This document shows, piece after piece, positions 1 through 64,000 of a stretch of 64,000 bases of DNA (position 1 is its first letter; each line of letters starts with the position of its first letter). Position numbers and translations under genes: made by a program. Under the pieces are notes generated by a model that saw nothing but the letters and a program-made list of their open reading frames with translations, was not told the DNA's origin and made no database searches. This DNA comes from an uncultured Prevotella sp. Lineage in GTDB: Bacteria > Bacteroidota > Bacteroidia > Bacteroidales > Bacteroidaceae. The stretch spans positions 23,163 to 87,162 of the forward strand of contig CALUEX010000006.1 in NCBI GenBank assembly GCA_944319815.1. The letters run 5' to 3'.

Positions 1-71
1 GCGTCATACTCACCATCGGCCCAGATTGCAAAGCCGATGAAGTTAGCTACCGCTTCTAATGATGATTTCAT
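1..71 (-). CDS. TerB-like protein, N-terminal fragment
   Basis: The gene runs off the left edge, so only the first 23 codons are visible. They read M-K-S-S-L-E-A-V-A-N-F-I-G-F-A-I-W-A-D-G-E-Y-D. The A-x-A-D-G-E-x-D stretch resembles the acidic metal-binding loop of the TerB/DjlA-type helical domain, which is the only basis for the call. The ATG is at 69-71, 20 bp downstream of the small basic gene that ends at 92 on the same strand, so the two are probably co-transcribed. TerB-like domains are linked to tellurite and stress-response modules. With so little sequence the family is tentative. Confidence 0.4.
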   Translation of the reverse strand, partial: MKSSLEAVANFIGFAIWADGEYD

Positions 72-91
72 AAGTCAAGTTCCTCCTGTTT

Positions 92-346
92 TTAATAACC
101 GAAAAGTCGTTTCAGCCTGTTCTTCAGGCTACCCTTGGCGCGACGCGCCTTTGCCATGTTGGCAGCCATCTGCTTATACTCTTTCGTGCGTTTGTCCACT
201 TTGCCTGCGGCAGTCTTCTTCAGCCTCGGCTTTGCCGGTGCCGCGCCTTTCGCCTTTGCGGCGCGAGCCTTGGCCAAGCGCGCCTTGAGTTCTTTATACT
301 CCTTGGTGCGCTTATCCATCTTTCCTGATGCTGTTGTCTTTACCAT
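92..346 (-). CDS. small Lys/Ala-rich basic repeat protein
   Basis: This 84-residue protein is about one third Lys plus Arg. It is built from two copies of a roughly 30-residue unit, T-A-x-G-K-[MV]-D-K-R-T-K-E-Y-K followed by a helical A-K-A-R-x-A-K segment (residues about 5-37 and 45-76). No signal peptide, cysteine or catalytic motif is seen. The composition resembles histone H1-like or other nucleic-acid-binding tails, but no family was recognised. It lies between the tandem-domain protein at 426-1235 and the TerB-like start at 71, all on the minus strand. The function is unknown; binding to nucleic acid or an acidic partner is an inference from charge only. Confidence 0.55.
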   Translation of the reverse strand: MVKTTASGKMDKRTKEYKELKARLAKARAAKAKGAAPAKPRLKKTAAGKVDKRTKEYKQMAANMAKARRAKGSLKNRLKRLFGY

Positions 347-364
347 TCGTTCTTGTTTTTTTTA

Positions 365-425
365 TTTAGCAGACGAGTTTTTCAGTAAACAAGCCTTATC
401 ACTTGTCCGCTCGTTTACTTGTCAC
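365..425. repeat. GACAAGT/GACGAGT word array in spacer
   Basis: The spacer between the two minus-strand genes is made of variants of one short word (agcagacgag, agtaaacaag, cttgtccgctcg, tttacttgtcactt). The same words make up the in-frame insertion inside tex near 3433-3561. No promoter box is seen here. Confidence 0.5.
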
Positions 426-1235
426 TTACTTATTCTCGTTAATAAAATCCACCAGCTTAGAGCCAAACGTTTGGGTGTTCCACGTCGGTTCATAGTTGAA
501 GCCCACGTTGCCGGCTATCTCACGCAGTGCGGATATGGTGTTGCCATATATGCGGTAAGTCTCCACCGTGCCCGACGGACGTATGGCGATGGTATATTCG
601 CCAATCGTGGCTTGCCTTGTACCTTGACCGTAAGCCTTGACAAGCGTCAGACCAAAACGGCGCGTGTTCCAATCGGGGTCATACTGAAAACCGACCGTTT
701 GGGCGGCCTCGCGCAGTGACGCGCGCACATTATCGTAAATGCGGAACACCTCAACAGAGTTGTTTGCCTTCACCGTGATGATATATTCGCCCGAAATGGC
801 AGACTTCTTCGCCGGCACATACTTGTCGGCATCAGCCACTTCAGCCGGTGCCGCACCATCCACCTCCGCCTCGTCGGCGGCATACTGCTGTTCGAGCAAG
901 GCCTGCATCTTGGCTTTCGTGGCATTTTTTGGTATGTCGCAAACGGTTGACAGAGTGTATTCGTCGAGGGCGAGCACCCAGTCGTCTGGCGAAGCTACCT
1001 GCACCTTTATGCCGAACTTGTCTGACATTTCCTGTTCAAATTCGCCCACGGTCATGTTCTCGGTGCATTCCACCTGCCCCGAAACCGTGTCGCCCGTGCG
1101 TATCGAAGCCAGCGTTGCTTCGTCGTCGGCTTTCTTGTTGCCGTTATAAACGCGAAGCGTCCCTCCGAATGTTTCCTTAAAGTGGTCTTTCAGGGTCTTG
1201 ACCCTCAAACGACCGTCAATAGCAAAAGTCTTCAT
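426..1235 (-). CDS. tandem-domain protein of unknown function (beta-grasp-like N terminus)
   Basis: The 269-residue protein has no signal peptide. Residues 1-50 (M-K-T-F-A-I-D-G-R-L-R-V-K-T-L, then R-V-Y-N-G) and about 58-110 (M-T-V-G-E-F-E-x-E, then F-G-I-K-V-Q-V) look like two degenerate copies of a small alpha/beta fold. I recall similar sequences beside TerB/TerD-type genes, but no search was run. The C-terminal half has two clear copies of a 55-residue unit, G-E-Y-x-I-x-[VI]-x-x-x-x-[ST]-V-E-[VT]-[FY]-R-I-Y, then a W-N-T-[RQ]-x-F-G anchor (about 148-203 and 213-265). It is the first visible gene of the minus-strand cluster leading to the TerB-like gene. It could be a scaffold or ligand-binding protein; no catalytic residues are evident. 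Confidence 0.5.
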   Translation of the reverse strand: MKTFAIDGRLRVKTLKDHFKETFGGTLRVYNGNKKADDEATLASIRTGDTVSGQVECTENMTVGEFEQEMSDKFGIKVQVASPDDWVLALDEYTLSTVCDIPKNATKAKMQALLEQQYAADEAEVDGAAPAEVADADKYVPAKKSAISGEYIITVKANNSVEVFRIYDNVRASLREAAQTVGFQYDPDWNTRRFGLTLVKAYGQGTRQATIGEYTIAIRPSGTVETYRIYGNTISALREIAGNVGFNYEPTWNTQTFGSKLVDFINENK

Positions 1236-1539
1236 ATCAAATAAGGTTTATTGTTTTGGTAAATCAATTGATTTTGGCAGAAAAAGGACAAGCAGAAAGC
1301 CTTGCCCCTTGCCTGCCGAAAGTTCAGCACACAACAATCCCTGCACCGACCGTAGCCGGCGCATACAAAACGGATGAAAGCAAAACGGAAAGTAACGTTG
1401 CAAAGACTTATTGCGCCTTTGCCGTAATGGATTAGTGTAAAAATACCCCCCCCGAAAAGTTTTTAAGCGATAAGACCAAGTTCCGCATAGATAACAATCA
1501 TCACCTGCAAGCTCAAAAAGCCTACAAACAGTTAATTAT
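1236..1539. other. intergenic region without a recognised gene
   Basis: This non-coding stretch holds a run of eight C residues near 1447-1454. On the minus strand it is the sequence just after the 6S-like RNA candidate, and it contains a weak AGGC-T-rich-AGCTT hairpin. No protein-coding signal is seen. Confidence 0.4.
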
Positions 1540-1697
1540 TATCCTGCAAGACGGGACTCAGGACGTATGTGAATGTTTCGCTTTAAGGGAGAAGAGCCGT
1601 CCCATTACTTTCCTCCGCGGCGTTCAGTCAAGTGCCGCAGACGAATTGCCAAGGTAATGTAATTTCCCCATCAAGAAGCTACATTGCGTCTTGATTT
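1540..1697 (-). ncRNA. 6S-like small RNA candidate
   Basis: A promoter box TATATTTG (1704-1711, minus strand) points into about 160 nt that do not encode a protein but can fold into a rod. A closing stem pairs CAAGACG (1687-1693) with CGTCTTG (1547-1553). Inner stems pair GGGGAA with TTCTCC and CATTAC with GTAATG, and a terminal stem pairs GCGGC with GCCGC near 1617-1640. A closing stem, a loose central region and a long terminal hairpin is the architecture of 6S RNA, which binds RNA polymerase holoenzyme. A 6S-like RNA family is known in Bacteroidales. The fold was found by eye; it was not computed or aligned to a covariance model. Confidence 0.45.
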
Positions 1698-1703
1698 GCG
1701 ATG

Positions 1704-1711
1704 CAAATATA
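1704..1711 (-). promoter_or_regulatory. Bacteroidota promoter box for the small RNA
   Basis: On the minus strand this reads TATATTTG, an exact match to the TAnnTTTG box of the primary sigma factor in Bacteroidota. It sits 7-10 nt before the proposed RNA start. No minus-strand open reading frame starts downstream within 300 bp. Confidence 0.55.
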
Positions 1712-1778
1712 ATGAAAATATCTTTAAGCCACAATTTTTAACGTAAATATTTTTCGATGCGGACTATCCTAAAGTATT

Positions 1779-1880
1779 AAAAGGACACAAACGACTGCAT
1801 AAAAGGATGCCAACGGGAACGCAAAAAGGCACCTTTCAGCGCGTGAAAGGTGCCCTTTTAGGAACGCATTGATTATCAAG
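1779..1880. repeat. 22-bp-period array (4 units) plus TTGATTATCAA-type tail
   Basis: Four consecutive 22-bp units begin at 1779, 1801, 1823 and 1845. Each has AAAAGG or AAAGG at the same phase, and most have a mirrored CCTTT or CCCTTTT. The array is followed by CATTGATTATCAAG at 1867-1880. It lies just downstream of tex (minus strand), so the last two units, which can pair as a hairpin, could also act as the tex terminator. Confidence 0.7.
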
Positions 1881-1908
1881 CCTTTATCAAGGCCTGATTA
1901 ACAAGCCG

Positions 1909-4131
1909 TCAATCGTCAATATTTCTCATCGAAAGGGATATGCGGTTGCGCTTGAGGTCTATGCCCGTCACGCGGACACGGACGTGCTGATGCAGGCTTA
2001 CGACTTGTGCCGGGTCGCTGACGTAACGGTCGGCCATCTGCGAGATGTGCACGAGACCGTCTTGGTGTACGCCTATATCAACGAATGCTCCGAAGTTAGT
2101 GATATTTGTTACTATGCCCGGCAACACCATGCCCTCGTGCAGGTCGGCCGGCGTATGCACGTCGTCGCTGAAGGCGAACTCCTCCGCCTGCCCGTGCGGG
2201 TCGCGCCCTGGCTTGTCGAGCTCGGCCATTATGTCGGTGAGCGTTGACATACCGGCATCTGCCGACACATACCTCGACAGGTCTATGTCGGCGCGGCGTT
2301 TGCTGTCGGCTATGAGTTCGGCTACCGTGCAACGGCTGTCACGGGCCATGTGCTCCACGATGTTGTAGCTCTCCGGGTGCACCGCCGTGTTGTCAAGCGG
2401 ATTGGCGGCGCCCGGTATGCGCAGGAAACCGGCGCACTGCTCAAAGGCAGCACGACCGAGACGCGGCACCTTGAGCAGTTCACGACGCGAGGCAAACGGG
2501 CCGTTGGCCGTGCGGTAATCAACGATGTTCTTTGCCAGCGCTGGGCCCAACCCGCTGACATAGGCCAGGAGATGCGCGCTTGCAGTGTTGAGGTTCACGC
2601 CCACGGAATTGACGCAGCTCTCAACAGTCATGTCAAGACTGCGCTTGAGTTTCGCCTGGTCTACGTCGTGCTGGTATTGCCCCACGCCGATGCTCTTGGG
2701 GTCGATTTTCACGAGTTCGGCCAACGGGTCCATAAGCCTACGGCCTATGCTGACGGCTCCGCGCACGGTGACATCCTCGTCAGGGAACTCTTCGCGCGCC
2801 GTCTTCGATGCCGAATATACCGATGCCCCGTCTTCGCTGACAACATAGACTGGCGTCTGCTGAAAGACTTGCCTGACGAACGCCTCCGTTTCACGGCTTG
2901 CCGTACCGTTGCCTATGGCCACGGCCTCTATGCCGTATGCCGTAACCATATAGGCCAGACGGCGCGAGGCCATAGCCCTGTCGGCACGCGGCGGATGCGG
3001 GAACACGGCTTCATGGTGAAGCAGTGTGCCCTTGGCGTCGAGGCAAACCACCTTGCAGCCCGTGCGGAAACCGGGGTCGATGCCCATAACGCGCTTTTGC
3101 CCCAACGGAGCGGCAAGCAACAGCTGACGCAGGTTGGCAGCGAACACACGTATGGCCTCATCGTCGGCCTTCTCTTTACTCATTGCAGCGAACTCGGTCT
3201 CAATGGAGGGCTTCAGGAGCCGCTTGTAAGCGTCGGCCACGGCATCAGCCACAAGCCGCTGGCACTCGCCCGAGCCGCGGACGTAATGACGCTGAAGGCG
3301 CTCCGTAGGGTCGTCGGCCGGCGAAATGCTTACGCGCAACACGCCTTCGGCCTCGCCCCGGCGCATGGCCAACAACCTGTGTGACGTGCATCGGTTAAGC
3401 GCTTCGGAACAGTCAAAATAGTCAGAATATTTGTCGTAGTTTTCAGTTGACGAGGGACGAGCAGACAAGTCACGAGTTGACAAGTCACCAGCAGACGAGT
3501 TATGAGTTGTTGAGTTGACAAGTTGGTCGGACTTGTCGCCTGCCGCCGACCTGCTTGCCTTGACTTTCGCCGTTATCACGGCTGTGCGCCTGAAGGCCGT
3601 GCGTACCGTTTGGCGTGCACGCTCGTCTTCACTTACGTTCTCGGCTATAATGTCTTGCGCACCTTTTATGGCTTCGCCAACGTCTTTTACGTCACCTTTT
3701 ACAAAACGCCGCGCCGCAGCTTCCGGGTTGCGTTCACGCTGCAGCATTATGATGGCAGCCAAAGGTTCCAGTCCACGCTCGCGTGCAATGCCACCCTTAG
3801 TCCTGCGCTTGGGCTTGTAAGGCAGGTAGATGTCTTCAAGCAAGGCTGCGTCCCAGCAGTCGTCGATACGCCGCGACAGTTCCGGCGTCATCTTCCCCTG
3901 CCCCGTTATGGCCTTAACGATTGTCTCCTTGCGCTTCGCAAGGTCGGCTAGGCGCGCACCCTCTTCACTTATACGCGCTATCTGCACCTCGTCGAGACCG
4001 CCTGTACGCTCCTTACGGTAACGACTGATAAACGGTATAGTGCAGCCATCGGCAAGCAGGCCAAGCGTGGCTTCGACGCTACGCTCTTTCAGCCCCAACG
4101 CGGCCGCTATCATCTTTGCAAACTTTTCCAT
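1909..4131 (-). CDS. tex: Tex family S1 RNA-binding transcription accessory protein
   Basis: The 740-residue protein covers the full Tex architecture. It has an N-terminal helical region with the I-S-R-Y-R-K-E-R-T-G-G motif (about 35-45), a YqgF/RuvC-like domain starting at V-M-G-I-D-P-G-F-R-T-G-C-K (about 348), a helix-hairpin-helix segment with N-S-V-G-V-N-L-N-T-A-S (about 500) and a C-terminal S1 domain (about 655-735, G-A-F-V-D-I-G-V-H-Q-D-G-L-V-H-I-S). Tex is a nucleic-acid-binding factor linked to transcription and RNA handling. Residues about 191-233 are an extra Ser/Asp/Thr-rich segment where family members usually have a short linker before the Y-x-D-Y-F-D motif. The DNA there is the same word array seen at 365-425. 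Confidence 0.95.
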   Translation of the reverse strand: MEKFAKMIAAALGLKERSVEATLGLLADGCTIPFISRYRKERTGGLDEVQIARISEEGARLADLAKRKETIVKAITGQGKMTPELSRRIDDCWDAALLEDIYLPYKPKRRTKGGIARERGLEPLAAIIMLQRERNPEAAARRFVKGDVKDVGEAIKGAQDIIAENVSEDERARQTVRTAFRRTAVITAKVKASRSAAGDKSDQLVNSTTHNSSAGDLSTRDLSARPSSTENYDKYSDYFDCSEALNRCTSHRLLAMRRGEAEGVLRVSISPADDPTERLQRHYVRGSGECQRLVADAVADAYKRLLKPSIETEFAAMSKEKADDEAIRVFAANLRQLLLAAPLGQKRVMGIDPGFRTGCKVVCLDAKGTLLHHEAVFPHPPRADRAMASRRLAYMVTAYGIEAVAIGNGTASRETEAFVRQVFQQTPVYVVSEDGASVYSASKTAREEFPDEDVTVRGAVSIGRRLMDPLAELVKIDPKSIGVGQYQHDVDQAKLKRSLDMTVESCVNSVGVNLNTASAHLLAYVSGLGPALAKNIVDYRTANGPFASRRELLKVPRLGRAAFEQCAGFLRIPGAANPLDNTAVHPESYNIVEHMARDSRCTVAELIADSKRRADIDLSRYVSADAGMSTLTDIMAELDKPGRDPHGQAEEFAFSDDVHTPADLHEGMVLPGIVTNITNFGAFVDIGVHQDGLVHISQMADRYVSDPAQVVSLHQHVRVRVTGIDLKRNRISLSMRNIDD

Positions 4132-4240
4132 GTGTAATAAACGTTATAAAATCCTGTGCAAAAATACACTTTTTCGCCTTAAGTAGTTAAAGGTTAGTAA
4201 AAAGGAAGGCTACAAACACCGATATTCAGGCATAAATGCT

Positions 4241-4248
4241 TATCTTTG
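4241..4248 (+). promoter_or_regulatory. promoter box upstream of the SLC13-type permease
   Basis: TATCTTTG matches TAnnTTTG exactly. Transcription would start near 4255 and give a leader of about 275 nt made almost wholly of the inverted word array at 4262-4528. Confidence 0.55.
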
Positions 4249-4261
4249 CAATGATGTGGGT

Positions 4262-4528
4262 TATAAGGTTTTGCGGTTATGCGGTTTTACGGTCTTACGG
4301 TTTTGCGGTTATTGGGTTATAAGGTTGATTAGATGAAAAATACAACCGTAAGACCCTAAACCACAGAACCGTAAAACCCAATAAACCGCAAAACCTCATA
4401 ACCGCAAAACCCCATAACCCAACAACCGTAAAACCCAATAACCGTAAAACCGTAAAACCGTAAAACCCCATAACCGCAAAACCCCATAACCGCAAAACCC
4501 CATAACCGCAAAACCCCATAACCGCAAG
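4262..4528. repeat. CGGTTTTGCGGTTATGG word array with inverted arms
   Basis: The left part (4262-4325) is written in the words GGTTTTGCGGTTATGCGG. The right part (4345-4528) is the reverse complement of the same words, including four near-identical copies of AACCCCATAACCGCAA at 22-23 bp spacing. The two parts can fold into a long hairpin. The array ends 2 bp before the permease start codon, so it forms the 5' leader of that gene. Confidence 0.75.
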
Positions 4529-4530
4529 AT

Positions 4531-6387
4531 ATGTTATTAACACTTATAGTCCTTGCCCTATGCGCCGTGATGTTCGCCATAGGCAAGATACGCTCTGACG
4601 TCGTGGCGCTGTGCGCCCTCATCGTGCTGATGGTCTCCGGCATACTTACGCCTGACGAGGCCCTGTCGGGTTTCTCTAACTCGGTGGTAATAATGATGGT
4701 AGGCCTGTTCGTCGTCGGCGGGGCAATATTCCAGACAGGACTGGCCAAGATGATAAGCGGACGCATTATGAGGCTGGCCGGCGACAGCGAGCTGCGCCTG
4801 TTCCTCCTCGTGATGGCCGTGACGTCGGCCATTGGGGCTTTCGTAAGCAACACGGGCACTGTGGCCCTGATGCTGCCAATCGTCGTAAGCCTCGCGGCCA
4901 AGGCACACGTCAACGCCTCGCGACTGCTGATGCCGCTGGCCTTTGCGAGCAGCCTCGGCGGAATGCTGACGCTCATTGGTACGCCGCCTAACCTCGTAAT
5001 CCAGGACGCGCTGACGAGCGCAGGGCTTGAACCTCTGTCGTTCTTCTCGTTCACGCCCGTGGGCCTGGCGTGCATCGTCGTTGGTACGGCCGTACTGCTG
5101 CCGCTCAGCAAGTGGTTTCTCGACAAGCGTGCCGACAAGGACAAGGACGAGAGGGCAAAAGTAAAGTCGCTGGAACAGCTCGTTGACGAATACCGCATAG
5201 CCGACAACCTGTCGCGCTACACCGTAGGACACGACTCGAAAATCAAGGGCAAGACTATCGTAGAACTTGACATACACAACCGCTACGGACTGACCGTGCT
5301 CGAAGTCCGCCGCGAGACTTCGAGGCAGAAAGGATTGCTAAAGAGCGTCAACCAGATGCTGGCCGGCCCGCACACGGTGTTGCAGGAAAACGACATTATA
5401 TATGTTACGGGCGAAAAGGAGTCGGCACAACGCTTTGCCGACGAATACGCGCTGCTTGCTCCCGTTAAGCCAACCAGCGGGGCCGACGGGCAAGGGGGAC
5501 TCGACTTTTACGACATTGGAATGGCCGAGATTGTGCTCATGCCGACATCGCAACTCGTCAACAGGCGCGTGAAAGAGTCGGGCTTCCGCTCAAAATACGG
5601 CATAAACATCGTCGGGATAAGACGTAAGGGCGAATACATCATGGACGACCTTGCCGACTTGCACTTGCACAGCGGCGACGTGCTGCTTGTGCAGGGCACG
5701 TGGGCCAGCATAAGCCGCTTAGGCAACGAGGAAGAGAAATGGGTTGTGCTGGGACAGCCGCTCGAGGAGGCGGCCAAGGTGACGCTTGACTACAAGGCTC
5801 CGATGGCTGCCTGCATAATGCTGATAATGATTGCGTTCATGGTGTTCGACTTCATCCCCATCGCCCCTGTCACCGCCGTGATGATTGCCGCCGTGCTGAT
5901 GGTGCTTACAGGATGCTTCCGTAACGTGGAGGCTGCATACAAAACCATCAACTGGGAAAGCGTGGTGCTGATTGCCGCCATGATGCCCATGTCCGTAGCC
6001 TTGGAAAAAACCGGGGCGTCGGCCATGATTTCACAGTCGCTCGTCAGTGGGCTTGGGGCTTTCGGCCCGTTCGTGCTGCTTGCGGGAATTTATTTCACAA
6101 CGTCGCTGCTCACGATGTTCATCAGCAACACGGCGACGGCCGTGCTGATGGCGCCAATCGCCATGTCGTCGGCTACGCAGATAGGGTTAAGCCCCTACCC
6201 CTTCCTGTTTGCCGTGGCTCTCGGCGCAAGTATGTGCTTTGCGTCGCCGTTCTCAACTCCACCTAACGCACTGGTCATGCAGGCTGGACGGTATAAGTTC
6301 ATGGACTACGTTAAGGTGGGACTGCCGCTGCAGGTCATCATCGGCATCGTGATGGTGTTCCTACTGCCGCTGCTTTTCCCGTTCTGA
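4531..6387 (+). CDS. SLC13/DASS-family permease with two RCK_C (TrkA-C) domains
   Basis: The protein has 618 residues. Hydrophobic segments fill residues 1-200 and about 420-618, with the DASS hallmark G-G-M-L-T-L-I-G-T-P-P-N-L-V near 150 and its C-terminal counterpart S-P-F-S-T-P-P-N-A-L near 575. Between the two membrane halves lie two soluble RCK_C modules (about 215-300 and 320-400). Relatives are Na+- or H+-coupled carriers of anions such as di- and tricarboxylates or sulfate; the substrate cannot be told here. The N terminus (M-L-L-T-L-I-V-L-A-L) enters directly into a membrane helix. The gene is monocistronic and convergent with ilvC, separated by a 36-bp perfect inverted repeat. Confidence 0.85.
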   Translation: MLLTLIVLALCAVMFAIGKIRSDVVALCALIVLMVSGILTPDEALSGFSNSVVIMMVGLFVVGGAIFQTGLAKMISGRIMRLAGDSELRLFLLVMAVTSAIGAFVSNTGTVALMLPIVVSLAAKAHVNASRLLMPLAFASSLGGMLTLIGTPPNLVIQDALTSAGLEPLSFFSFTPVGLACIVVGTAVLLPLSKWFLDKRADKDKDERAKVKSLEQLVDEYRIADNLSRYTVGHDSKIKGKTIVELDIHNRYGLTVLEVRRETSRQKGLLKSVNQMLAGPHTVLQENDIIYVTGEKESAQRFADEYALLAPVKPTSGADGQGGLDFYDIGMAEIVLMPTSQLVNRRVKESGFRSKYGINIVGIRRKGEYIMDDLADLHLHSGDVLLVQGTWASISRLGNEEEKWVVLGQPLEEAAKVTLDYKAPMAACIMLIMIAFMVFDFIPIAPVTAVMIAAVLMVLTGCFRNVEAAYKTINWESVVLIAAMMPMSVALEKTGASAMISQSLVSGLGAFGPFVLLAGIYFTTSLLTMFISNTATAVLMAPIAMSSATQIGLSPYPFLFAVALGASMCFASPFSTPPNALVMQAGRYKFMDYVKVGLPLQVIIGIVMVFLLPLLFPF

Positions 6388-6396
6388 AGATAAAAA

Positions 6397-6490
6397 GGAG
6401 GGAAGGAGTAAAGGAGAGAAGGAGTAAGTAGATTACTTGTAACGATAAAGCATTTCTACTTACTCCTTCTCTCCTTTACTCCTTCCCTCC
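6397..6490. terminator. perfect 36-bp inverted repeat of GGAGTAA words
   Basis: The left arm (6397-6432) and right arm (6455-6490) are exact reverse complements, with a 22-nt loop. The arms are purine-only apart from T and repeat GGAGTAA and GGAGGGAA. The hairpin sits between the convergent permease and ilvC genes, where a bidirectional terminator is expected, but it is far longer than a normal terminator and lacks a clean U-tract. Confidence 0.7.
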
Positions 6491-6495
6491 TTACA

Positions 6496-7539
6496 TTAAT
6501 TGTTTTCAGGGCGCAGTTTGCGCACCGTTGCTCCAGCTTGCCACATCTCACTCTCGCGCATCTGGCGAAGCTCCTCGTTCAGCTTCTCGCGATAATCGGG
6601 CTTTGAGTTGCTGTCAATGGATATTTGAGCCTCGTTGCCCGACTTAACCGAAAGATACAACCATTCCATGACTGGCTTTATCGCGTCGCGGAAACGCGGC
6701 GCCCAATCCAACGCTCCACGCTGCGCCGTGGTAGAACAGTTGGCATACATCCAGTCCATTCCCTTTGCACCGAACAACGGGCCAAGGCTTTGGGTAAGTT
6801 CCTCAACGGTCTCGTTGAACGCCTCCGAAGGCGAATGGCCGTGTTCGCGGAGTACTTGGTATTGAGCCTCAAGCAGCCCTTCAATAGCCCCCATAAGCGA
6901 ACCGCGCTCTCCTGTAAGGTCGCTCGTGGCCTCGCGCTCAAACGTGGTCTTGAACAAATAACCAGCCCCGATGCCTATGCCAAAGGCCAATGTGCGCTCC
7001 TCGGCACGCCCGGTGGCATCCTGATAGACAGCGTATGAACAGTTCAATCCTCGTCCTTCGCAGAACATCGTGCGCAGTGATGTGCCCGAACCCTTGGGCG
7101 CAACCATTATTACGTCGATGTCGTCGGGTGGAACTACACCCGTGCGCTCGCTCCAGTTAATTGCAAATCCGTGCGAATAGTAAAGAGCCTTGCCCTTTGT
7201 CAGGTATTTCTTGATTTGCGGCCAGACCGAAATCTGCCCGGCATCAGACAGCAGCATACATACTATTGTGCCCTTCTCGGCAGCCTCCTCTATAGAAAAC
7301 AGCGTCTTGCCAGGAACCCAACCATCGGCAACGGCCTTGTCATACGTCTTGCCTTCACGCTGGCCTACAATCACGTTGAAGCCGTTATCACGCAGGTTAC
7401 AAGCCTGTCCCGGGCCTTGTATACCATAACCAAGGACTGCTATTGTCTCGTTTTTAAGCACTTCACGCGCTTTTTCCAATGAAAACTCCTTGCTGGTGAC
7501 TACCGTCTCAACGACACCACCAAAATTCATCTCTGCCAT
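6496..7539 (-). CDS. ilvC: ketol-acid reductoisomerase
   Basis: This enzyme converts 2-acetolactate to 2,3-dihydroxyisovalerate (and the isoleucine analogue) with NADPH and Mg2+. The 347-residue protein has the Rossmann motif A-V-L-G-Y-G-I-Q-G-P-G-Q-A near residue 35, followed by the V-G-Q-R-E-G loop. Downstream are the conserved acidic segments of the knotted helical domain (S-D-L-T-G-E-R-G-S-L-M-G near 210, E-A-F-N-E-T-V-E-E near 245). The length is usual for the short class. It is the last gene of the ilv operon, 22 bp after the acyl-ACP thioesterase gene. Confidence 0.97.
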   Translation of the reverse strand: MAEMNFGGVVETVVTSKEFSLEKAREVLKNETIAVLGYGIQGPGQACNLRDNGFNVIVGQREGKTYDKAVADGWVPGKTLFSIEEAAEKGTIVCMLLSDAGQISVWPQIKKYLTKGKALYYSHGFAINWSERTGVVPPDDIDVIMVAPKGSGTSLRTMFCEGRGLNCSYAVYQDATGRAEERTLAFGIGIGAGYLFKTTFEREATSDLTGERGSLMGAIEGLLEAQYQVLREHGHSPSEAFNETVEELTQSLGPLFGAKGMDWMYANCSTTAQRGALDWAPRFRDAIKPVMEWLYLSVKSGNEAQISIDSNSKPDYREKLNEELRQMRESEMWQAGATVRKLRPENN

Positions 7540-7561
7540 AATACTTAAATTAAATTATTTA

Positions 7562-8335
7562 TCAACGTTTACCCATAAACTCAACCTTACACCGGCATAC
7601 CTCCGCTTCGCCCTCAACTCCAGGCGACGACTTGGTAATCCTGACACAAACACTGCCACCCGGCTGGTCTTCACTGTAAAAGTTCAGCTTGTCCCCATAA
7701 TGACTCTCGGCCACGTATGCCACGTCAAGCCTCTTTATCGTATTCCTTGAATACCAATCAACACCGAACAAATCGAGCACGTGCTCAATGTATTTCACGC
7801 TGTTAATATGCCCGTTAACGTCAACGTCGCTGTAATATGTGTCAATGGTGCGCACCAAGGTCGCCGCCGCCGACATCTTAACACGCGACGGAACAGCCAT
7901 GGGACACGGCCTGTCAGCGTCTACGTACTTTACAATCTCTCCATCCTTCACGGCCAATATGTCCTCAGGCTGCCTCGTGTCCGTATTAATCATGGCCCAG
8001 ACACTACGCCCGTAACCATATACCTTGCCCTCATCCATTGCGTCAACGACACGGAAATTACGGTGCGTAAAGTATTTCATTACCCCCTCTATCCATGTCT
8101 CAACATTGAAACGGGCATATTCCTTTGGCATTTCGGCCATCTCTATAGCCAAGCGCGACAGCACCCAAGTCTTGTGCTCTGGGTTAAGGTGGGTCATGCC
8201 GAAACCACGATGGTTGGCATGAAAGTCCGCCGCATTAAGCAAATGATTACCCAAATGCCCCATGAACAGCCTTTTCGAGAAATCACAATGAAAAGGCTCT
8301 GCCATGAATTCATATATTCCTACTTTGTCCAACAT
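7562..8335 (-). CDS. acyl-ACP thioesterase (FatA/FatB type)
   Basis: The 257-residue protein resembles bacterial acyl-[acyl-carrier-protein] thioesterases, which release fatty acids from ACP in the cytoplasm. Two hot-dog repeats are suggested by the N-terminal F-x-C-D-F-S-K-R-L region with G-H-L-G-N-H-L-L-N-A-A, and by the second half with V-D-V-N-G-H-I-N-S-V-K-Y-I-E, whose Asn-His pair is the usual catalytic neighbourhood. It overlaps ilvN by 16 bp and is followed by ilvC, so it is embedded in the ilv operon. A link between branched-chain precursors and branched fatty acids is a tempting inference that is not shown by sequence. Confidence 0.85.
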   Translation of the reverse strand: MLDKVGIYEFMAEPFHCDFSKRLFMGHLGNHLLNAADFHANHRGFGMTHLNPEHKTWVLSRLAIEMAEMPKEYARFNVETWIEGVMKYFTHRNFRVVDAMDEGKVYGYGRSVWAMINTDTRQPEDILAVKDGEIVKYVDADRPCPMAVPSRVKMSAAATLVRTIDTYYSDVDVNGHINSVKYIEHVLDLFGVDWYSRNTIKRLDVAYVAESHYGDKLNFYSEDQPGGSVCVRITKSSPGVEGEAEVCRCKVEFMGKR

Positions 8336-8886
8336 TGCAACTCTTGTTTTTTATCCTGCATTTTCAAGAAATCACTCACCTTTTCCACTGTACTGCGGGT
8401 TATAGCAATCCGTCCGCTTCTTGTATATTGCAACACGCAGTCAAACTTGTCAAGGGCAAAATAAAGACTTGTTATATCTTCCGTAACACCACTTATCATC
8501 ACACTGCAAAACGTCGGGTTCACCTCTACGACACGTGCATCGGCCTTCCTTATTGTCCTGGATATTTCAGGATTTTCAAGAACCTTAGACGTTGACAGCT
8601 TGTAAAGCCCAACCTCCCTGATGAACAGTTGGTCGTCCGTATAATAGTCAGCCTTGACCACTTCGATTTTCTTTTCTATCTGCTTGGTTATCTTCACTAT
8701 CTGGTCTTCATCGCTCCAAGCCGTTATCGTGTACTTATGCACTCCCTCTATGCTCGACGCCGAAACGTTAAGACTCTCGATGTTAACCTGTCTACGGGTG
8801 AACACAGCCGTTATCTGGTTCAATATTCCGGCAAGGTTTTCTGAATAAACCAACAGCGTATACAGCTTTTTGTCCGTTTTATCCAT
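8320..8886 (-). CDS. ilvN: acetolactate synthase small (regulatory) subunit
   Basis: The 188-residue protein has an N-terminal ACT domain (about 8-80, Y-T-L-L-V-Y-S-E-N-L-A-G-I-L-N-Q-I and N-I-E-S-L-N-V) and the C-terminal domain typical of AHAS small subunits (about 90-165). It confers valine feedback control and activates the large subunit encoded just upstream. It starts 58 bp after ilvB and overlaps the thioesterase gene by 16 bp, which suggests translational coupling. The length is at the upper end for the family. Confidence 0.95.
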   Translation of the reverse strand: MDKTDKKLYTLLVYSENLAGILNQITAVFTRRQVNIESLNVSASSIEGVHKYTITAWSDEDQIVKITKQIEKKIEVVKADYYTDDQLFIREVGLYKLSTSKVLENPEISRTIRKADARVVEVNPTFCSVMISGVTEDITSLYFALDKFDCVLQYTRSGRIAITRSTVEKVSDFLKMQDKKQELQCWTK

Positions 8887-8944
8887 CGTTTTTTATATTT
8901 TCGTTGATACCCGGAAGGCACTCCGCCCAACCGCAATCTTATCA

Positions 8945-10660
8945 TCAAAAGCTCAAATTCATTTCGTTGACCGAGCTTCCCGGAACTACCATCGGCAACA
9001 CGTTCTCGTCTTCCTTGACGGCACACTCAAGCAGGTACGGCCCATCCGAAGAAAGCATTTTCGACACTTCGTCGTCAAGCATATCACGCTCGGACACAAA
9101 AGAATAAGGAATTCCGTACCCTGCGCAGATTTTTCCATAATCAGGGTTTTGCATCTTCGTAAACGAACGACGCTTATTGAAAAACATATCTTGCCACTGC
9201 CTTACGTTGCCAAGATAATTGTTGTTCAACAAAATCATCTTAACAGGACATCCTTGCTCCATAATCGTGCCAAGTTCCTGGATGCTCATTTGGAAACCTC
9301 CGTCACCGGTGAACATACAAACCAAGCGTCCTTTCGCACCGAACGTAGCACCAATGGCTGCCGGGATGGCATAACCCATCGTTCCGAGACCGCCGCTGCT
9401 GACGATGGAACGCTTCCTTTTATACTTGAAATAACGACTTGAGAACATCTGGTTAAGCCCAACGTCGTTTACAAGTATAGCATCTCCGCCCGTCGCCTCT
9501 GCCACGGCATTGACAACCTCTCCCATAAGCAACGGGCCACTTGACGGATATATGGCCGGCCGGGTGACCTCCTCGTATTCCTTTTCGTCCAACGGCTTGA
9601 AGCTGTCCCGCCACTCCTTATGGCTGTTTTTACGTAAAAGACGAGTTATAGCAGGCAAGGAGACCTTACAATCGGCCACGACAGCAACATCCGTCTTAAC
9701 GTTCTTATCTATCTCCGAAACATCAATGTCAAGGTGTATAACCTTGGCTTGCTTGGCGTAAGTCATGACATTACCGGTTACACGGTTGCTGAAACGCATA
9801 CCGATGGCCACAAGCACATCGCACTCTTGTTCCTTCATGTTCGGCGCATAATTACCATGCATACCTAACATCCCGACATTAAGCGGATGGTCAGTGGGCA
9901 AGGCCGAAAGCCCTAACAGGGTTCTTGCTGCCGGGATGTCACCTTTTTCAAGAAATGCCACAAGCTCGTCGTAGGCATTCCCCAATTCCACGCCCTGTCC
10001 CACCAACGCCAAAGGCTTCTTGGCATTGTTTATCAACTCGGCAGCACGCCTTACAGCATCGTCGTCCAAAGCCGGATACGCCACGTAACTACGAACAAAA
10101 TCAATATGGCACGGCTTGTATTCAGTGACTGCCTCCTGCGCATTTTTCGGGAAATCGAGCACCACCGGCCCCGGACGACCAGACCGTGCAATATAGAAAG
10201 CGCGGCTTACAGCCCAACTTATATCCTCGGCACGGCGTATCTGGTAGCTCCACTTGCTGATAGGCTGGGCTACGCCTACGAGGTCAACCTCCTGGAACGC
10301 ATCCGTGCCTAACGACTCAACGCCTACCTGCCCGGCAATGACGACGATTGGCGTAGAGTCCATCATGGCGTCTGCGACACCGGTCAAGGTGTTGGTCGCG
10401 CCCGGACCGCTGGTCACGAGGCAGACGCCCACCTGCCCGCTGACACGTGCATAGCCTTCCGCAGCGTGTGCAGCAGACTGTTCATGGCGCACGAGAATGT
10501 GCTCGAACGCCTTTTTATCCCCGCGAGTATAATCGTACAAGACGTCAAAAACAGGCATGATTGCCCCGCCGGGATAACCGAAAATCGTCGTCACTCCTTC
10601 GGCTTTCAACGCCCTGATGAGGGCTTCTGCCCCCGTAATCATTTCTTTTGGCATGGTCAT
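8945..10660 (-). CDS. ilvB: acetolactate synthase large (catalytic) subunit
   Basis: This ThDP enzyme condenses two pyruvates, or pyruvate with 2-oxobutyrate, as the first common step of valine, leucine and isoleucine synthesis. The 571 residues carry F-G-Y-P-G-G-A-I near 28, the catalytic Glu in V-R-H-E-Q-S-A-A-H-A-A-E-G-Y-A-R near 60, and the ThDP/Mg motif G-D-G-G-F-Q-M-S ending in N-N-N-Y near 455-485. It is the second gene of the operon, 16 bp after ilvD. Confidence 0.97.
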   Translation of the reverse strand: MTMPKEMITGAEALIRALKAEGVTTIFGYPGGAIMPVFDVLYDYTRGDKKAFEHILVRHEQSAAHAAEGYARVSGQVGVCLVTSGPGATNTLTGVADAMMDSTPIVVIAGQVGVESLGTDAFQEVDLVGVAQPISKWSYQIRRAEDISWAVSRAFYIARSGRPGPVVLDFPKNAQEAVTEYKPCHIDFVRSYVAYPALDDDAVRRAAELINNAKKPLALVGQGVELGNAYDELVAFLEKGDIPAARTLLGLSALPTDHPLNVGMLGMHGNYAPNMKEQECDVLVAIGMRFSNRVTGNVMTYAKQAKVIHLDIDVSEIDKNVKTDVAVVADCKVSLPAITRLLRKNSHKEWRDSFKPLDEKEYEEVTRPAIYPSSGPLLMGEVVNAVAEATGGDAILVNDVGLNQMFSSRYFKYKRKRSIVSSGGLGTMGYAIPAAIGATFGAKGRLVCMFTGDGGFQMSIQELGTIMEQGCPVKMILLNNNYLGNVRQWQDMFFNKRRSFTKMQNPDYGKICAGYGIPYSFVSERDMLDDEVSKMLSSDGPYLLECAVKEDENVLPMVVPGSSVNEMNLSF

Positions 10661-10676
10661 CTTAAAGATTTCTGGA

Positions 10677-12482
10677 TTAATCTATCAACCTCACACCGCC
10701 CTTGTCGGCAGAGCTTACGCTCTTGGCGTATGCTTTCAGGGCCTTGCTAACGACCCTGTTGCGCGTCAGCGGGCGTTGTGGGCGCGCAGCAAGCTCGTCG
10801 TCGGTCAACTTAACATTGATTGTCCGCTCGGGGATGTTGATTTCAATAATGTCCCCATCGACAATCTTGCCTATGTTTCCGCCGGCAGCAGCCTCCGGCG
10901 ACACGTGGCCGATACTGAGCCCTGACGTACCACCGCTGAAACGGCCGTCGGTAATCAAGGCACACTCCTTGCCAAGGTGCATACTCTTTATATAAGATGT
11001 AGGGTAAAGCATCTCCTGCATACCGGGGCCACCCTTAGGCCCTTCATGGGTGATTACCACGCAGTCGCCGCTTTTCACCTTGCCGCCAAGGATACCGTCA
11101 CAGGCGTCCTCCTGCGAATCGAACACCTTGGCAGGGCCGCTGAACTTCCATATTGAGGGGTCTACGCCGGCCGTCTTCACCACGCAACCGTCCTGGGCTA
11201 TGTTGCCGAACAGCACGGCAAGGCCTCCGTCCTTGGTATATGCGTGTTCAATGTCGCGTATGCAGCCGTTGGCGCGGTCAGTGTCGAGCGTTTCCCACCG
11301 TTCGTCCTGCGACCCCATCACCGTGGAGAACTTGCGGCCTGGGGCACTTCGATATATCCTTTCAGCCTCTGCGTCAACGCTTGCCACGGTTATGTCATAC
11401 TTGGCCAACTGTTCGGCCAACGTCTTACCGTCCACTCTCATGGCGCTGCCGTCTATCAACCCGCCCTTTGCGAGCTCGTTCATTATTCCGAATATGCCGC
11501 CCGCGCGGTTGCACTCCTGAACGCTGTACTTCTGCGTGTTGGGAGCCAACTTGCATAGGCACGGCACTTTACGGCTCAGGGCGTCAATGTCTTTCATCGT
11601 GAAGTCAACACCGGCCTCCTGTGCCACGGCAAGCAGATGGAGCACGGTGTTCGTGCTTCCGCCCATGGCGATGTCGAGAGTCATGGCATTCAAGAATGCC
11701 TCACGTGTGGCAATGCTGCGCGGCAACACGCTGTCGTCGCCGCCTTCGTAATACTTCATCGCGTTTACAACCACTTGGCGTGCGGCGTCCCTGAACAGCC
11801 TCATACGGTTGACGTGCGTGGCAAGGATGGTGCCGTTGCCTGGCAAAGCCAACCCTATAGCCTCCGTCAGAGAGTTCATCGAGTTGGCGGTGAACATCCC
11901 CGAACAACATCCGCACCCGGGACACGCCCTACGCTCGATTTCGTCAAGCTCCTCGTCACTGACCGCAGGGTCGGCACCCTTGACCATCGCCGTTATAAGG
12001 TCGGCGTTCTCCCCTTTCCACGTGCCGGCCTCCATCGGGCCACCGCTGCAGAACACGGTCGGGATATTAAGCCTCATGGCCGCCATCAGCATACCTGGCG
12101 TCACCTTGTCGCAGTTTGATATACAAATCATTGCGTCGGCCTTGTGGGCATTGACCATATATTCAACAGAGTCTGCGATGAGGTCGCGTGAAGGCAACGA
12201 ATACAGCATACCGTCGTGCCCCATGGCTATGCCGTCGTCGATTGCGATAGTATTGAACTCTGCGGCATAACATCCCATACGTTCAATTTCCGCCTTTACC
12301 ATCTGCCCAACATCATGCAGGTGGGTATGTCCGGGCACAAACTGCGTGAACGAATTTACAATGGCTATTATCGGCTTGCCGAACTGCCCTGGCTTCATGC
12401 CCGATGCTGTCCATAGGGCTCGCGCACCTGCCATTCGCCTGCCTTCGGTACATACCGCACTCCTCAACTGATGTTTACTCAT
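10677..12482 (-). CDS. ilvD: dihydroxy-acid dehydratase
   Basis: This Fe-S enzyme dehydrates 2,3-dihydroxyisovalerate or its methylvalerate analogue to the 2-oxo acid. The 601-residue protein shows the cluster-ligand cysteines in [12 protein letters not shown] near 122 and in [17 protein letters not shown] near 190, plus G-R-F-S-G-G-T-S-G near 515. It is the first gene of the ilv operon and is preceded by a promoter box at 12521-12528. The short leader of about 30 nt leaves no room for a peptide attenuator, so any attenuation must work differently. Confidence 0.97.
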
Positions 12483-12520
12483 TATTTATTAGCTTTATTA
12501 CACTTATTTTTACGTAAATG

Positions 12521-12528
12521 CAAAGGTA
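12521..12528 (-). promoter_or_regulatory. promoter box of the ilv operon
   Basis: The minus strand reads TACCTTTG, an exact TAnnTTTG match, 39 bp upstream of the ilvD start codon. No other box is seen in the spacer on this strand. Confidence 0.7.
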
Positions 12529-12700
12529 CATCATTCTGGCCTATCCAGCAACATTTTTCTTTAAAAAATTAGGATAAAACATAAAATTACAACAAAATCA
12601 AGCTAAAAAGTAACAATTTAGCATAAATATTGCACATCGTGACAAATTTTGTGCAACGAAACACACGCTTATAACTTGACACAAACGCATAGATACGAAA

Positions 12701-12734
12701 ACGGGGCGCACCTAACGTTTTAGGTGCGCCCCGT
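12701..12734 (-). terminator. terminator of the OmpA-family gene
   Basis: ACGGGGCGCACCTAA pairs perfectly with TTAGGTGCGCCCCGT around a 4-nt loop, 31 bp beyond the stop codon of the OmpA-family gene. It is a classical compact stem, unlike the long word-built hairpins elsewhere in the window. Confidence 0.8.
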
Positions 12735-12764
12735 AAATATTTCGACAATCAAATAGGCCTGTCC

Positions 12765-13916
12765 TTATTTGGTGTTGTCATTGAAAGTTGCAACGCGGTT
12801 GAACTCTACTTGCTCAAACAGCTTGTCTGTTGCGCCACAGCCCTTCGTCGTAAGACGGTCGGCAGCAATCTTGTACTTGTTAACCAAGATTTTCTTGACA
12901 GCTTCAGCACGTTTCTCTGACAACTTCTGGTTGAGTTCGGCAGAACCTTCAGGTGAAGCGTATCCCTTGATTTCAACCTGGGCTTCAGGATGGTTCTTCA
13001 TGTACTGTGCAATCAGCTCAATCGGAGCATACTGTGCAGGGTCAACAACCGACTTGCCTTGGCGGAAAAGCACTGTAGGCTGCAGGTTGGTAACCGTTGC
13101 AGGCTTCTCGTAAACAGGAGCGGGCTTGTTGTTGCAGTCGTCAAGAGCCTTCTGGAGGTCAGCTATCTGGCGGTCCTTAGCTGCCAGCTGCTCGTCCTTG
13201 CCGTTCAGGTCGCCGCGCAGGTCGTTGATTTTAGCGTTCAGGGCGTCGATTTCCGACTGGTCACGCAGCTCGGCTATCTTGAAGTTATGGGTACCGTTAG
13301 AGTTCTTGAACTTGTAGATGAAGCCAACGTTGAGCTGGAAGCCAGACTCGTGAACGTCATACTGCACCTCGTTGTCCCTAACCATATTGTTGCCAGCGAG
13401 CGTCCAAATCATTGCCGGCTCGATGTATACCTGCCATGCCTTAGACTTGCCGAGGTTGAAGGCAAAGTCGATACCGGCCTTAGAAGTGAGCTGGTCATCT
13501 TTATAATCCTCTGACGGATGGCCAAAGATATGTCCCCAGCCAAAGCCGTAAACGGCTGAAACCTCGAAGAGCCTCGGCTCTCCCTTGTATCCGCCAATCC
13601 AGTTGCTGAAGTTTATGGTTCCCAGCAAAGAAGTATTGATAGAGCGGACGAACGTATTTGTCGATGGATAAGGCTTGTTTGAGAAGTATGCATTGCTCTC
13701 AATGGCGAAGCCGAACACCGGGGTAATGTAACGGCCTACGCGCAAACCGAGGTTAGGATTAAGGTCGCTCATCCAGGAATGACCGGTAGTCTTCGTGGCA
13801 AGACCGCCGTTCACGCCGATGTACCAGTTATCAAATGTCTTGCTTTCCTCCACTGTTTGAGCGGAAGCCGATACCGTAAGAGCGGCTGCAAAAAGCATTA
13901 AAAACAATTTCTTCAT
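12765..13916 (-). CDS. OmpA-family outer membrane protein with coiled coil
   Basis: The 383-residue protein has a Sec signal peptide (residues 1-20, ending A-S-A-Q). An N-terminal beta-barrel-like region follows (about 28-200, W-Y-I-G-V-N-G-G-L start). A heptad-rich segment (about 208-250, A-L-N-A-K-I-N-D-L then D-R-Q-I-A-D-L) is probably coiled coil. The C-terminal OmpA/MotB peptidoglycan-binding domain (about 275-375) carries the Bacteroidota form G-Y-A-S-P-E-G and N-x-K-L-S-E-K-R-A. It likely tethers outer membrane to cell wall as a major porin-like protein. It has its own promoter and a strong terminator, which fits high expression. Confidence 0.9.
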   Translation of the reverse strand: MKKLFLMLFAAALTVSASAQTVEESKTFDNWYIGVNGGLATKTTGHSWMSDLNPNLGLRVGRYITPVFGFAIESNAYFSNKPYPSTNTFVRSINTSLLGTINFSNWIGGYKGEPRLFEVSAVYGFGWGHIFGHPSEDYKDDQLTSKAGIDFAFNLGKSKAWQVYIEPAMIWTLAGNNMVRDNEVQYDVHESGFQLNVGFIYKFKNSNGTHNFKIAELRDQSEIDALNAKINDLRGDLNGKDEQLAAKDRQIADLQKALDDCNNKPAPVYEKPATVTNLQPTVLFRQGKSVVDPAQYAPIELIAQYMKNHPEAQVEIKGYASPEGSAELNQKLSEKRAEAVKKILVNKYKIAADRLTTKGCGATDKLFEQVEFNRVATFNDNTK

Positions 13917-13976
13917 TTTTGTTTGATTTTAATTAATAAATGTGATGACTTTCTGTTTAGTAACTTTTACTTTTTG

Positions 13977-13984
13977 CAAAGGTA
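13977..13984 (-). promoter_or_regulatory. promoter box of the OmpA-family gene
   Basis: The minus strand reads TACCTTTG (TAnnTTTG), 61 bp upstream of the start codon, inside an A/T-rich stretch. Confidence 0.65.
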
Positions 13985-14215
13985 GAAAAAAGAAACTACT
14001 GAACAAATTAAATCAAGAAAAAAAAGGCATTACCATGTTAAATCAGCTAAAAAACATGACAAACAGAACAATTAAGGGCTTTTATTCAACACTATTTAAT
14101 ACCGGGAATGAGTACACAGCCTTATTTAAATTCCCTGTATAAAAGATGTTTAGAACATAACGGATATTGACGCCTCCTGATAGGCATGATGAAAACCGGC
14201 CGCCGTCAACGTAAA

Positions 14216-14303
14216 GCAAAAAAGGACAAACAGCCTTGCAATATGGCATCTATCTAACGGCAAAAGGGCATCTTTTGCAAGCCAAAAGACGGCATATTGG
14301 GAA
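14216..14303. repeat. 22-bp-period array (4 units)
   Basis: Units begin at 14216, 14238, 14260 and 14282. The third (GCAAAAGGGCATCTTTTGCA) is itself a near-perfect palindrome; the others keep the phase but differ in sequence. The array lies in the long gene-free region between the OmpA-family gene and cobU. Confidence 0.6.
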
Positions 14304-14453
14304 ACAGCTGTTAGCAAGGCACTTACAAGGCTGCGTCCTAAGCCATGTATAAAACACCGAAACCGTGAGGGCGTAAGCCCGGAAACTGCACACGAAAAAG
14401 TGATGGCACCCAGCCATGGCTCGTGCTCCTTATTACAATACAAACCGCATAGA

Positions 14454-14697
14454 GGCAATGAAAATAAATGCTCGTTTCTCTCACTTTTATTTTGCATTGC
14501 GCTCAACTTGCATTATCTTTCAATAAAATAAGCTGCGTCTCGGCAATGAAAATAAATGCTCGTTTCTCTCGCTTTTATTTTGCATTGCGCTCAACTTGCA
14601 TTATCTTTCAATAAAATAAGCTGCGTCTCGGCAATGAAAATAAATGCTCGTTTCTCTCGCTTTTATTTTGCATTGCGCTCAACTTGCATTATCTTTG
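14454..14697 (+). repeat. promoter-bearing 88-bp tandem repeat (2 full units plus 68 bp)
   Basis: The word GGCAATGAAAATAAATGCTC recurs at 14454, 14542 and 14630, an exact 88-bp period. Each unit ends in AACTTGCATTATCTTT. In the first two units the next base is C (TATCTTTC); only in the third, which faces cobU, is the promoter box complete (TATCTTTG). The same repeat occurs inverted at 24954-25097. Confidence 0.9.
14690..14697 (+). promoter_or_regulatory. promoter box of the cob operon
   Basis: TATCTTTG in the last 88-bp unit. It predicts a start near 14704, so the in-frame ATG at 14684 cannot be used and translation must begin at 14726. The leader of about 22 nt is too short for a cobalamin riboswitch. 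Confidence 0.75.
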
Positions 14698-14725
14698 TAA
14701 CGGCATATATCGCCTTTACAAAAAA

Positions 14726-15253
14726 ATGAGAAAAATCATACTTATAACGGGCGGCCAACGCTCCGGTAAAAGCGTGTACGCCGAAAAGCTGGCCCTTAGC
14801 CTTTCGGCAACGCCCGTGTACATAGCCACTGCACACGTATGGGACGACGAGTTTGCCGAGCGCGTCAGGCGGCACAAGGAACGGCGCGGGGCGCAATGGA
14901 CAAACATTGAAGAGGAAAAACACCTAAGCCGGCATAATATAATAAATAAGGTGGCAGTCATAGACTGCCTCACGCTGTGGTGCACAAACTTTTTCTTCAA
15001 CCGTGACAACGACACAAGGCAACCAACCGTTGACGAAGCCCTTGCGGAAATAAGAAACGAGTTCGACAAATTCACAGACCAAGATGCCACGTTCATCTTC
15101 GTGACCAACGAGATAGGCAGCGGCGAGGTCAGCAGCAATGCCGTGCAACGCCGTTTTACCGATATGCAGGGATGGATGAACCAATACGTTGCAGCCCACG
15201 CCGACGAGGTTGTGCTCATGGTGTGCGGCATCCCGGTAAAAATCAAGGGCTGA
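14726..15253 (+). CDS. cobU: adenosylcobinamide kinase / adenosylcobinamide-phosphate guanylyltransferase
   Basis: This bifunctional enzyme phosphorylates adenosylcobinamide and then activates it with GTP in lower-ligand assembly of vitamin B12. The protein starts M-R-K-I-I-L-I-T-G-G-Q-R-S-G-K-S, a P-loop. It also has the R-H-K-E-R-R-G family motif that contains the guanylylated histidine, and the V-T-N-E-I-G-S-G-E-V motif near 130. Translation from 14726 gives 175 residues, the usual length; an upstream in-frame ATG overlaps the promoter. It is the first gene of cobU-cobT-cobS-cobC. Confidence 0.93.
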   Translation: MRKIILITGGQRSGKSVYAEKLALSLSATPVYIATAHVWDDEFAERVRRHKERRGAQWTNIEEEKHLSRHNIINKVAVIDCLTLWCTNFFFNRDNDTRQPTVDEALAEIRNEFDKFTDQDATFIFVTNEIGSGEVSSNAVQRRFTDMQGWMNQYVAAHADEVVLMVCGIPVKIKG

Positions 15254-15277
15254 ACAGCCTTAAATGTAAACGCTCAA

Positions 15278-16327
15278 ATGAGAACATTCAACATCAAGAG
15301 CCCGGACATGGGCTTGCAGACAGCAATACAGGACAAGATTGACAACCTTAACAAGCCTAAAGGCTCGTTAGGAAGGCTTGAAAGCCTGGCCATGCAAATA
15401 TGCCTGATACAACAGGCCCTGTCGCCAAAGCTGGCACATCCCTGCCACCTGCTCTTCGGCGGGGACCACGGCATCGAACGCGAGAACGTAAGCGTATCGC
15501 CACGCGAGGTGACATGGCAGCAGATGCTCAACTTCGCCAACGGCGGAGGAGGCGTCAATATGTTCTGCCGGCAGCACGGCTTCAGGCTTCGTATCATCGA
15601 CGTAGGCGTGGACTACGACCTTTCATCGTGCCCCGAAATAATCAACAGGAAGATAGCCCGCGGCACGGAAAACTTCCTGCATGGCCCTGCCATGAGCGTC
15701 GAACAATACGACAGGGCTATCGAAACCGGCGCAGAGATGGTTGACTTGTGCCACGCTGAAGGGTGCAACATCATATCCATCGGCGAGATGGGCATAGCCA
15801 ACACCTCACCATCAAGCGTATGGATGAGCCTCTTCGGCAACGTCCCGCTAAACGAATGCGTAGGTGCCGGAGCCGGACTTGACAACAAGGGAATAAACCA
15901 TAAACTCTGCATCCTTGACCGTGCCGTGTCTAATTTCAAGACAAAAACGCCGGACTTCAATACGCCCGAAAACATAATACGCTACTTCGGCGGCTTCGAG
16001 ATGGTGGCGGCCATCGGCGCGATGCTCAGGGCCGCAGAGCTGCACACCGTCATATTGATTGACGGCTTCATAATGACGGCCTGCGCGCTCGCCGCCTCGA
16101 AAATAGCGCCAGACGTCAAATCGTATATGATATTCGGCCATGTTGGCGACGAAAGCGGACACAAACGGCTGCTCAACCTGCTTGGAGCCACCCCCCTGCT
16201 CAATCTCGGGCTAAGGCTCGGAGAAGGCACGGGAGCCCTTTGCTCCTACCCAATCGTTGACAGTGCGGTCAGGATGGTAAACGAAATGAACAACTTTGAA
16301 AATGCGCATATCACTAAATACTTCTAA
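15278..16327 (+). CDS. cobT: nicotinate-nucleotide--dimethylbenzimidazole phosphoribosyltransferase
   Basis: The enzyme makes alpha-ribazole phosphate from a benzimidazole base and nicotinate mononucleotide. The 349-residue protein has the family segments D-K-I-D-N-L-N-K-P-K-G-S-L-G near 15, F-G-G-D-H-G-I near 60, the G-E-M-G-I-A-N-T-S-P-S-S near 165, and V-G-A-G-A-G-L-D near 188; a Glu near residue 316 (L-G-E-G-T-G-A) is the likely catalytic base. It starts 24 bp after cobU and overlaps cobS. Confidence 0.95.
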   Translation: MRTFNIKSPDMGLQTAIQDKIDNLNKPKGSLGRLESLAMQICLIQQALSPKLAHPCHLLFGGDHGIERENVSVSPREVTWQQMLNFANGGGGVNMFCRQHGFRLRIIDVGVDYDLSSCPEIINRKIARGTENFLHGPAMSVEQYDRAIETGAEMVDLCHAEGCNIISIGEMGIANTSPSSVWMSLFGNVPLNECVGAGAGLDNKGINHKLCILDRAVSNFKTKTPDFNTPENIIRYFGGFEMVAAIGAMLRAAELHTVILIDGFIMTACALAASKIAPDVKSYMIFGHVGDESGHKRLLNLLGATPLLNLGLRLGEGTGALCSYPIVDSAVRMVNEMNNFENAHITKYF

Positions 16328-17120
16328 ATGGTACGACCCGGCCTGGGCGGCATTCATCTATTTCACGCGCCTCCCCTTGTGGCGGCTTCATGAGCCTCCG
16401 CGCGAGTGTTACCGTGCCGTAGTTGAGTTTTGGCCGCTCGTAGGATGGCTCACGGGCGGAGTGACGGCCGCCGTGATTTATTTCGGCGGTTACATCTTTC
16501 CGCACACCATTGCCGTACTTATGGCCATTGCGACAAGGATGCTGCTCACGGGAGCATTCCACGAGGACGGCCTGGCCGACTTCTTCGACGGCTTCGGAGG
16601 CGGCGGCAGCGACCGCAAGCGCATCCTCGACATCATGAAAGACTCACACATCGGCACCTACGGTGTGCTGGGGCTCGGTGTCTACCTGCTGCTGCTGTTC
16701 TTCTCTCTGTCGTCAATGACCGCACCAGTGGCTGCCCTTACAGTGCTGGCTGCCGACCCTTTCTGCAAGATGGTGGCTGCCCAGACGGTGTCAATGATGC
16801 CTTACGCCAGGACGGAAGAAACATCCAAGTCGCACGTCGTGTACCGTAAGGCCAGCTTAAAGGCTGGGTTGTCCATGCTGTTCCAAGGGGCGGCACCGCT
16901 CATATTCGTGCTTTACGCCACCGACGGAATGCTGCGCTGGGATTTATTCTTCCTCGTTCCGTGTGTCGTGATGTACTTCCTGTACCTCATAATCTGGCGT
17001 AAGCTGAGGGGATACACGGGCGACTGCTGCGGCGCAGCATTCCTGCTGACGGAGCTTTCGTTCTATCTTTGCGCCGCATACCAATTCTTCAACAACAAAG
17101 CACTATGGACATTGTTTTAA
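16302..17120 (+). CDS. cobS: adenosylcobinamide-GDP ribazoletransferase (cobalamin synthase)
   Basis: This membrane enzyme joins adenosylcobinamide-GDP to alpha-ribazole to finish the cobalamin nucleotide loop. The protein of about 272 residues is hydrophobic, with the family motif F-H-E-D-G-L-A-D-F-F-D-G-F-G-G-G near residues 85-100 and several membrane helices. The ATG at 16302 overlaps the end of cobT by 26 bp; an upstream in-frame TTG at 16296 is less likely. It overlaps cobC by 16 bp, which indicates a tightly coupled operon. Confidence 0.93.
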   Translation: MRISLNTSKWYDPAWAAFIYFTRLPLWRLHEPPRECYRAVVEFWPLVGWLTGGVTAAVIYFGGYIFPHTIAVLMAIATRMLLTGAFHEDGLADFFDGFGGGGSDRKRILDIMKDSHIGTYGVLGLGVYLLLLFFSLSSMTAPVAALTVLAADPFCKMVAAQTVSMMPYARTEETSKSHVVYRKASLKAGLSMLFQGAAPLIFVLYATDGMLRWDLFFLVPCVVMYFLYLIIWRKLRGYTGDCCGAAFLLTELSFYLCAAYQFFNNKALWTLF

Positions 17121-17632
17121 TAAGACACACAAGCGTTGGCGTGCCGAAGGGCACTTGCTACGGCTGGAGCGACGTGCCGGTGGCCGAAACGTTCGAGGCT
17201 GAAGCCGCCGAAACAAAGCGCAATCTCGGATGCACGACATTCGACGCCGTATTCTCGTCGCCGCTCACAAGGGCACGCAAACTGGCCGAATACTGCGGTT
17301 GGCCGTCGCCCATCATAGACGAACGCCTCAAGGAAATGAACATGGGCGACTGGGAGATGAAGCTCTTTGACGAGATTGAGGATGAAAACCTGCAAAAATG
17401 GTATAACGACTATATGCACCTGGCAGCCACAGGCGGAGAGAGCTTCCCCATATTGTTCGACCGGGTGGCATCGTTCCTCGACGAACTGAAGACAAAGCCT
17501 TACCGCCGCGTAGCAGTGTTCGCCCACGGAGGTGTACTGATTTGCGCCGGCATTTACGGCAAACTGTTTCCAAAGGAAGACTGCTTCAAGCATCTCGTGC
17601 CTTACGGAGGAATTGAAAAAATAACGATTTAA
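17105..17632 (+). CDS. cobC: alpha-ribazole phosphatase (histidine phosphatase)
   Basis: The protein is a member of the phosphoglycerate-mutase-like superfamily. It begins M-D-I-V-L-I-R-H-T-S-V-G-V, where R-H is the catalytic pair, and has the second conserved H-G-G-V motif (F-A-H-G-G-V) near 148. It removes the phosphate from alpha-ribazole 5'-phosphate or from adenosylcobalamin phosphate. The ATG at 17105 was chosen because the family motif follows directly; an in-frame ATG at 17069 would add 12 residues inside cobS. It follows cobS with a 16-bp overlap. Confidence 0.9.
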   Translation: MDIVLIRHTSVGVPKGTCYGWSDVPVAETFEAEAAETKRNLGCTTFDAVFSSPLTRARKLAEYCGWPSPIIDERLKEMNMGDWEMKLFDEIEDENLQKWYNDYMHLAATGGESFPILFDRVASFLDELKTKPYRRVAVFAHGGVLICAGIYGKLFPKEDCFKHLVPYGGIEKITI

Positions 17633-17652
17633 TTCCTAATACCTTCCGAACA

Positions 17653-18246
17653 ATGACTGATAACGAACTATTGGCCACGTCTGAGGGCAACCGCCAAAAG
17701 GCATTAAGCATCATACGGCGCATAGGCGTCACTGAAGCCTTTGCCCGTGCCGGCGGCGAAGCACACATCGTAGGCTCGGTGGCGATGGGCCTCATCATGA
17801 CGCACCGCGACATCGACATACACGCCTACACAACGACGCTGACGGCAAAAGACAGTTTTGCCGTCATGGCGGACATTGCCGAATGTTCGGGCATCACCAG
17901 AATGGAATGCCGCAACCTGATAACGACCGACGAAGCGTGCATGGAATGGCACGCATGGTACGCCGACGAAAACGGCCACGAATGGCAGCTCGACATCATG
18001 CACATATTGAAGGGCTCGCGCTACGACGGATATTTCGAGCGTATGGCCGAACATATCAAGACCGCCCTGACGGAGGAGACGCGCCTCGCCATACTGAGGC
18101 TGAAGGCCGAGACGCCAGAAGGCACGCACGTGGCGGGCATCGAATACTACCAAGCCGTGCTGCGTGACGGCATCAGGACGTGGCCCGACTTTGCCGCTTG
18201 GCGCAAGGAGCACGCGGCCGAAGGCATAATCGAATGGATGCCGTAA
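17653..18246 (+). CDS. nucleotidyltransferase-superfamily-like protein at the end of the cob operon
   Basis: The 197-residue protein carries V-G-S-V-A-M-G-L followed by H-R-D-I-D-I near residues 35-54. This is the G-S-x-A-x-G and D-x-D signature of the nucleotidyltransferase fold, which includes MNT/HEPN toxins, LinA/Kan-type antibiotic transferases and others. It further contains W-Q-L-D-I-M-H near 115, a third acidic strand. It begins 20 bp after cobC on the same strand. I do not know a B12 role for it. Small-molecule or protein nucleotidylation are possible; co-transcription may be incidental. Confidence 0.6.
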   Translation: MTDNELLATSEGNRQKALSIIRRIGVTEAFARAGGEAHIVGSVAMGLIMTHRDIDIHAYTTTLTAKDSFAVMADIAECSGITRMECRNLITTDEACMEWHAWYADENGHEWQLDIMHILKGSRYDGYFERMAEHIKTALTEETRLAILRLKAETPEGTHVAGIEYYQAVLRDGIRTWPDFAAWRKEHAAEGIIEWMP

Positions 18247-18315
18247 ATACATTTACAAAAACGATAAGATTGGCCTTTTTCGGCAAACACGCGACAGCCA
18301 ACAAAAAAAATTGCA

Positions 18316-18323
18316 TATATTTG
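18316..18323 (+). promoter_or_regulatory. promoter box of the rhodanese lipoprotein gene
   Basis: TATATTTG, an exact TAnnTTTG match, 38 bp before the start codon. It predicts that the ATG at 18311, which overlaps it, is not used. Confidence 0.65.
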
Positions 18324-18361
18324 CAACCGACAACATTTTTATAACGGACAAAACAAGTAAC

Positions 18362-18751
18362 ATGAAAAAAATCATACTATCCGCCATGACTTTATTGACG
18401 GGCTGCCTGGCAGGTTGCGGCCAGCAAGAATTCAAGTCTGTCGATGCCGACGAATTTGAAAAGGCCATATCGGCAAACAACGTGCAGCTGGTTGACGTGA
18501 GAACGGCGGAGGAGTTTGCAGAGGGGCACATCGGTGCCGACGCAACGAAAAACATAGACGTGAAGCGCCCCGACTTCATCGAACAAGCCGAACAGGAACT
18601 GGACAAGGGCAAGACCGTGGCCGTGTATTGCCGCAGCGGAAGGCGCAGTGCCGACGCCGCCAAGCAGCTGGCCGAACGTGGCTTCAAGGTTATAGACCTG
18701 AAAGGCGGCATCATTGGATGGAGGCAACACGGCAAACCAACACGGCAGTAA
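18362..18751 (+). CDS. rhodanese-like lipoprotein
   Basis: Translation from 18362 gives a lipoprotein signal (M-K-K-I-I-L-S then L-A-G-C) and a single rhodanese domain of about 100 residues. It has the entry motif L-V-D-V-R-T-A-E-E-F-x-E-G-H-I, the active-site loop V-Y-C-R-S-G-R-R-S with a catalytic Cys, and K-G-G-I-I-G-W near the end. Single-domain rhodaneses move sulfur or act as thiol carriers, here on the periplasmic side. The promoter box at 18316 decides the start. It stands alone between the cob operon and the endonuclease gene. Confidence 0.9.
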   Translation: MKKIILSAMTLLTGCLAGCGQQEFKSVDADEFEKAISANNVQLVDVRTAEEFAEGHIGADATKNIDVKRPDFIEQAEQELDKGKTVAVYCRSGRRSADAAKQLAERGFKVIDLKGGIIGWRQHGKPTRQ

Positions 18752-18831
18752 GGCACGATACAGGGTAAGCCATACATGGGGACGCCCACCGGACGTAAAC
18801 CTGCCTGGCTGAAACAACTTTATGGCCGCTT

Positions 18832-18935
18832 CATGAAACGGCATCTTTCAGGCTTCAAAACGGCATCTTTTACACGACAAAAAGCCACGTTTTAACGACT
18901 AAAAGGACGCATTTTACAACGCACTGATTATCAAT
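18832..18935. repeat. 22-bp-period array (4 units) plus TGATTATCAA tail
   Basis: Units begin at 18832, 18854, 18876 and 18898, each with AAAC/AAAAGG-type and CTTT/CGTTTT-type halves at fixed phase, followed by CGCACTGATTATCAAT. The array lies upstream of the endonuclease gene and downstream of the rhodanese gene. Confidence 0.7.
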
Positions 18936-18968
18936 ACATTACAACAACGACTAACATCCGCGACCAAA

Positions 18969-20006
18969 ATGGACAAGATAAAGAGGATTTTCACGCTTAA
19001 CGCGCTGCTCGTTATCATGGGCCAAGCATTTGCACAAGGCCCGAACGACTCCGGCACATACTACCAACAAGCCGACGGGAAAAGCGGCAAGGAACTGAAA
19101 ACGGCCATGGCCGAAATAATCAGGCCACACAAGCAACTGGGCTACGACGACCTTTGGGAGGCGTTCAGGAGTACCGACAAGCGTGCCGACGGCAAGGTGT
19201 GGGATATGTACTCGGGAGCAACAAGCTATACATTCGTAAGCAAAGGCTCGAACTATAAGGAGGAAGGCGACTGCTATAACCGAGAGCATTCCATGCCGAA
19301 AAGTTGGTTTGACGACGAATACCCGATGTACACCGACCTTGTACACCTCATTCCGGCCGACGGCTACGTAAACGGCCGACGCAGCAACTACCCTTTCGGG
19401 GAGAATGAAGGGGAAAGATACAAATCAGAAGGCGACTTCAGCAAGCTCGGAAAATCGACAGTAAGCGGTTACGACGGCGTCGTGTTCGAACCTAACGACG
19501 AATACAAGGGCGACTTCGCACGCATCTATTTCTATATGGCAACGTGCTACGAAGACAACATTTCAAGTTGGACAATCATTGAAAAAAACGGAAACCAAGA
19601 CAACGTCCACAAGGAAGAATATGACGTTTTCGCAGGAAACGCCTATCCGGCATATACACAATGGACGCTCAATCTATTACTACGTTGGGCTGACGAAGAC
19701 CCCGTAAGCCAAAAGGAGATTGACCGCAACAATGCCGTTTACGACATACAGGGCAACCGTAACCCATACGTTGACTACCCGGGGCTGGAAGAATACGTCT
19801 GGGGAGACAAGCAAGACTTAACTTTCAGTTATGAGGACGAGCCGACAGGCATTAGCATCGTAGTGCCGGCAAAAGAAATCTCCGTGGTAGACGTTTACAC
19901 GATTGCCGGCATAAAAGTACGCTCTGGCGTAAACAAGGCAAAGGCAACGGAAGGTCTCGACAAGGGAATCTACATTATAGGGGACAAGAAATATGTTGTA
20001 AAATAA
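18969..20006 (+). CDS. secreted endonuclease I family protein with C-terminal sorting-like tail
   Basis: The 345-residue protein has a signal peptide (residues 1-22, ending A-F-A-Q). Its catalytic region contains Y-N-R-E-H-S-M-P-K-S-W-F near 105 (the EndA/Endonuclease_1 His motif) and D-L-V-H-L-I-P-A-D-G-Y-V-N-G-R-R-S-N near 123, which supplies metal-binding residues. Such enzymes degrade DNA outside the cytoplasm. The last 50 residues (V-D-V-Y-T-I-A-G-I-K-V-R, then L-D-K-G-I-Y-I-I) resemble the type IX secretion C-terminal domain, so surface delivery is likely. An extracellular nutrient or biofilm nuclease role is inferred. Confidence 0.88.
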   Translation: MDKIKRIFTLNALLVIMGQAFAQGPNDSGTYYQQADGKSGKELKTAMAEIIRPHKQLGYDDLWEAFRSTDKRADGKVWDMYSGATSYTFVSKGSNYKEEGDCYNREHSMPKSWFDDEYPMYTDLVHLIPADGYVNGRRSNYPFGENEGERYKSEGDFSKLGKSTVSGYDGVVFEPNDEYKGDFARIYFYMATCYEDNISSWTIIEKNGNQDNVHKEEYDVFAGNAYPAYTQWTLNLLLRWADEDPVSQKEIDRNNAVYDIQGNRNPYVDYPGLEEYVWGDKQDLTFSYEDEPTGISIVVPAKEISVVDVYTIAGIKVRSGVNKAKATEGLDKGIYIIGDKKYVVK

Positions 20007-20012
20007 GGCCGC

Positions 20013-20110
20013 ATCACGGGACGCGGACGTAAAGCCATTAAAGCAAAACATACTTTAACCGCCCATCAAGAAAGCATTGGAACAAATACTTTACGTCCGC
20101 ACCTCGTGAT
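20013..20110. terminator. inverted repeat between convergent genes
   Basis: ATCACGGGACGCGGACGTAAAG (20013-20034) pairs with its near-exact reverse complement at 20089-20110 across a 54-nt loop. It lies between the convergent endonuclease and SDR genes, consistent with two-way termination. Confidence 0.55.
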
Positions 20111-20121
20111 ACAGACCAAAA

Positions 20122-20886
20122 TCAATCACAATCCCGGCATATCACGGTGCCGTTAGCCTGGTGCGTCGCAAGCACAAGGACTTCAGCCACCTGTACGTGT
20201 TCAGGCGCATTGGCGGCATACAAAGCCACATCGGCGATGTCGTGACCCGTAAGAGGACGTATTCCCCTATATACGCTATCAGCCCGCTCATTGTCACCAT
20301 GGAAACGCACGACGCTGAAATTGGTCTCAACCAGTCCCGGCTTGACGTTCGTCACCCTCACGGCCGTGTGCGCAACGTCTATTCTCAGTCCGTCGGTTAT
20401 GGCCTTCACGGCAGCCTTTGTCGCACAATAGACATTTCCGCCGGCATAAGCCGCGTCGCCGGCAACCGAACCAATGTTGATTACATGGCCTCTATTACGT
20501 GCAACCATGCCGGGAACGATAAGACGTGTCATCGTCAGCAACCCCTTGATATTGGTGTCAATCATCGCCTCCCAATCATCCATGTCGCCTTCGTACTCTT
20601 TATCTAATCCCAAAGCCAGTCCGGCATTGTTAATCAACACGTCCACCACAGCCCACTTGCCGGTAAGAGACTTAACGGCCGAAATGGCCGCATTGCGGTC
20701 GCGAACGTCGAATACCAACGGCAAAACGTCAGCCCCAAGTCCTCTCACTTGCAGTTCAACAGCCTTCAACTTGTCAACGTTACGCCCCGTAATGATAAGG
20801 TCATAACCACCCTCGGCAAACTTCCTGGCACAGGCTTCGCCTATCCCGCTCGTCGCTCCGGTCACCAATGCAATCTTTCTTTCCAT
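20122..20886 (-). CDS. short-chain dehydrogenase/reductase (YdfG-like)
   Basis: The 254-residue classical SDR has T-G-A-T-S-G-I-G at the cofactor site (residues 9-16), N-N-A-G near 88, and the catalytic S-V-A-G with Y-C-A-T-K near 143-160. T-G-R-N after beta-2 suggests NADP preference. The closest functional group is the YdfG type that oxidises 3-hydroxy acids such as L-allo-threonine or serine, but substrate assignment within SDRs is uncertain. It has no close operon partner: the WecB-like gene upstream is separated by a long inverted repeat. Confidence 0.85.
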   Translation of the reverse strand: MERKIALVTGATSGIGEACARKFAEGGYDLIITGRNVDKLKAVELQVRGLGADVLPLVFDVRDRNAAISAVKSLTGKWAVVDVLINNAGLALGLDKEYEGDMDDWEAMIDTNIKGLLTMTRLIVPGMVARNRGHVINIGSVAGDAAYAGGNVYCATKAAVKAITDGLRIDVAHTAVRVTNVKPGLVETNFSVVRFHGDNERADSVYRGIRPLTGHDIADVALYAANAPEHVQVAEVLVLATHQANGTVICRDCD

Positions 20887-20913
20887 GAGTTCTTAATTTA
20901 TTTTGTAGTGAAT

Positions 20914-21079
20914 GAGTAAGGAGAAAAGGAGTAAGTAGAAAGGAGGGAAGGAGTAAGTAGATGTGCTTTGTGTACTATCCATATTGGCAGAACGGCTTTA
21001 TTGCATATCTACTTACTCCTTCCCTCCTTTCTACTTACTCCTTCCCTCCTTTCTACTTACTCCTTTTCTCCTTACTCCT
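20914..21079. repeat. long inverted repeat of GGAGTAAGTAGA words
   Basis: The left arm (20914-20961) is purine-rich (GGAGTAAGTAGAAAGGAGGGA) and the right arm (from about 21004) is its reverse complement. The right arm holds one more copy of a 22-bp unit, TCTACTTACTCCTTCCCTCCTT, than the left, so it looks as if it grows by tandem duplication. It separates the co-directional WecB-like and SDR genes. Confidence 0.75.
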
Positions 21080-22177
21080 TTACTCCCTTTTCAAGTCCAT
21101 CAATATCTGAAGGATGCGTTCCGCCGTCCGTCCGTCCCAACGGTCTGGCAGCGAACACTTCTTCCACTGCCCCTTGACAATGTCGGCAACGGCATCTCCC
21201 AACTTGCCGGCATCCTCGCCCACAAGCACGTTTGAACCGCACTTTACTGTCTCAATGTGCTCGGTATAACTGTTAATGGTAACACACGGAACTCCGTTAA
21301 ACGTCGCTTCCTCGGCCACATTGCCAGAGTCAGTAACTATACCCTTTGCATTTGCCGTAAGATAACCGAACTCCAAATAAGAAAGAGGCGTTATTATAGA
21401 GAAGTTGTCGTATCCTTTCACCATTGGAGCCACAACCTCCGCCGCAGACGGGCGCAACGGAGCTATAATCCTGACATCACCGGCGGCACTACACATAGCC
21501 GCAAACATCCTCTCAAGGTTTGCCGTGTCGGCAAGTAAGACCTTGCGGTTTAACGTAAAGACGATATACTCCTGTTCCTTAACCTGCAACGAGTCAAGCA
21601 CGGACGGACGCACAAGACGTGGACGGTTGAACCGCAAAGAGTCCATAAGGATGTTGCCGACCATATATACATGGGACAGCTCCGCTCCCTCACGGCTCAC
21701 TATGCTGTTGCTCCCCATGCCTGCAGTGAAAAGCAAGTCAGAAAGCCCGTCAATCACAAGACGATTTATTTCCTTTGGCATCTTGATGTCAAACGAGCGC
21801 GTCCCAGCCACGAGATGTGCCAGCGTTAGCCCGTGTTTCTTCGCCACAATGGCAACAGCCATCGTCGAGGCAAGGTCATCCACGACGATGACCACGTCTG
21901 TCAAGTTTGCGTCAAGGTATTTTTCAAACTCCGACATGACGCGCCCCGTTAGTTCGTTAAGGTTTACGCAGTCAACACCAAGCCACACATCTGGAGCTTG
22001 GATGCCTAAATCGTCAAACAAGGTAGGCTCGAGCGTAGGGTCGTTCTCCGCCCCTGTATAAACCAAGCGATAATTAACGTCCTTGCCGTCAGCCTTCGCC
22101 CTGACAACGGCACGCACCAAAGGAGCTACCTTTATGAAGTTAGGCCGGGCTCCGGCCACAATACATATATTCAACAT
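21080..22177 (-). CDS. WecB-like UDP-GlcNAc 2-epimerase homologue with altered active site
   Basis: The 365-residue protein aligns by eye over the full length of non-hydrolysing UDP-N-acetylglucosamine 2-epimerases, which supply UDP-ManNAc for envelope glycans. It starts with A-G-A-R-P-N-F-I-K-V-A-P, then has M-P-K-E-I-N-R near 130 and D-S-G-N-V-A-E-E near 278. Several catalytic motifs are changed. The usual H-V-E-A-G-L-R is H-L-V-A-G-T-R, so the Glu is lost. The usual T-x-H-R-x-E-N is T-L-N-R-K-V-L, so the His is lost. The usual V-H/V-G-D-x-x-S-T is V-D-D-L-A-S-T. It may have a different activity or be regulatory. The DNA shows no frameshift. Confidence 0.8.
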   Translation of the reverse strand: MLNICIVAGARPNFIKVAPLVRAVVRAKADGKDVNYRLVYTGAENDPTLEPTLFDDLGIQAPDVWLGVDCVNLNELTGRVMSEFEKYLDANLTDVVIVVDDLASTMAVAIVAKKHGLTLAHLVAGTRSFDIKMPKEINRLVIDGLSDLLFTAGMGSNSIVSREGAELSHVYMVGNILMDSLRFNRPRLVRPSVLDSLQVKEQEYIVFTLNRKVLLADTANLERMFAAMCSAAGDVRIIAPLRPSAAEVVAPMVKGYDNFSIITPLSYLEFGYLTANAKGIVTDSGNVAEEATFNGVPCVTINSYTEHIETVKCGSNVLVGEDAGKLGDAVADIVKGQWKKCSLPDRWDGRTAERILQILMDLKRE

Positions 22178-22200
22178 GTCCTATTATTCATTTAATTGAA

Positions 22201-22297
22201 AATCGTTGATGGAGAATGGAAAATCATGATTACCCACCCTCTTTAAAATTTAATCGGGCAAAGGTAATCATAATTTTCCATTCTCCATCAACGATTT
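22201..22297. repeat. 35-bp inverted repeat overlapping the promoter of the WecB-like gene
   Basis: AATCGTTGATGGAGAATGGA and the bases after it (22201-22234) recur as the reverse complement at 22263-22297 with few mismatches. The right arm overlaps the minus-strand promoter box TACCTTTG at 22259-22266, so the left arm falls in the 5' leader of the downstream gene. Confidence 0.7.
22259..22266 (-). promoter_or_regulatory. promoter box of the WecB-like gene
   Basis: The minus strand reads TACCTTTG (TAnnTTTG), 82 bp upstream of the start codon at 22177. It lies at the edge of the right arm of the inverted repeat. Confidence 0.55.
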
Positions 22298-22308
22298 CTA
22301 AATTAAAA

Positions 22309-23262
22309 TCACTCTGACTTAAACAAATCCTTGATGCCTCCTATACTGCCCATAAGGTTGGTCGCCTCGTATGGCAGGTAGACGGTCTTCGTCTTGTCAC
22401 CCGTCGCCACTTCCTCAAGCATTTGTATATACTTCTGTGCCAAGAGATAATTTGCCGGATTGGTGCTCTTCCCAACGGCCTCTGTTATCTTCTCTATGGC
22501 TATTGCCTCGGCTTCAGCCTTGCGTATGCGGGCCTGTGCCTCTCCCTCGGCATTAAGTATTGCCATCTGTTTGTCAGCCTCGGCCTTGTTTATGATGGCG
22601 GTCTTCTCGCCCTCCGACTTCAATATGGCAGCAGCCTTCTCGCCCTCGCTGGTAAGGATGGTGGCACGCTTGTTACGCTCGGCTTGCATCTGCTTCTCCA
22701 TCGCCTGAAGCACGCTCTCGGGCGGAGTGATGTCTTGCAGCTCAACGCGGTTGACCTTGATGCCCCACTTGTTGGTGGCATCGTCAAGCACGGCGCGCAG
22801 CTTCGTATTGATGGTGTCGCGCGAGGTGAGGGTCTGGTCAAGCTCAAGTTCGCCGATGATGTTTCGCAGTGTTGTCTGCGTAAGTTTCTCTATGGCATTC
22901 GGCAGGTTGTTGATTTCATAAACGGCCTTGAACGGGTCTACGATTTGGAAATACAACAAGGCGTTGATTTGCGTCTGTACATTGTCCTTGGTTATGACGT
23001 TCTGCTTGTCAAAATCATACACCTGCTCACGCAAGTCGATAGAGTCTGTATAGATATAACGTCCCCGGCGCACGGCGACAATCTCCTTGGCACGGTCTAT
23101 GAAGGGGATGATGATGTTGATGCCGGGCCTCAACGTGGCGTAATATTTACCGAGACGCTCTATTATCTTGGTCTCTGACTGTGGTATGATGACAAGACTT
23201 TTCTTTACCACCACAAGCGCGAAGATTATCAACGCGATTAAAACATAAATCATGATGCTCAT
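22309..23262 (-). CDS. SPFH/stomatin-like membrane protein (QmcA type)
   Basis: Translation from M-S-I-M-I-Y-V-L-I-A-L gives about 317 residues with one N-terminal membrane helix. An SPFH (band 7) domain follows, with V-V-V-K-K-S-L-V-I-I-P-Q and R-L-G-K-Y, and then a long Ala/Glu-rich coiled coil (about 205-270). Such proteins oligomerise into membrane microdomain scaffolds and associate with proteases or NfeD partners. An upstream in-frame ATG at 23337 would add a phenylalanine-rich 25-residue stretch and is less likely. The NfeD gene lies 102 bp upstream on the same strand, the usual pairing. Confidence 0.9.
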   Translation of the reverse strand: MSIMIYVLIALIIFALVVVKKSLVIIPQSETKIIERLGKYYATLRPGINIIIPFIDRAKEIVAVRRGRYIYTDSIDLREQVYDFDKQNVITKDNVQTQINALLYFQIVDPFKAVYEINNLPNAIEKLTQTTLRNIIGELELDQTLTSRDTINTKLRAVLDDATNKWGIKVNRVELQDITPPESVLQAMEKQMQAERNKRATILTSEGEKAAAILKSEGEKTAIINKAEADKQMAILNAEGEAQARIRKAEAEAIAIEKITEAVGKSTNPANYLLAQKYIQMLEEVATGDKTKTVYLPYEATNLMGSIGGIKDLFKSE

Positions 23263-23364
23263 ATTTCCAAAGTTTTTAGTTAACAAGTCATGCAAATAAA
23301 AAAAGACAAACACATCACCAACACTGTACGCGAACATCGCCCGCGCCGGCGTTGCCTGCGTTTC

Positions 23365-23814
23365 CTACACTTTCTCCACAGTTATTATAATGCTCTCGCG
23401 ACCTACCACACGGACATTCTGCCCCATGGGTACATACTGCCCGTCGGCTGACACGGCCTTCCAGTCGTCACCGTCAATGGCTACACGGCCATAGCCGCCC
23501 TGCTCTATGGCCTCGCTCACGCGACCGACGCGCCCCATCAGGGCATCGGCATTGCTCGGGCGTTCGCGCCGCTTGCCGTGAAGCATCTTGGCAAGGCGCG
23601 GCCTCACGAAGAATATTGACAGCACCGAAACAACGGCAAATACTGCCAACTGGCCATAAAACCCCAACCCAAAAGCCGAGATTACCGCCGTGGCAAGGGC
23701 CCCGATTGAGAAGCAAAGGATGAAGAAATCACCCGATGTCAATTCAAGTATCAGGCAGACGACCATCACCAATGCCCAGAACTGCCATAAGTTTGCTGCA
23801 AAATAATCTATCAT
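23365..23814 (-). CDS. NfeD family membrane protein
   Basis: The 149-residue protein has two or three N-terminal membrane helices (about 8-75) and a C-terminal OB-fold domain (about 90-148, L-M-G-R-V-G-R-V then G-R-V-A-I-D-G-D-D-W). NfeD proteins act together with SPFH proteins in membrane organisation. It precedes the SPFH gene in the same operon. The short form without a ClpP-like domain matches this pairing. Confidence 0.9.
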   Translation of the reverse strand: MIDYFAANLWQFWALVMVVCLILELTSGDFFILCFSIGALATAVISAFGLGFYGQLAVFAVVSVLSIFFVRPRLAKMLHGKRRERPSNADALMGRVGRVSEAIEQGGYGRVAIDGDDWKAVSADGQYVPMGQNVRVVGRESIIITVEKV

Positions 23815-24015
23815 CGCTTGCGGTTTTTAAGGTTTTACGGCGTGATGCACCGGCATTATGCCTACAAGCCACACGTGGCATTGGCGCATATCCAACAGCC
23901 CATACGGCCTCGCGCCGGCACAATAAGCCGTTGTTTTTGCGAAGATAGTGATTTTTATCGGTATCAGCAAGAAATCATACAAATATTTACTTGCACAAGA
24001 CTAATCGCCGCACAG

Positions 24016-24906
24016 CTACATCCTGCCGAGCATTTCTTTCTCGCGCACAAGGTCGTTTATGTCTTTCCCCGGCGAATTGAATATCATGCTCTTTATCACA
24101 TCACCCCTGCCGCACGTGTAGTCATGGTAAACAAGCAGCTCTCCTTCAAGGCGTTCCTTGGGGATAGCCGCAGCCTTGAGCTTGCAAAAATCATCCAACG
24201 GCACCTCGTCGCCCTCACGCACGAGGAGCAAGCGGCGAGCCACCGGGTTGCGATTATAGTCATGGTTGACATATATGCCCTTGATGTAATGCGGAAAGCT
24301 CATCACGGGCAGCCGCAAGCAGGCCATTTTCAGGGCAAGCTGTGCTCCCTTGTGTTCGTTAAACATCATGTACCCCGTCTGGTAATGCGAGAACAATCCC
24401 ATGCCGGCCAGCAAGTTCCCGTTGATGTCCAGGCAATACACGTTTGACGAATTGTCGTCGCACGGCACCGACGTTATCATGTAGGGCTCGGCCTTCAAGC
24501 CGCCCGAATGGAACGACGCGCTGTAACCAGTATATACCCCAGCGTAAACATTGGCATCAGGCAGACCCTTATAAAACGCGCGCTCGATGCAGGCGGGAAT
24601 CGTTCCACCGCCAACCCTCTCGGCAAGCAGACGCCCCTCAAGCTCGCACACGTGGGCATACAGCCCGTCAATGCTTTCGGCAAGGCGGCGCACGGATATA
24701 TTGTTCACTTGCCCCAAGGCGGACTCCAGAGCCTCGTCGGCGCACACTCCCTGCGCCAGCGAGGCTTCGTATGACGGCAACACTGACGTATAAAGTGACG
24801 AGAGCGTACTCGGCGACATTCCTGAAGCCTCTGCTATGTCCTTCATCTTGACGCCGGCCGTGCGCAGTTTTTTCAATATCCCGTATAATGATACCAATTT
24901 ATCCAT
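24016..24906 (-). CDS. HTH protein with unknown C-terminal domain
   Basis: The 296-residue protein has a Cro/C1-like helix-turn-helix at residues about 15-40 (M-K-D-I-A-E-A-S-G-M-S-P-S-T-L-S-S-L-Y). A helical linker follows, then a 190-residue domain rich in aromatic and glycine residues (for example Y-A-G-V-Y-T-G-Y and D-I-N-G-N-L-L-A-G-M-G). No catalytic motif is evident. The second domain looks like an alpha/beta sensor but was not recognised. The promoter lies in an inverted pair of the 88-bp repeats that also drive cobU. It stands alone and nothing indicates its target. Confidence 0.6.
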   Translation of the reverse strand: MDKLVSLYGILKKLRTAGVKMKDIAEASGMSPSTLSSLYTSVLPSYEASLAQGVCADEALESALGQVNNISVRRLAESIDGLYAHVCELEGRLLAERVGGGTIPACIERAFYKGLPDANVYAGVYTGYSASFHSGGLKAEPYMITSVPCDDNSSNVYCLDINGNLLAGMGLFSHYQTGYMMFNEHKGAQLALKMACLRLPVMSFPHYIKGIYVNHDYNRNPVARRLLLVREGDEVPLDDFCKLKAAAIPKERLEGELLVYHDYTCGRGDVIKSMIFNSPGKDINDLVREKEMLGRM

Positions 24907-24953
24907 ATCCGTTGCAGCGTTATTGTGAAAAATAATTGCAGCTTACCCAAGTG

Positions 24954-24961
24954 CAAAGATA
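24954..24961 (-). promoter_or_regulatory. promoter box of the orphan HTH gene
   Basis: The minus strand reads TATCTTTG, 48 bp upstream of the start codon at 24906, inside the proximal 88-bp repeat. Confidence 0.65.
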
Positions 24962-25097
24962 GTGCAAGTTGAGCGAAATGAAAAATAAAAGTAAGTGGAA
25001 CGAACTTTTATTTTCATTTCCGAGACGAAGCCTATTTTATGTAAAGATAGTGCAAGTAGAGCGAAATGCAAAATAAAAGTACGTCAGTTCGGTATAA
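24954..25097 (-). repeat. promoter-bearing 88-bp repeat, inverted second locus
   Basis: The same repeat as at 14454-14697, on the opposite strand. The core (minus strand CGCTCAACTTGCACTATCTTTG) begins at 24954 and recurs 88 bp away at 25043. The copy next to the gene has the intact box TATCTTTG (24954-24961), and the distal copy has TATCTTTA. The far edge reads ACGTCAGTTCGGTATAA (25081-25097), which is found inverted at 46883-46899. Confidence 0.8.
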
Positions 25098-25126
25098 TGT
25101 TAATGCCACACTGATATGGGAAATTA

Positions 25127-25271
25127 CCTCTCTGTAGGGACATAATTTTGAAGATTGCTCCATTAAGACGCAATCGTGTCCTTAGTTCTGGAAGAACGTT
25201 TTTATTGACATAGCCTACTTATACGCCTCTCCGCGGCGTGCGGACATAATGAATTATGTCCCTACAGAGGG
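25127..25271. mobile_element. MITE-like palindromic element (GTAGGGACATAATT ends)
   Basis: CCTCTCTGTAGGGACATAAT at 25127-25146 and its reverse complement at 25252-25271 bound a 145-bp non-coding segment. The segment also contains an internal palindrome around GGACATAATGAATTATGTCC. This resembles dispersed non-autonomous palindromic elements found in many bacterial genomes. No transposase or clear target duplication is seen. Confidence 0.55.
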
Positions 25272-25280
25272 TGTTTAAAC

Positions 25281-25324
25281 GGTAAAAGGGCATCTTTCAC
25301 GTCGCGAAAGATGCCCTTTTGCAT
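25281..25324. repeat. 22-bp-period array (2 clear units)
   Basis: Two units (25281 and 25303) form together a strong hairpin, AAAAGGGCATCTTTC...GAAAGATGCCCTTTT. The array lies just downstream of the BspA-LRR gene (minus strand) and may serve as its terminator. Confidence 0.6.
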
Positions 25325-25378
25325 TGTAATTGGTAATATACTGAATGTCAATACATTACCCATCCACTCTCCTTTTAT

Positions 25379-27127
25379 TTACTCTATTGCCGTAATAACG
25401 CCGTCATAATAACTCCAACCGTCAGCTGCCTGGTATGTGTCTACGGCTTCAGCAGGCACTTTTATCGACGTGATTTCGGCAGAATTAAAGCCCTCGCCTC
25501 TATGGCTGTCTATTGTCGGAGGCGTAGTCATGTTGATGATAAGTTCACTTACGGTGCACCCCATTCCGAAAGCATTGAAGTGTATGCCGCCGCAGTCGTT
25601 GATTGTTACGGTCTTCAGTTGCTTGCAAGACGAGAATGTGTGATTTTGCAGGGGACTGGGTGAGTTCCATACTACCGATGTTATGTTTGTTTCGCTGAAT
25701 ACGGAAGTTGTAGTTGCGTATGGAGACGGTGAATTTGAAGGGAACGTAACGTGTTCCGGTATGACCAATTCGCCTTCAAGTTTTGAACCGGAAAATGCGT
25801 ATCCGTTGATTGTTTCGAGACTTGCGGGGAAGTCTATTGACGTTATTCCTGTATTTTGGAATGCGCTTGAGCCTATTGTCTTAAGTCCTTCTGGCAGCGT
25901 TACGGATGTTAAGTTCACGCAACGTTGGAAGCAGTTATCGGCCAAGCTCTCTATTCCAGACGGCAGTATTATGCCTGTCAGTACGCTTGTGCTTTGTGTG
26001 TTAGCGTTATACTGGAACGCTGCCGGGAACTCCGTGATGTTTCCCGTACCATCGCTATTCATCAACGTGGCCTGTGAGAGGTCAAGATTTATTTTCGTGT
26101 CGGTGATTGCTGCAATGGTCTGTAGGTCGGCCTCGTTGATTTGTCCATTGATTATTACCGTTCCGTTGCCTATGGCTGCAGCTGCCTTAACGGCCTCGGC
26201 TGTTATTTGGCCTACGCCCGTCGTCTCGATGGTGTTGGTCTGCGGAAATACAGACTCGCCGCTTTGGTCGTTCCAGTCGCCGTCGAGCGATGCCGTTATG
26301 GTTGCCGTTGCGCCGCCGAACAATGCCGCCACGTCACCCTTGAGCACCGTGCGGTAGTTTGCCTGGAGCGGAACGTTGGTGACGCTCGTGCTTCCCTGTT
26401 TCGAGCCTGATGCGTTGGCGTAGCTTAGGGTGATGTCGCTTGTCGAGCCGAGTGCAGGTGCGGGCACGTAGAACGTCGTCACCTCTGCGTCAGTTTGCGG
26501 CTGGGCGATGTCTGCCGTCAGTGTGTATGCGTAGGTCTTGGCCGCAGTTCCCGTGGCCGTTCCTGTCTGCACGTTCCATGTGTCGGCTATGCCCGTCATG
26601 GCGAGCGTCACGTTGTCGCCCGTAGTCATTGCCCCGGTAGTCTTCAGGGTAACCTTTGCCACGGCGTGCGTCAGCGTCACCGCCGTGGCATCGGCTGGCC
26701 GACTGTTGTCAATCCTGCCCTGGAAGGCAAGAGCCTTGGCTAGGTCGGCCGCGTCAGTCAGCTTGCGCTCTTTCAGGCTTCCGCCGTAAGTGGCAGCCGC
26801 CTTGCTGTCGGCCCAGAACACAAAGTCATACTGCGCGTCAGGGTCAAGACCGCTTACGGTGAATGTGAACGTGCCCTCCGTGCCGCCGGGCGTGCCCGTG
26901 AGCTGCGAGCCTACGAGGCTTCCCTCGGCGTCGTACACCTCAAGGAGACATTCGTCTATGTCCACGTCGTCGCTGTCATACGTCGATGCGCGCGTTCCGA
27001 TGCCGTTGTCTACGGTCGCGGTGATTGTCAGCGCACCGTCGGTGCGTGCCCCTCCAAGTTCGTCTTGGCTGCATGATGCCAGCATGGCTACCATGCCCAG
27101 CATCAGGAATAGTTGCTTTTTTCTCAT
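25379..27127 (-). CDS. BspA-like leucine-rich-repeat lipoprotein with Mfa/FimA-like N-terminal domain
   Basis: The 582-residue protein has a lipoprotein signal ending L-A-S-C (Cys19). Residues about 30-290 form an all-beta region with repeated T-x-T-A-T-x-D and a Y-D-F-V-F-W-A-D motif, as in Mfa/FimA-like anchor domains. Residues about 355-580 carry BspA-type LRR_5 repeats (I-I-L-P-S-G-I-E-S-L-A-D-N-C-F-Q, then V-T-L-P-E-G-L-K-T-I-G-S-S-A-F). These repeats commonly mediate adhesion at the cell surface. It is the last of three co-oriented surface genes but is separated from the second by 500 bp of repeats, so it may have its own promoter. Confidence 0.8.
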   Translation of the reverse strand: MRKKQLFLMLGMVAMLASCSQDELGGARTDGALTITATVDNGIGTRASTYDSDDVDIDECLLEVYDAEGSLVGSQLTGTPGGTEGTFTFTVSGLDPDAQYDFVFWADSKAAATYGGSLKERKLTDAADLAKALAFQGRIDNSRPADATAVTLTHAVAKVTLKTTGAMTTGDNVTLAMTGIADTWNVQTGTATGTAAKTYAYTLTADIAQPQTDAEVTTFYVPAPALGSTSDITLSYANASGSKQGSTSVTNVPLQANYRTVLKGDVAALFGGATATITASLDGDWNDQSGESVFPQTNTIETTGVGQITAEAVKAAAAIGNGTVIINGQINEADLQTIAAITDTKINLDLSQATLMNSDGTGNITEFPAAFQYNANTQSTSVLTGIILPSGIESLADNCFQRCVNLTSVTLPEGLKTIGSSAFQNTGITSIDFPASLETINGYAFSGSKLEGELVIPEHVTFPSNSPSPYATTTSVFSETNITSVVWNSPSPLQNHTFSSCKQLKTVTINDCGGIHFNAFGMGCTVSELIINMTTPPTIDSHRGEGFNSAEITSIKVPAEAVDTYQAADGWSYYDGVITAIE

Positions 27128-27257
27128 AATCTGTTGAATTTTAGCCCTGCCCTACCCTTCGGTTATAAGGGCGTCTGGCGTGGCTTGTTAATTGTTTTTG
27201 GTTTGTTTTCGCTATTGCTTTTAGTTAATTGTTTCCCTGTTGTTTATGGTTTCGTTT

Positions 27258-27356
27258 CCCGTTTATGCCCTTTGGGCTTGTAAAAGGTGCCTTTTTGCAT
27301 CGTGAAAGATGCCCTTTCGCAGGCTAAGAGATGCCCTTTTGCGGAGGCGTTGATTG
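27258..27356. repeat. 22-bp-period array (3 clear, 1 degenerate unit) plus TTGATTGTCAA tail
   Basis: Units begin at 27258 (degenerate), 27280, 27302 and 27324, and are followed by GAGGCGTTGATTGTCAA. The array lies in the 500-bp spacer between the two surface lipoprotein genes. Confidence 0.65.
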
Positions 27357-27396
27357 TCAACCAGTTACGCGGGGCGTTGCCTTTATTGAGAGAATA

Positions 27397-27558
27397 GGGC
27401 ATATAAGCCCGATAAGGCCAATACTGATGACTGCTGAAAGCATACCGCTTGTTGGCTGAATGGGGCATATAAGCCCGATAAGGCCAATGCTGATGACTGC
27501 TGAAAGCATACTGCTTGTTGGCTGAATGGGGCATATAAGCCCGATAAGGCCAATGCTC
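27397..27558. repeat. 66-bp tandem repeat (2 full units plus 30 bp)
   Basis: GGGCATATAAGCCCGATAAG recurs at 27397, 27463 and 27529, an exact 66-bp period with only a few substitutions between units. GGGCATATAAGCCC is a short palindrome. CCGATAAGGCCAAT also occurs once at about 36949, upstream of the ThrE-type gene. Confidence 0.85.
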
Positions 27559-27583
27559 CCAAACCTTGAAAGCATATCAAGCT

Positions 27584-27612
27584 CCCTCCCTTCGGGAGGG
27601 TTGGGGTGGGTT
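27584..27612. repeat. CTCCCTCCCTTCGGGAGGG dispersed hairpin
   Basis: A short G/C hairpin followed by TTGGGGTGGG, just beyond the stop codon of the Mfa-like lipoprotein gene. A similar hairpin (CCCCTCCCCTCGGGGAGG) lies near 36803. Such sequences are common dispersed repeats in Bacteroidota and may act as a terminator here. Confidence 0.5.
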
Positions 27613-27628
27613 TCAGTTCCTTATCCTC

Positions 27629-28858
27629 TCAAAACTCCACCACATACGTGTCGTCGTCCCAGCTCATGTCTATGTCAACACCGCCGCTGCCGTGCCCTGC
27701 GGTGAAGAAGTTTCCGCTCACGGTTGTCAGCCTCCCCCGGCGGTATGGCACGTTGACGCCGCTGCTGCGGCTCACCACCGCACCGTCAGGGCCGATGATG
27801 CTGACCGTCAGGCGGACGGCGCTTTCCGTGCCGTTCACCATCACATAGTCAGACGCAAGCTCCGTCAAGCCCTCCGCGTTGGTGCTCCACGACGGCTGCG
27901 CGGCATAGCCTACACCCTCCACGGCGTTGTTGGGCTTGCCCGTCAGCACGTTGAACGACGACGGGAAGAAACCCTCGTAAGCCACGCTGACGGTAAGGCT
28001 ACTGACTGCGGGCACACCATCGAGCTGCCGGTAACTGTCGATGTCCTTCGCAACGATGCGGTATTTTGCCAACGGACGCTCCAATGCGACAGCCAGTTCG
28101 TTGTCGCCAGCCGCCACTGTCACGCCTTCAAGACAGGCGTAGGCAGCGTCCTTGTAGTCGGAACAGGCCGTGTACGCGCCAGTGTTGAGCCTCACCTGCT
28201 GCAAGTCCGACGTGTCATAAAACGGCGACAGGCCGCCGTCGGCCGTCACGTAGTCGCTCCACAGGCGTATGCCATACAGCCCCTCGTCGAGCGGAAGGTC
28301 AAGCGTGGCCGTGCCGCCGGGCTCAACGTCGGCCACTACACTGCGCCGCATGACGTGCGTGCCGCCGTCAGCCGTATACACGTCGGCAATGATGCGCCGC
28401 GAGTATTGCCGTTCCCCGGCGCGCGTCGTGCCGTCGAACGGTGGCAGGTAACCATCCGGCAACGTCACCGCAAGCCGAAGGACGGGTTGCTCCGCGCCGC
28501 CTTCGGTCAGGGATATTATTACCCTGCGCACGTCATCCTCGTCCACACAGGTGCGCGCCTTGCCGCCAAGTCCGCCGTCGGTGGTGGCCGTCACGGTGTA
28601 GCATCCCGGCGGAACGCTGAACAGCGTGGCGCCGAGCTGCCTCATGTCGGTGAACGTCCGGCTCGTCTGATACGTTCCGTCGTCAGACGTTATAGTGATT
28701 GTTATTTCCCCGATGGCTGCGTCAGGGCACGCCGAACGGTCTATGCCGACGGCTATTCCGTGCCCGCCGTCGTGCGGTTCGTCGGTGCACGACACCATGG
28801 CGAGGCAAGCGACAAGAGCCAGCAGGGCGGCTTCCATATAGTAAACGACGTGTCTCAT
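27629..28858 (-). CDS. Mfa/FimA-like surface lipoprotein (DUF5119/DUF6562-type)
   Basis: The 409-residue lipoprotein has a signal ending M-V-S-C (Cys24). Its first domain (about 35-130) has the P-P-G-C-Y-T-V-T-A-T pattern of major-fimbrium anchor proteins. The second (about 140-400) includes Y-R-Q-L-D-G-V-P, then F-F-P-S-S-F-N-V-L-T-G-K-P-N, as in FimB/Mfa-related Bacteroidales lipoproteins. The start codon overlaps the stop of the OmpA-family gene (ATGA at 28855-28858), so the two are translationally coupled. It is probably a minor fimbrial or surface-anchor subunit; the exact family number is from memory. Confidence 0.7.
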   Translation of the reverse strand: MRHVVYYMEAALLALVACLAMVSCTDEPHDGGHGIAVGIDRSACPDAAIGEITITITSDDGTYQTSRTFTDMRQLGATLFSVPPGCYTVTATTDGGLGGKARTCVDEDDVRRVIISLTEGGAEQPVLRLAVTLPDGYLPPFDGTTRAGERQYSRRIIADVYTADGGTHVMRRSVVADVEPGGTATLDLPLDEGLYGIRLWSDYVTADGGLSPFYDTSDLQQVRLNTGAYTACSDYKDAAYACLEGVTVAAGDNELAVALERPLAKYRIVAKDIDSYRQLDGVPAVSSLTVSVAYEGFFPSSFNVLTGKPNNAVEGVGYAAQPSWSTNAEGLTELASDYVMVNGTESAVRLTVSIIGPDGAVVSRSSGVNVPYRRGRLTTVSGNFFTAGHGSGGVDIDMSWDDDTYVVEF

Positions 28859-30087
28859 GAGCCTTCCTCCACAATCTTTATGGCAACCACGCGGCGTGCC
28901 CGTGCGGCCTCGGCTTGCCCGTGGTCTGTACCCTTGCCGTCAGTCTCTATGCGCCAGGCATCTATGCCGAGGCTGACCAACAGCCGCTTGACTGCCTCGG
29001 CACGGCGCAGCGACACACGGAAGTTGACCTCCGGCGTGCCACGTTGGTCTGCCCAACCTGTCAGGCGGACGCGCATCAAGGGGTCGGCGGCCATCATCCG
29101 TGCCAACGTATCAACCTTGGCGCGCTCAGACGGGCGTATAGCCGTACTGTTGAAGTTGAAATATATTACTGGGAAAACGGCTTTTTCAGCCTTTGGTTTG
29201 GTTGGCTTTGGCGTATCCTTGGGCAACTCCGTAACGGTCTGCACCGACCGTTCGGCCACGGGTTCGGGTCGTAGCGCAGGTTGCAGGGGCACCTGCGGAA
29301 CGGTACGCGGCTGCTCGGCGGCCTTGCGCTTGGCCCTACCGAACGAGAAACTGATGCGCAAACCGCTCTCCCAAAGGTAGTTTGACGAGTGGGCGTGGCG
29401 CGGTATGCCGTCCATGCGGCTGCCCGTCAGGAAGGTCATGCCCGTGTAAAGGCCGAGCTTCAGGCGGCGCGCCACGTCGTAGCCGCACTGTAGGCGGAAG
29501 CCGGCGGCAAAGTGCCAGCGCACAGGCTGGCTGCTGACGCAAGCGCCGGTGGCCGTCTCGTACAGTTTGGCCTTTGTGCCGACGGCTGCCAGACGGGGCG
29601 AAACGTCGAGGTTCCAGCGGCCTTGCGGCGGTGCGCCGAGCCACGGAAGGACGTTTAGGTTGAGCTGCAAGCCGTAACCCTGCACGGCAACATGGCTCTT
29701 GAGCGAACGGTAATCCCAACCGTCAAGGCCGTCAACGGGAGCGTAATACATCGAACCGTCAGAGCCGAGCCAGTAACCCGTTGACGTGCAGCACGGCCTC
29801 GCACCGAGCCATGCACGCCCCCAAGCAGCCTGTGCCTCAAGCGACACGGAGCGGCTGAAGGCATGGCCAAAGAATACGCCCGCGCCCCAACCGGCGCGCA
29901 CGTTGCCGTCAGCGAACGAACTGAACGTGCTCACGGCGAAGGGCACTCCGCCCTCCGCACCGACGTACCAGCCACTGACGGAGAGGCTGCCGGAGGCGCG
30001 TGGCGAGACGGCCCGTGCCGAAACGACGGAACAGGCGATAGCCAACAAGAAGAATGTCTTTATTAAACAGGTTTTAGGACGTGGCAA
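28855..30087 (-). CDS. OmpA-family protein linked to a fimbria-like cluster
   Basis: The 410-residue protein has a signal peptide (about 1-27), an N-terminal beta-barrel region (about 35-255, W-Y-V-G-A-E-G-G-V start), a Pro/Lys-rich linker (about 265-310), and a C-terminal OmpA domain (about 312-408). The OmpA domain has the F-N-F-N-S-T-A-I-R-P-S-E start and G-W-A-D-Q-R-G-T-P-E-V-N. In several Bacteroidales, DUF3575/OmpA proteins lie at the head of Mfa-type fimbrial loci, which fits the coupled lipoprotein gene. The promoter box at 30307-30314 gives a long leader of about 210 nt. Confidence 0.85.
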   Translation of the reverse strand: MPRPKTCLIKTFFLLAIACSVVSARAVSPRASGSLSVSGWYVGAEGGVPFAVSTFSSFADGNVRAGWGAGVFFGHAFSRSVSLEAQAAWGRAWLGARPCCTSTGYWLGSDGSMYYAPVDGLDGWDYRSLKSHVAVQGYGLQLNLNVLPWLGAPPQGRWNLDVSPRLAAVGTKAKLYETATGACVSSQPVRWHFAAGFRLQCGYDVARRLKLGLYTGMTFLTGSRMDGIPRHAHSSNYLWESGLRISFSFGRAKRKAAEQPRTVPQVPLQPALRPEPVAERSVQTVTELPKDTPKPTKPKAEKAVFPVIYFNFNSTAIRPSERAKVDTLARMMAADPLMRVRLTGWADQRGTPEVNFRVSLRRAEAVKRLLVSLGIDAWRIETDGKGTDHGQAEAARARRVVAIKIVEEGS

Positions 30088-30306
30088 AAATATGGCCGCG
30101 AACGTGCCTAAAAGCCCGCAGAAACGCCTAAGCCTGGCTTCTGGGGGGGGTAAAGCCGAACGCCCCTGGAATGCGGCTACAGCGCAAAACAGGGCCCAAA
30201 GGCGAACCGCAGATGCCTACCGCCCGACCAGGACGGCACGCACTACGGCATGGCGTATTATCGACAATGTGTTTAAACATTTGCTTTATGCAATAAGGAT
30301 GTGGCG

Positions 30307-30314
30307 CAAATTTA
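30307..30314 (-). promoter_or_regulatory. promoter box of the surface cluster
   Basis: The minus strand reads TAAATTTG (TAnnTTTG) in an A/T-rich stretch, 220 bp upstream of the OmpA-family start. A run of eight G residues (about 30143-30150, plus strand) lies in the predicted leader. Confidence 0.5.
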
Positions 30315-30424
30315 GGCAAAAAACGTTAACTACAAACTTTTTTACAATAAATCAACACACTGTCCGGCAAAAAATGCCAAGGCCGGAGCATGGAACGCGC
30401 AACAGGCTGACTGTCAACCTCTTG

Positions 30425-30512
30425 GCAAAAGGGCATCTTTTAGGCTGCAAAAGGATACCTTTCACGCCACGAAACGTGCCTTTTTACGGCGTAAAAGGTA
30501 TCCTTTTGCAAA
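30425..30512. repeat. 22-bp-period array (4 units), clearest copy
   Basis: Units begin at 30425, 30447, 30469 and 30491, exactly 22 bp apart: GCAAAAGGGCATCTTTTAGG, GCAAAAGGATACCTTTCACG, ACGAAACGTGCCTTTTTACG and GTAAAAGGTATCCTTTTGCA, each plus two bases. An inverted tail-like motif (GACTGTCAACC) lies just before it. The array lies between the porin gene end and the surface-cluster promoter. Confidence 0.8.
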
Positions 30513-30586
30513 TAGTTCCAGAATTAACAGACTTCCAACAAGGCGCGAACGCAACGCCGAAAGACCTGACGCGGCATCGCGACACA

Positions 30587-31708
30587 TCAAAAGATGTATT
30601 GCAGACGGGCCTGTGCGAGGAAGAAATCCTTGTCGTAGAAACTGCCGCAATGGTCGCCCACCCATACGTAACTGCCGCTCAGCTTGAAGCCGATGTACTT
30701 GTTAAGGTAGAAGTTGACGCCCAACGAGAGGTCTTTCTCCACGCCGCCGTTTATCCCGCTATTGCCGTCGTTGAGGTTGGCGTAATTGAAACGTGCCACA
30801 AGCTCTATGGCCTTGTCTGACACGGGACGGCCCGGTATGCCGTACATGGCGTCATACTCGAAGCCCTCGCCGGCCAGGAGCCAGCTGCCCTGCACGTATC
30901 CGCCATGGGCGCGGTAGGCCTCAAGACCACCCGTGCGGTTCATCCTGTCATAGAAATACTCGCCTTGCAGGAGCATCTTACGCGACGTGTAAAGCACCTC
31001 GACAAGCCCCTTCAGCTCCGTGCCGGCATGGTCAATCTCCGCACCGAGCAAGTCCTCGCCAAACATCGACGTAACACCGGCACTGCCTAACGAGCCTACG
31101 GGCGCGTCCTTGTTCACGTCCTTCGTCCTGAACGAGAACGCACCGCCCACGTGAAGCAGGTTGTGCCCCTTCCGCTTGCGCCATACGGCACGCGAGGTTG
31201 ACACGAGCGAGTTCTTCTTGTCGCTGCCTAAGTGGTTGATGTCGTTGTTGGTGTAAACGCCCGTGGCGAGATAGCAATGGTCATTATAATAATGGAACGT
31301 CACGCCGAGCTTGCGGCTGTTGGTGAAAGCAAGCACCGACGAAGCCGACTGGTTGAAGCGCATATCGGCCGTGCTGATGAGCATATCCATAGAGAACGGC
31401 TCGTAGCCGTTGCCGACGGATAGCACGCTGTTCTTGAAATGATAGTTGAACTGCAAATCCTTCACGGCCACCTTGCCTCCGCCAAGACCGATGTCGGCCT
31501 TCAACTCGTATTTGCCATAGTTGGCCTTGAAGCCCACGCGGAAGTCCTCAAGCCTGAAGTAGCCTTGCACGTCGTCCTTGCCGTAGCCCGAAGCCGTAGC
31601 ATCAAGCAGGGCGCGCGAACGGAACTTCACTTTCAAGCTGTCGGCAGCCGACACCGCAGTCGTGGCCGTAAGCGCAACAGCAAGCAGCAAAACCTTGAAT
31701 GCCCTCAT
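30587..31708 (-). CDS. porin (phosphate-selective porin O/P type)
   Basis: Translation from M-R-A-F-K-V-L-L-L-A gives about 373 residues with a signal peptide ending V-S-A-A. A 16-stranded-barrel-like pattern follows, with alternating aromatic residues and a C-terminal Phe (L-Q-Y-I-F), which is the outer membrane insertion signal. F-R-L-E-D-F-R-V-G and Y-E-P-F-S-M-D are typical of OprO/OprP-like Bacteroidota porins. Its ATG overlaps the stop of the EtfA gene (ATGA at 31705-31708), so it belongs to the electron-transfer operon. It presumably admits that operon's substrate. Confidence 0.85.
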   Translation of the reverse strand: MRAFKVLLLAVALTATTAVSAADSLKVKFRSRALLDATASGYGKDDVQGYFRLEDFRVGFKANYGKYELKADIGLGGGKVAVKDLQFNYHFKNSVLSVGNGYEPFSMDMLISTADMRFNQSASSVLAFTNSRKLGVTFHYYNDHCYLATGVYTNNDINHLGSDKKNSLVSTSRAVWRKRKGHNLLHVGGAFSFRTKDVNKDAPVGSLGSAGVTSMFGEDLLGAEIDHAGTELKGLVEVLYTSRKMLLQGEYFYDRMNRTGGLEAYRAHGGYVQGSWLLAGEGFEYDAMYGIPGRPVSDKAIELVARFNYANLNDGNSGINGGVEKDLSLGVNFYLNKYIGFKLSGSYVWVGDHCGSFYDKDFFLAQARLQYIF

Positions 31709-32901
31709 ACCTTCAAACCTATTTCCGACAATACCGGTAAAGCATCTTCCACCGTGGAAACCCATCCGTAATCGGCCATGCCGAATATAGGTGCATCCTT
31801 GTCAGGGTTTATCGCGATTATCCTTTTTGCCCCGGTGATGGCAGCCGTGTGCTGTATCTGTCCGCTGATGCCTATTGCGACGTAAAGGTCGGGCGATATG
31901 GTCTGCCCTGTTTGCCCCACCTGTCGCGACGGGTCAATCAGTCCGCACTCAACTGCCGCCCTCGAACCGGCCACTGCCGCGCCTATGCTTTCGGCCCAAC
32001 GGCTGATTTCAACAACCGTTTCCTTATCCCTTACGCCGCGCCCTATGCCAACAACGATGCGGCTGTCGTTGAGCGACTTGCCCGTTGACACCTTCACGGT
32101 TTCACCTAACAGGCTTATCCTCGTATCCGGTTCAAAGGCCGACAAGTCATGCCATACTATCTCTCCTGTACGACTCCAGTCGCACCTTTGTGCCTTCATC
32201 ACGCCCGGACGCACCGATGCCATCTGTGGACGATGCCCCAGAGTGACGATAGTGGCCATGAGGTTACCGCCAAAAGCCGGCCTTACCTGCCTCAACAGGC
32301 CTGTTTCCGGGTCGATGCAAAGCCCTGTGCAATCAGCCGTAAGCCCTGTCCGCAGTATCGAAGCAAGACGGGCTGACAGCCCACGCCCCTTCTGCGTAGC
32401 GCCTACCAGCAACACGGCAGGGCACAACTCCTTGACTATCTTGGCCACGGCCTTGGCATAATTCTCCTCGATGTATGCCGAAAGGGCCTCAGAGTCGAGC
32501 AGGTGCACACGCTCCGCGCCGTAAGCTATAAGTTCCTTTGCTTGTTCCTCAAGTCCGTGCCCGGCAAGAATGGCCTCAACACACTGCCCTGACTGTGCGG
32601 CAAGTTCGGCGGCCTTACCTAACAGTTCTGCCGTAACAGGCGACAGCTTGCCGCGCGACGTTTCGGCCAGCACATATATTCCGTTACCTTCGTCAACATT
32701 CCCAGTCTGCGCACTGGCCATGGTCAACGCCCCGGCAGGGCACGACCTGGTGCAGTCACCACACAGTCGGCAAGCGTCAACGTCAATCTCCGGATAGTCA
32801 ACCAGCCTGATAGCTCCATACGCACAGCTGCCCTCGCATATTCCGCACTGCGTGCAAAGCTCCTTGTCAAGGCGCAGGGCAAATCCTTTTATATTGTCCA
32901 T
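31705..32901 (-). CDS. etfA: electron transfer flavoprotein alpha subunit with N-terminal 2[4Fe-4S] ferredoxin
   Basis: Residues about 1-65 form a bacterial ferredoxin module with two cysteine clusters, C-T-Q-C-G-I-C-E-G-S-C and C-R-L-C-G-D-C-T-R-S-C-P. Residues 75-398 are EtfA, ending in the FAD-binding domain with G-R-G-V-R-D-K, V-G-Q-T-G and G-I-S-G-Q-I-Q-H-T-A. ETF moves electrons between flavin dehydrogenases and the quinone or ferredoxin pool. The ferredoxin fusion is typical of anaerobic, often bifurcating or CarE-like, ETFs. It overlaps etfB by 13 bp and the porin gene by 4 bp. Confidence 0.92.
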   Translation of the reverse strand: MDNIKGFALRLDKELCTQCGICEGSCAYGAIRLVDYPEIDVDACRLCGDCTRSCPAGALTMASAQTGNVDEGNGIYVLAETSRGKLSPVTAELLGKAAELAAQSGQCVEAILAGHGLEEQAKELIAYGAERVHLLDSEALSAYIEENYAKAVAKIVKELCPAVLLVGATQKGRGLSARLASILRTGLTADCTGLCIDPETGLLRQVRPAFGGNLMATIVTLGHRPQMASVRPGVMKAQRCDWSRTGEIVWHDLSAFEPDTRISLLGETVKVSTGKSLNDSRIVVGIGRGVRDKETVVEISRWAESIGAAVAGSRAAVECGLIDPSRQVGQTGQTISPDLYVAIGISGQIQHTAAITGAKRIIAINPDKDAPIFGMADYGWVSTVEDALPVLSEIGLKV

Positions 32902-33692
32902 TTTTCTTCTTCCTTTAGTTCTTCAACTGTTCCCAAACACTTCCTGAAGGCCGCAGCCAAAGCCTCACCGTCGGCTATCCAGCAGGTATCCTTGCGGCTT
33001 TCGGCCACTTCGGTTTCAACAACCTTCGTCGGCGAAGCATTCAAACCAACCTCCGTGCCGTCCAAATCCAAGTCGGTTTCGTTCCAACGCACAATTTCCA
33101 TGCCTTGCGCACGCCTCCATCCGGCCAGCGTCGGAGGGTTAACGGAAAACTCCTTGCCCACCATAACGGCGCATGGCAATGCCACACTAAGCCTTTGCAG
33201 AGTGTCGCCGGCCTCTTTAACGACCTCCACACGTCCGTCAACGGGTGTCTCCGCCTCCACGATATGCGTCACTTGGGGTATTCCAAGCATACCTGCGACC
33301 TCAGGACCAACCTGTGCCGTGTCACCGTCAATGGCCATACGACCAAGAAAGAGCATATCAAAACCTATCTTTCTCGCCGCAGCAGACAGCGCAACACTTG
33401 TGCAAAAAGTGTCGCTCCCGGCAAATGCGGGCGAAGAAAGCAGCACTGCACGGTCAGCACCGAGCTGCAAAGCCTCGCGCAAGACACTCTCTGCCGAGGC
33501 CGGACCCATGCTCACCGCCACCACTTCAGCTCCCGTTTCAGCCTTCAGGTCGAGAGCAACCTGCAAGGCGCAAAGGTCATCCGGATTGGTACGGGTCATT
33601 GATGACGAACGCTTCAGCGTCTTCGTAACGGGGTCGATGCCAACTTTAGTGGAGCGTGGCACCTGCTTCAAAAACACAATATATCTTTCCAT
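32889..33692 (-). CDS. etfB: electron transfer flavoprotein beta subunit
   Basis: The 267-residue protein starts M-E-R-Y-I-V-F-L-K-Q-V-P, carries the nucleotide-binding segment with the A-I-D-G-D-T-A-Q-V-G-P-E signature near 120-131, and ends in the helical arm. It pairs with EtfA, encoded just downstream with a 13-bp overlap. Whether it holds AMP or a second FAD, and so whether the complex bifurcates, cannot be told by eye. The FAD-dependent oxidoreductase gene lies 56 bp upstream on the same strand. Confidence 0.92.
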   Translation of the reverse strand: MERYIVFLKQVPRSTKVGIDPVTKTLKRSSSMTRTNPDDLCALQVALDLKAETGAEVVAVSMGPASAESVLREALQLGADRAVLLSSPAFAGSDTFCTSVALSAAARKIGFDMLFLGRMAIDGDTAQVGPEVAGMLGIPQVTHIVEAETPVDGRVEVVKEAGDTLQRLSVALPCAVMVGKEFSVNPPTLAGWRRAQGMEIVRWNETDLDLDGTEVGLNASPTKVVETEVAESRKDTCWIADGEALAAAFRKCLGTVEELKEEEKWTI

Positions 33693-33748
33693 TATGCCTT
33701 ATTATCGTTTACTAAACCTTTATCCTACAATATCTCAAGCTGCATCTT

Positions 33749-34981
33749 CTATCCACCCTTCTTGTTTGAGCGGGCATCTGCACACCTGCGTTGGAACTCG
33801 ACCGTGAACGGGTCAACGTCACCGAAACGCATCGGGGAGAACAATTCAGGGTTGACAAACGGCTTCTCACCCGTCAGGAGTTCAGCAGCCAGCCGTCCCA
33901 TGCCGCCACCGCAAGCCACTCCGCCGCCACAACAACCCGCAACGGCAAACAAACCTTCATATTGGGGCAATACGCCGATAACGAACATCGCATCAGGCAC
34001 GTAGCACGAAGGGCCTGACATATAGTGTGCGATGGGCAGGGTGTCGATGTCTTTGAGGTACTTCTTCAGCAAAGGGGCACACTCGTCAAGTACCGTCCAC
34101 TTGGCCGCCTCGTTGAAATCGAAGTCGTCCAGCTTGTCTGTAAGCGTAGACGGGTCGAACGCCTGGCACTCACTCTCACGCAGACCGATGATTAACGCAC
34201 CGACGTCAGAACGTGTAAAGGCACGTGCATCGGGTATTACCGTGAACGGATGGTTGGCCGGGAAACGCTCGAGGTCTGTCGAAGTTATCCAGAAATGGCT
34301 TCTTACGGGAGTGAACGGAAGGCCTATCCCCAACGGGCGCATCAGCAAGTTGGCCCACGCACCGGCAGCATTGACCACCACACCGGCCGTCAGCACCGTG
34401 CCGTCGGCAAGCCCGACACCCGCTACCCTGCCGTCGGCCACCTTGATAGAGGCCACCTTGCAATGCGGTTTCAACGTCACGCCGAGCATCGAAGCAGCCT
34501 TTGCATAACCGAGACAAAGCGACGCCGAGTCGATGAAAGCATCCGTGGGCATATATGTTGCCACGTCAACGGCATCGGCCTCTATCCACGGCAACAGTTC
34601 TTTCAGCTTGTCGCGGCCAATACGTTCGTTGGGTATGCCGAAGCGCGTCGCCGCATCTTCAAGAGCCTCAAGCCCCTTCAGGGATGTTTCAGAGGATGCC
34701 ATCGTAACGCTGCCGCACACCTGCAAGCCAAGCGAAGTACCAGTAAACGACTCTATTTCATCTATACAGTCGTATGTTTCCTGCACTATTTCCATCAGGC
34801 CGGGTTTCGTCCTTGCACGTGTAAGGAGGCAAGCCGCGCGCGAAGAAGCCTGTGAAGCTATGTCGTTTCCATCGAGAAGGAGGATGCGCCCGGCCTTGCG
34901 CTTGGCCAGTTGATAGGCCGTTGCACAGCCAAGAAGACCTCCACCTATTATTATAATGTCGTAACTTGAATTATCCATCAC
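33749..34981 (-). CDS. FAD-dependent oxidoreductase of the DAO/glycine-oxidase family
   Basis: The 410-residue protein starts with the Rossmann motif I-I-I-I-G-G-G-L-L-G-C-A-T-A-Y. It has the second FAD motif V-V-N-A-A-G-A-W-A-N near 205 and the C-terminal G-L-F-A-V-A-G-C-C-G-G-G-V near 345. Relatives oxidise secondary or tertiary amines and amino acids (sarcosine, proline, D-amino acids, glycine betaine products). Some, such as sarcosine dehydrogenase, pass electrons to ETF. That ETF pairing is encoded directly downstream, so an amine or amino acid substrate is inferred. It follows the transporter gene by 8 bp. Confidence 0.85.
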   Translation of the reverse strand: MMDNSSYDIIIIGGGLLGCATAYQLAKRKAGRILLLDGNDIASQASSRAACLLTRARTKPGLMEIVQETYDCIDEIESFTGTSLGLQVCGSVTMASSETSLKGLEALEDAATRFGIPNERIGRDKLKELLPWIEADAVDVATYMPTDAFIDSASLCLGYAKAASMLGVTLKPHCKVASIKVADGRVAGVGLADGTVLTAGVVVNAAGAWANLLMRPLGIGLPFTPVRSHFWITSTDLERFPANHPFTVIPDARAFTRSDVGALIIGLRESECQAFDPSTLTDKLDDFDFNEAAKWTVLDECAPLLKKYLKDIDTLPIAHYMSGPSCYVPDAMFVIGVLPQYEGLFAVAGCCGGGVACGGGMGRLAAELLTGEKPFVNPELFSPMRFGDVDPFTVEFQRRCADARSNKKGG

Positions 34982-34989
34982 CTAAAAAA

Positions 34990-36318
34990 TCAAATCGTGT
35001 TATACTGTAACTGCATGAATACATTGGCGTCAGCCGACGGGTTACGGTCTCTCTTGCCACGCATATAGCGCTTATATATAAGTACAGTGGCCACGGCAAA
35101 CAACACCGTGCACGAAGCACCTACGAAGCAGGCCATGTGATTGAACAGTGCAAACCAGTCTGTCTTGATGTTGAGCGACTCTTTCGTGAACAACAGCGTC
35201 ACCGTGCCGATGTAGCCGATGAAGTCAATCATGGCGATGAAGAAGCCCACATTGCCCTTTATGCGAAAGCAAGCTATGAAACGGTCGAAGAAGATTGTCT
35301 GGAACGTAAGGTAGGCCAGATAGAGCGAGAGACTGATAACGAACAGCCAAGTGACAGGCTGGAGGTTGAGCTCATGGTAATTGAACGATACGTAAGTCAG
35401 CGTCATGCAGCCGGCAAGGACCAATGCCATGAGGCACATTATGGCCTTGATGTTGCTGCGGAAGAAGATGAACAGGGCGAAGATGGCGAGTATGACAAGC
35501 GTCACGACGGTGTCAACCTTGGCAAAAAGCCATGACGACTGGCCGCTCATGTCGAGTATGTTGACGAGGAAGTCCTCCTTGATGTCGCGCAGCACGAGCA
35601 GCATGAAGTTGCCGATGAAGAGTAGCGAGAGGATTGGGGCATACTTCATGAACAGCGCCTTGCGGCCATGCCCGTCGAGGGTGACACGCTCGTTGCGCAA
35701 GGCTATGTCTTCCGCCGAGGGCCGCGGCAGGCGTTTCAGCATATAGCCCATGAACACTAACAACGGCAGGGCACACCCGCCGATGGCTGCCGGCATCCAG
35801 AACTGGTCGATGCGCAACTCGTTCATCGCGAAAAGGCCGAAACTCTTGGCAAGGCCGGAACTGAAAACGATGCTGACACCGAGCAGACTGGCAAGGATGT
35901 CGGTGACCTTGCGCCCCTCGATGAAGCTGAAGATGACACCCCACATACACCCGAGCGACAATCCGTTAATAAACATAGGAACGACGTTGTAGGGCATCGG
36001 CAACATCCCGAAGCCAATCAACGACACCTCGGCAAGCACAGCCATGCCGACAAAAAACCTGAAACGGTTTTCTTTCTTCAACTCGGAGATAATCTTGATG
36101 CCGAAGAACTTGGATATTACATACCCCAAAATCTGGATTGTGGTGACTGCCACCTTGTAGTCGCTGCCAAAGAACGTAAGACCGTCAAACGCCGCAGCTG
36201 TGTAAGGCTTGCGCAAGGCGTAAACCAATGAATAAGAAAGCAGCGCAGCGCCTCCGGCCCAAAGGATAAGCAGAAGGTCTGACACTTGCCTTGTCTTGCA
36301 ATCTTGTTTCATGTCCAT
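34990..36318 (-). CDS. MFS-like transporter (DUF5690-type)
   Basis: The protein of about 442 residues has roughly twelve membrane helices and an R-K-P-Y-T-A-A motif after helix 1, resembling hexose-phosphate or glycerol-phosphate antiporter relatives and the DUF5690 group. The promoter box at 36343-36350 predicts transcription from about 36337, so the start is M-D-M-K-Q at 36318 and not the upstream ATG at 36384. It is the first gene of the operon transporter-oxidoreductase-etfB-etfA-porin and probably carries the substrate across the inner membrane. Confidence 0.8.
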   Translation of the reverse strand: MDMKQDCKTRQVSDLLLILWAGGAALLSYSLVYALRKPYTAAAFDGLTFFGSDYKVAVTTIQILGYVISKFFGIKIISELKKENRFRFFVGMAVLAEVSLIGFGMLPMPYNVVPMFINGLSLGCMWGVIFSFIEGRKVTDILASLLGVSIVFSSGLAKSFGLFAMNELRIDQFWMPAAIGGCALPLLVFMGYMLKRLPRPSAEDIALRNERVTLDGHGRKALFMKYAPILSLLFIGNFMLLVLRDIKEDFLVNILDMSGQSSWLFAKVDTVVTLVILAIFALFIFFRSNIKAIMCLMALVLAGCMTLTYVSFNYHELNLQPVTWLFVISLSLYLAYLTFQTIFFDRFIACFRIKGNVGFFIAMIDFIGYIGTVTLLFTKESLNIKTDWFALFNHMACFVGASCTVLFAVATVLIYKRYMRGKRDRNPSADANVFMQLQYNTI

Positions 36319-36342
36319 AATACTTTTTTTTGATTTCGAGCG

Positions 36343-36350
36343 CAAAATTA
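36343..36350 (-). promoter_or_regulatory. promoter box of the ETF operon
   Basis: The minus strand reads TAATTTTG (TAnnTTTG), 25 bp upstream of the chosen start codon at 36318. It decides between two in-frame starts. Confidence 0.6.
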
Positions 36351-36570
36351 CCGCACCCCGGCGGCTGGAAAAATGAATTTTCATGTATTATGGACACTTT
36401 ACTGAAAGGCGTAAATTAATTAATATTCATGTTGCAGACATGAAACAACATTGAAACAACCTAAACGGTAATGAAACATCGCGGCAAGCCCAACTGGGCA
36501 CAACGGGCATACGCCCCGGCACACGGAAAGGCCGCACGACCTGCCCTACCGGACAGTCACGCGCAACTAA

Positions 36571-36687
36571 CTGACAATCAACAACATAACAAACGCCTCG
36601 TAAAAGATGCCCTTTTGCAAGCCGAAAGGCCACCTTTTACAGCTCAATATGTGCCCTTTCGCCACGCCGTTTGGCATATATCAATAA
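36571..36687. repeat. 22-bp-period array (4 units) preceded by inverted tail motif
   Basis: CTGACAATCAAC at 36571 is the reverse complement of GTTGATTGTCAG. Units follow at 36600, 36622, 36644 and 36666 with constant 22-bp phase. The tail lies before the array here, so this copy is inverted relative to those at 1779 and 18832. Confidence 0.7.
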
Positions 36688-36712
36688 ACGAATGTCCGCT
36701 ACGCTCCCATTC

Positions 36713-36840
36713 ATTAGTAGTTAAAGGAGTTAAAGTTATTTTTTATCGGAGTTAAGGAGTTATGTAGTAAAGGAGTTAAGACATTAGCCTTTTCATCAAC
36801 TCCCCTCCCCTCGGGGAGGCTGGGAGGGGGCTGCCTTTTC
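36713..36840. repeat. GGAGTTAA word array and CCCCTCCCCTCGGGGAGG hairpin
   Basis: GGAGTTAA and variants recur five times from 36713 to 36780, without an inverted partner. A G/C hairpin follows near 36803-36832 (CCCCTCCCCTCGGGGAGGCT). No coding signal is present. The rest of the spacer to 37014 shows nothing else recognisable. Confidence 0.55.
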
Positions 36841-37014
36841 GCTCACTAAGGAGTTGAATACAAATGCTTAGTCTACTTATTGCCTGATTAACAAAGGCAT
36901 GGAAAATTAGAGATACCTACTATTGTAATCCCACTGCAAACATCCGATAAGGCCAATCTACACAAGGCAAGCCTAATATAGACGCATAGCTTTGCTCGTT
37001 TAACAAAAATTCAG

Positions 37015-37022
37015 TAACTTTG
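37015..37022 (+). promoter_or_regulatory. promoter box of the ThrE-type exporter gene
   Basis: TAACTTTG, an exact TAnnTTTG match, 55 bp upstream of the start codon at 37077. Confidence 0.65.
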
Positions 37023-37076
37023 CGCCCGTTTTCAAGATAACATATTAACATTCATAAACAACAACAAAACATCCCC

Positions 37077-38375
37077 ATGCAACAAGAAACTGACGACCAA
37101 ATCCACGAAAGGTTGAAAGCCACGGCAATATTCCTTGCCGAATACGCCTCGACGCTTATGGCTGTAGGCGCACAGACGTCACGCATACAGCTAAACACGG
37201 TGCGCATGGCGCGCTCGTTCGGCTACCACGCCAACCTGCTCATCTTCCCCAAGACGCTCAGCATAACACTGCTTGACGCCGAGCACAACCACTCTTACAC
37301 ATACATCAAGAAGACCCCGGCCATGGCGTTGAACTTCAAGGCCAACATGAAGCTGTCCGCCCTGTCATGGAAAGCCTTTGACCACAAGCTGCCCCTGAAG
37401 GAGCTATGGAGGATGTTCAAGATAATAGTGAAGGAGAAACGCGAAAGCCGGTGGACTGTATTGCTGCTCGTGTCGTTTGCCAACGCCTGCTTCTGCCGCC
37501 TGTTCGACGGCAACCTTACGTCCATGGCGATAGTATGGGTGGCCACGTTCATAGGCTTCTTCATCCGCCAACAGCTCACCAGCCGCGGCGTCAACCACCT
37601 TGCCGTGTTCGTAATCTGCGCCTTCGTCTCCACCATGGTCGGCGTAACAGACTTCCTCTTCTTCCACGGCGGCACGGAAGACATATCGCTCGGTACGTCG
37701 ATGCTATACTTAGTGCCGGGCGTTCCGCTAATCAACGGCGTGATGGACATCGTTGACGGCCATGCCCTCGACGGCATAGCGCGCCTGACCAACGCCTGCC
37801 TACTGATTATATGCATAGCCCTCGGACTGTCGGCCACGGTCATCATGTTCGACATCGACCCTACTACGTTCACCAAGGTTGTACGCCCGGACGTCGTCCA
37901 GGCCGCCATAGCCGACGGACTTTTTGCCGCCGTTGCCGGCGTCGGGTTCGCCATCATCAGCAATCCGCCGCGCAAGGCACTGCTCATCTGCGCCCTGCTG
38001 GCGTGCGTAGGGCACGGCATACGCTACTTCCTGATGCACAACACAGGACTGATGCTCGACCAAGTGACGGCCTCTACCATTGCCGGCTTCGCCATAGGCC
38101 TCCTGGCCGTGCCTTTTGCCATGCGCATACATTGCCCTGCCGAGTGCTTCGCATTCCCGTCGCTGCTGCCAATGGTTCCCGGTATGTTTGCCTACAAGAC
38201 CGTCCGCGACCTTATAAACATAGTGCGCCTGCCCGACGAATACACAATGGAATACGTCTCGCGCTTCTTCCACAACTCATCGCTTACCGTGCTGGTGATG
38301 TTCGGTATGGTTGTCGGCTGCATCATACCAATATTCATTTTCCACCGACAGTCATTCTCGGTAACAAGAGGATAA
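37077..38375 (+). CDS. threonine/serine exporter ThrE family protein
   Basis: The 432-residue protein is a fusion of the two ThrE halves. The N-terminal part has the soluble region with E-Y-A-S-T-L-M-A-V-G-A-Q-T-S-R near 23, then membrane helices with L-V-P-G-V-P-L-I-N-G-V-M-D near 218. The C-terminal part has a second helix bundle with P-S-L-L-P-M-V-P-G near 360. Bacterial homologues export threonine and serine; related YjjP/YjjB pairs export succinate. The gene stands alone, convergent with the GH28 gene across a 33-bp inverted repeat. Confidence 0.88.
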   Translation: MQQETDDQIHERLKATAIFLAEYASTLMAVGAQTSRIQLNTVRMARSFGYHANLLIFPKTLSITLLDAEHNHSYTYIKKTPAMALNFKANMKLSALSWKAFDHKLPLKELWRMFKIIVKEKRESRWTVLLLVSFANACFCRLFDGNLTSMAIVWVATFIGFFIRQQLTSRGVNHLAVFVICAFVSTMVGVTDFLFFHGGTEDISLGTSMLYLVPGVPLINGVMDIVDGHALDGIARLTNACLLIICIALGLSATVIMFDIDPTTFTKVVRPDVVQAAIADGLFAAVAGVGFAIISNPPRKALLICALLACVGHGIRYFLMHNTGLMLDQVTASTIAGFAIGLLAVPFAMRIHCPAECFAFPSLLPMVPGMFAYKTVRDLINIVRLPDEYTMEYVSRFFHNSSLTVLVMFGMVVGCIIPIFIFHRQSFSVTRG

Positions 38376-38378
38376 AAT

Positions 38379-38468
38379 AAGTGAAGAACGAAGAGGGAGG
38401 GGTGAAGAATTCATTTGCTTAACACATTGCAAACAAATTCTTCACCCTTTCCTCTTCGTTCTTCACTT
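38379..38468. terminator. 33-bp inverted repeat of GAAGAACGAAGAGG words
   Basis: AAGTGAAGAACGAAGAGG and the following bases (38379-38411) pair almost perfectly with 38436-38468. The hairpin spans the gap between the convergent ThrE-type and GH28 genes and includes the GH28 stop codon, so two-way termination is plausible. Confidence 0.65.
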
Positions 38469-39755
38469 AACCACGCAGTTCTCTATCAGCGACGGGTCAA
38501 CGTCGCCGCTCCCGTCGGGATAGTCACAACCCTCGAAAACAAAGTCCTTGAGGCGATACTTGTCTGATGCGCCGACGTCAAAGAACGTCTTGCAACTGAC
38601 GCTGACGTCGCGTATAGTGATGTTGTTGCACTGTGAGAGCGGCATATCGTCGCGCCTTTCCATCTTGTAGAACTGCGTCCAGGGACGCACGACGAGAAAG
38701 CTGCCGCACTGTCCGCTGACGTTTTCAACCGTCACATACTCGTAATGCTGGGGCGTGTCGGGGCGCATCTTCAGCCAAAGCACGCGGTTGGCATCGGTGA
38801 AAGTGCAGTCGCGGAGCACTATGTTCCAGTCGTGCAGGCTCTCGCTGCCCAGCGTCAGGCAGGCGTGAACCGTGCCGAAAGTGCAGCGCTGCACAACGAC
38901 GTTGTAGTTAGGGCCGTTGTCCGGGTCTTTGTCGGCATACGTTCCCTTGCCGCCTTTCAGCACGACGGCATCGTCGTTGACATTCATGTAGCACCCACTG
39001 ACCAGTATGTCGTGGCAGTAGTCGATGTCGATGGCGTCGCTGCTGGGAGCTTTCACGCCCGTTGTAGGCGCGTATATGTGACAGCCTATGTACTTAACGT
39101 GGTGACAGCGGTACAGGTGGTTTGTCCAGAAAGGACTGTTTATGAGCCTTACGTCCTGCACCTGCACGTTCTTGCAGTTAGACATATACACCAGCCGCGG
39201 CCGTAAAGCCTCGAGGTTGGTGCAGTCTTTGTTAAACCTGCGCCTTATCCAAAACTCCTCCCAAAAGCGCAGCCCGTTGCCGTTGATGGTACCGTTGCCC
39301 GTGATTGTGAAGCCGTCGAGACCGTCAGCGTTGACGAGTGCTGCAAAATACAACAGCGTCTGCCCTTCCATGCGCGTCTTCACAAGCGGATAATACTTTA
39401 TGGCGTCAATGCCCTTGAGCACCGCGCCGTCCTGCAAATGCAGGTGGGTGCCCTGCCGGAAAAACAGCGAACCGCTAAGGAACGTGCCCCTCGGCACCAC
39501 CACTACCCCACCGCCGCGACTGGCTGCAAGGTCGATTACGCGCTGTATGGCTTCCGTCTGGAGCAGGGTTGAGTCTGCCTCAACGCCGTAATCAGTCAGT
39601 ACATATTTCATGCCGAGCGTATCCACATCGATACGCGACGTATCACAGAACCACCGGGGCACAGGCTCACCGTTGGGAAACAGACTGCCCTCGGCCTTCG
39701 CTGCATTGAAGAACGAAAAGGCAAGGGCCAGCACGCAAAACAAAATCTTACCCAT
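38463..39755 (-). CDS. glycoside hydrolase family 28 (polygalacturonase-like)
   Basis: The 430-residue protein has a signal peptide (about 1-21, ending A-K-A-E) and a right-handed beta-helix. Active-site blocks resemble GH28: S-S-D-A-I-D-I-D near 238 and N-D-D-A-V-V-L-K-G-G near 260 supply the acidic residues, with H-A-C-L-T-L-G-S-E-S near 298 and W-L-K-M near 328. GH28 enzymes hydrolyse polygalacturonan or rhamnogalacturonan. The sequence looks like the Bacteroidota exo-acting subgroup. No SusC/SusD or other CAZyme gene adjoins it here. Confidence 0.88.
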   Translation of the reverse strand: MGKILFCVLALAFSFFNAAKAEGSLFPNGEPVPRWFCDTSRIDVDTLGMKYVLTDYGVEADSTLLQTEAIQRVIDLAASRGGGVVVVPRGTFLSGSLFFRQGTHLHLQDGAVLKGIDAIKYYPLVKTRMEGQTLLYFAALVNADGLDGFTITGNGTINGNGLRFWEEFWIRRRFNKDCTNLEALRPRLVYMSNCKNVQVQDVRLINSPFWTNHLYRCHHVKYIGCHIYAPTTGVKAPSSDAIDIDYCHDILVSGCYMNVNDDAVVLKGGKGTYADKDPDNGPNYNVVVQRCTFGTVHACLTLGSESLHDWNIVLRDCTFTDANRVLWLKMRPDTPQHYEYVTVENVSGQCGSFLVVRPWTQFYKMERRDDMPLSQCNNITIRDVSVSCKTFFDVGASDKYRLKDFVFEGCDYPDGSGDVDPSLIENCVVK

Positions 39756-39850
39756 ATCCTATATTGATAAACCATCGCTTGCAAGGCATTTACGCACGGG
39801 CTTGAAGCCTGGTCGTAAACGACTGGAAGCCAACACATTACAAAGCATTA

Positions 39851-39938
39851 TGCAAAAGGTGTCATTTTAGCTTGCAAAATAGCACCTTTCACCGTGCAAG
39901 AGGACACATCTTGCACGATGAAAGGCGGCCTTACGCAT
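39851..39938. repeat. 22-bp-period array (4 units)
   Basis: Units begin at 39851, 39873, 39895 and 39917 (TGCAAAAGGTGTCATTTTAG and variants). An ATAATCAAC half of the tail motif follows at about 39937. The array lies between the divergent-end spacer of GH28 and the lipocalin-like gene. Confidence 0.7.
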
Positions 39939-39969
39939 AATCAACTGCGACTAAAGGCATAGCGGGACG

Positions 39970-40668
39970 TCACTCTTGTCCGTCACGGGAAACAGGTGAC
40001 AGCCTGTTGACCTTCACCACTTCATACACACTTTCATACGACTTGGCAAAACCTTCGCTTGACTTGCCCATGTCAACGACCTCAAGTTCGGCGTGAACAG
40101 GAACGCCATTCTTCACGCCTTTGGTAGCCTTGTCGTATTCACGAACCAGCTCGCCAGACTTATCCGTTACCCAATAAGCCACACTACTGCCCTTCGGCGT
40201 GAACGAGCGCACCTCGTGAGCTATCACCAAAGTACCCTCCGTGGCAAAGCTCATGCGCCTTGCCGGAACCAGTTTCGTCATAGGAACGCTTTTCTTTGCC
40301 TGCTGTCCGTTGTCGCGGGCATATCTCAACGTTAGTGCCTTTTTCCTTACCACCAAGCTGTCCTCAGTGAGTTTCTCAACCACGAGCGTGTCGGAAAACT
40401 GTGCGGTGAGCCCGTTGCCGATGCTTTTTCCTGACAGTATGAGCCTGTCGCCGTCACGCCTCCATGCCTCATACTGCAACGTGGCCATATCGACAGACGA
40501 CGCACGGCCGCCATCTTCAAGCCTGAAGCCTTGCGTCATGTTCTCCATCCCCGGCACAGGCTCTATCCACGTGCCTTCAATTCCGGCCTGGCCATAACAA
40601 GACTGCATTGAGCCTGCCATGAACGTGGCTGCAAAAAAAATCGACAAACAATGTCTTTTTGTTTTCAT
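39970..40668 (-). CDS. lipocalin-like lipoprotein
   Basis: The 232-residue protein has a lipoprotein-type signal with M-Q-S-C (Cys24). A lipocalin-like beta-rich domain follows, with G-I-E-G-T-W-I-E-P-V-P near 30 and R-D-G-D-R-L-I-L-S-G near 71. The C-terminal half (about 145-220) is a second beta domain with V-P-V-H-A-E-L-E-V-V-D, reminiscent of NlpE-like OB folds. It is probably exported to the envelope; its ligand is unknown. It is 19 bp from the SDR gene on the same strand, so the pair may be co-transcribed. Confidence 0.65.
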   Translation of the reverse strand: MKTKRHCLSIFFAATFMAGSMQSCYGQAGIEGTWIEPVPGMENMTQGFRLEDGGRASSVDMATLQYEAWRRDGDRLILSGKSIGNGLTAQFSDTLVVEKLTEDSLVVRKKALTLRYARDNGQQAKKSVPMTKLVPARRMSFATEGTLVIAHEVRSFTPKGSSVAYWVTDKSGELVREYDKATKGVKNGVPVHAELEVVDMGKSSEGFAKSYESVYEVVKVNRLSPVSRDGQE

Positions 40669-40687
40669 ACGATATTAAACTGTTTAT

Positions 40688-41416
40688 TCACGACTTTACA
40701 TTCATTTTCCTCCAAAGCCAAGAAGGTATTGCCCGCCACAACGCCACCAACACGCGGTAACGCCAATCGATGACTTGCACATGGCGGTGGGCCTCCACGG
40801 CACGCACAAGTTTGCGTGCCACGACGGTCTTGTCCATGAGCATCGGGTAATGTCCACCGCCATCAAGCAGCGGCGTATCAACGAAACCAGGCCTTATGTC
40901 GGTAAAGCGTATGTGCAGGCGGCGCATATTGGCAAGCTGCTCAAGAGCCTGGACGTAAATGTTTTGATAAGCCTTCGTAGCGCTGTAGGACGGCGCGGCG
41001 CCAAGCCCCTTGGTACCGGCTATTGACGAAATCACGGCTATGTCGCCACCAAGGTTGCCCGCCATATAGTTGAACATGGTGCCGACCATCGCCGTAAAGC
41101 CCTTGACGTTGACGTCGACCGTAGACAACTCTACTGCTTGGTCAAGCCCAGTATTCTGCTTGCCAACGCCTGCACAATAGACAAAGAGGTTGACGCCTCC
41201 CATGAGCCCGGCCAAATCCAACAGGCGGGCAGGCGCATCGGACGATGTGACATCTATCCTCATGGCTTCCACCCGGCCAGGATAAGCCTTCTTTATCTCC
41301 ATCAACTTTTCCTCACGCCTTGCCGCTATGCCGACATTCCAGCCACCGGCAAGGAGCAGTTCGCATACTTCGCGCCCTATGCCCGAAGATGCACCTATGA
41401 CAATCGCACGTTTCAT
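40688..41416 (-). CDS. short-chain dehydrogenase/reductase
   Basis: Translation from M-K-R-A-I-V-I-G-A-S-S-G-I-G gives 242 residues with the cofactor motif at the N terminus. The usual N-N-A-G is replaced by Y-C-A-G. The catalytic S-S-I-A-G and Y-S-A-T-K are near 130-155. The C terminus is basic and may associate with membranes (W-R-A-I-P-S-W-L-W-R-K). The substrate is unknown. An in-frame ATG at 41509 would add 31 residues across the sppA promoter and is unlikely. It is divergent from sppA. Confidence 0.83.
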   Translation of the reverse strand: MKRAIVIGASSGIGREVCELLLAGGWNVGIAARREEKLMEIKKAYPGRVEAMRIDVTSSDAPARLLDLAGLMGGVNLFVYCAGVGKQNTGLDQAVELSTVDVNVKGFTAMVGTMFNYMAGNLGGDIAVISSIAGTKGLGAAPSYSATKAYQNIYVQALEQLANMRRLHIRFTDIRPGFVDTPLLDGGGHYPMLMDKTVVARKLVRAVEAHRHVQVIDWRYRVLVALWRAIPSWLWRKMNVKS

Positions 41417-41491
41417 TAGTGCGAAAATAGTAATATTTGACGATATTATGAAACTTTGGGTGTTTTTTCGAGCAAAATCAAATAAAATCAC

Positions 41492-41499
41492 TATCTTTG
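41492..41499 (+). promoter_or_regulatory. promoter box of sppA, with a trace of the 88-bp repeat
   Basis: TATCTTTG (TAnnTTTG), followed by CATAAGACAAGCTGCACTCGGCAATG. This parallels the junction between units in the 88-bp repeat (TATCTTTCAATAAAATAAGC, then GGCAATGAAAA). The box places the start codon at 41617, not at the ATG at 41497 that overlaps it. Confidence 0.6.
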
Positions 41500-41616
41500 C
41501 ATAAGACAAGCTGCACTCGGCAATGCGTAAACAAACTTACATTGCATCCGTTTGCACAGTATCTGCAAATAATCCCACAATACGGCAAAATATCCACAAC
41601 AAATAAAAACACCCTT

Positions 41617-43389
41617 ATGAAAGACTTTTTCAAATACACGGCGGCCACGGTGGTTGGCTTGATAGTATTTTCCGTCATCACGGGCGCAATCGGCATGATG
41701 TGCATAGTAGGCATGATAGCCTCGGCCAGCTCGACCAAAGACGTCAGCGAGAACAGCGTACTGGTAGTCAACCTCTCAGGGATGCTTGAGGAAAGGTCGG
41801 AAAGCACTTTACTGGACGAAATCGGCGGCGGCACGCTCGGCACACTCGGGCTTGACGATGTGCTTGGCGCCATTAAGAAAGCAAAAAACAACGACAACAT
41901 AAAGGGTATCTACATAGAGGCGGGCATGATGGGCGCAGACTCTTACGCCTCGCTGACGGCAATACGCAACGCGCTGCTTGACTTCAAGAAAGGCGGCAAG
42001 TGGATAGTGGCCTACGGAGACGTCTATACACAGGGGACATACTATGTAGCGTCTGTAGCCAACGAGGTACTGCTTAATCCCAGCGGACAGGTAGATTGGC
42101 ACGGAATAGCATCGCAGCCAATATTCCTGAAAGACCTTATGGCCAAGTTCGGGGTGAAGATGCAGCTGGCAAAAGTCGGTGCGTACAAGAGTGCGCCGGA
42201 AATGTTCACGGCCGACAAGATGAGCGATGCCAACCGCGAGCAAGTGACTGCCTACGTAAACGGCCTGTGGCAGAATATTTGCAAGGGCGTTTCGGAAAGC
42301 AGGAAAATCAGCGTCGCACAGTTGAACGCCTACGCCGACAACTTCATAACGCTGAACGACCCGAAAGACTTTGTGAAATATAAGTTTGTAGACAAGCTCG
42401 TTTACACCGACGGCATCAAGGCCGAAATAAACAAGATGCTCAAAAAGGACGCCGACGAAAGTGTCAACACGGTAAGCGTGGCAGACATGAAAAACGTAAA
42501 GGGCGACGACTACAAGGGCGAGGAAATAGCCATATACTACGCTTACGGCGACATCATAGACAGCGAGGCTACGGGAATGCTCTCCAACGAACACTCGATT
42601 GTGGGCAAAACGGTATGCAACGACCTTAAAAAACTTATGGAAGACGACAACGTAAAGGCCGTTGTGCTGCGCATAAACTCTGGCGGAGGCAGCGCATACG
42701 CATCAGAACAAATATGGCACTACGTAGAACTGCTCAAGAAGAAGAAGCCCGTGGTAGTGTCGATGGGTGGCATGGCAGCCTCTGGCGGATACTATATCGC
42801 CAGCGGTGCAAACTGGATTGTGGCCGAGCCTACAACACTCACGGGCAGCATCGGGATATTCGGTATGTTCCCGGACATGAGCGAACTGCTGACACAGAAG
42901 TTAGGTGTCAAGTTTGACGAGGTAAAGACCAACAGGCACAGCGCATTCGGAACACCGGCCCGTCCGTTCAATGCTGAGGAAATGGCATACCTCAATAAAT
43001 ATATAGACAGGGGCTACAGCCTGTTCCGTTCGCGTGTCGCACAAGGACGCAAGATGAGCGTCGGCGACGTCGAGAAAATCGCGCAGGGCCGCGTATGGTT
43101 AGGGCAGGACGCACTGAAGGTCAAGCTCGTTGACGAACTTGGAGGCCTCGACAAGGCTGTAGCGAAAGCCGCTAAATTGGCAAAGTTAAACGAATACCAT
43201 ACATCGGCATATCCCGGCAAGGCCGACTGGCTGGACCAACTGCTCAAATCTACGTCCAACGGCACATACGTAAACGCCGGGATGCGTCAAGCCCTTGGCG
43301 AATATTACGAGCCATTCATGCTCCTGAAAAGCATCGACAGGCAGTCGGCAATACAAGCCAGGGTGCCGTTCATGATGAACATAAACTGA
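41617..43389 (+). CDS. sppA: signal peptide peptidase SppA (long, 67K type)
   Basis: Translation from M-K-D-F-F-K-Y-T gives 590 residues with one N-terminal membrane helix (about 8-35) and two tandem SppA domains. The catalytic Lys lies in A-K-V-G-A-Y-K-S-A near 195. The Ser lies in M-G-G-M-A-A-S-G-G-Y-Y near 390, after the R-I-N-S-G-G-G-S motif. The protease degrades leftover signal peptides and other membrane peptides on the periplasmic side. The gene is divergent from the SDR gene and co-oriented with lpxK. Confidence 0.93.
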   Translation: MKDFFKYTAATVVGLIVFSVITGAIGMMCIVGMIASASSTKDVSENSVLVVNLSGMLEERSESTLLDEIGGGTLGTLGLDDVLGAIKKAKNNDNIKGIYIEAGMMGADSYASLTAIRNALLDFKKGGKWIVAYGDVYTQGTYYVASVANEVLLNPSGQVDWHGIASQPIFLKDLMAKFGVKMQLAKVGAYKSAPEMFTADKMSDANREQVTAYVNGLWQNICKGVSESRKISVAQLNAYADNFITLNDPKDFVKYKFVDKLVYTDGIKAEINKMLKKDADESVNTVSVADMKNVKGDDYKGEEIAIYYAYGDIIDSEATGMLSNEHSIVGKTVCNDLKKLMEDDNVKAVVLRINSGGGSAYASEQIWHYVELLKKKKPVVVSMGGMAASGGYYIASGANWIVAEPTTLTGSIGIFGMFPDMSELLTQKLGVKFDEVKTNRHSAFGTPARPFNAEEMAYLNKYIDRGYSLFRSRVAQGRKMSVGDVEKIAQGRVWLGQDALKVKLVDELGGLDKAVAKAAKLAKLNEYHTSAYPGKADWLDQLLKSTSNGTYVNAGMRQALGEYYEPFMLLKSIDRQSAIQARVPFMMNIN

Positions 43390-43390
43390 A

Positions 43391-43475
43391 AATGAAAAGT
43401 AAAAAAACGAAAAACGATAAATCCATCAGCCTCACAGGCTGGGACTAATAGATTTATCACTTTTCACTTTTAATC
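43391..43475. repeat. imperfect inverted repeat in the sppA-lpxK spacer
   Basis: AAAATGAAAAGTAAA at 43391 and the reverse-complement-like CACTTTTCACTTTT near 43458-43471 flank GATAAATCC...GGACTAATAGATTTATC. The arms resemble those of other word-built hairpins here but have more mismatches. It may terminate sppA. Confidence 0.45.
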
Positions 43476-43495
43476 CTTCACTTAAAGACAAAAGA

Positions 43496-44668
43496 ATGGA
43501 AGGCGACTTTATCAAGATAAACGAATGGATGCTGCCACTGAGCTGGCTGTACGGTCTCGGCGTAAGACTGCGCAACCAACTGTTTGAAATCGGACTGCTG
43601 AAAAGCCGCAGTTTCGACATTCCTGTCATATCGGTCGGCAACATTACGGTGGGCGGCTCGGGCAAGACTCCTCACGTAGAATACTTGATAAGGCTGCTTA
43701 AAGACCGTGCGAAGGTGGCCGTGCTGAGCCGGGGATACAAGCGCAAGAGCCGGGGATACGTACTTGCCGGGGAAAAAACGACCATGAGCGACATCGGGGA
43801 CGAACCTTTCCAGATGAAGACGAAGTTCCCTGACATATACGTGGCGGTGGACAAAAACAGGTGCCACGGCATCGACACGCTGACAGGAAGCAAGGAAACG
43901 AAAGACACGGACGTCATTCTGCTTGACGACGCTTTCCAGCACAGATATGTCAAACCCGGCATAAACATTCTGCTGGTAGACTACCACAGGCTGATTATCT
44001 ACGACAAGTTGTTGCCTGCCGGACGGCTCAGGGAACCGCAAAACGGGAAGTCACGCGCTGACATAGTAATCATAACGAAATGCCCGAAAGACCTGAAACC
44101 GATGGAGTACAGGGTTATCATAAAGGCCATGAACTTGTATCCATACCAGCAACTATACTTCACGACACTTGAATACGACAACCTGCGCCCGATGTTTTGC
44201 GGCGAGGAACGCCCACTGAAAAGCATCTCGAAAAAAGAGAACATACTACTGCTGACGGGCATTGCGTCGCCGAAACAGATGATTTACGACTTGAAGGAAT
44301 GTTCGCCCAACATAACCCCAATGACGTTCCCTGACCATCACCAATTCACCAAGAAAGACATCGAGCGCATAAACGATGCTTTCGCCGCCATGCAATCGCC
44401 CAAAATAATCATCACGACGGAAAAGGACAACGCACGGCTGTTCGGCATGGAGGGACTCTCCGACGAAGTAAGACATAACATTTACATACTGCCCGTAAAG
44501 ATTAAGTTCATGCCCGGGCAAGAAAAAGAGTTCAACAACAAAATCATAGGCTATGTACAAAAAAATTCAAAAAACAGCATCCTGGCTAAAGCAAAGGATG
44601 ACAACAAGCCCCAAAACGGCGATAATACTCGGCACGGGACTGGGACAATTAGCTTCAGAAATAACTGA
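43496..44668 (+). CDS. lpxK: tetraacyldisaccharide 4'-kinase
   Basis: LpxK phosphorylates the 4' position of the lipid A disaccharide at the inner membrane. The 390-residue protein has an N-terminal membrane-associated helix (L-S-W-L-Y-G-L-G-V-R-L-R), the P-loop V-G-G-S-G-K-T-P near residue 55, and the L-D-D-A-F-Q-H-R motif near 142. The frame runs 116 bp into punA, and the last 38 residues (rich in Asn and Lys) are probably a non-conserved tail encoded in overlap. Confidence 0.92.
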   Translation: MEGDFIKINEWMLPLSWLYGLGVRLRNQLFEIGLLKSRSFDIPVISVGNITVGGSGKTPHVEYLIRLLKDRAKVAVLSRGYKRKSRGYVLAGEKTTMSDIGDEPFQMKTKFPDIYVAVDKNRCHGIDTLTGSKETKDTDVILLDDAFQHRYVKPGINILLVDYHRLIIYDKLLPAGRLREPQNGKSRADIVIITKCPKDLKPMEYRVIIKAMNLYPYQQLYFTTLEYDNLRPMFCGEERPLKSISKKENILLLTGIASPKQMIYDLKECSPNITPMTFPDHHQFTKKDIERINDAFAAMQSPKIIITTEKDNARLFGMEGLSDEVRHNIYILPVKIKFMPGQEKEFNNKIIGYVQKNSKNSILAKAKDDNKPQNGDNTRHGTGTISFRNN

Positions 44669-45365
44669 CAGTTACGAATTTCCTTACGAAGAAATACCCA
44701 ACTTCCCCGTATCAACGGTTGAAGGACACGCCGGCAAACTAATCTTCGGCAAGCTCGGAGGTGTTGACATAATGGCGATGGAGGGCCGTTTCCACTATTA
44801 CGAGGGCTACAAGATGAAGGAAGTGACGTTCCCGATACGGGTTATGTACGAACTTGGCATCAAGACTCTCTTTGTAAGCAACGCCTCCGGAGGCATGAAC
44901 CCCGATTTCAAGATTGGCGACCTGATGATTATCACAGACCACATCAACCTGTTCCCGCAGCACCCTCTGCGCGGAAAGAACCTGCCTACGGGGCCACGTT
45001 TCCCCGATATGCACGAGGCTTATGACAAAAAACTGATAGCCGAAGCCGATGCCATTGCCAAGGAAAAGGGCATAAGGATTGTCCACGGAGTATACGTAGG
45101 AGTGCAAGGCCCAACCTTCGAGACGCCGGCCGAATATAAGATGTACCATCGTTTGGGAGGCGACGCCGTAGGCATGAGCACCGTGCCCGAGGTCATCGTG
45201 GCCCACCATTGCGGCATAAAGACATTCGGCATAAGCATCATCACCGACCTCGGACTTGAAGACCAGCCCGTAGAAGTCAGCCACGAGGAGGTGCAGATTG
45301 CAGCGAACAAGGCGCAACCGCTCATGACCGAAATCATGAGGGAGATGATAAAAAGGGCGCAATAA
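44553..45365 (+). CDS. punA: purine nucleoside phosphorylase
   Basis: The enzyme cleaves purine nucleosides (inosine, guanosine) with phosphate. The 270-residue protein is a trimeric class I PNP. It has I-L-G-T-G-L-G near 25, the phosphate-binding H-A-G near 60, and V-S-N-A-S-G-G-M-N near 110, plus the I-T-D-L-G-L near 230. It starts inside the 3' end of lpxK, a 116-bp overlap in another frame. An internal ATG at 44598 (M-T-T-S-P-K) would shorten the overlap and is a possible alternative start. Confidence 0.93.
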   Translation: MYKKIQKTASWLKQRMTTSPKTAIILGTGLGQLASEITDSYEFPYEEIPNFPVSTVEGHAGKLIFGKLGGVDIMAMEGRFHYYEGYKMKEVTFPIRVMYELGIKTLFVSNASGGMNPDFKIGDLMIITDHINLFPQHPLRGKNLPTGPRFPDMHEAYDKKLIAEADAIAKEKGIRIVHGVYVGVQGPTFETPAEYKMYHRLGGDAVGMSTVPEVIVAHHCGIKTFGISIITDLGLEDQPVEVSHEEVQIAANKAQPLMTEIMREMIKRAQ

Positions 45366-45368
45366 CAT

Positions 45369-45464
45369 AAAGGAGTAAGGAGAAATGTAGTAAAGGAGTA
45401 AGTAGAATTTGCCTGACAAGCACCAAGCAATTCTACTTACTCCTTCTATCCTTACTCCTTTACT
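45369..45464. repeat. GGAGTAA-word inverted repeat between punA and thiL
   Basis: AAAGGAGTAAGGAGAAATGTAGTAAAGG (45369 onward) pairs imperfectly with CTTACTCCTTTACT near 45450-45463, and the inner words AAGTAGAATT/AATTCTACTT pair exactly. It has the same vocabulary as the arrays at 6397 and 20914. Confidence 0.6.
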
Positions 45465-45487
45465 ACCATAACAAAACAATTATTACA

Positions 45488-46558
45488 ATGACCGACATCG
45501 CAAAACTCGGTGAGTTCGGGCTAATCCGCCACCTGACCGAGGGAATAAAGACCAAAAACAAGTCAACGGCATACGGCGTAGGCGACGACTGCGCCGTGAT
45601 GCACTACCCCGACACCGAAGTGCTCGTAACGACCGATATGCTCATGGAAGGCGTACACTTCGACCTCACGTACATTGACCTTGAGCATCTGGGCTACAAG
45701 TCTGCAATGGTGAACATCAGCGACATATTCGCCATGAACGGCACCCCGCGCCAGATGACCGTCAGCGTGGCCATAGACAAACGCCTGTGCGTAGAGGACA
45801 TGGAGACGTTCTACAGCGGGTTGCGCATGGCCTGTGACAAGTGGGGAGTTGACATCGTGGGCGGCGACACCACGTCGTCGTACACGGGAATGGCCATCAG
45901 CATAACGTGCATTGGCGAATGCCCGAAAGACGAAATCGTCTACCGCAACGGGGCGCGCGACACCGACTTGATATGCGTCTCTGGCGACCTCGGCGCGGCA
46001 TACATGGGCCTGCAACTGCTCGAACGGGAGAAAAGCGTCTACTACCAACAAGTAGACGAGGCGCGAAAGAAGAACGACAAACACGCCCTTGAACAGCTCT
46101 CAGATTTCCAGCCCGACTTCGCCGGCAAGGAATACCTGCTGCAACGCCAGTTGCAACCGGAGGCCCGCGGCGACATCCTGCAACAGATACGCAGACTGAA
46201 CATACGCCCAACCGCCATGATGGACATCAGCGACGGGCTCAGCAGCGAACTGATGCACATCTGCAAGCAAAGCGGATGCGGATGCAGGATTTACGAAAAG
46301 AACATCCCCATCGACTACCAGACCGCACTCATGGCCGAGGAACTCAACATGAACGTCACCACCTGTGCCCTCAACGGGGGTGAAGACTACGAACTGCTGT
46401 TCACCGTCCCAATAGGCGACCACGAGAAAATAGAACAGCTCGAAGGCGTGAAACTCATAGGACACATCACGAAGAAAGAATTAGGGCAAATGCTTGTGGC
46501 ACGCGACAACACCGAGTTCGAACTGCGCGCACAAGGTTGGAACCCCTTGAAAGGATGA
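45488..46558 (+). CDS. thiL: thiamine-monophosphate kinase
   Basis: ThiL phosphorylates thiamine monophosphate to the active diphosphate. The 356-residue protein has the PurM-like fold with V-G-D-D-C-A-V-M near 28, the acidic V-T-T-D-M-L-M-E-G-V-H-F near 48, G-G-D-T-T near 122, and D-I-S-D-G-L near 250. It contains a longer linker near 165-215 than E. coli ThiL. It follows punA after a hairpin and probably has its own promoter; no box was located with confidence. Confidence 0.93.
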   Translation: MTDIAKLGEFGLIRHLTEGIKTKNKSTAYGVGDDCAVMHYPDTEVLVTTDMLMEGVHFDLTYIDLEHLGYKSAMVNISDIFAMNGTPRQMTVSVAIDKRLCVEDMETFYSGLRMACDKWGVDIVGGDTTSSYTGMAISITCIGECPKDEIVYRNGARDTDLICVSGDLGAAYMGLQLLEREKSVYYQQVDEARKKNDKHALEQLSDFQPDFAGKEYLLQRQLQPEARGDILQQIRRLNIRPTAMMDISDGLSSELMHICKQSGCGCRIYEKNIPIDYQTALMAEELNMNVTTCALNGGEDYELLFTVPIGDHEKIEQLEGVKLIGHITKKELGQMLVARDNTEFELRAQGWNPLKG

Positions 46559-46656
46559 CGCCGAAGAGCGGCCCTCACATTCCCCTGCCCCACACTTGTA
46601 TTGTGCCACCGGCATCAAGGCCTGACGTTCATGCACGGCACACATCAAGACATTTT

Positions 46657-46744
46657 ACAAAAGGCCGTCTTTCGTATTCCGAAAGACGGCCTTTTACATT
46701 ACGATACATGGCCTTTTACCATGCAAAACACGGCATTTAGGATA
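46657..46744. repeat. 22-bp-period array (4 units)
   Basis: Units begin at 46657, 46679, 46701 and 46723. The first two together make a strong hairpin (AAAAGGCCGTCTTTC...GAAAGACGGCCTTTT) about 100 bp after thiL, which could also terminate it. Confidence 0.7.
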
Positions 46745-47162
46745 CGGCAGACAATACGTAAAAAGAGCGACTCCCATTCATTTAATCGATGCCATCCAGC
46801 CGGTAGGGTGGCAACGTAGCGGAGGGCGAATGGTGTTTTTATCGGCTTTTACGGGACGAAACTTTGAGTATTCGGCATAGTCTTATACCGAACTGACGTT
46901 ATTTAACGTAAGCATGGCAAGCAACACTTCCACAAACACCTTGCATAACGCCTACAACCAACTTGCATCCTTTATCTACTCCCGTTACGCGCATACCCGA
47001 CAAGACAAATACAAACAACCATACACAAAAATAATAAATAAAGCCATCAACAACACAGCCCCAAACCCGGTATAACACATAAATCCAGACACCATAAATC
47101 AAAAAAGAAGTTAAAATCGCCAAGTTTTACATCCAAACATCACATAGTTGATTTTTTTTCAC
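46745..47162. other. spacer with a possible very short ORF
   Basis: The spacer contains TTATACCGAACTGACGT (46883-46899), the inverse of the motif at 25081-25097. It also contains an open frame of 53 codons from the ATG at 46914 to the stop at 47075 (M-A-S-N-T-S-T-N-T, then Y-N-Q-L-A-S-F-I-Y-S). The frame has no recognised homologue or promoter, so I do not call it a gene. Confidence 0.3.
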
Positions 47163-47170
47163 TACCTTTG
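47163..47170 (+). promoter_or_regulatory. promoter box of tRNA-Phe
   Basis: TACCTTTG (TAnnTTTG), 19 bp before the mature tRNA. Confidence 0.75.
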
Positions 47171-47188
47171 CACTCGCAAAATAACGCT

Positions 47189-47261
47189 GGTGCCATAGCT
47201 CAGTTGGTAGAGCAAAGGACTGAAAATCCTTGTGTCCCCGGTTCGATTCCTGGTGGTACCA
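47189..47261 (+). tRNA. tRNA-Phe (GAA)
   Basis: The 73-nt cloverleaf has the acceptor stem GGTGCCA/TGGTACC, a D-arm with TAGCTCAGTTGGTAGAGC, an anticodon stem AAGGA/TCCTT with loop CTGAAAA (anticodon GAA), a T-arm with GGTTCGATTCC, and discriminator A. The CCA end is not encoded. A terminator follows at 47286-47318. An integrase gene lies 245 bp downstream, so the 3' end is a candidate attachment site. Confidence 0.96.
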
Positions 47262-47285
47262 CTTTGAAGAAAAGCAAATAGTAGT

Positions 47286-47318
47286 AAACTCCTGATTTCC
47301 AAGCGAAATCGGGAGTTT
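47286..47318 (+). terminator. terminator after tRNA-Phe
   Basis: AAACTCCTGATTT pairs with AAATCGGGAGTTT around a 7-nt loop and is followed by a T-rich run, a standard intrinsic terminator. Confidence 0.8.
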
Positions 47319-47474
47319 TTGTTTTCCCGCAAGATGCAAAAAAGTGCGGAATATGACCGCTTCCGGTGTTCCAAAAGGTGGAGCGGAAAAGGTGGGGTTG
47401 AAATCTCCACCGAACCAGATTCTTTCTCACTGATTTGCAATGTTTTGCGTATCAAGAAAATGCGGATGGTTTCC

Positions 47475-47482
47475 TACTTTTG
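47475..47482 (+). promoter_or_regulatory. promoter box of the integrase gene
   Basis: TACTTTTG fits TAnnTTTG and lies 24 bp upstream of the ATG at 47506. It argues against the in-frame ATG at 47440. Confidence 0.5.
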
Positions 47483-47505
47483 TCCCACTAAAAACTGTAG
47501 GAAAA

Positions 47506-48738
47506 ATGAAAAGAAATTCGTTCAATGTGCTTTTCTTCATCAAGAAAGCCAAACTGTTGAAAAATGGAGAAGCCTCCGTATGTATGCGCATCACGGTAAA
47601 CGGTGCGCGAGTAGAAACCAACATCCGCAAGAGCATTGACCCTGCTTCGTGGAATCAGGCAAAGGAATGTGCCCGTGGGAAAAACCGCAAGTCGTGCGAC
47701 TTGAATGCCTACATCGAGGATGCCAAAATCAAGCTCCACCGAATCTTTAATGAATTGGAGGAACAACGGCAACCCATTACCGCACGTCTGTTGCAGGAAA
47801 AATTCTTTGGGCAGGATAAAGAGCCGAAAGAAATCCGCACCCTCATCGGCACGATGCAGGAACACAATGACCAATGCCGTGCGCTTGTGGGAAAAGACTA
47901 TGCGCTGATTACCGTCCGCCGTTATGAAAGCTGCAAACGCTATCTCGCAGAACTTATCAAGCTGAAATACGGGAAGGAGGATTTACCGCTGACGGAAGTC
48001 AACGGTGAGTTGGTCCGTGCATTTGAGTTTTACCTCAAAACAGAAAAATCCTGCCAACAGAACACCGTCATCCGTTACATGAAGTGCCTGAAGAAGATTA
48101 CCAATTTGGCATTAGCCAATGAATGGATTACCAAAGACCCATTTGTCGGCATCAAGTTCCATGAGAAAGAGGTTGTACGTGAGTTCCTGACGATGGACGA
48201 ACTTTTGACTATCTATCACAAGGATTTTCCATTGGAACGCATCCGAATCGTGCGCGATGTCTTCATCTTTGCAGCGTTCACCGGGTTGGCGTTCATTGAC
48301 GTACAGCAACTTTCTCCCGAACACATCGTAGAAGATGCGAATGGCAACCTGTGGATTCGCAAGACACGGCAAAAGACAAAGAACATGTGCAATATCCCTT
48401 TACTTGACATTCCTTTGGAAATTCTCCGCAAATATGCCGACCATACCATTTGCCAAAAGAGAAATGTATTGCTGCCTGTTCCATGCAACCAGAAGATGAA
48501 CAGTTACCTGAAAGAGATAGCCGATTTATGCCTGATAAAGAAGAATTTAACCACTCACGCCGCGCGGCACTCGTATGCGACCTCGGTCTGCCTCGCCAAT
48601 GGTGTGAGCATAGAGAATGTAGCTAAGATGCTCGGCCACTCCAATATAAAAATGACACAACACTATGCCCGTGTATTGGACAGTTCCATTTTGCGTGATA
48701 TGACTAATGTACGGAATGTACTTTCTAATACAAGGTAA
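47506..48738 (+). CDS. int: tyrosine recombinase / integrase
   Basis: The protein of about 410 residues has an N-terminal Arm-binding-like region (M-K-R-N-S-F-N-V-L-F-F-I-K-K), a SAM-like core-binding region (about 110-215) and a C-terminal catalytic domain. The catalytic domain has the first Arg in F-T-G-L-A-F-I-D-V (the A-x-T-G-L motif), H-A-A-R-H-S-Y-A-T near 365 and the catalytic Tyr in M-T-Q-H-Y-A-R near 395. It belongs to the integrase type common to Bacteroides mobilizable and conjugative transposons. It lies next to tRNA-Phe and heads the mobile cluster. Confidence 0.93.
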   Translation: MKRNSFNVLFFIKKAKLLKNGEASVCMRITVNGARVETNIRKSIDPASWNQAKECARGKNRKSCDLNAYIEDAKIKLHRIFNELEEQRQPITARLLQEKFFGQDKEPKEIRTLIGTMQEHNDQCRALVGKDYALITVRRYESCKRYLAELIKLKYGKEDLPLTEVNGELVRAFEFYLKTEKSCQQNTVIRYMKCLKKITNLALANEWITKDPFVGIKFHEKEVVREFLTMDELLTIYHKDFPLERIRIVRDVFIFAAFTGLAFIDVQQLSPEHIVEDANGNLWIRKTRQKTKNMCNIPLLDIPLEILRKYADHTICQKRNVLLPVPCNQKMNSYLKEIADLCLIKKNLTTHAARHSYATSVCLANGVSIENVAKMLGHSNIKMTQHYARVLDSSILRDMTNVRNVLSNTR

Positions 48739-48743
48739 GAGTT

Positions 48744-49118
48744 ATGGACAGGGAAATCATTACAATCAATGAAAACGGGGCGGTCATAATTCCGACCGTT
48801 CCCGTTTGGATGACACAGCAAGAAATGTGCGATGCGTTCAATGTGCTCTGTTGCGATATTCGCAGGGTTATACGAACCATTTATAAAAATAAGGAGTTGT
48901 TGGAAAACGATACCATGCGCTATATCAAACAGGACAACGGGATAAGCTATGATGTGTACAGCCTTGAAATGGTAATAGCCGTTACCTTCCGGCTGCGGAC
49001 TAAGGAATGTGTGGTTTTCAGGAAGTTCATCATGGACAAGCTATGTTCGGTCAATAGAGGGAATCCCATCCATTTGTTCTTTTCGCTATCCAATACCCAT
49101 CCACGATGTACGTGTTAG
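48744..49118 (+). CDS. RhuM/Rha-like DNA-binding protein fragment
   Basis: The 124-residue protein begins 5 bp after the integrase stop. It carries P-V-W-M-T-Q-Q-E-M-C-D-A-F-N-V (helix-turn-helix) and D-V-Y-S-L-E-M-V-I-A-V-T-F-R-L near residue 75. This resembles the N-terminal part of RhuM/virulence-type and phage antirepressor-like proteins in Bacteroidales. The last 20 residues lose similarity, so a longer ancestor may have been truncated. Regulation of integration or excision is a guess. Confidence 0.55.
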   Translation: MDREIITINENGAVIIPTVPVWMTQQEMCDAFNVLCCDIRRVIRTIYKNKELLENDTMRYIKQDNGISYDVYSLEMVIAVTFRLRTKECVVFRKFIMDKLCSVNRGNPIHLFFSLSNTHPRCTC

Positions 49119-49215
49119 GGTGAAGCAAGTAAAATGACCTTTCTGTAAAGAACAAGCCGATGGTGACAGAATAACTGCCCAACCATCGGCTTGCCCTGCT
49201 TTTACACGTGTCACA

Positions 49216-49518
49216 TCACGTTTCCAAGCGGTAGGCGTTCCGATACCCGCTCATCACCATCTTTTCGATGTCTGATTCCTTGTACAGGATTTTGCCGCCC
49301 AACTGGTAGTAGGCAATCATCCCGTTGTTGCGGTAGTCTTGCAAGGTGCGGCGGCTCACCTTGAGCCATGCCGAAACCTCCTTGTCAGTCAGGAACTGTT
49401 CGTTACTTGGCAAAGTCTTACAACTTGCGCCCATTCTCTCGATGCCTTCCAGCAGGACATCCAACTTTTCTATGAAGCCGACTTCCAGTTCTTGGTCGGC
49501 AAAAATCAACTCATTCAT
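49216..49518 (-). CDS. excisionase-like HTH protein
   Basis: The 100-residue protein has a MerR/HTH_17-type domain in the C-terminal half (F-L-T-D-K-E-V-S-A-W-L-K-V-S-R-R-T-L-Q-D-Y-R-N-N-G near 42-67, then K-I-L-Y-K-E-S-D-I-E). This is the usual design of small excisionase/repressor genes next to integrases in Bacteroidales elements. It forms a pair with the following gene on the same strand. Confidence 0.8.
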   Translation of the reverse strand: MNELIFADQELEVGFIEKLDVLLEGIERMGASCKTLPSNEQFLTDKEVSAWLKVSRRTLQDYRNNGMIAYYQLGGKILYKESDIEKMVMSGYRNAYRLET

Positions 49519-49566
49519 AAATTGCAGTATTTACAATGGATTTAGTGGTACGTTAAATTCTACTTG

Positions 49567-49878
49567 TCAAATGGTTCTGCCACGCCATGCGGCATCCTTG
49601 CGCCTGTCCTCCACGAGCCGGACAATACTTTGAATGTCCTCCGGCTTGTAGAAAATCTTGTGCCCGATTTGCGAGTAAGCCAGTGTCCCGTTGTCGCGGA
49701 GCGTCTGCAAGGTGCGGGGACTGATGCGCAACTGCTGGCAGACATCCTGATTGTCCATCCAGCGGCTGAGTTTCCCTTTTTCGCGCTTACCAATGATTTC
49801 ATTCACCCGGTCGGACAATAGGTTGAGCTTGCCGACCATTTCCTCATACTTTTCTTTCGAGATAATCACTACGTTCAT
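49567..49878 (-). CDS. excisionase-like HTH protein
   Basis: Translation from M-N-V-V-I-I-S-K-E-K-Y gives 103 residues. A predicted helix precedes an HTH_17 domain (D-V-C-Q-Q-L-R-I-S-P-R-T-L-Q-T-L-R-D-N-G near 50-70, then K-I-F-Y-K-P-E-D-I). It resembles the gene at 49216 and probably arose by duplication. The ATG at 49878 was chosen over an in-frame ATG at 49947, which would add an Asn/Lys-rich leader. Confidence 0.75.
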   Translation of the reverse strand: MNVVIISKEKYEEMVGKLNLLSDRVNEIIGKREKGKLSRWMDNQDVCQQLRISPRTLQTLRDNGTLAYSQIGHKIFYKPEDIQSIVRLVEDRRKDAAWRGRTI

Positions 49879-49947
49879 TTTTATCTTGTTTTTGTTGTTA
49901 ATAATCCGTTTCGTCTGCAAAGTAAAACCAGTGTCTGCATTAAACAA

Positions 49948-50403
49948 TGGCTTTGCAATGAGGCGGCAGCTTGTGGCAGCAAGTGGTAGGGAGTGGCGTT
50001 GTCCGCCGACCTGTCACGGCTGTTCCAAGCGTCCGCGATACAAAGGAAAGCGAAACCCGGCTTAATCCAATCACTTCATACCTGCGTGGCAGCATTTGGC
50101 GTCGGTCTGGTAGCCTCTGGCGTTCTTCAAATCTCCAAGCGGCTATCAGGGCAACCGACATTACCCCGGACTTCATCCTGTATGACATCCAGACTGATGC
50201 CATATCCCTTACGGACTCATCTTGATGGCAAATCGGCGCAATGTCCACCGTCAACCTAATGCGTATAATGCAAACCTGTACAATATTGCCATACCGAACC
50301 CAATCGTTTGACGACCTGTAATGTATCCGCTTTCTTTGCGGTCGATAATCGGTCAAATGTGCGCACTGTGACCACTATTGTTAAACATTTAATTCAAACA
50401 AGT
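49948..50403. other. non-coding spacer before the mob region
   Basis: No coding frame is supported here. The stretch contains several direct and inverted short repeats but no clear box. It may hold regulatory or decayed sequence. Confidence 0.3.
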
Positions 50404-50835
50404 ATGAAAAAGAACGTAAGCAGTCAGTCAATGGATGCAACATTGCAAACATTTTTGGGAAACCTGTCAAGCAAGGAAACACCGAGGTTAGAACCGCAGC
50501 CTGCCGCCACGCAGGGGCAGACAAGCGTGGTTGTACAGGAAACGGCTAATGTACCCATACCTGAACAGACAGACGAAACTCCACAGGCGGTACGCCGCAT
50601 CAGCGGTAAGCAACGCCGGGCATCGTTGGAGGAATACAAGGAAACCTTTCTTCCTGTTCCGTCCATAGAAGACCGCAAGCCCGTGTTCCTCAGCCGCAGC
50701 ACGCGCGATGCCCTCGACCGCATCGTCCGCATGTTCGGTGAACGCAAGATGAGCGTGTCTGGACTGGTGGAGAACATCGCTCGGCAGCATCTTGCCATCT
50801 ACGGTGAGGACATCGAGGCATGGCGTAAACTCTGA
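50404..50835 (+). CDS. DUF3408-type mobile element protein
   Basis: Translation from M-K-K-N-V-S-S-Q-S-M gives 143 residues. A disordered Gln/Pro-rich N-terminal half is followed by a conserved domain with P-V-F-L-S-R-S-T-R-D-A-L-D-R-I-V and M-S-V-S-G-L-V-E-N-I-A near 90-130, as in DUF3408 proteins of Bacteroidales elements. This domain looks like a ribbon-helix-helix DNA-binding fold. It lies just before the oriT-like structure and the mob genes, so a relaxosome accessory role is plausible. Confidence 0.75.
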   Translation: MKKNVSSQSMDATLQTFLGNLSSKETPRLEPQPAATQGQTSVVVQETANVPIPEQTDETPQAVRRISGKQRRASLEEYKETFLPVPSIEDRKPVFLSRSTRDALDRIVRMFGERKMSVSGLVENIARQHLAIYGEDIEAWRKL

Positions 50836-50853
50836 GAATTAAGAGACGAATTG

Positions 50854-50977
50854 ACGGGATGTAGTTTGGGGTTACTCTGAACCTGTCCAACGGAGTTTTG
50901 AGGGGAGCAAGTTTGTGTTTCGGGCATACCGAAACCTCCTGCTCCCACTCCCAAACTCCGTGGAAGCCGCATCCCGT
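50854..50977. other. oriT candidate: 124-bp nested inverted repeat
   Basis: Arms nest in order: ACGGGATG (50854-50861) with CATCCCGT (50970-50977), then CGGAGTTTTG with CAAACTCCG, GGGAGCAAG with CTGCTCCC, and GTTTCGG with CCGAAAC around GCATA. The block lies between DUF3408 and the MobA/C-like gene, directly upstream of the relaxase, where oriT is expected in Bacteroidales mobilizable transposons. The nick site was not identified. Confidence 0.6.
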
Positions 50978-51016
50978 TGGTCTAATAGGTAATCACATTC
51001 TAATCAGTAGAAATCA

Positions 51017-51382
51017 ATGGAACAGAAAAAGAAATTTGATAGAAAGAACAAGGGAGGCCGTCCCAAGAAGGGAGCGGCTGACAAGCTGAAATACCGCCTC
51101 ACGGTGAAGATGGCGACATCGGACTACTATATGCTGAAAGGCAAGGTACGGAGTGCGGGCATCTCCGCCGGGGAGTTCCTGCGCGGATGCATGAGGGGCG
51201 GACAGGTGAAAGAGCGGCTCACGCCGGAGCATACGGGTTACATCCGCCAGTTATGCGGCATGGCGAACAACCTGAACCAGCTTGCGCACAAGGCGAACGC
51301 GGCTGGCTTCGCCAACGTGAGACAGGAATGCCGTGTACTGGTCGCACGTATCGAGGAAGTGCTTAACCTAATCCTTTTATGA
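51017..51382 (+). CDS. MobA/MobC-like mobilization protein
   Basis: The 121-residue protein has a basic N terminus (K-K-K-F-D-R-K-N-K-G-G-R-P-K-K) and a C-terminal domain with L-C-G-M-A-N-N-L-N-Q-L-A-H-K-A-N near 75-92. This motif is typical of Bacteroidales MobC/MobA relaxosome accessory proteins that bind oriT and recruit the relaxase. It precedes the relaxase gene by 9 bp. Confidence 0.85.
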   Translation: MEQKKKFDRKNKGGRPKKGAADKLKYRLTVKMATSDYYMLKGKVRSAGISAGEFLRGCMRGGQVKERLTPEHTGYIRQLCGMANNLNQLAHKANAAGFANVRQECRVLVARIEEVLNLILL

Positions 51383-51391
51383 TAATTGAAT

Positions 51392-52327
51392 ATGATTGCT
51401 AAAATCATCAAAGGAAGCAACTTCAAGGGTGTGGTAAGCTACATTCTTGACAAGGAAAAGGGTGCTATAATCCTTGTCTGTGACGGCTTGTTTGCCGATA
51501 GCAAGGGAACAATAGCGGGCAGTTTCGAAGCACAGGCAAGGATGAATTCGAAAGTGACGAAGCCTGTCGGACACATCGCATTGGCCTTTTCCAAGGAGGA
51601 TGAGCACCGTCTTACCGACCGTGAAATGGCAGGAATAGCGTTGGAATACCTGAAGAAAATGGGAATAACCGATACGCAATTCCTTATCGTGCGCCACTTC
51701 GACAAGGAGCATCCGCATGTACATATCGCCTTCAACCGCATCGCCAACGATGGCAGGACAATCAGCGACCGGAACGAACGGATACGCAGCACCCGCATCT
51801 GCAAGGAGCTGACAAGAAAGTATGGTCTTTATTTCGCCAACGGCAAAGAGCAAGTGAAACACCACCGCCTGAAAGAGCCGGACAAGACTAAGTACGAACT
51901 TTACTCCATCCTTAAATCTGAAGTTGCAAGGTGTGGAAACTGGCGGCAGTTAATGGTTAATATGGAAAAACAAGGCGTGGAAGTGCGGTTCAAATACAAG
52001 GGCAGTTCGGACGAGGTGCAAGGTGTCGTATTCTCCAAGAACGGCTACTCGTTCAGCGGTTCCAAAATTGACAGGCGGTTCAGCTACTCCAAAATAGACG
52101 CAGCATTGAACGCCAACCGACATGAGGAACGGCAAAGGGTGATGCACAATCAGGTTACAGAATACTTGACACCCCAACCCGAGCCAAGCGGCTGCAATGA
52201 ATTGTACAGCGGCTCCATCGGCCTGTTCATGCCTGACAATACAAACCACCAAGCGGACGAGAACCATTTTGAGGAACAGCTAAAACGTAGAGACAAGAAA
52301 AAGAAACAACGTAAAATAAGATTCTAA
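51392..52327 (+). CDS. MobB-type relaxase (MOBP family)
   Basis: The protein of about 311 residues starts M-I-A-K-I-I-K-G-S-N-F-K-G-V-V-S-Y. The relaxase motif III H-P-H-V-H-I-A-F-N-R lies near 110, and the likely catalytic Tyr lies near the N terminus (V-S-Y). It nicks oriT and leads the single strand into a recipient. An upstream TTG at 51386 is in frame but less likely. It has no T4SS partner here, so it depends on a helper element. Confidence 0.9.
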   Translation: MIAKIIKGSNFKGVVSYILDKEKGAIILVCDGLFADSKGTIAGSFEAQARMNSKVTKPVGHIALAFSKEDEHRLTDREMAGIALEYLKKMGITDTQFLIVRHFDKEHPHVHIAFNRIANDGRTISDRNERIRSTRICKELTRKYGLYFANGKEQVKHHRLKEPDKTKYELYSILKSEVARCGNWRQLMVNMEKQGVEVRFKYKGSSDEVQGVVFSKNGYSFSGSKIDRRFSYSKIDAALNANRHEERQRVMHNQVTEYLTPQPEPSGCNELYSGSIGLFMPDNTNHQADENHFEEQLKRRDKKKKQRKIRF

Positions 52328-52329
52328 AT

Positions 52330-52980
52330 ATGGATAATAACGAAGTTTATGCGCTCTTCGAAGACATCAGGAATGGCTTGAAGGGCATCAATGACAAATT
52401 GGAGAACGCTCCAAAAGTAAGTAACGACCAATCAAGGGAGCAAGTTCCTGCAATGGATTTGGCTCCCATAAAAGAGTTGTTCGACAGTTCTGCAAAGGAG
52501 CATCAGGCACAGACGAAAGCCATGCTGACCAAGTTCGGGGAGGCGGAGGTTTACGCATCAAACAAAATTCTGCGCCTGTTGCGTGACTTGAAAGAATTGT
52601 TTGTCAGAAGTTCGGAAGAGCGGAAAGGCGAGCCGCAGGAGCATATCCACCGCCATTGTTTCGACATCAGGTCGAGCAAGGTCTTTTCTCTTTTGGTCGG
52701 CATGGGTGTCGTGTGCAGTCTTTCCATCTGGGGCAACATCGAGCTTTGGAAATCCAAACGCCAGTATGCAGACGATGCCTTGAAGTTCCGCGTCATCCGT
52801 TCATGGGGTGGTTGTGACGCAAAGACCATCCTTTGGCTGAATGACGTATTCGACATCCGGCGTGACGAGAAGACCATTGAATGGCTGAGCCAAGAAGCTG
52901 ATGGTTATGACAGGGATTTGAAGGCTGTTTCCGATAGTTTGATACAGGAGAAATTGAAAGTGGAACAAATCCAAAAGTAA
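52330..52980 (+). CDS. mobilization-linked membrane protein of unknown function
   Basis: The 216-residue protein starts 2 bp after the relaxase. Residues 1-105 are charged and partly coiled-coil (L-K-G-I-N-D-K-L-E). One membrane helix follows (about 118-135, S-L-L-V-G-M-G-V-V-C-S-L-S-I-W), and then a second charged helical region. Such genes often follow mobB in Bacteroidales mobilizable elements, but their role is unknown. It could link the relaxosome to the membrane. Confidence 0.6.
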   Translation: MDNNEVYALFEDIRNGLKGINDKLENAPKVSNDQSREQVPAMDLAPIKELFDSSAKEHQAQTKAMLTKFGEAEVYASNKILRLLRDLKELFVRSSEERKGEPQEHIHRHCFDIRSSKVFSLLVGMGVVCSLSIWGNIELWKSKRQYADDALKFRVIRSWGGCDAKTILWLNDVFDIRRDEKTIEWLSQEADGYDRDLKAVSDSLIQEKLKVEQIQK

Positions 52981-53515
52981 AATATGGCACGCATAAAACG
53001 ACCGATACGACCTCCATAAGGAAACAGCAATACTCGAATTTCAATCATAAGAGTAATTTCTTATCAAAACCTGAATGATTTTGGTGAGTAATCACTATCT
53101 TTGCGCAGGATAATTAAAAAAGCTGTATCTGATTGATACACAGAATGGAATTGAGGAGTATATGATTTTAGGTAACGATTTAGCGACATTCAGAATGCTC
53201 TGACCTACTGCGGTTTACCTCATAGCTTCAAACAACTCTTTTATACTTGCAAAGTATACTTTTTTTATCCCATACCGCCAAATCATTACCGGTTTTTTAT
53301 GGATTTTGCCGTTACCTTGTTTTGGAAACGGCTTCCGGTTTGATGTCGTAAGCCCATTTCAGAAGCGGCACAAGCAAAGAAAAGCCCACGACGACCACAA
53401 TGTCATAATACTACGTGAACCGGTATAAAAAACTTTGAAAAAGTTGTGGGAATAAGATCTTTTTAGTATCTTTATAGTTGACAATCAACAAGTTACATAA
53501 AAATACTCATTCCAC
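52981..53515. other. non-coding spacer at the end of the mob genes
   Basis: A promoter-like box TATCTTTG lies near 53095-53102, with a 13-codon frame (M-I-L-G-N-D-L-A-T-F-R-M-L) 55 bp downstream. The rest shows A/T-rich palindromes (TATACTTGCAAAGTATA near 53242) and the upstream end of the IS982 fragment. No gene is supported. Confidence 0.3.
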
Positions 53516-53950
53516 ATGACTAGTGCAAATATAATAGAAATTTTCTGTATTCTCGATGAGTTCTGCAAATATTTTGCCCCCAAACTGAAAAAACACACGC
53601 TGGACACATCAGGCAAACGTCGTCGCAATCTCCCGTTCCTCATGTCCGACAGCGAGGTGATGACAATCCTCGTACTTTTCCATACCATGCGCCACCGCGA
53701 CCTCAAGTCGTTCTATCTCGGTTACGTCTGTAACCACATGTGCACGGAGTTTCCACACCGCTTGTCATACAACCGGTTCATCGAACGCCAGGTCAAGGTG
53801 GGACTGTATCTTTTGCTGTTCCTCCAGACATGCGCATTGGGGAAATGTACGGGAATATCCATTATCGGCTCCACTCCATTGAAGTCATGCAATATAAAGC
53901 GCGCTCACAGCCACAGGACGACGAAAGGATGGGCGGCCAAGGGCAAGTGT
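53516..53950 (+). pseudogene. IS982-family transposase, 5' fragment
   Basis: The first 145 codons match IS982-type transposases by pattern: F-C-K-Y-F-A-P-K-L near 20, M-S-D-S-E-V-M-T-I-L-V-L-F-H near 43, and F-P-H-R-L-S-Y-N-R-F near 80. G-K-C-T-G-I-S-I-I-G-S-T follows near 112, where the family usually has D-S-T, so one catalytic Asp is replaced. K-G-W-A-A-K-G-K-C is the last recognisable motif. The C-terminal half, including the other catalytic acids, is missing. The frame runs on without a stop into unrelated sequence, giving a chimeric 202-codon ORF. Confidence 0.7.
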
Positions 53951-54124
53951 ATGTACGGATATGAGAACGAGACCATCATCGACTGTAGTTGTACGCTGCT
54001 GGAGCCGCATAAGGGATATACGGATGGAGAAGTGGTATGGGATTACGGCAAGGAAATTGTCGTGAGACTGATAAACAGCAAGGAAGTGGTAAGAAGCCGT
54101 GATGATGTATTGATTTTTGACTAA
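53951..54124 (+). other. unrelated sequence fused in frame to the IS982 fragment
   Basis: Fifty-seven codons from the ATG at 53951 (M-Y-G-Y-E-N-E-T-I-I-D) to the stop at 54124 (D-D-V-L-I-F-D) continue the transposase frame but do not look like IS982. They may be a separate small gene, directly upstream of the pseudogene at 54145, into which an IS fragment landed. No family was recognised. Confidence 0.4.
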
Positions 54125-54144
54125 CCTTTATAAATATACTGCTT

Positions 54145-54447
54145 ATGTTATATGATTATAAAAAAGAGGACGTAAGACCAATGTGTCTGGTGTTAGAGGA
54201 CGGATTGACCGTTGAGGGCGAGTTTATAAACTTGAGAATTTCCATGGAAACGCTGCCGTAAGGCAAGACTTGGTATCATCTTCACCATGCGGATGATGAC
54301 GATACAGAACCGGCAACTGTCAAGAATGGTTGTGTAGCGGTAAACTTTTTCGGCACTTTGATTTGCGAACAAGTAAACGGTATCCGTGATAACGAGGAAT
54401 TTGTCATTAATTATTCCGTTCACATGAAGGTGTCCGTTCCGCTTTAA
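54145..54447 (+). pseudogene. LPD28-like small protein gene with in-frame stop
   Basis: From the ATG at 54145 the frame reads M-L-Y-D-Y-K-K-E-D, then I-S-M-E-T-L-P, then a TAA at 54259-54261. It resumes in the same frame as G-K-T-W-Y-H-L-H-H-A-D-D-D-D-T-E-P-A-T and ends at 54447. A single base change (GAA to TAA, giving L-P-E-G-K) would restore about 100 residues. The H-A-D-D-D-x-x-E-P-A-T region recalls LPD28-type domains carried on Bacteroidales mobile elements. The family link is from memory. Confidence 0.5.
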
Positions 54448-54483
54448 GGAATGCCGGATATTACCTTTCTGCCTTTTCCCATT

Positions 54484-54796
54484 TCATTCCCTCATCGGCG
54501 GGACAGAACCGGCGACTATGCGGTTGCGCTTCCGTCTTTCTCTTTTGGAGGACAGGACACTCTGGTTTTTCCTCGCCAAAAGCATCCAACTTTTCCGGTC
54601 GAACCGTAGGCTTTCTTGCGCCTCCATACAGACCATCCGGCTGATGGCTTTCATGTCTGCATCATTCCCTTTATGACCGGTTTCCGGATACGTTACCGCT
54701 ACATGGAATATGCGAACCGTCCTTGCACGGGCAAAACCGTGTAAAGTGTTTTCCACTTTACTTTTTCCCGAATTGTCCTTTTGAGAAGCTACTCAT
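54484..54796 (-). pseudogene. decayed small ORF behind a promoter box
   Basis: The minus strand has TAACTTTG at 54807-54814, then ATG at 54796 with M-S-S-F-S-K-G-Q-F-G-K-K and a stop after 12 codons. The same frame continues as S-G-K-H-F-T-R-F-C-P-C-K-D-G before another stop. A different frame stays open to 54484 (with M-K-A-I-S-R-M-V-C-M-E-A-Q-E). This looks like a gene broken by frameshifts or point changes. Its identity is unknown. Confidence 0.35.
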
Positions 54797-54820
54797 TTTT
54801 CCGATGCAAAGTTAACGTCC

Positions 54821-54852
54821 CGCTTCGACGGCCTTTCATTGCCGTCGAAGCG
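54821..54852. terminator. hairpin CGCTTCGACGGC/GCCGTCGAAGCG
   Basis: A perfect 12-bp inverted repeat with an 8-nt loop (54821-54832 and 54841-54852) lies just upstream of the minus-strand promoter box. It could end transcription from either side or be an operator. Confidence 0.4.
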
Positions 54853-55279
54853 AGCGTTGCACTTCCACCAATAAAACAGTCCGAAATCTTCCTTTATTTT
54901 CCTGTTCGTAAAACTTAACACATAGCGTCTTGATATATCTGAAAATCATTGAAACCATCGAATCAGACTATATGAAGCCTTCATCTTATTTCAATAATTT
55001 CTAACATCATCTCTTTGACGATGCAAAAGGTAATGAAATTTTCATTCCTACAAAATATCACGCCATTTCTTCACATTGTTTTCTAATATTGCGTTAAATT
55101 GTAGTTTTGAGCAAATAATCCCAATATATAAACGCTCCGCAACTGAGCCACGCATTCAGCCTAGCTCATACTGTTTGGAGATGTTTCATCCGTTGTTCCA
55201 ATGCCGTTGTGCACAAGTCATATTAATACAAAACACGACAATCATTATTTTTTGGTGACAAGCCTCATTACAGAAACTA
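54853..55279. other. spacer between the mobile region and the PUL
   Basis: This A/T-rich non-coding stretch has no recognisable gene, tRNA fragment or attachment-site repeat. It probably contains the unresolved right end of the mobile element. Confidence 0.3.
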
Positions 55280-57565
55280 TTAATAATTAAATTTCACCTT
55301 GCCATGAATGTCGGCAGCCGACGAACCTACATAAATAGTAAACGCGCCGCGTTCAGCTACCCATTCATGCCTCTCCTCATCAAAATATTTCAAATCATCG
55401 TCGCCAATAGTATAGGAGACCTGTTTTGTCTCTCCCGGCTCAAGCGCGACTTTCTCGAAATGCCTGAGTTCCTTTACCGGGCGGATTACCGAAGCCTTGT
55501 CGTCACTAACATAGAATTGCACAACTTCCTGTCCTGCGACATTTCCGCTGTTACGTACCGGCACCGTTACCGTGCGCCCGCTAATCGTTGGTTTACCGTA
55601 GCTGAATGTAGTATAACTCAAACCGAAGCCAAAGGGAAAGCGCACTTTCGTTTTAAAATAGTCAAACCAGCGATAGCCTAAAAGGATGTCTTCACCATAT
55701 ATTTCTGTTTCATTCTTCTTTGTTCCGTCTCCCGGTACAGTACAGAAATCTATACCTTTCCAACCCTCAACGGCAGCTTTCAGCAACCGGGCGGAATTCA
55801 GCGGCTTTCCCTCTTCACCGCCAAAAGGTTGCGGCAGCTTGTCGGGCGACACTCCGGGATAACCTACGGCACCCATTTTGTGGGCAGGATAGTCATTGAG
55901 TTTGTAAGCGAATGAAAACGGAAGTTTCCCGGATGGACACACGTCTCCGGAAATAATATCAGCCAAAGCATGTCCGGCCTCGCTTCCGAGATACCACGAC
56001 TGCACCAGAGCCTGCGCCTTGTCGAGCCAAGGCATATCGTATGCATTTCCACTCACAATCACCAGCACCGTGTTGCTGTTGGCGGCAAGCAGTTCGGTTA
56101 TAAGCCGGTCTTGTCCGAAAGGAAGTTGGTAAGATTCGCGGTCATCGCCCTCGCAGTCTTGATTATGATTTTTATTCAGCCCACCGATATAGATGACATA
56201 ATCGGCCGTTTTTGCTTTTTCAACAGCTTCATTGCGGAGCGAATCATAAAGGGATTGCGACAAAGCATCTACTTTACCATACATTGCGCGTCCTGAAACA
56301 TAGCCTTTCACATACTCTATGGTACATTTGTATCCGAACCGCTCCTTAATGCCACGCAGTGGCGACACTTCATCGCGAGGCTTTAGTTCGCTTGAGCCTC
56401 CGCCCGCACATAATCTGCGGGTTGCATTTTCGCCCACCACTAAAATTTTCATATTGTCTTTAAGATCAAGAGGAAGAATGCCATTGTTTTTCAACAGTAC
56501 TATGCCTTCCTGAGCTATCTTACGCGCAGCAGCGACGTGTTCGGGGGAATTCATTGAACCAAAGCCGTGATTGCCGGACATGGCCGTGCGCACTATAAGG
56601 CGGAGCATGCGCCTTGCCTTGTCATTGACAACAGAGTCAGGAACCTCGCCTCTGCGGCATTTCTCAAGATAGGCCCTTCCGAGATAGTAGTCATCATACG
56701 AATTTATAGGTGCTTCTGCAGAAAGGCCGTCAGTGAAGCTGCCCATTTCAAGGTCAAGGCCGTTAAAAATGGCCTCATCCGTGTTATGTGCGGCCCCCCA
56801 GTCAGTAATCACGGCTCCGTCAAATCCCCACTCTTTCTTCAGAATATCGTTAATCAAACGGGCGTTATGAGTCGCATGTTGATTAAGATATTGATTGTAA
56901 CTGCCCATTACGCTCCATGCGCCTCCTTCGACTACAGCCGCATGGAATGGGCGCAGATAAAGTTCGTACAAGGCGCGGTCTGAAACCCGCACGTCCACGT
57001 GGTCGCGGAATGTTTCCTGTTCGTTAAGCGCGTAGTGTTTCAGGCAGCATGCCACGCCATTGGACTGAAGTCCTTGAATATAAGGCACGCACATCCGCGA
57101 AACAAGATACGGGTCTTCGCCAAGATATTCAAAGTTGCGCCCGTTAAGGGGCGTGCGGTACAGATTGACGCCGGGGCCCAGCAAAACATTCTTTTTGCGA
57201 TAACGGGCCTCTTCGCCTATCGTTCGTCCATAAAGGTAAGCCAACTCCGGTTGCCATGTGGCGGCAAGGCAGGTCAGGGCGGGAAAAGCCGTACACGAGT
57301 CATTGGTCCAGCCGGCATGATCCCAGCTGTTCCAGCATATTTCCATCCTGACACCATGAGGCCCGTCGCTGCTATAAAGTTCAGGGACGCCTAAACGCGC
57401 CACACCCGGACTTGAGAATTTTGATTGTGCATAACTCAGGCGAATTTTCTCTTCAAGGGTCATCTTGTTCAAAAGCGTTTCCACCATTGACTCAATATCA
57501 TCGTTGTCGGCAGCACTTAAGGTCAGCGCACCAAACATAAAAAAAAGGAAAAGAAATTTTTTCAT
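55280..57565 (-). CDS. glycoside hydrolase family 3 (beta-glucosidase/xylosidase-like)
   Basis: Translation from M-K-K-F-L-F-L-F-F-M gives about 761 residues with a signal peptide ending L-S-A-A. The GH3 N-terminal domain has S-D-G-P-H-G-V-R near 65, K-H-Y-A-L-N-E-Q-E near 180, and the nucleophile Asp in V-I-T-D-W-G-A near 255. A C-terminal alpha/beta domain and a fibronectin-III-like domain (about 665-755) follow. GH3 enzymes release terminal beta-glucose, beta-xylose or other sugars. It is the last gene of the susC-susD-lipoprotein operon and the only CAZyme there. Confidence 0.9.
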   Translation of the reverse strand: MKKFLFLFFMFGALTLSAADNDDIESMVETLLNKMTLEEKIRLSYAQSKFSSPGVARLGVPELYSSDGPHGVRMEICWNSWDHAGWTNDSCTAFPALTCLAATWQPELAYLYGRTIGEEARYRKKNVLLGPGVNLYRTPLNGRNFEYLGEDPYLVSRMCVPYIQGLQSNGVACCLKHYALNEQETFRDHVDVRVSDRALYELYLRPFHAAVVEGGAWSVMGSYNQYLNQHATHNARLINDILKKEWGFDGAVITDWGAAHNTDEAIFNGLDLEMGSFTDGLSAEAPINSYDDYYLGRAYLEKCRRGEVPDSVVNDKARRMLRLIVRTAMSGNHGFGSMNSPEHVAAARKIAQEGIVLLKNNGILPLDLKDNMKILVVGENATRRLCAGGGSSELKPRDEVSPLRGIKERFGYKCTIEYVKGYVSGRAMYGKVDALSQSLYDSLRNEAVEKAKTADYVIYIGGLNKNHNQDCEGDDRESYQLPFGQDRLITELLAANSNTVLVIVSGNAYDMPWLDKAQALVQSWYLGSEAGHALADIISGDVCPSGKLPFSFAYKLNDYPAHKMGAVGYPGVSPDKLPQPFGGEEGKPLNSARLLKAAVEGWKGIDFCTVPGDGTKKNETEIYGEDILLGYRWFDYFKTKVRFPFGFGLSYTTFSYGKPTISGRTVTVPVRNSGNVAGQEVVQFYVSDDKASVIRPVKELRHFEKVALEPGETKQVSYTIGDDDLKYFDEERHEWVAERGAFTIYVGSSAADIHGKVKFNY

Positions 57566-57677
57566 GATTTTCAATTTTGTTGTCAACATAAGCCAGAAAA
57601 GCAAGCCGTTGCACTTTGGCAACGGCTTGTAATCACACATGGAAAATAGAATATTACAAACCTAAAACGGCGCGGCG

Positions 57678-58676
57678 TTATTCTTTAGTAATCTTTGTAA
57701 TCGTGTAACCGTCGCCTACGAAGATGGCTCCGTCTTGTTCGTTCATCAGCTCTATGGAGTAGTCGGTAAGTGCAAACTCCAGAACCATGGAACCGTTAAT
57801 CGTAATGTCGCCACGCTCGGGGTCTCCTTTTCCTGTAAGAATATTATTCCACCAAGCGGTAGTCATGGTGCCTTGTCCCTCACCGGTAACATATGCACGG
57901 ACTATATCGCCGCTCTTTACCAAATCTTTAAACTGCGTCTGGAGAAGAGTGAACGGTGTATCCCATGTTACATTGAACGAGCCTTCCCAAAGCGTTTCTT
58001 CCGAGACAGGAAGTTCTTCGCAGACTTCAATCTTATCGCCGCCATAAACATTGCCATCGCTGTCTGTAAGAGTTATGCGGTATGTGCCGAGGGCGAGGTC
58101 GCTTGGCACAGTGTATTCAATATAGTCATAGCCGTTATTGGGAACGAAAGTAGCAGCCGCTTCCTTGTCACCGATGGTTATTTTCACTACTTTGTCCATA
58201 TTGGTGCCATGTAATTTCGCCGTCATTCCCGGAACAACCTTACGATCGCTTGTACCATCACTGGGAGTCGGGTCGCCATCAAGCGGCAAAACAACAAGTT
58301 TGCCCGTTCGGGACGTTTGTTTTCCCTTTGTCGTGGTAGCGACAATCTTCAAGATATATTCTCCAGCCAAAAGCGGTGATAGTTGTATTTTAGTGCCTTC
58401 ACAGACTTTCTCGTCGTCGATGAGCCACTCGACAGTGGTGTAGAGGGCAGGGGTCACTACGGTTGAATCAACTAATTCCGCATCGCGAGAAATGGTCTTG
58501 TAAACGGCCGGTTCACCGTTTTCCCAATCGCCGAACCACGGAAGGAGTATTTGCGGGAAATCATCCTCGGTGGCCGTGATGAACCCTTCGTTGTCTTCAG
58601 AGCAGGAGCAAAACATTCCCATGGAGAGGACAACCATTGCCGTTACCAATTTATATAATGTCTTTTTCATTTTCAT
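57678..58676 (-). CDS. surface glycan-binding lipoprotein (SusE/F position)
   Basis: The 332-residue lipoprotein has a signal with C-S-C-S near residue 25. Two beta domains follow: an immunoglobulin-like region (about 75-140, P-L-L-A-G-E-Y-I-L-K-I-V-A-T-T-T) and an IPT/TIG-like region (about 145-220, V-V-P-G-M-T-A-K-L-H-G-T-N). A C-terminal binding-type domain follows. In PULs the gene after susD usually encodes such a surface glycan-binding protein. The start at 58676 is followed by a second Met at residue 3. It precedes the GH3 gene by 112 bp. Confidence 0.75.
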   Translation of the reverse strand: MKMKKTLYKLVTAMVVLSMGMFCSCSEDNEGFITATEDDFPQILLPWFGDWENGEPAVYKTISRDAELVDSTVVTPALYTTVEWLIDDEKVCEGTKIQLSPLLAGEYILKIVATTTKGKQTSRTGKLVVLPLDGDPTPSDGTSDRKVVPGMTAKLHGTNMDKVVKITIGDKEAAATFVPNNGYDYIEYTVPSDLALGTYRITLTDSDGNVYGGDKIEVCEELPVSEETLWEGSFNVTWDTPFTLLQTQFKDLVKSGDIVRAYVTGEGQGTMTTAWWNNILTGKGDPERGDITINGSMVLEFALTDYSIELMNEQDGAIFVGDGYTITKITKE

Positions 58677-58692
58677 TCAATCTGTTAATCTG

Positions 58693-60450
58693 TTATTCTA
58701 TTGATTCACTAAACTTCTCAATGTCCATGAAATTCTGTTCGTTGACATCCCACCATACACGGTGGTGCCAATCGTCTGTTCCACCCAAACGGTCCACCGC
58801 TTCCTCGTAATTTACGCTGTTGTACCTACCCTCAAGCAGCGGATAGCGCAAGCGCACAGGTGTTTGCATATTCGGGTCTTCGTGAGGGAAGTCGCCGCGG
58901 ACAGGAAGCAAAGTACGGTCGGCCAGCGCAGGATAGTCCGAACGGCGGAGGTTAGCCCAGCCTTCGTTGGGGTTTGTAAGATGGAGAATCCATGCCTGGG
59001 TGTTGATTGACTCGCGAGGATTGTCGCCCAACGGGTTTTCCGCAATGTATTCATTTATCTCTTCGTCGGAGATTTTTGAGACAATATCGTAGTAGTTGTT
59101 GAGCATCTGCATTGATGCACGAATACCGGCTTCATAATGGCTTTCTGCGTCGCCTGTGACATTCCAACCTTTTGAAGCGGCTTCGGCAAGCAGGAATTCA
59201 ACTTCGGCAGAGGTTATGAGTATGCCGGGACAGTCGGCATTGCAGAAAGCGACAGCTATGGTAGGCCTAATCATACGGGTCGGATAGTTGTTCTTGTCAT
59301 ATCCTCTGTCAGGATAAAGTGTTGCAAGCGAATCCAAGGTAGGAATGTCGCTGTTTGCAGGGGCGCTAACCCAATCATTCCACCAGGCATCACCGACATT
59401 GCACGGAACGATGCCTTTGCCGCCGCGCTCGCCCCAAGCCAGCACCTCGTCGGTAACGTCAAAGTTGCCTGACGTATCGGTCTGGCTGCGTGTGGTGTGG
59501 ATGTAACACCGGGCTATGCGGTAAAGACGTGGGTCGTGCATCTTTTTCATATAATCAAACAAGGTGGAGCAGACGAACGAAGGCGACTGCGGGTCTTGCC
59601 CGTATATTATCTCGCTAAGTGCGTTGGCCCTGAAATCAAGGTCGGCGGCGCCGTCATAAAGCGTGAACGGAGCATCGATGTATTTTATGTAAGCATCTTC
59701 ATCGGCCGATGAGATAATGCCGCCGTCGGCATTTAATGCAGACTCAAATTCGGTGCGTGCTCTTTCCGGAGCGACATCTGAAATACGCATCGCATAACGC
59801 AGGCGAAGTGTGTTTGCATATCTCTTCCACGCTTCAGGGTCGCTTCCTAAAGAAGTGACATCGCCCGAAATGACGTCAGTGCCAGTACCAAGTTGCGCGG
59901 CACACGCTTTCAGCTCTGAAAAAATGAAGTCATAGACTTCTTCCTGTGTGTCGTACTTCGGGGTGGCGTTACCGTCGATGTATGACATTCCCGCCTCCGT
60001 GCAAGGAATGTCGCCGTAGATGTCAGAGAGCACTGCCATCATGTAGGCACGGTGGATGCGCAGCGCGGCATTGGTGTTCGGCATATCTCCAGTGTGATGG
60101 ATGGCATCTACAAGGTTCTTTATGCTGATTTGATAATAACGGTTCCACGGACGAGCCATCTCCGGGTCTTTCGGATTAACCGCTCCGGCAAAGTTGGAAA
60201 CATTATATCCTCCGGCATAATACTGCGTGAAGCCTGTGATGTAACTGCGGTAAGTGTCCATCAGTGAAAAGTCTCCGTATGTCTGCAGCAGGGCAGTGGT
60301 GAGCTGCGCGTTCGGGTCGACGGTTTCCGCCTTCGAGTCGTCGGTGTTCACATCCTCCATGTAGGAGTCGGAGCAAGAAGAGAGCCCAGCGCCAAACGTC
60401 AGAAGCATCATTAGCGATGCTATGTTAAAAATATGTTTTTTCATAATCAC
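58693..60450 (-). CDS. SusD/RagB-family nutrient-binding lipoprotein
   Basis: The 585-residue lipoprotein has a signal ending L-S-S-C (near 26). SusD-like TPR helices contain A-L-R-I-H-R-A-Y-M-M-A-V-L-S-D-I-Y-G-D-I-P near 130, the family's W/Y-G-D-I-P signature. The middle resembles the SusD-like-2 group (S-A-E-V-E-F-L-L-A-E-A-A-S-K-G-W near 413). It acts as the lid of the SusC transporter and captures oligosaccharides on the cell surface. It starts 8 bp after susC. Confidence 0.92.
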   Translation of the reverse strand: MIMKKHIFNIASLMMLLTFGAGLSSCSDSYMEDVNTDDSKAETVDPNAQLTTALLQTYGDFSLMDTYRSYITGFTQYYAGGYNVSNFAGAVNPKDPEMARPWNRYYQISIKNLVDAIHHTGDMPNTNAALRIHRAYMMAVLSDIYGDIPCTEAGMSYIDGNATPKYDTQEEVYDFIFSELKACAAQLGTGTDVISGDVTSLGSDPEAWKRYANTLRLRYAMRISDVAPERARTEFESALNADGGIISSADEDAYIKYIDAPFTLYDGAADLDFRANALSEIIYGQDPQSPSFVCSTLFDYMKKMHDPRLYRIARCYIHTTRSQTDTSGNFDVTDEVLAWGERGGKGIVPCNVGDAWWNDWVSAPANSDIPTLDSLATLYPDRGYDKNNYPTRMIRPTIAVAFCNADCPGILITSAEVEFLLAEAASKGWNVTGDAESHYEAGIRASMQMLNNYYDIVSKISDEEINEYIAENPLGDNPRESINTQAWILHLTNPNEGWANLRRSDYPALADRTLLPVRGDFPHEDPNMQTPVRLRYPLLEGRYNSVNYEEAVDRLGGTDDWHHRVWWDVNEQNFMDIEKFSESIE

Positions 60451-60458
60451 AATGTCTA

Positions 60459-63400
60459 TTAGAATTTCACATTTACATTAAAACCGTAGCTACGGCGTGA
60501 CGGAAGCGAACCGTACTCAAGTCCCATGCCCGATGTGTTGTAGTTAGAGTCAGGGTCGATGTTCGGGATGTTCTTCCATACGATGAACGGGTTGCGGGCC
60601 ACGAACGAGACAGAGAGCGACTTTACGAACTTGCCCAACATCTTTTCGGGGAAAGTGTATCCGAACGTGATTTCGCGGCACTTGATGTAAGAATTGTCGT
60701 AGATGAACATTGCAGGAGCCTTTTCGGCAACGCTCTTCCAGTAGTTCTGCGGGTTCACGGGGTATGTGTTCTTGCTGTATGTGCCGTCGCCTTTGTCAAC
60801 CACGCCGTCTACAATAAGTCCTTCACATTTGCCGGCCGCACGCCACTCGGCCTCTGTCATGCCGGCAGCCTTACGGGCCTCTTCAGAGCGGTACCACTCT
60901 TCACGCCCTGCGAGCGTGCCCTTGGCCTTGCCCGTGAAGTAGGCCGAACGCATCGAGAACGAGTAGAGGTCGGCTCCCATTTTCACATCGAACGAGGCAG
61001 AGAGGTGGAAGTTCTTATAAGTGAACGTAGAGTAGAAACCGCCCGTCCAGTCCCAGGTAGAGTTGCCGAGGGCCTTGAGGTTCTCGTCATAAAGCGGCAG
61101 ACCAGTGTTCTTGTCTATGAGAATGTCGCCGTTCTCGTTGCGCTTGAAGTCAGTTCCGAGGATAGAGCCGTAGTTCTTTCCTACCTCAGCACCCACTGAG
61201 ACACTGGCCCAGCTTGCGTCAGCCAGCTGGAGGTAATCCATGCCTTCGACAAGAGCGAGAACTTTGTTCGAGTTCTTTGAGAAGTTAATACCTGCGTCCC
61301 AAGCAAAATCCTTGATTTGGAGCACACGGCCGTTGACGGCTAACTCGATACCCTTGTTCTGAATCTTTCCGGCATTGACAAGACGGTTGGCATACCCGGA
61401 AGCCGAAGACGAAGCAAGTGCTATAATCTGATCTTTTGAAGTCTGGTTATAGTATGTAAAGTCAATTCCCAAGCGCCCGTTGAAGAACTTGAGCTCAAGA
61501 CCGAGTTCGTAAGAGCTGGTCATTGTCGGCTTAAGGTTGCTGTTCGGCTGTGTGTTGTTATTTATCATACCTATGGTGTAACCCGGGTATTTGTATTTAC
61601 CTGTCGAATAGATCAGGCCGAGCTGGTACGGGTCAGTGTCAGAACCTACTTTCGCCCATGAAGCACGTACTTTACCAAAACTTAATATTTTATGGTTCTT
61701 GAAAAAGTTAGAAAATATTATGCTTCCTGATACAGAAGGATAAATATATGTGTTGTTTGCCGCCGGAAGCGTGGATGAACGGTCGCCGCGGACAGTTCCT
61801 TCAAGATAGTATGTAGAGAGATAGCCAAGGCTTGCACTTGCATAAAGGGAGTTTATCTGCTTCTTGTAAGTGGCCGGCTGTACATTCTGCTCTGCATAAT
61901 TCATGATTGACTCCACGCCGTCCATCTGCTGGTCAGTGCCGGTGATGACGGTCGTCTTGTTATCCACCTTAAATATGTTTCCGCCCACAGTGGCATTGAA
62001 ATCAAAGTTGCCCCAGTTGTTGTTATAGAGGGCAAGAATTTCCGCATTCAGTGTCCGGTTATTGAAAATCGAGTTGGTGAGTTTGCCGGGAAGAACGCCC
62101 GGAGTAGTGCGGGCAATGAACTCGTCAAAGTTCATGTTGTTGATGTCCGTACCCAGCGTTCCCTGGATTTTCAAGTGCTTGTCTATGTTATAAATGGCTT
62201 TCGCAGTAAAACGGAACACATCCTTCGCTGACGTGTTGTTGTTCTTGTAGAGGTCCCAGTACGGGTTTATGTTATACTGGTCGTTACCATTCCAGTTGGC
62301 ATAAGTGCCGTCTGCATTCTGGTAGTTCTTAAGCCATTCAACGTTATATGTGCCAGCCAGGGTCATGAGGTTCTTGCCCACGTTGCTTTGTGAGTTGGAG
62401 AGTGCGGGACGGTTCTTCACGTTCTCACGCACATAGTTGGCCGTAAAGTCGAAATCAACAGGGCCTGCGGACGTTGTTACACGTAGGTTGAAATTGTCAC
62501 GGCTCATGTGTGAGTTTGGAAGGATGTCCTTGTTACGCATATCGGTAAAAGAGAAACGCACACCCGTTTTGCCTGTATTGACACTCAAAATTGCCGAATT
62601 TTGAGCTGTAAGACCTGTACGGAAGAATGTAGATGTGTTGTTTGGATACATGAGGAACGGACGCACGGAGCCGTCATAATAGGTCTTGTCTATCATGTCC
62701 GCCTTTACACCCCAGCTAGAGTTCGTGCCTGACGAGGCATCAAGCTGGTACTGTCCGTTATCTCCCATACCGTATATCTCCTGCACGTCGTTCCACTTTG
62801 CGAGCTGAGTGTCGATAGTCAGCGAGCCGTTATACTCAACAGAGATCTTCTCCTTGTCCGCCTTTTTAGTTGTGATGAGGATTACACCATGCGACGCACG
62901 TGAACCGTAAAGGGCTGAAGCGGCCGGGCCTTTAAGCACGGTCATCGTCTCTATATCGTCAGGGTTGATGGCGGATATACCGTCACCAAGGTCATAACCT
63001 CCCTGCTCACCGGCACTTCCGAAGTTGGTGTTGTCCAAGGGTACGCCGTCAATTACGTAAAGAGGCTGGTTGTTACCAGTCAGTTCGGTCGTACCACGAA
63101 GTATGACTCTCGTTGAACCGGCAGCGCCACCGGCCGTATTGGTGACAACAAGACCGGCAACCTTGCCGGCAAGCGAGTTCATGACATTGGTTTCTTTCGC
63201 TTTGGTCAGCTCGTCGCCTTTTATTTCGGACAGTCCATAACCGAGAGCCTTGCGGTCGCGCTTTATGCCAAGTGCGGTGACAACCACTTCGTCCAGGGCC
63301 TCCGTGTTTTCCTCAAGCGTGATTTTCAGGCTGTTCTGAGCCTTCACGCGTACGGTTTTATATCCTACATAGGAAATCTCAAGCTCGTCACCGGCGTTGC

Positions 63401-63638
63401 ACTGTAAGGTAAAGTTTCCGTCAAGGTCGGTAATAACACCCTTTGATGTTCCTACCACCTTCACTGATACGCCGATTAACGGGCCTGCCGCATCAGAGAC
63501 ATTGCCCTTTACTGTAATCCCCGCCGGGGTCGCCGTTATGCCCATGCTTGTGCCCCTTGGCGTAGTTGCCATGACAGCTGGTGCTATCAGGCTCGCCCCA
63601 AGCATACATAACACTAAGTTAAATCGTTTAATTACCAT
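60459..63638 (-). CDS. SusC/RagA-family TonB-linked outer membrane transporter
   Basis: The 1059-residue protein has a signal peptide, a carboxypeptidase-regulatory-like domain (about 40-115, G-N-V-S-D-A-A-G-P-L-I-G-V-S-V), a TonB-dependent plug (about 120-260) and a C-terminal barrel ending F-N-V-N-V-K-F. The SusC hallmark S-A-L-Y-G-S-R-A-S-H-G-V-I-L-I-T-T-K-K is near 240. It imports glycan fragments with the SusD partner, powered by TonB. The GH3-only content suggests a simple beta-linked oligosaccharide, but the substrate is unknown. Confidence 0.95.
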   Translation of the reverse strand: MVIKRFNLVLCMLGASLIAPAVMATTPRGTSMGITATPAGITVKGNVSDAAGPLIGVSVKVVGTSKGVITDLDGNFTLQCNAGDELEISYVGYKTVRVKAQNSLKITLEENTEALDEVVVTALGIKRDRKALGYGLSEIKGDELTKAKETNVMNSLAGKVAGLVVTNTAGGAAGSTRVILRGTTELTGNNQPLYVIDGVPLDNTNFGSAGEQGGYDLGDGISAINPDDIETMTVLKGPAASALYGSRASHGVILITTKKADKEKISVEYNGSLTIDTQLAKWNDVQEIYGMGDNGQYQLDASSGTNSSWGVKADMIDKTYYDGSVRPFLMYPNNTSTFFRTGLTAQNSAILSVNTGKTGVRFSFTDMRNKDILPNSHMSRDNFNLRVTTSAGPVDFDFTANYVRENVKNRPALSNSQSNVGKNLMTLAGTYNVEWLKNYQNADGTYANWNGNDQYNINPYWDLYKNNNTSAKDVFRFTAKAIYNIDKHLKIQGTLGTDINNMNFDEFIARTTPGVLPGKLTNSIFNNRTLNAEILALYNNNWGNFDFNATVGGNIFKVDNKTTVITGTDQQMDGVESIMNYAEQNVQPATYKKQINSLYASASLGYLSTYYLEGTVRGDRSSTLPAANNTYIYPSVSGSIIFSNFFKNHKILSFGKVRASWAKVGSDTDPYQLGLIYSTGKYKYPGYTIGMINNNTQPNSNLKPTMTSSYELGLELKFFNGRLGIDFTYYNQTSKDQIIALASSSASGYANRLVNAGKIQNKGIELAVNGRVLQIKDFAWDAGINFSKNSNKVLALVEGMDYLQLADASWASVSVGAEVGKNYGSILGTDFKRNENGDILIDKNTGLPLYDENLKALGNSTWDWTGGFYSTFTYKNFHLSASFDVKMGADLYSFSMRSAYFTGKAKGTLAGREEWYRSEEARKAAGMTEAEWRAAGKCEGLIVDGVVDKGDGTYSKNTYPVNPQNYWKSVAEKAPAMFIYDNSYIKCREITFGYTFPEKMLGKFVKSLSVSFVARNPFIVWKNIPNIDPDSNYNTSGMGLEYGSLPSRRSYGFNVNVKF

Positions 63639-63773
63639 AATAGTATTTTTTTAAGATGAGTTTCATTTTTTATCCGTCTGCGGATTTATTTGTGTCTCTT
63701 TGTCGTAAACACTTACGATGTGTCGTTTTTCCATTGCTTTTACTTATGGTTTTCGCTTGCTTCCGGCTAATTT

Positions 63774-63861
63774 GCAAGAAGTAACCTTTTACAGTGTGAA
63801 AGGCCACCTTTTAGAAGGCGAAAGGCCATCTATTGCAGGCTGAAAGGACACTGTTTGAAAC
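63774..63861. repeat. 22-bp-period array (4 units)
   Basis: Units begin at 63774, 63796, 63818 and 63840, the last three with GTGAAAGG, GCGAAAGG and CTGAAAGG starts at fixed phase. The array lies upstream of susC. No TAnnTTTG box precedes susC, which suggests activation by a dedicated regulator. Confidence 0.65.
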
Positions 63862-63916
63862 CGTAACTGCCGCCGTGCAGCTAAAGACAACTCCGCTGAC
63901 GTGTGTTTTTTATTGT

Positions 63917-64000
63917 TCACATAGGTTTTGCACTCTCTGCAATCCCTTCTTTAATGCCTTTGATTATCCAGTCTGCTTTTATCTCCATGTTTTTATTACG
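63917..64000 (-). CDS. C-terminal end of an unidentified gene
   Basis: The minus strand is open from the window edge to a TGA at 63917-63919, reading R-N-K-N-M-E-I-K-A-D-W-I-I-K-G-I-K-E-G-I followed by A-E-S-A-K-P-M. The position, upstream of susC and on the same strand, is where a PUL regulator often sits. Twenty-seven residues are too few to identify it, and the frame may not be coding. Confidence 0.35.
   Translation of the reverse strand, partial: RNKNMEIKADWIIKGIKEGIAESAKPM

Follow-up and report, generated by a model that had tools for sequence, protein, structure and literature searches.

The element at 30424..30510 of the window (the whole 64,000-nucleotide stretch of uncultured Prevotella DNA analyzed here) raises the question of what purpose is served by short, drifted units held at one exact spacing. 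Its four dyads are each 21 bp long and follow one another every 22 bp (71.4 bits; units 19.3, 18.1, 14.9 and 19.1), and an IHF-like site (TTGACAGTCAGCCTGTTGC) lies 6 bp off the array on the minus strand (30399..30417). Ten spacers of the window, this one included, had been noted as sharing one design, and all ten hold arrays of the kind described below. The class is undescribed in the open-access literature searched.

Array geometry in the window and its genome

A matrix model was trained on the window, refined on 400 kb from the same genome (G000; contig stretches C1:1-220000 and C48:1-180000) and applied to the combined 464 kb with an array cut-off of 20 bits. Genes were called with our own script. 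The unit is a 21-bp dyad (TGYRAWAKRYSRYMTWTYRCA; written out, TGYRAWAKRY-S-RYMTWTYRCA) followed by one unconstrained base, for which no preference was seen over 182 spacer positions (A 43, C 40–49, G and T alike). Because the unit is a dyad plus one base, a four-unit array spans 87 bp; the earlier note had drawn four 22-bp units over 88 bp, of which the four-unit phase holds and the register is corrected. Sixty-five arrays exceeded 20 bits, as against 0.4 per dinucleotide-shuffled sample (shuffled maximum 25.0 bits; 3 of the 65 real arrays score 20–28), and extrapolation from these 65 in 464 kb gives ~390 arrays per genome. Adjoining units were 22 bp apart throughout in 65/65 arrays, 49 of which carried four units, 13 three, two five and one two. 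A/T-rich and G/C-rich stretches alternate at ~11 bp along the arrays, and 161 of 193 units have one of six centre triplets (TGC/GCA, TGG/CCA, CGG/CCG). Counts from own-genome model searches, in which 150 candidates were scored, stand for at least that many arrays.

A model-free detector run over the same 464 kb returned 66 arrays at period 22; the remaining periods between 16 and 33 gave 0–6 each, and one shuffle of G000 intergenic sequence gave none. Period 22 far exceeds expectation, the point on which the suggestion of a real phase was to stand or fall. Tandem Repeats Finder reported period 22 at only 2 of the 10 window arrays because the units have drifted. Among the 63 arrays with a called gene on either side, 2 overlapped a called gene; the arrays lie mostly between genes. 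The arrays are dispersed and extragenic and, at the extrapolated copy number, exceed the 100 copies per genome by which REP/BIME elements are defined.

Along the window, the array at 1776..1862 (43.6 bits) has four units, the first two weak, and an IHF-like site beside it (TTGATTATCAAGCCTTTAT; 1869..1887, plus strand). The array at 14215..14301, four units with the first weak, has a weak IHF-like site at 14308..14326 (plus), and a second genome of the genus, G004, has an array in the same spacer. Four units at 18832..18918 (60.0 bits) are accompanied by CTGATTATCAATACATTAC at 18924..18942 (plus), an exact match to the WATCARNNNNTTR motif defined below. The array at 25281..25323 has two units that are near-perfect reverse complements of one another; its IHF-like site (25341..25359, plus) lies 17 bp off, in the long offset class, and was recognized by eye: the script passed over it, since a weak third ‘unit’ (8.6 bits) called by the model overlaps it. 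Beside the array at 27257..27343 (64.3 bits; four units, the first weak at 5.5 bits) the site is TTGATTGTCAACCAGTTAC (27350..27368, plus). Three good units and a degenerate fourth (2.5 bits) make up the array at 36599..36685 (63.8 bits), with an IHF-like site 17 bp off on the minus strand (36563..36581); the four-unit array at 39851..39937 (72.7 bits) has a weak site, also 17 bp off (39815..39833, minus). An IHF-like site was looked for and not found beside the four-unit arrays at 46656..46742 and 63773..63859.

Other repeats were observed in the window. Two near-perfect tandem repeats close to arrays (14454-14696 and 27392-27557) have periods of 88 and 66 bp, multiples of 22. Intergenic positions 20914-21086 hold purine-rich period-22 repeats in inverted orientation (AAGGAG.../...CTCCTT), of other sequence and the same period, and 8- and 16-bp versions occur at 6394-6492. 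A tRNA gene (47189-47261) was the sole Rfam match.

Occurrence and divergence across genomes

The model-free detector was applied to eight genomes of the genus, of which G004, G010, G060, G073 and G016 were chosen for matching the model and G061 and G040 as model non-matchers and single contigs. Period-22 arrays were found in all (G000 66, G004 38, G073 19, G010 25, G060 7, G016 24, G061 12, G040 5); each further period between 16 and 33 gave 0–6 arrays, and shuffles gave none. Intergenic autocorrelation peaked at lag 22 in 8/8 same-genus genomes. The dyad-symmetry cut was passed by 121 of 196 de novo arrays (1/5 in G040), and a model built from 31 arrays matched 28 of 60 same-genus genomes under strict filters. 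Five other Bacteroidales families yielded 0, 1, 0, 0 and 0 period-22 arrays in 40–80 kb each (the single match in G026), and E. coli yielded none in 100 kb. Named tex loci (81 kb intergenic) showed no excess at period 22, which gave 6 matches where periods 21 and 16 gave 9 and 4. Among relatives of the Tex protein, those that bear names come mostly from rumen metagenome bins of Prevotella or Prevotellaceae, so that the DNA of the window probably stems from a species of this kind. In the oral species Prevotella pallens, two period-22 arrays with CAGATATCTG dyads were observed ~5.8 kb apart (L096, 508 and 6283).

The sequence of the unit varies by species, being TGCRAAACGNSNCGTTTYGCA in G073, TGYAATNTGASTCANATTRCA in G016 and, among others, TTGCACAACAGSTGTTGTGCAA in G061; 27 arrays were called in G016 with its own matrix and 2 with that of G000. 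The step is kept, at 22 bp in 148/153 cases in G004 and 64/64 in G073. Four units, which the earlier note took as the norm, are the rule in G000 and also in G004 (40/50 arrays) and G073 (16/20); the norm does not extend to G010, where 9 of 23 arrays have five units, or to G016, with 3–10 units per array and mostly 5–6. Unit number is a species habit, not a law. Some arrays of G061 and G040 are near-identical direct repeats, not drifted dyads. Long 22-bp-phased arrays were observed in G061 as two inverted copies (C1:562500-563300 and 587400-587900, in L237 and L238), with a unit sequence that changes gradually along the array.

Five G000 arrays had both neighbouring genes conserved in G004. Three were shared and two were missing in G004; the arrays do not keep fixed places. 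A sixth G000 array lies behind tex, and G004 also has an array behind tex. The two array-bearing G000 spacers measure 331 and 438 bp and their array-free G004 counterparts 117 and 127 bp; the spacers of the two genomes have diverged too far for insertion borders or target-site duplications to be placed. Best phase-fixed identities of four orthologous G000/G004 pairs were 0.64, 0.49, 0.60 and 0.46, no higher than for random G000/G004 pairs (median 0.58, 95th percentile 0.68). Within genomes, the highest identity between arrays was 0.80 in G000 (1176 pairs), 0.79 in G004 (780) and 0.82 in G073 (120), with medians of 0.53, 0.53 and 0.67. Neither within genomes nor between orthologs do these low identities point to recent copying, and sequence is lost sooner than position and phase. 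The chance-level identity of orthologs, together with the exact 22-bp steps, bears out the proposal that selection acts on geometry.

Chromosomal spacing and the flanking IHF-like site

Spacing was measured in five samples from four species, with matrices trained on each species’ own arrays outside G000. The coefficient of variation (CV) of the intervals was 0.50 on C1 and 0.39 on C48 (both G000), 0.37 in G004 (50 arrays, 440 kb), 0.38 in G073 (20 arrays, 151 kb) and 0.32 in G016 (27 arrays, 220 kb). Random placement in called spacers of ≥100 bp gave mean CVs of 0.82–0.88, and 0/4000 draws per sample were as even. With spacers of ≥200 or ≥300 bp, P was ≤0.005 wherever there were enough spacers (G004, with 49 spacers for 50 arrays, was left out of the 300-bp cut). 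The arrays are therefore spaced along the chromosome more evenly than gene layout gives. In the window alone the evenness was not significant (n = 10, CV 0.67, P 0.31), and de novo matches were uneven as counted (CV 1.42 in G061, 0.60 in G040, 0.74 in G060 and 1.25 in G010), being few or consisting of composite arrays counted piecewise. Arrays were on average about 6 kb apart on C1 and about 11 kb apart on C48, the two ends of the range, and intervals <4 kb were rare. Composites of about four units, AT-rich AAAAATAAATTAAAAA repeats and more units were observed in G010 (C3:583000-800000, in L153-L163), often about 10–12 kb or multiples apart by eye.

Arrays occupied spacers of every type (≥100 bp, six samples pooled: divergent 44/98, convergent 25/72, tandem 86/355). 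In tandem spacers motif B faced the start of the next gene 19 times and the end of the previous gene 17 times. This mixture of spacer types and orientations argues against a promoter or terminator function. The median distance of an array was 247 bp to a start and 88 bp to a stop. A polarity along the replichore was ruled out, as the orientation of motif B was mixed.

The motif found beside many arrays, YTGATTATCAR-N4-TTRC, aligns in register with the IHF consensus WATCARNNNNTTR. By consensus only, that sequence was enriched 14–45x beside arrays in G000, G004 and G073, lying ≤50 bp from an array in 17 of 66 occurrences in G000 (0.9 expected), 9 of 57 in G004 (0.6 expected) and 9 of 15 in G073 (0.2 expected). 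Three sites each were found within this distance in G010 (3/71, 0.4 expected) and G016 (3/38, 0.5 expected), an excess of 6–8x, and none in G060 (0/17, 0.1 expected), which has 3 arrays. With scrambled patterns (nine controls, three genomes), 0 or 1 match lay near arrays. A wider form of the motif was present on one side of 42/65 arrays in G000, 23/50 in G004 and 13/20 in G073, missing from 23/65, 27/50 and 7/20, and on both sides of 0/135 arrays in the three genomes together; no conserved outer end or terminal repeat was found on the motif-free side. Offsets from the array end cluster at 5–6 and 16–17 bp, two classes (~6 and ~17 bp) that differ by 11 bp, one helical turn. Several G016 arrays (L164-L168, L248-L253) end, by eye, in a flank like TTTTCAGCGTGATTT, which is possibly the counterpart of the IHF-like site in that species.

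Possible roles of the arrays

We propose, with moderate confidence, that the arrays are chromosome-wide, evenly spaced nucleoprotein sites that serve as nucleoid-organizing nodes. Each dyad would bind one dimer of a sequence-specific protein, and neighbouring dimers would line up along one face of the DNA. A bend of the IHF type would bring the adjoining DNA back over them, so that a compact node, wrapped or looped, results. Nodes every 6–10 kb would organize the nucleoid as boundaries of loops or topological domains and would not control particular genes. The specificity of the protein would differ between species, with the 22-bp rule kept. A protein-binding array, among the possibilities first listed for the element, is the best fit of the readings offered; no binding protein was found. 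Against the proposal stand also the arrays that lack the IHF-like motif, its smaller excess in G010 and G016 and its absence in G060, a unit number that varies between species, the non-significant evenness of the window, the uneven de novo matches, the de novo arrays below the dyad-symmetry cut, the direct-repeat arrays of G061 and G040, and the arrays missing from conserved spacers. ParB was ruled out as the array reader because it is present in single copy, with one PF02195 match per genome in 8/8 genomes and no second ParB-like reader; small changes were seen in its HTH region. A partial precedent is offered by iteron arrays of plasmid origins (R6K type), which combine a ~22-bp phase with an adjoining IHF site and pair by ‘handcuffing’, a possible analogy. 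In iterons the repeats are direct, lack dyad symmetry and sit at a single origin, unlike the dispersed dyads described here.

Even spacing could also be a product of mobility, a reading that we consider unlikely but worth weighing. The arrays would then be REP- or MITE-like selfish repeats, or one-ended transposon remnants, whose transposase binds the 22-bp sites and avoids occupied neighbourhoods. Tn7 has 22-bp TnsB sites and target immunity, and such immunity would by itself produce even spacing. The observed evenness with its few intervals <4 kb agrees with mobility, as do the presence/absence differences between G000 and G004, with the longer array-bearing spacers. Young copies are absent, however, the highest array identity being 0.79–0.82; the motif-free side has no conserved terminal repeat; the units are symmetric dyads; and the REP-associated transposase domain Y1_Tnp, present in 6 of 8 carriers, was not found in G073 (~80% complete) or G040. 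The REP-like mobile repeat of the earlier note finds no support as written, both near-identical copies and covariation being absent. BIME, REP and RIB elements of enterobacteria are likewise dispersed extragenic palindromic repeats, probably present in hundreds per genome, and IHF binds the inter-REP segment of BIME-1 (PMC2817692). An IHF site within the element, as in BIME-1 and RIB, is recognized in the arrays by its consensus. The arrays differ from these in showing no hairpin covariation and no shared primary sequence, in their strict 22-bp phase, species-typical unit number and even chromosomal spacing, and in that Y1_Tnp was not found in two of eight carriers. The BrickBuilt MITE of Porphyromonas gingivalis is also a Bacteroidales element of short tandem units in intergenic spacers; it has 23-nt units, a leader and tail, inverted-repeat ends and 19 copies in ATCC 33277 (PMC4596501), whereas the arrays have a 22-bp step, dyad units, no conserved outer ends and far more copies.

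It is doubtful that the arrays are operators of an abundant regulator acting on tandem dyads two turns apart (Lrp/AsnC or ArgR type), with evenness as a by-product. The geometry fits, since in the Lrp family dyads whose centres lie two or three helical turns from one another are bound through the dimers of an oligomer that wraps the DNA (PMC2995911). At least two orthologous AsnC-family paralogs were found in 11/11 genomes. Yet in both paralogs the recognition-helix region shows almost no variation across species (22/24 loci parsed) though the array dyad differs between them, and Lrp/AsnC was ruled out as a species-specific reader on this ground. The arrays show no gene polarity and lie at the distances from starts and stops given above, and a few hundred evenly spaced operators along a chromosome would be unusual.

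A further reading, which we hold only tentatively and think rather doubtful, is that the arrays are docking sites tying the chromosome to the cell envelope. An anchored IHF would grip the array-side site, and the array-binding protein would mark the place. HU/IHF-family genes number 4–12 per genome, and 8/8 carriers have an adjacent pair comprising a ~100-codon IHF-like frame and a 433–529-codon frame with an IHF-like domain (L311:728-2349 in G000; L313 in G016, L314 in G061 and L315 in G004), behind a gene that we take to be RimO-like. In PDB and NCBIfam the N-terminus of the long protein comes nearest to IHF alpha, below NCBIfam cut-offs. In 4 of 5 loci examined, an acidic linker and one hydrophobic, membrane-like segment precede the C-terminus, which we read as LysM-like; a LysM domain was not called by Pfam, and a weak NCBIfam match was to the EbpS model (E 9.6e-5, G061). 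Of 60 same-genus genomes, 53 had a match to the long protein, in some cases through short HU-like frames only; among 13 genomes from other Bacteroidales families there were two matches (an N-terminal match in a 318-codon frame and a 94-codon HU). A partnership between the arrays and an IHF-like subunit that seems to carry a membrane segment is speculative, and the envelope connection is weakened because LysM went undetected by Pfam and because G075 has many array matches and no match to the long protein. If it were true, the arrays would form a periodic, envelope-anchored chromosome scaffold with a code diverging between species.

That the arrays are strong DNA-gyrase or topoisomerase sites, relieving supercoiling much as E. 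coli BIME-2 does, is improbable. Their ~11-bp alternation of A/T and G/C resembles the helically phased gyrase motif, in which a GC periodicity of roughly 10.75 bp is interrupted in the middle, at the cut, by ~36 bp of non-periodic sequence (PMC6379681), and BIMEs pair gyrase sites with IHF sites (PMC2817692). The arrays run unbroken, without that central unphased cleavage region, and their strong species-specific base recognition at conserved dyad positions would not be expected of gyrase.

Shuffling symmetric positions within units did not lower their rate of Watson-Crick pairing (z −3.7 to +0.5; 193 units >10 bits). Half-sites without covariation make the units look like dyad protein sites along one helix face, as had been supposed, not RNA hairpins. 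Perfectly reverse-complementary 7-bp centres occurred in 17 of 123 adjoining unit pairs, a share that is 1.4% among random pairs. Some neighbours are therefore mutual inverted copies, a feature that counts against a pure operator reading; long hairpins between adjoining units are possible in a minority of arrays. Such centres, and the location of palindromic units close to where genes end, would suit RNA hairpins or intrinsic terminators. These can nevertheless be set aside, the hairpin reading being refuted for single units by absent covariation, arrays being indifferent to gene direction, and Rfam matching a tRNA alone in the window; nor are the arrays independent terminators, which was the other way in which the proposal might have failed.

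No bacterial chromosome is known to us in which a short element combines near-regular intervals of several kb with strict internal geometry. If this is real, the old question of whether nucleoid loops or domains have boundaries that are fixed and defined by sequence becomes directly testable. Several hundred sites at which geometry is kept and the recognition sequence differs within one genus would, in addition, be a test bed for protein-DNA co-evolution.
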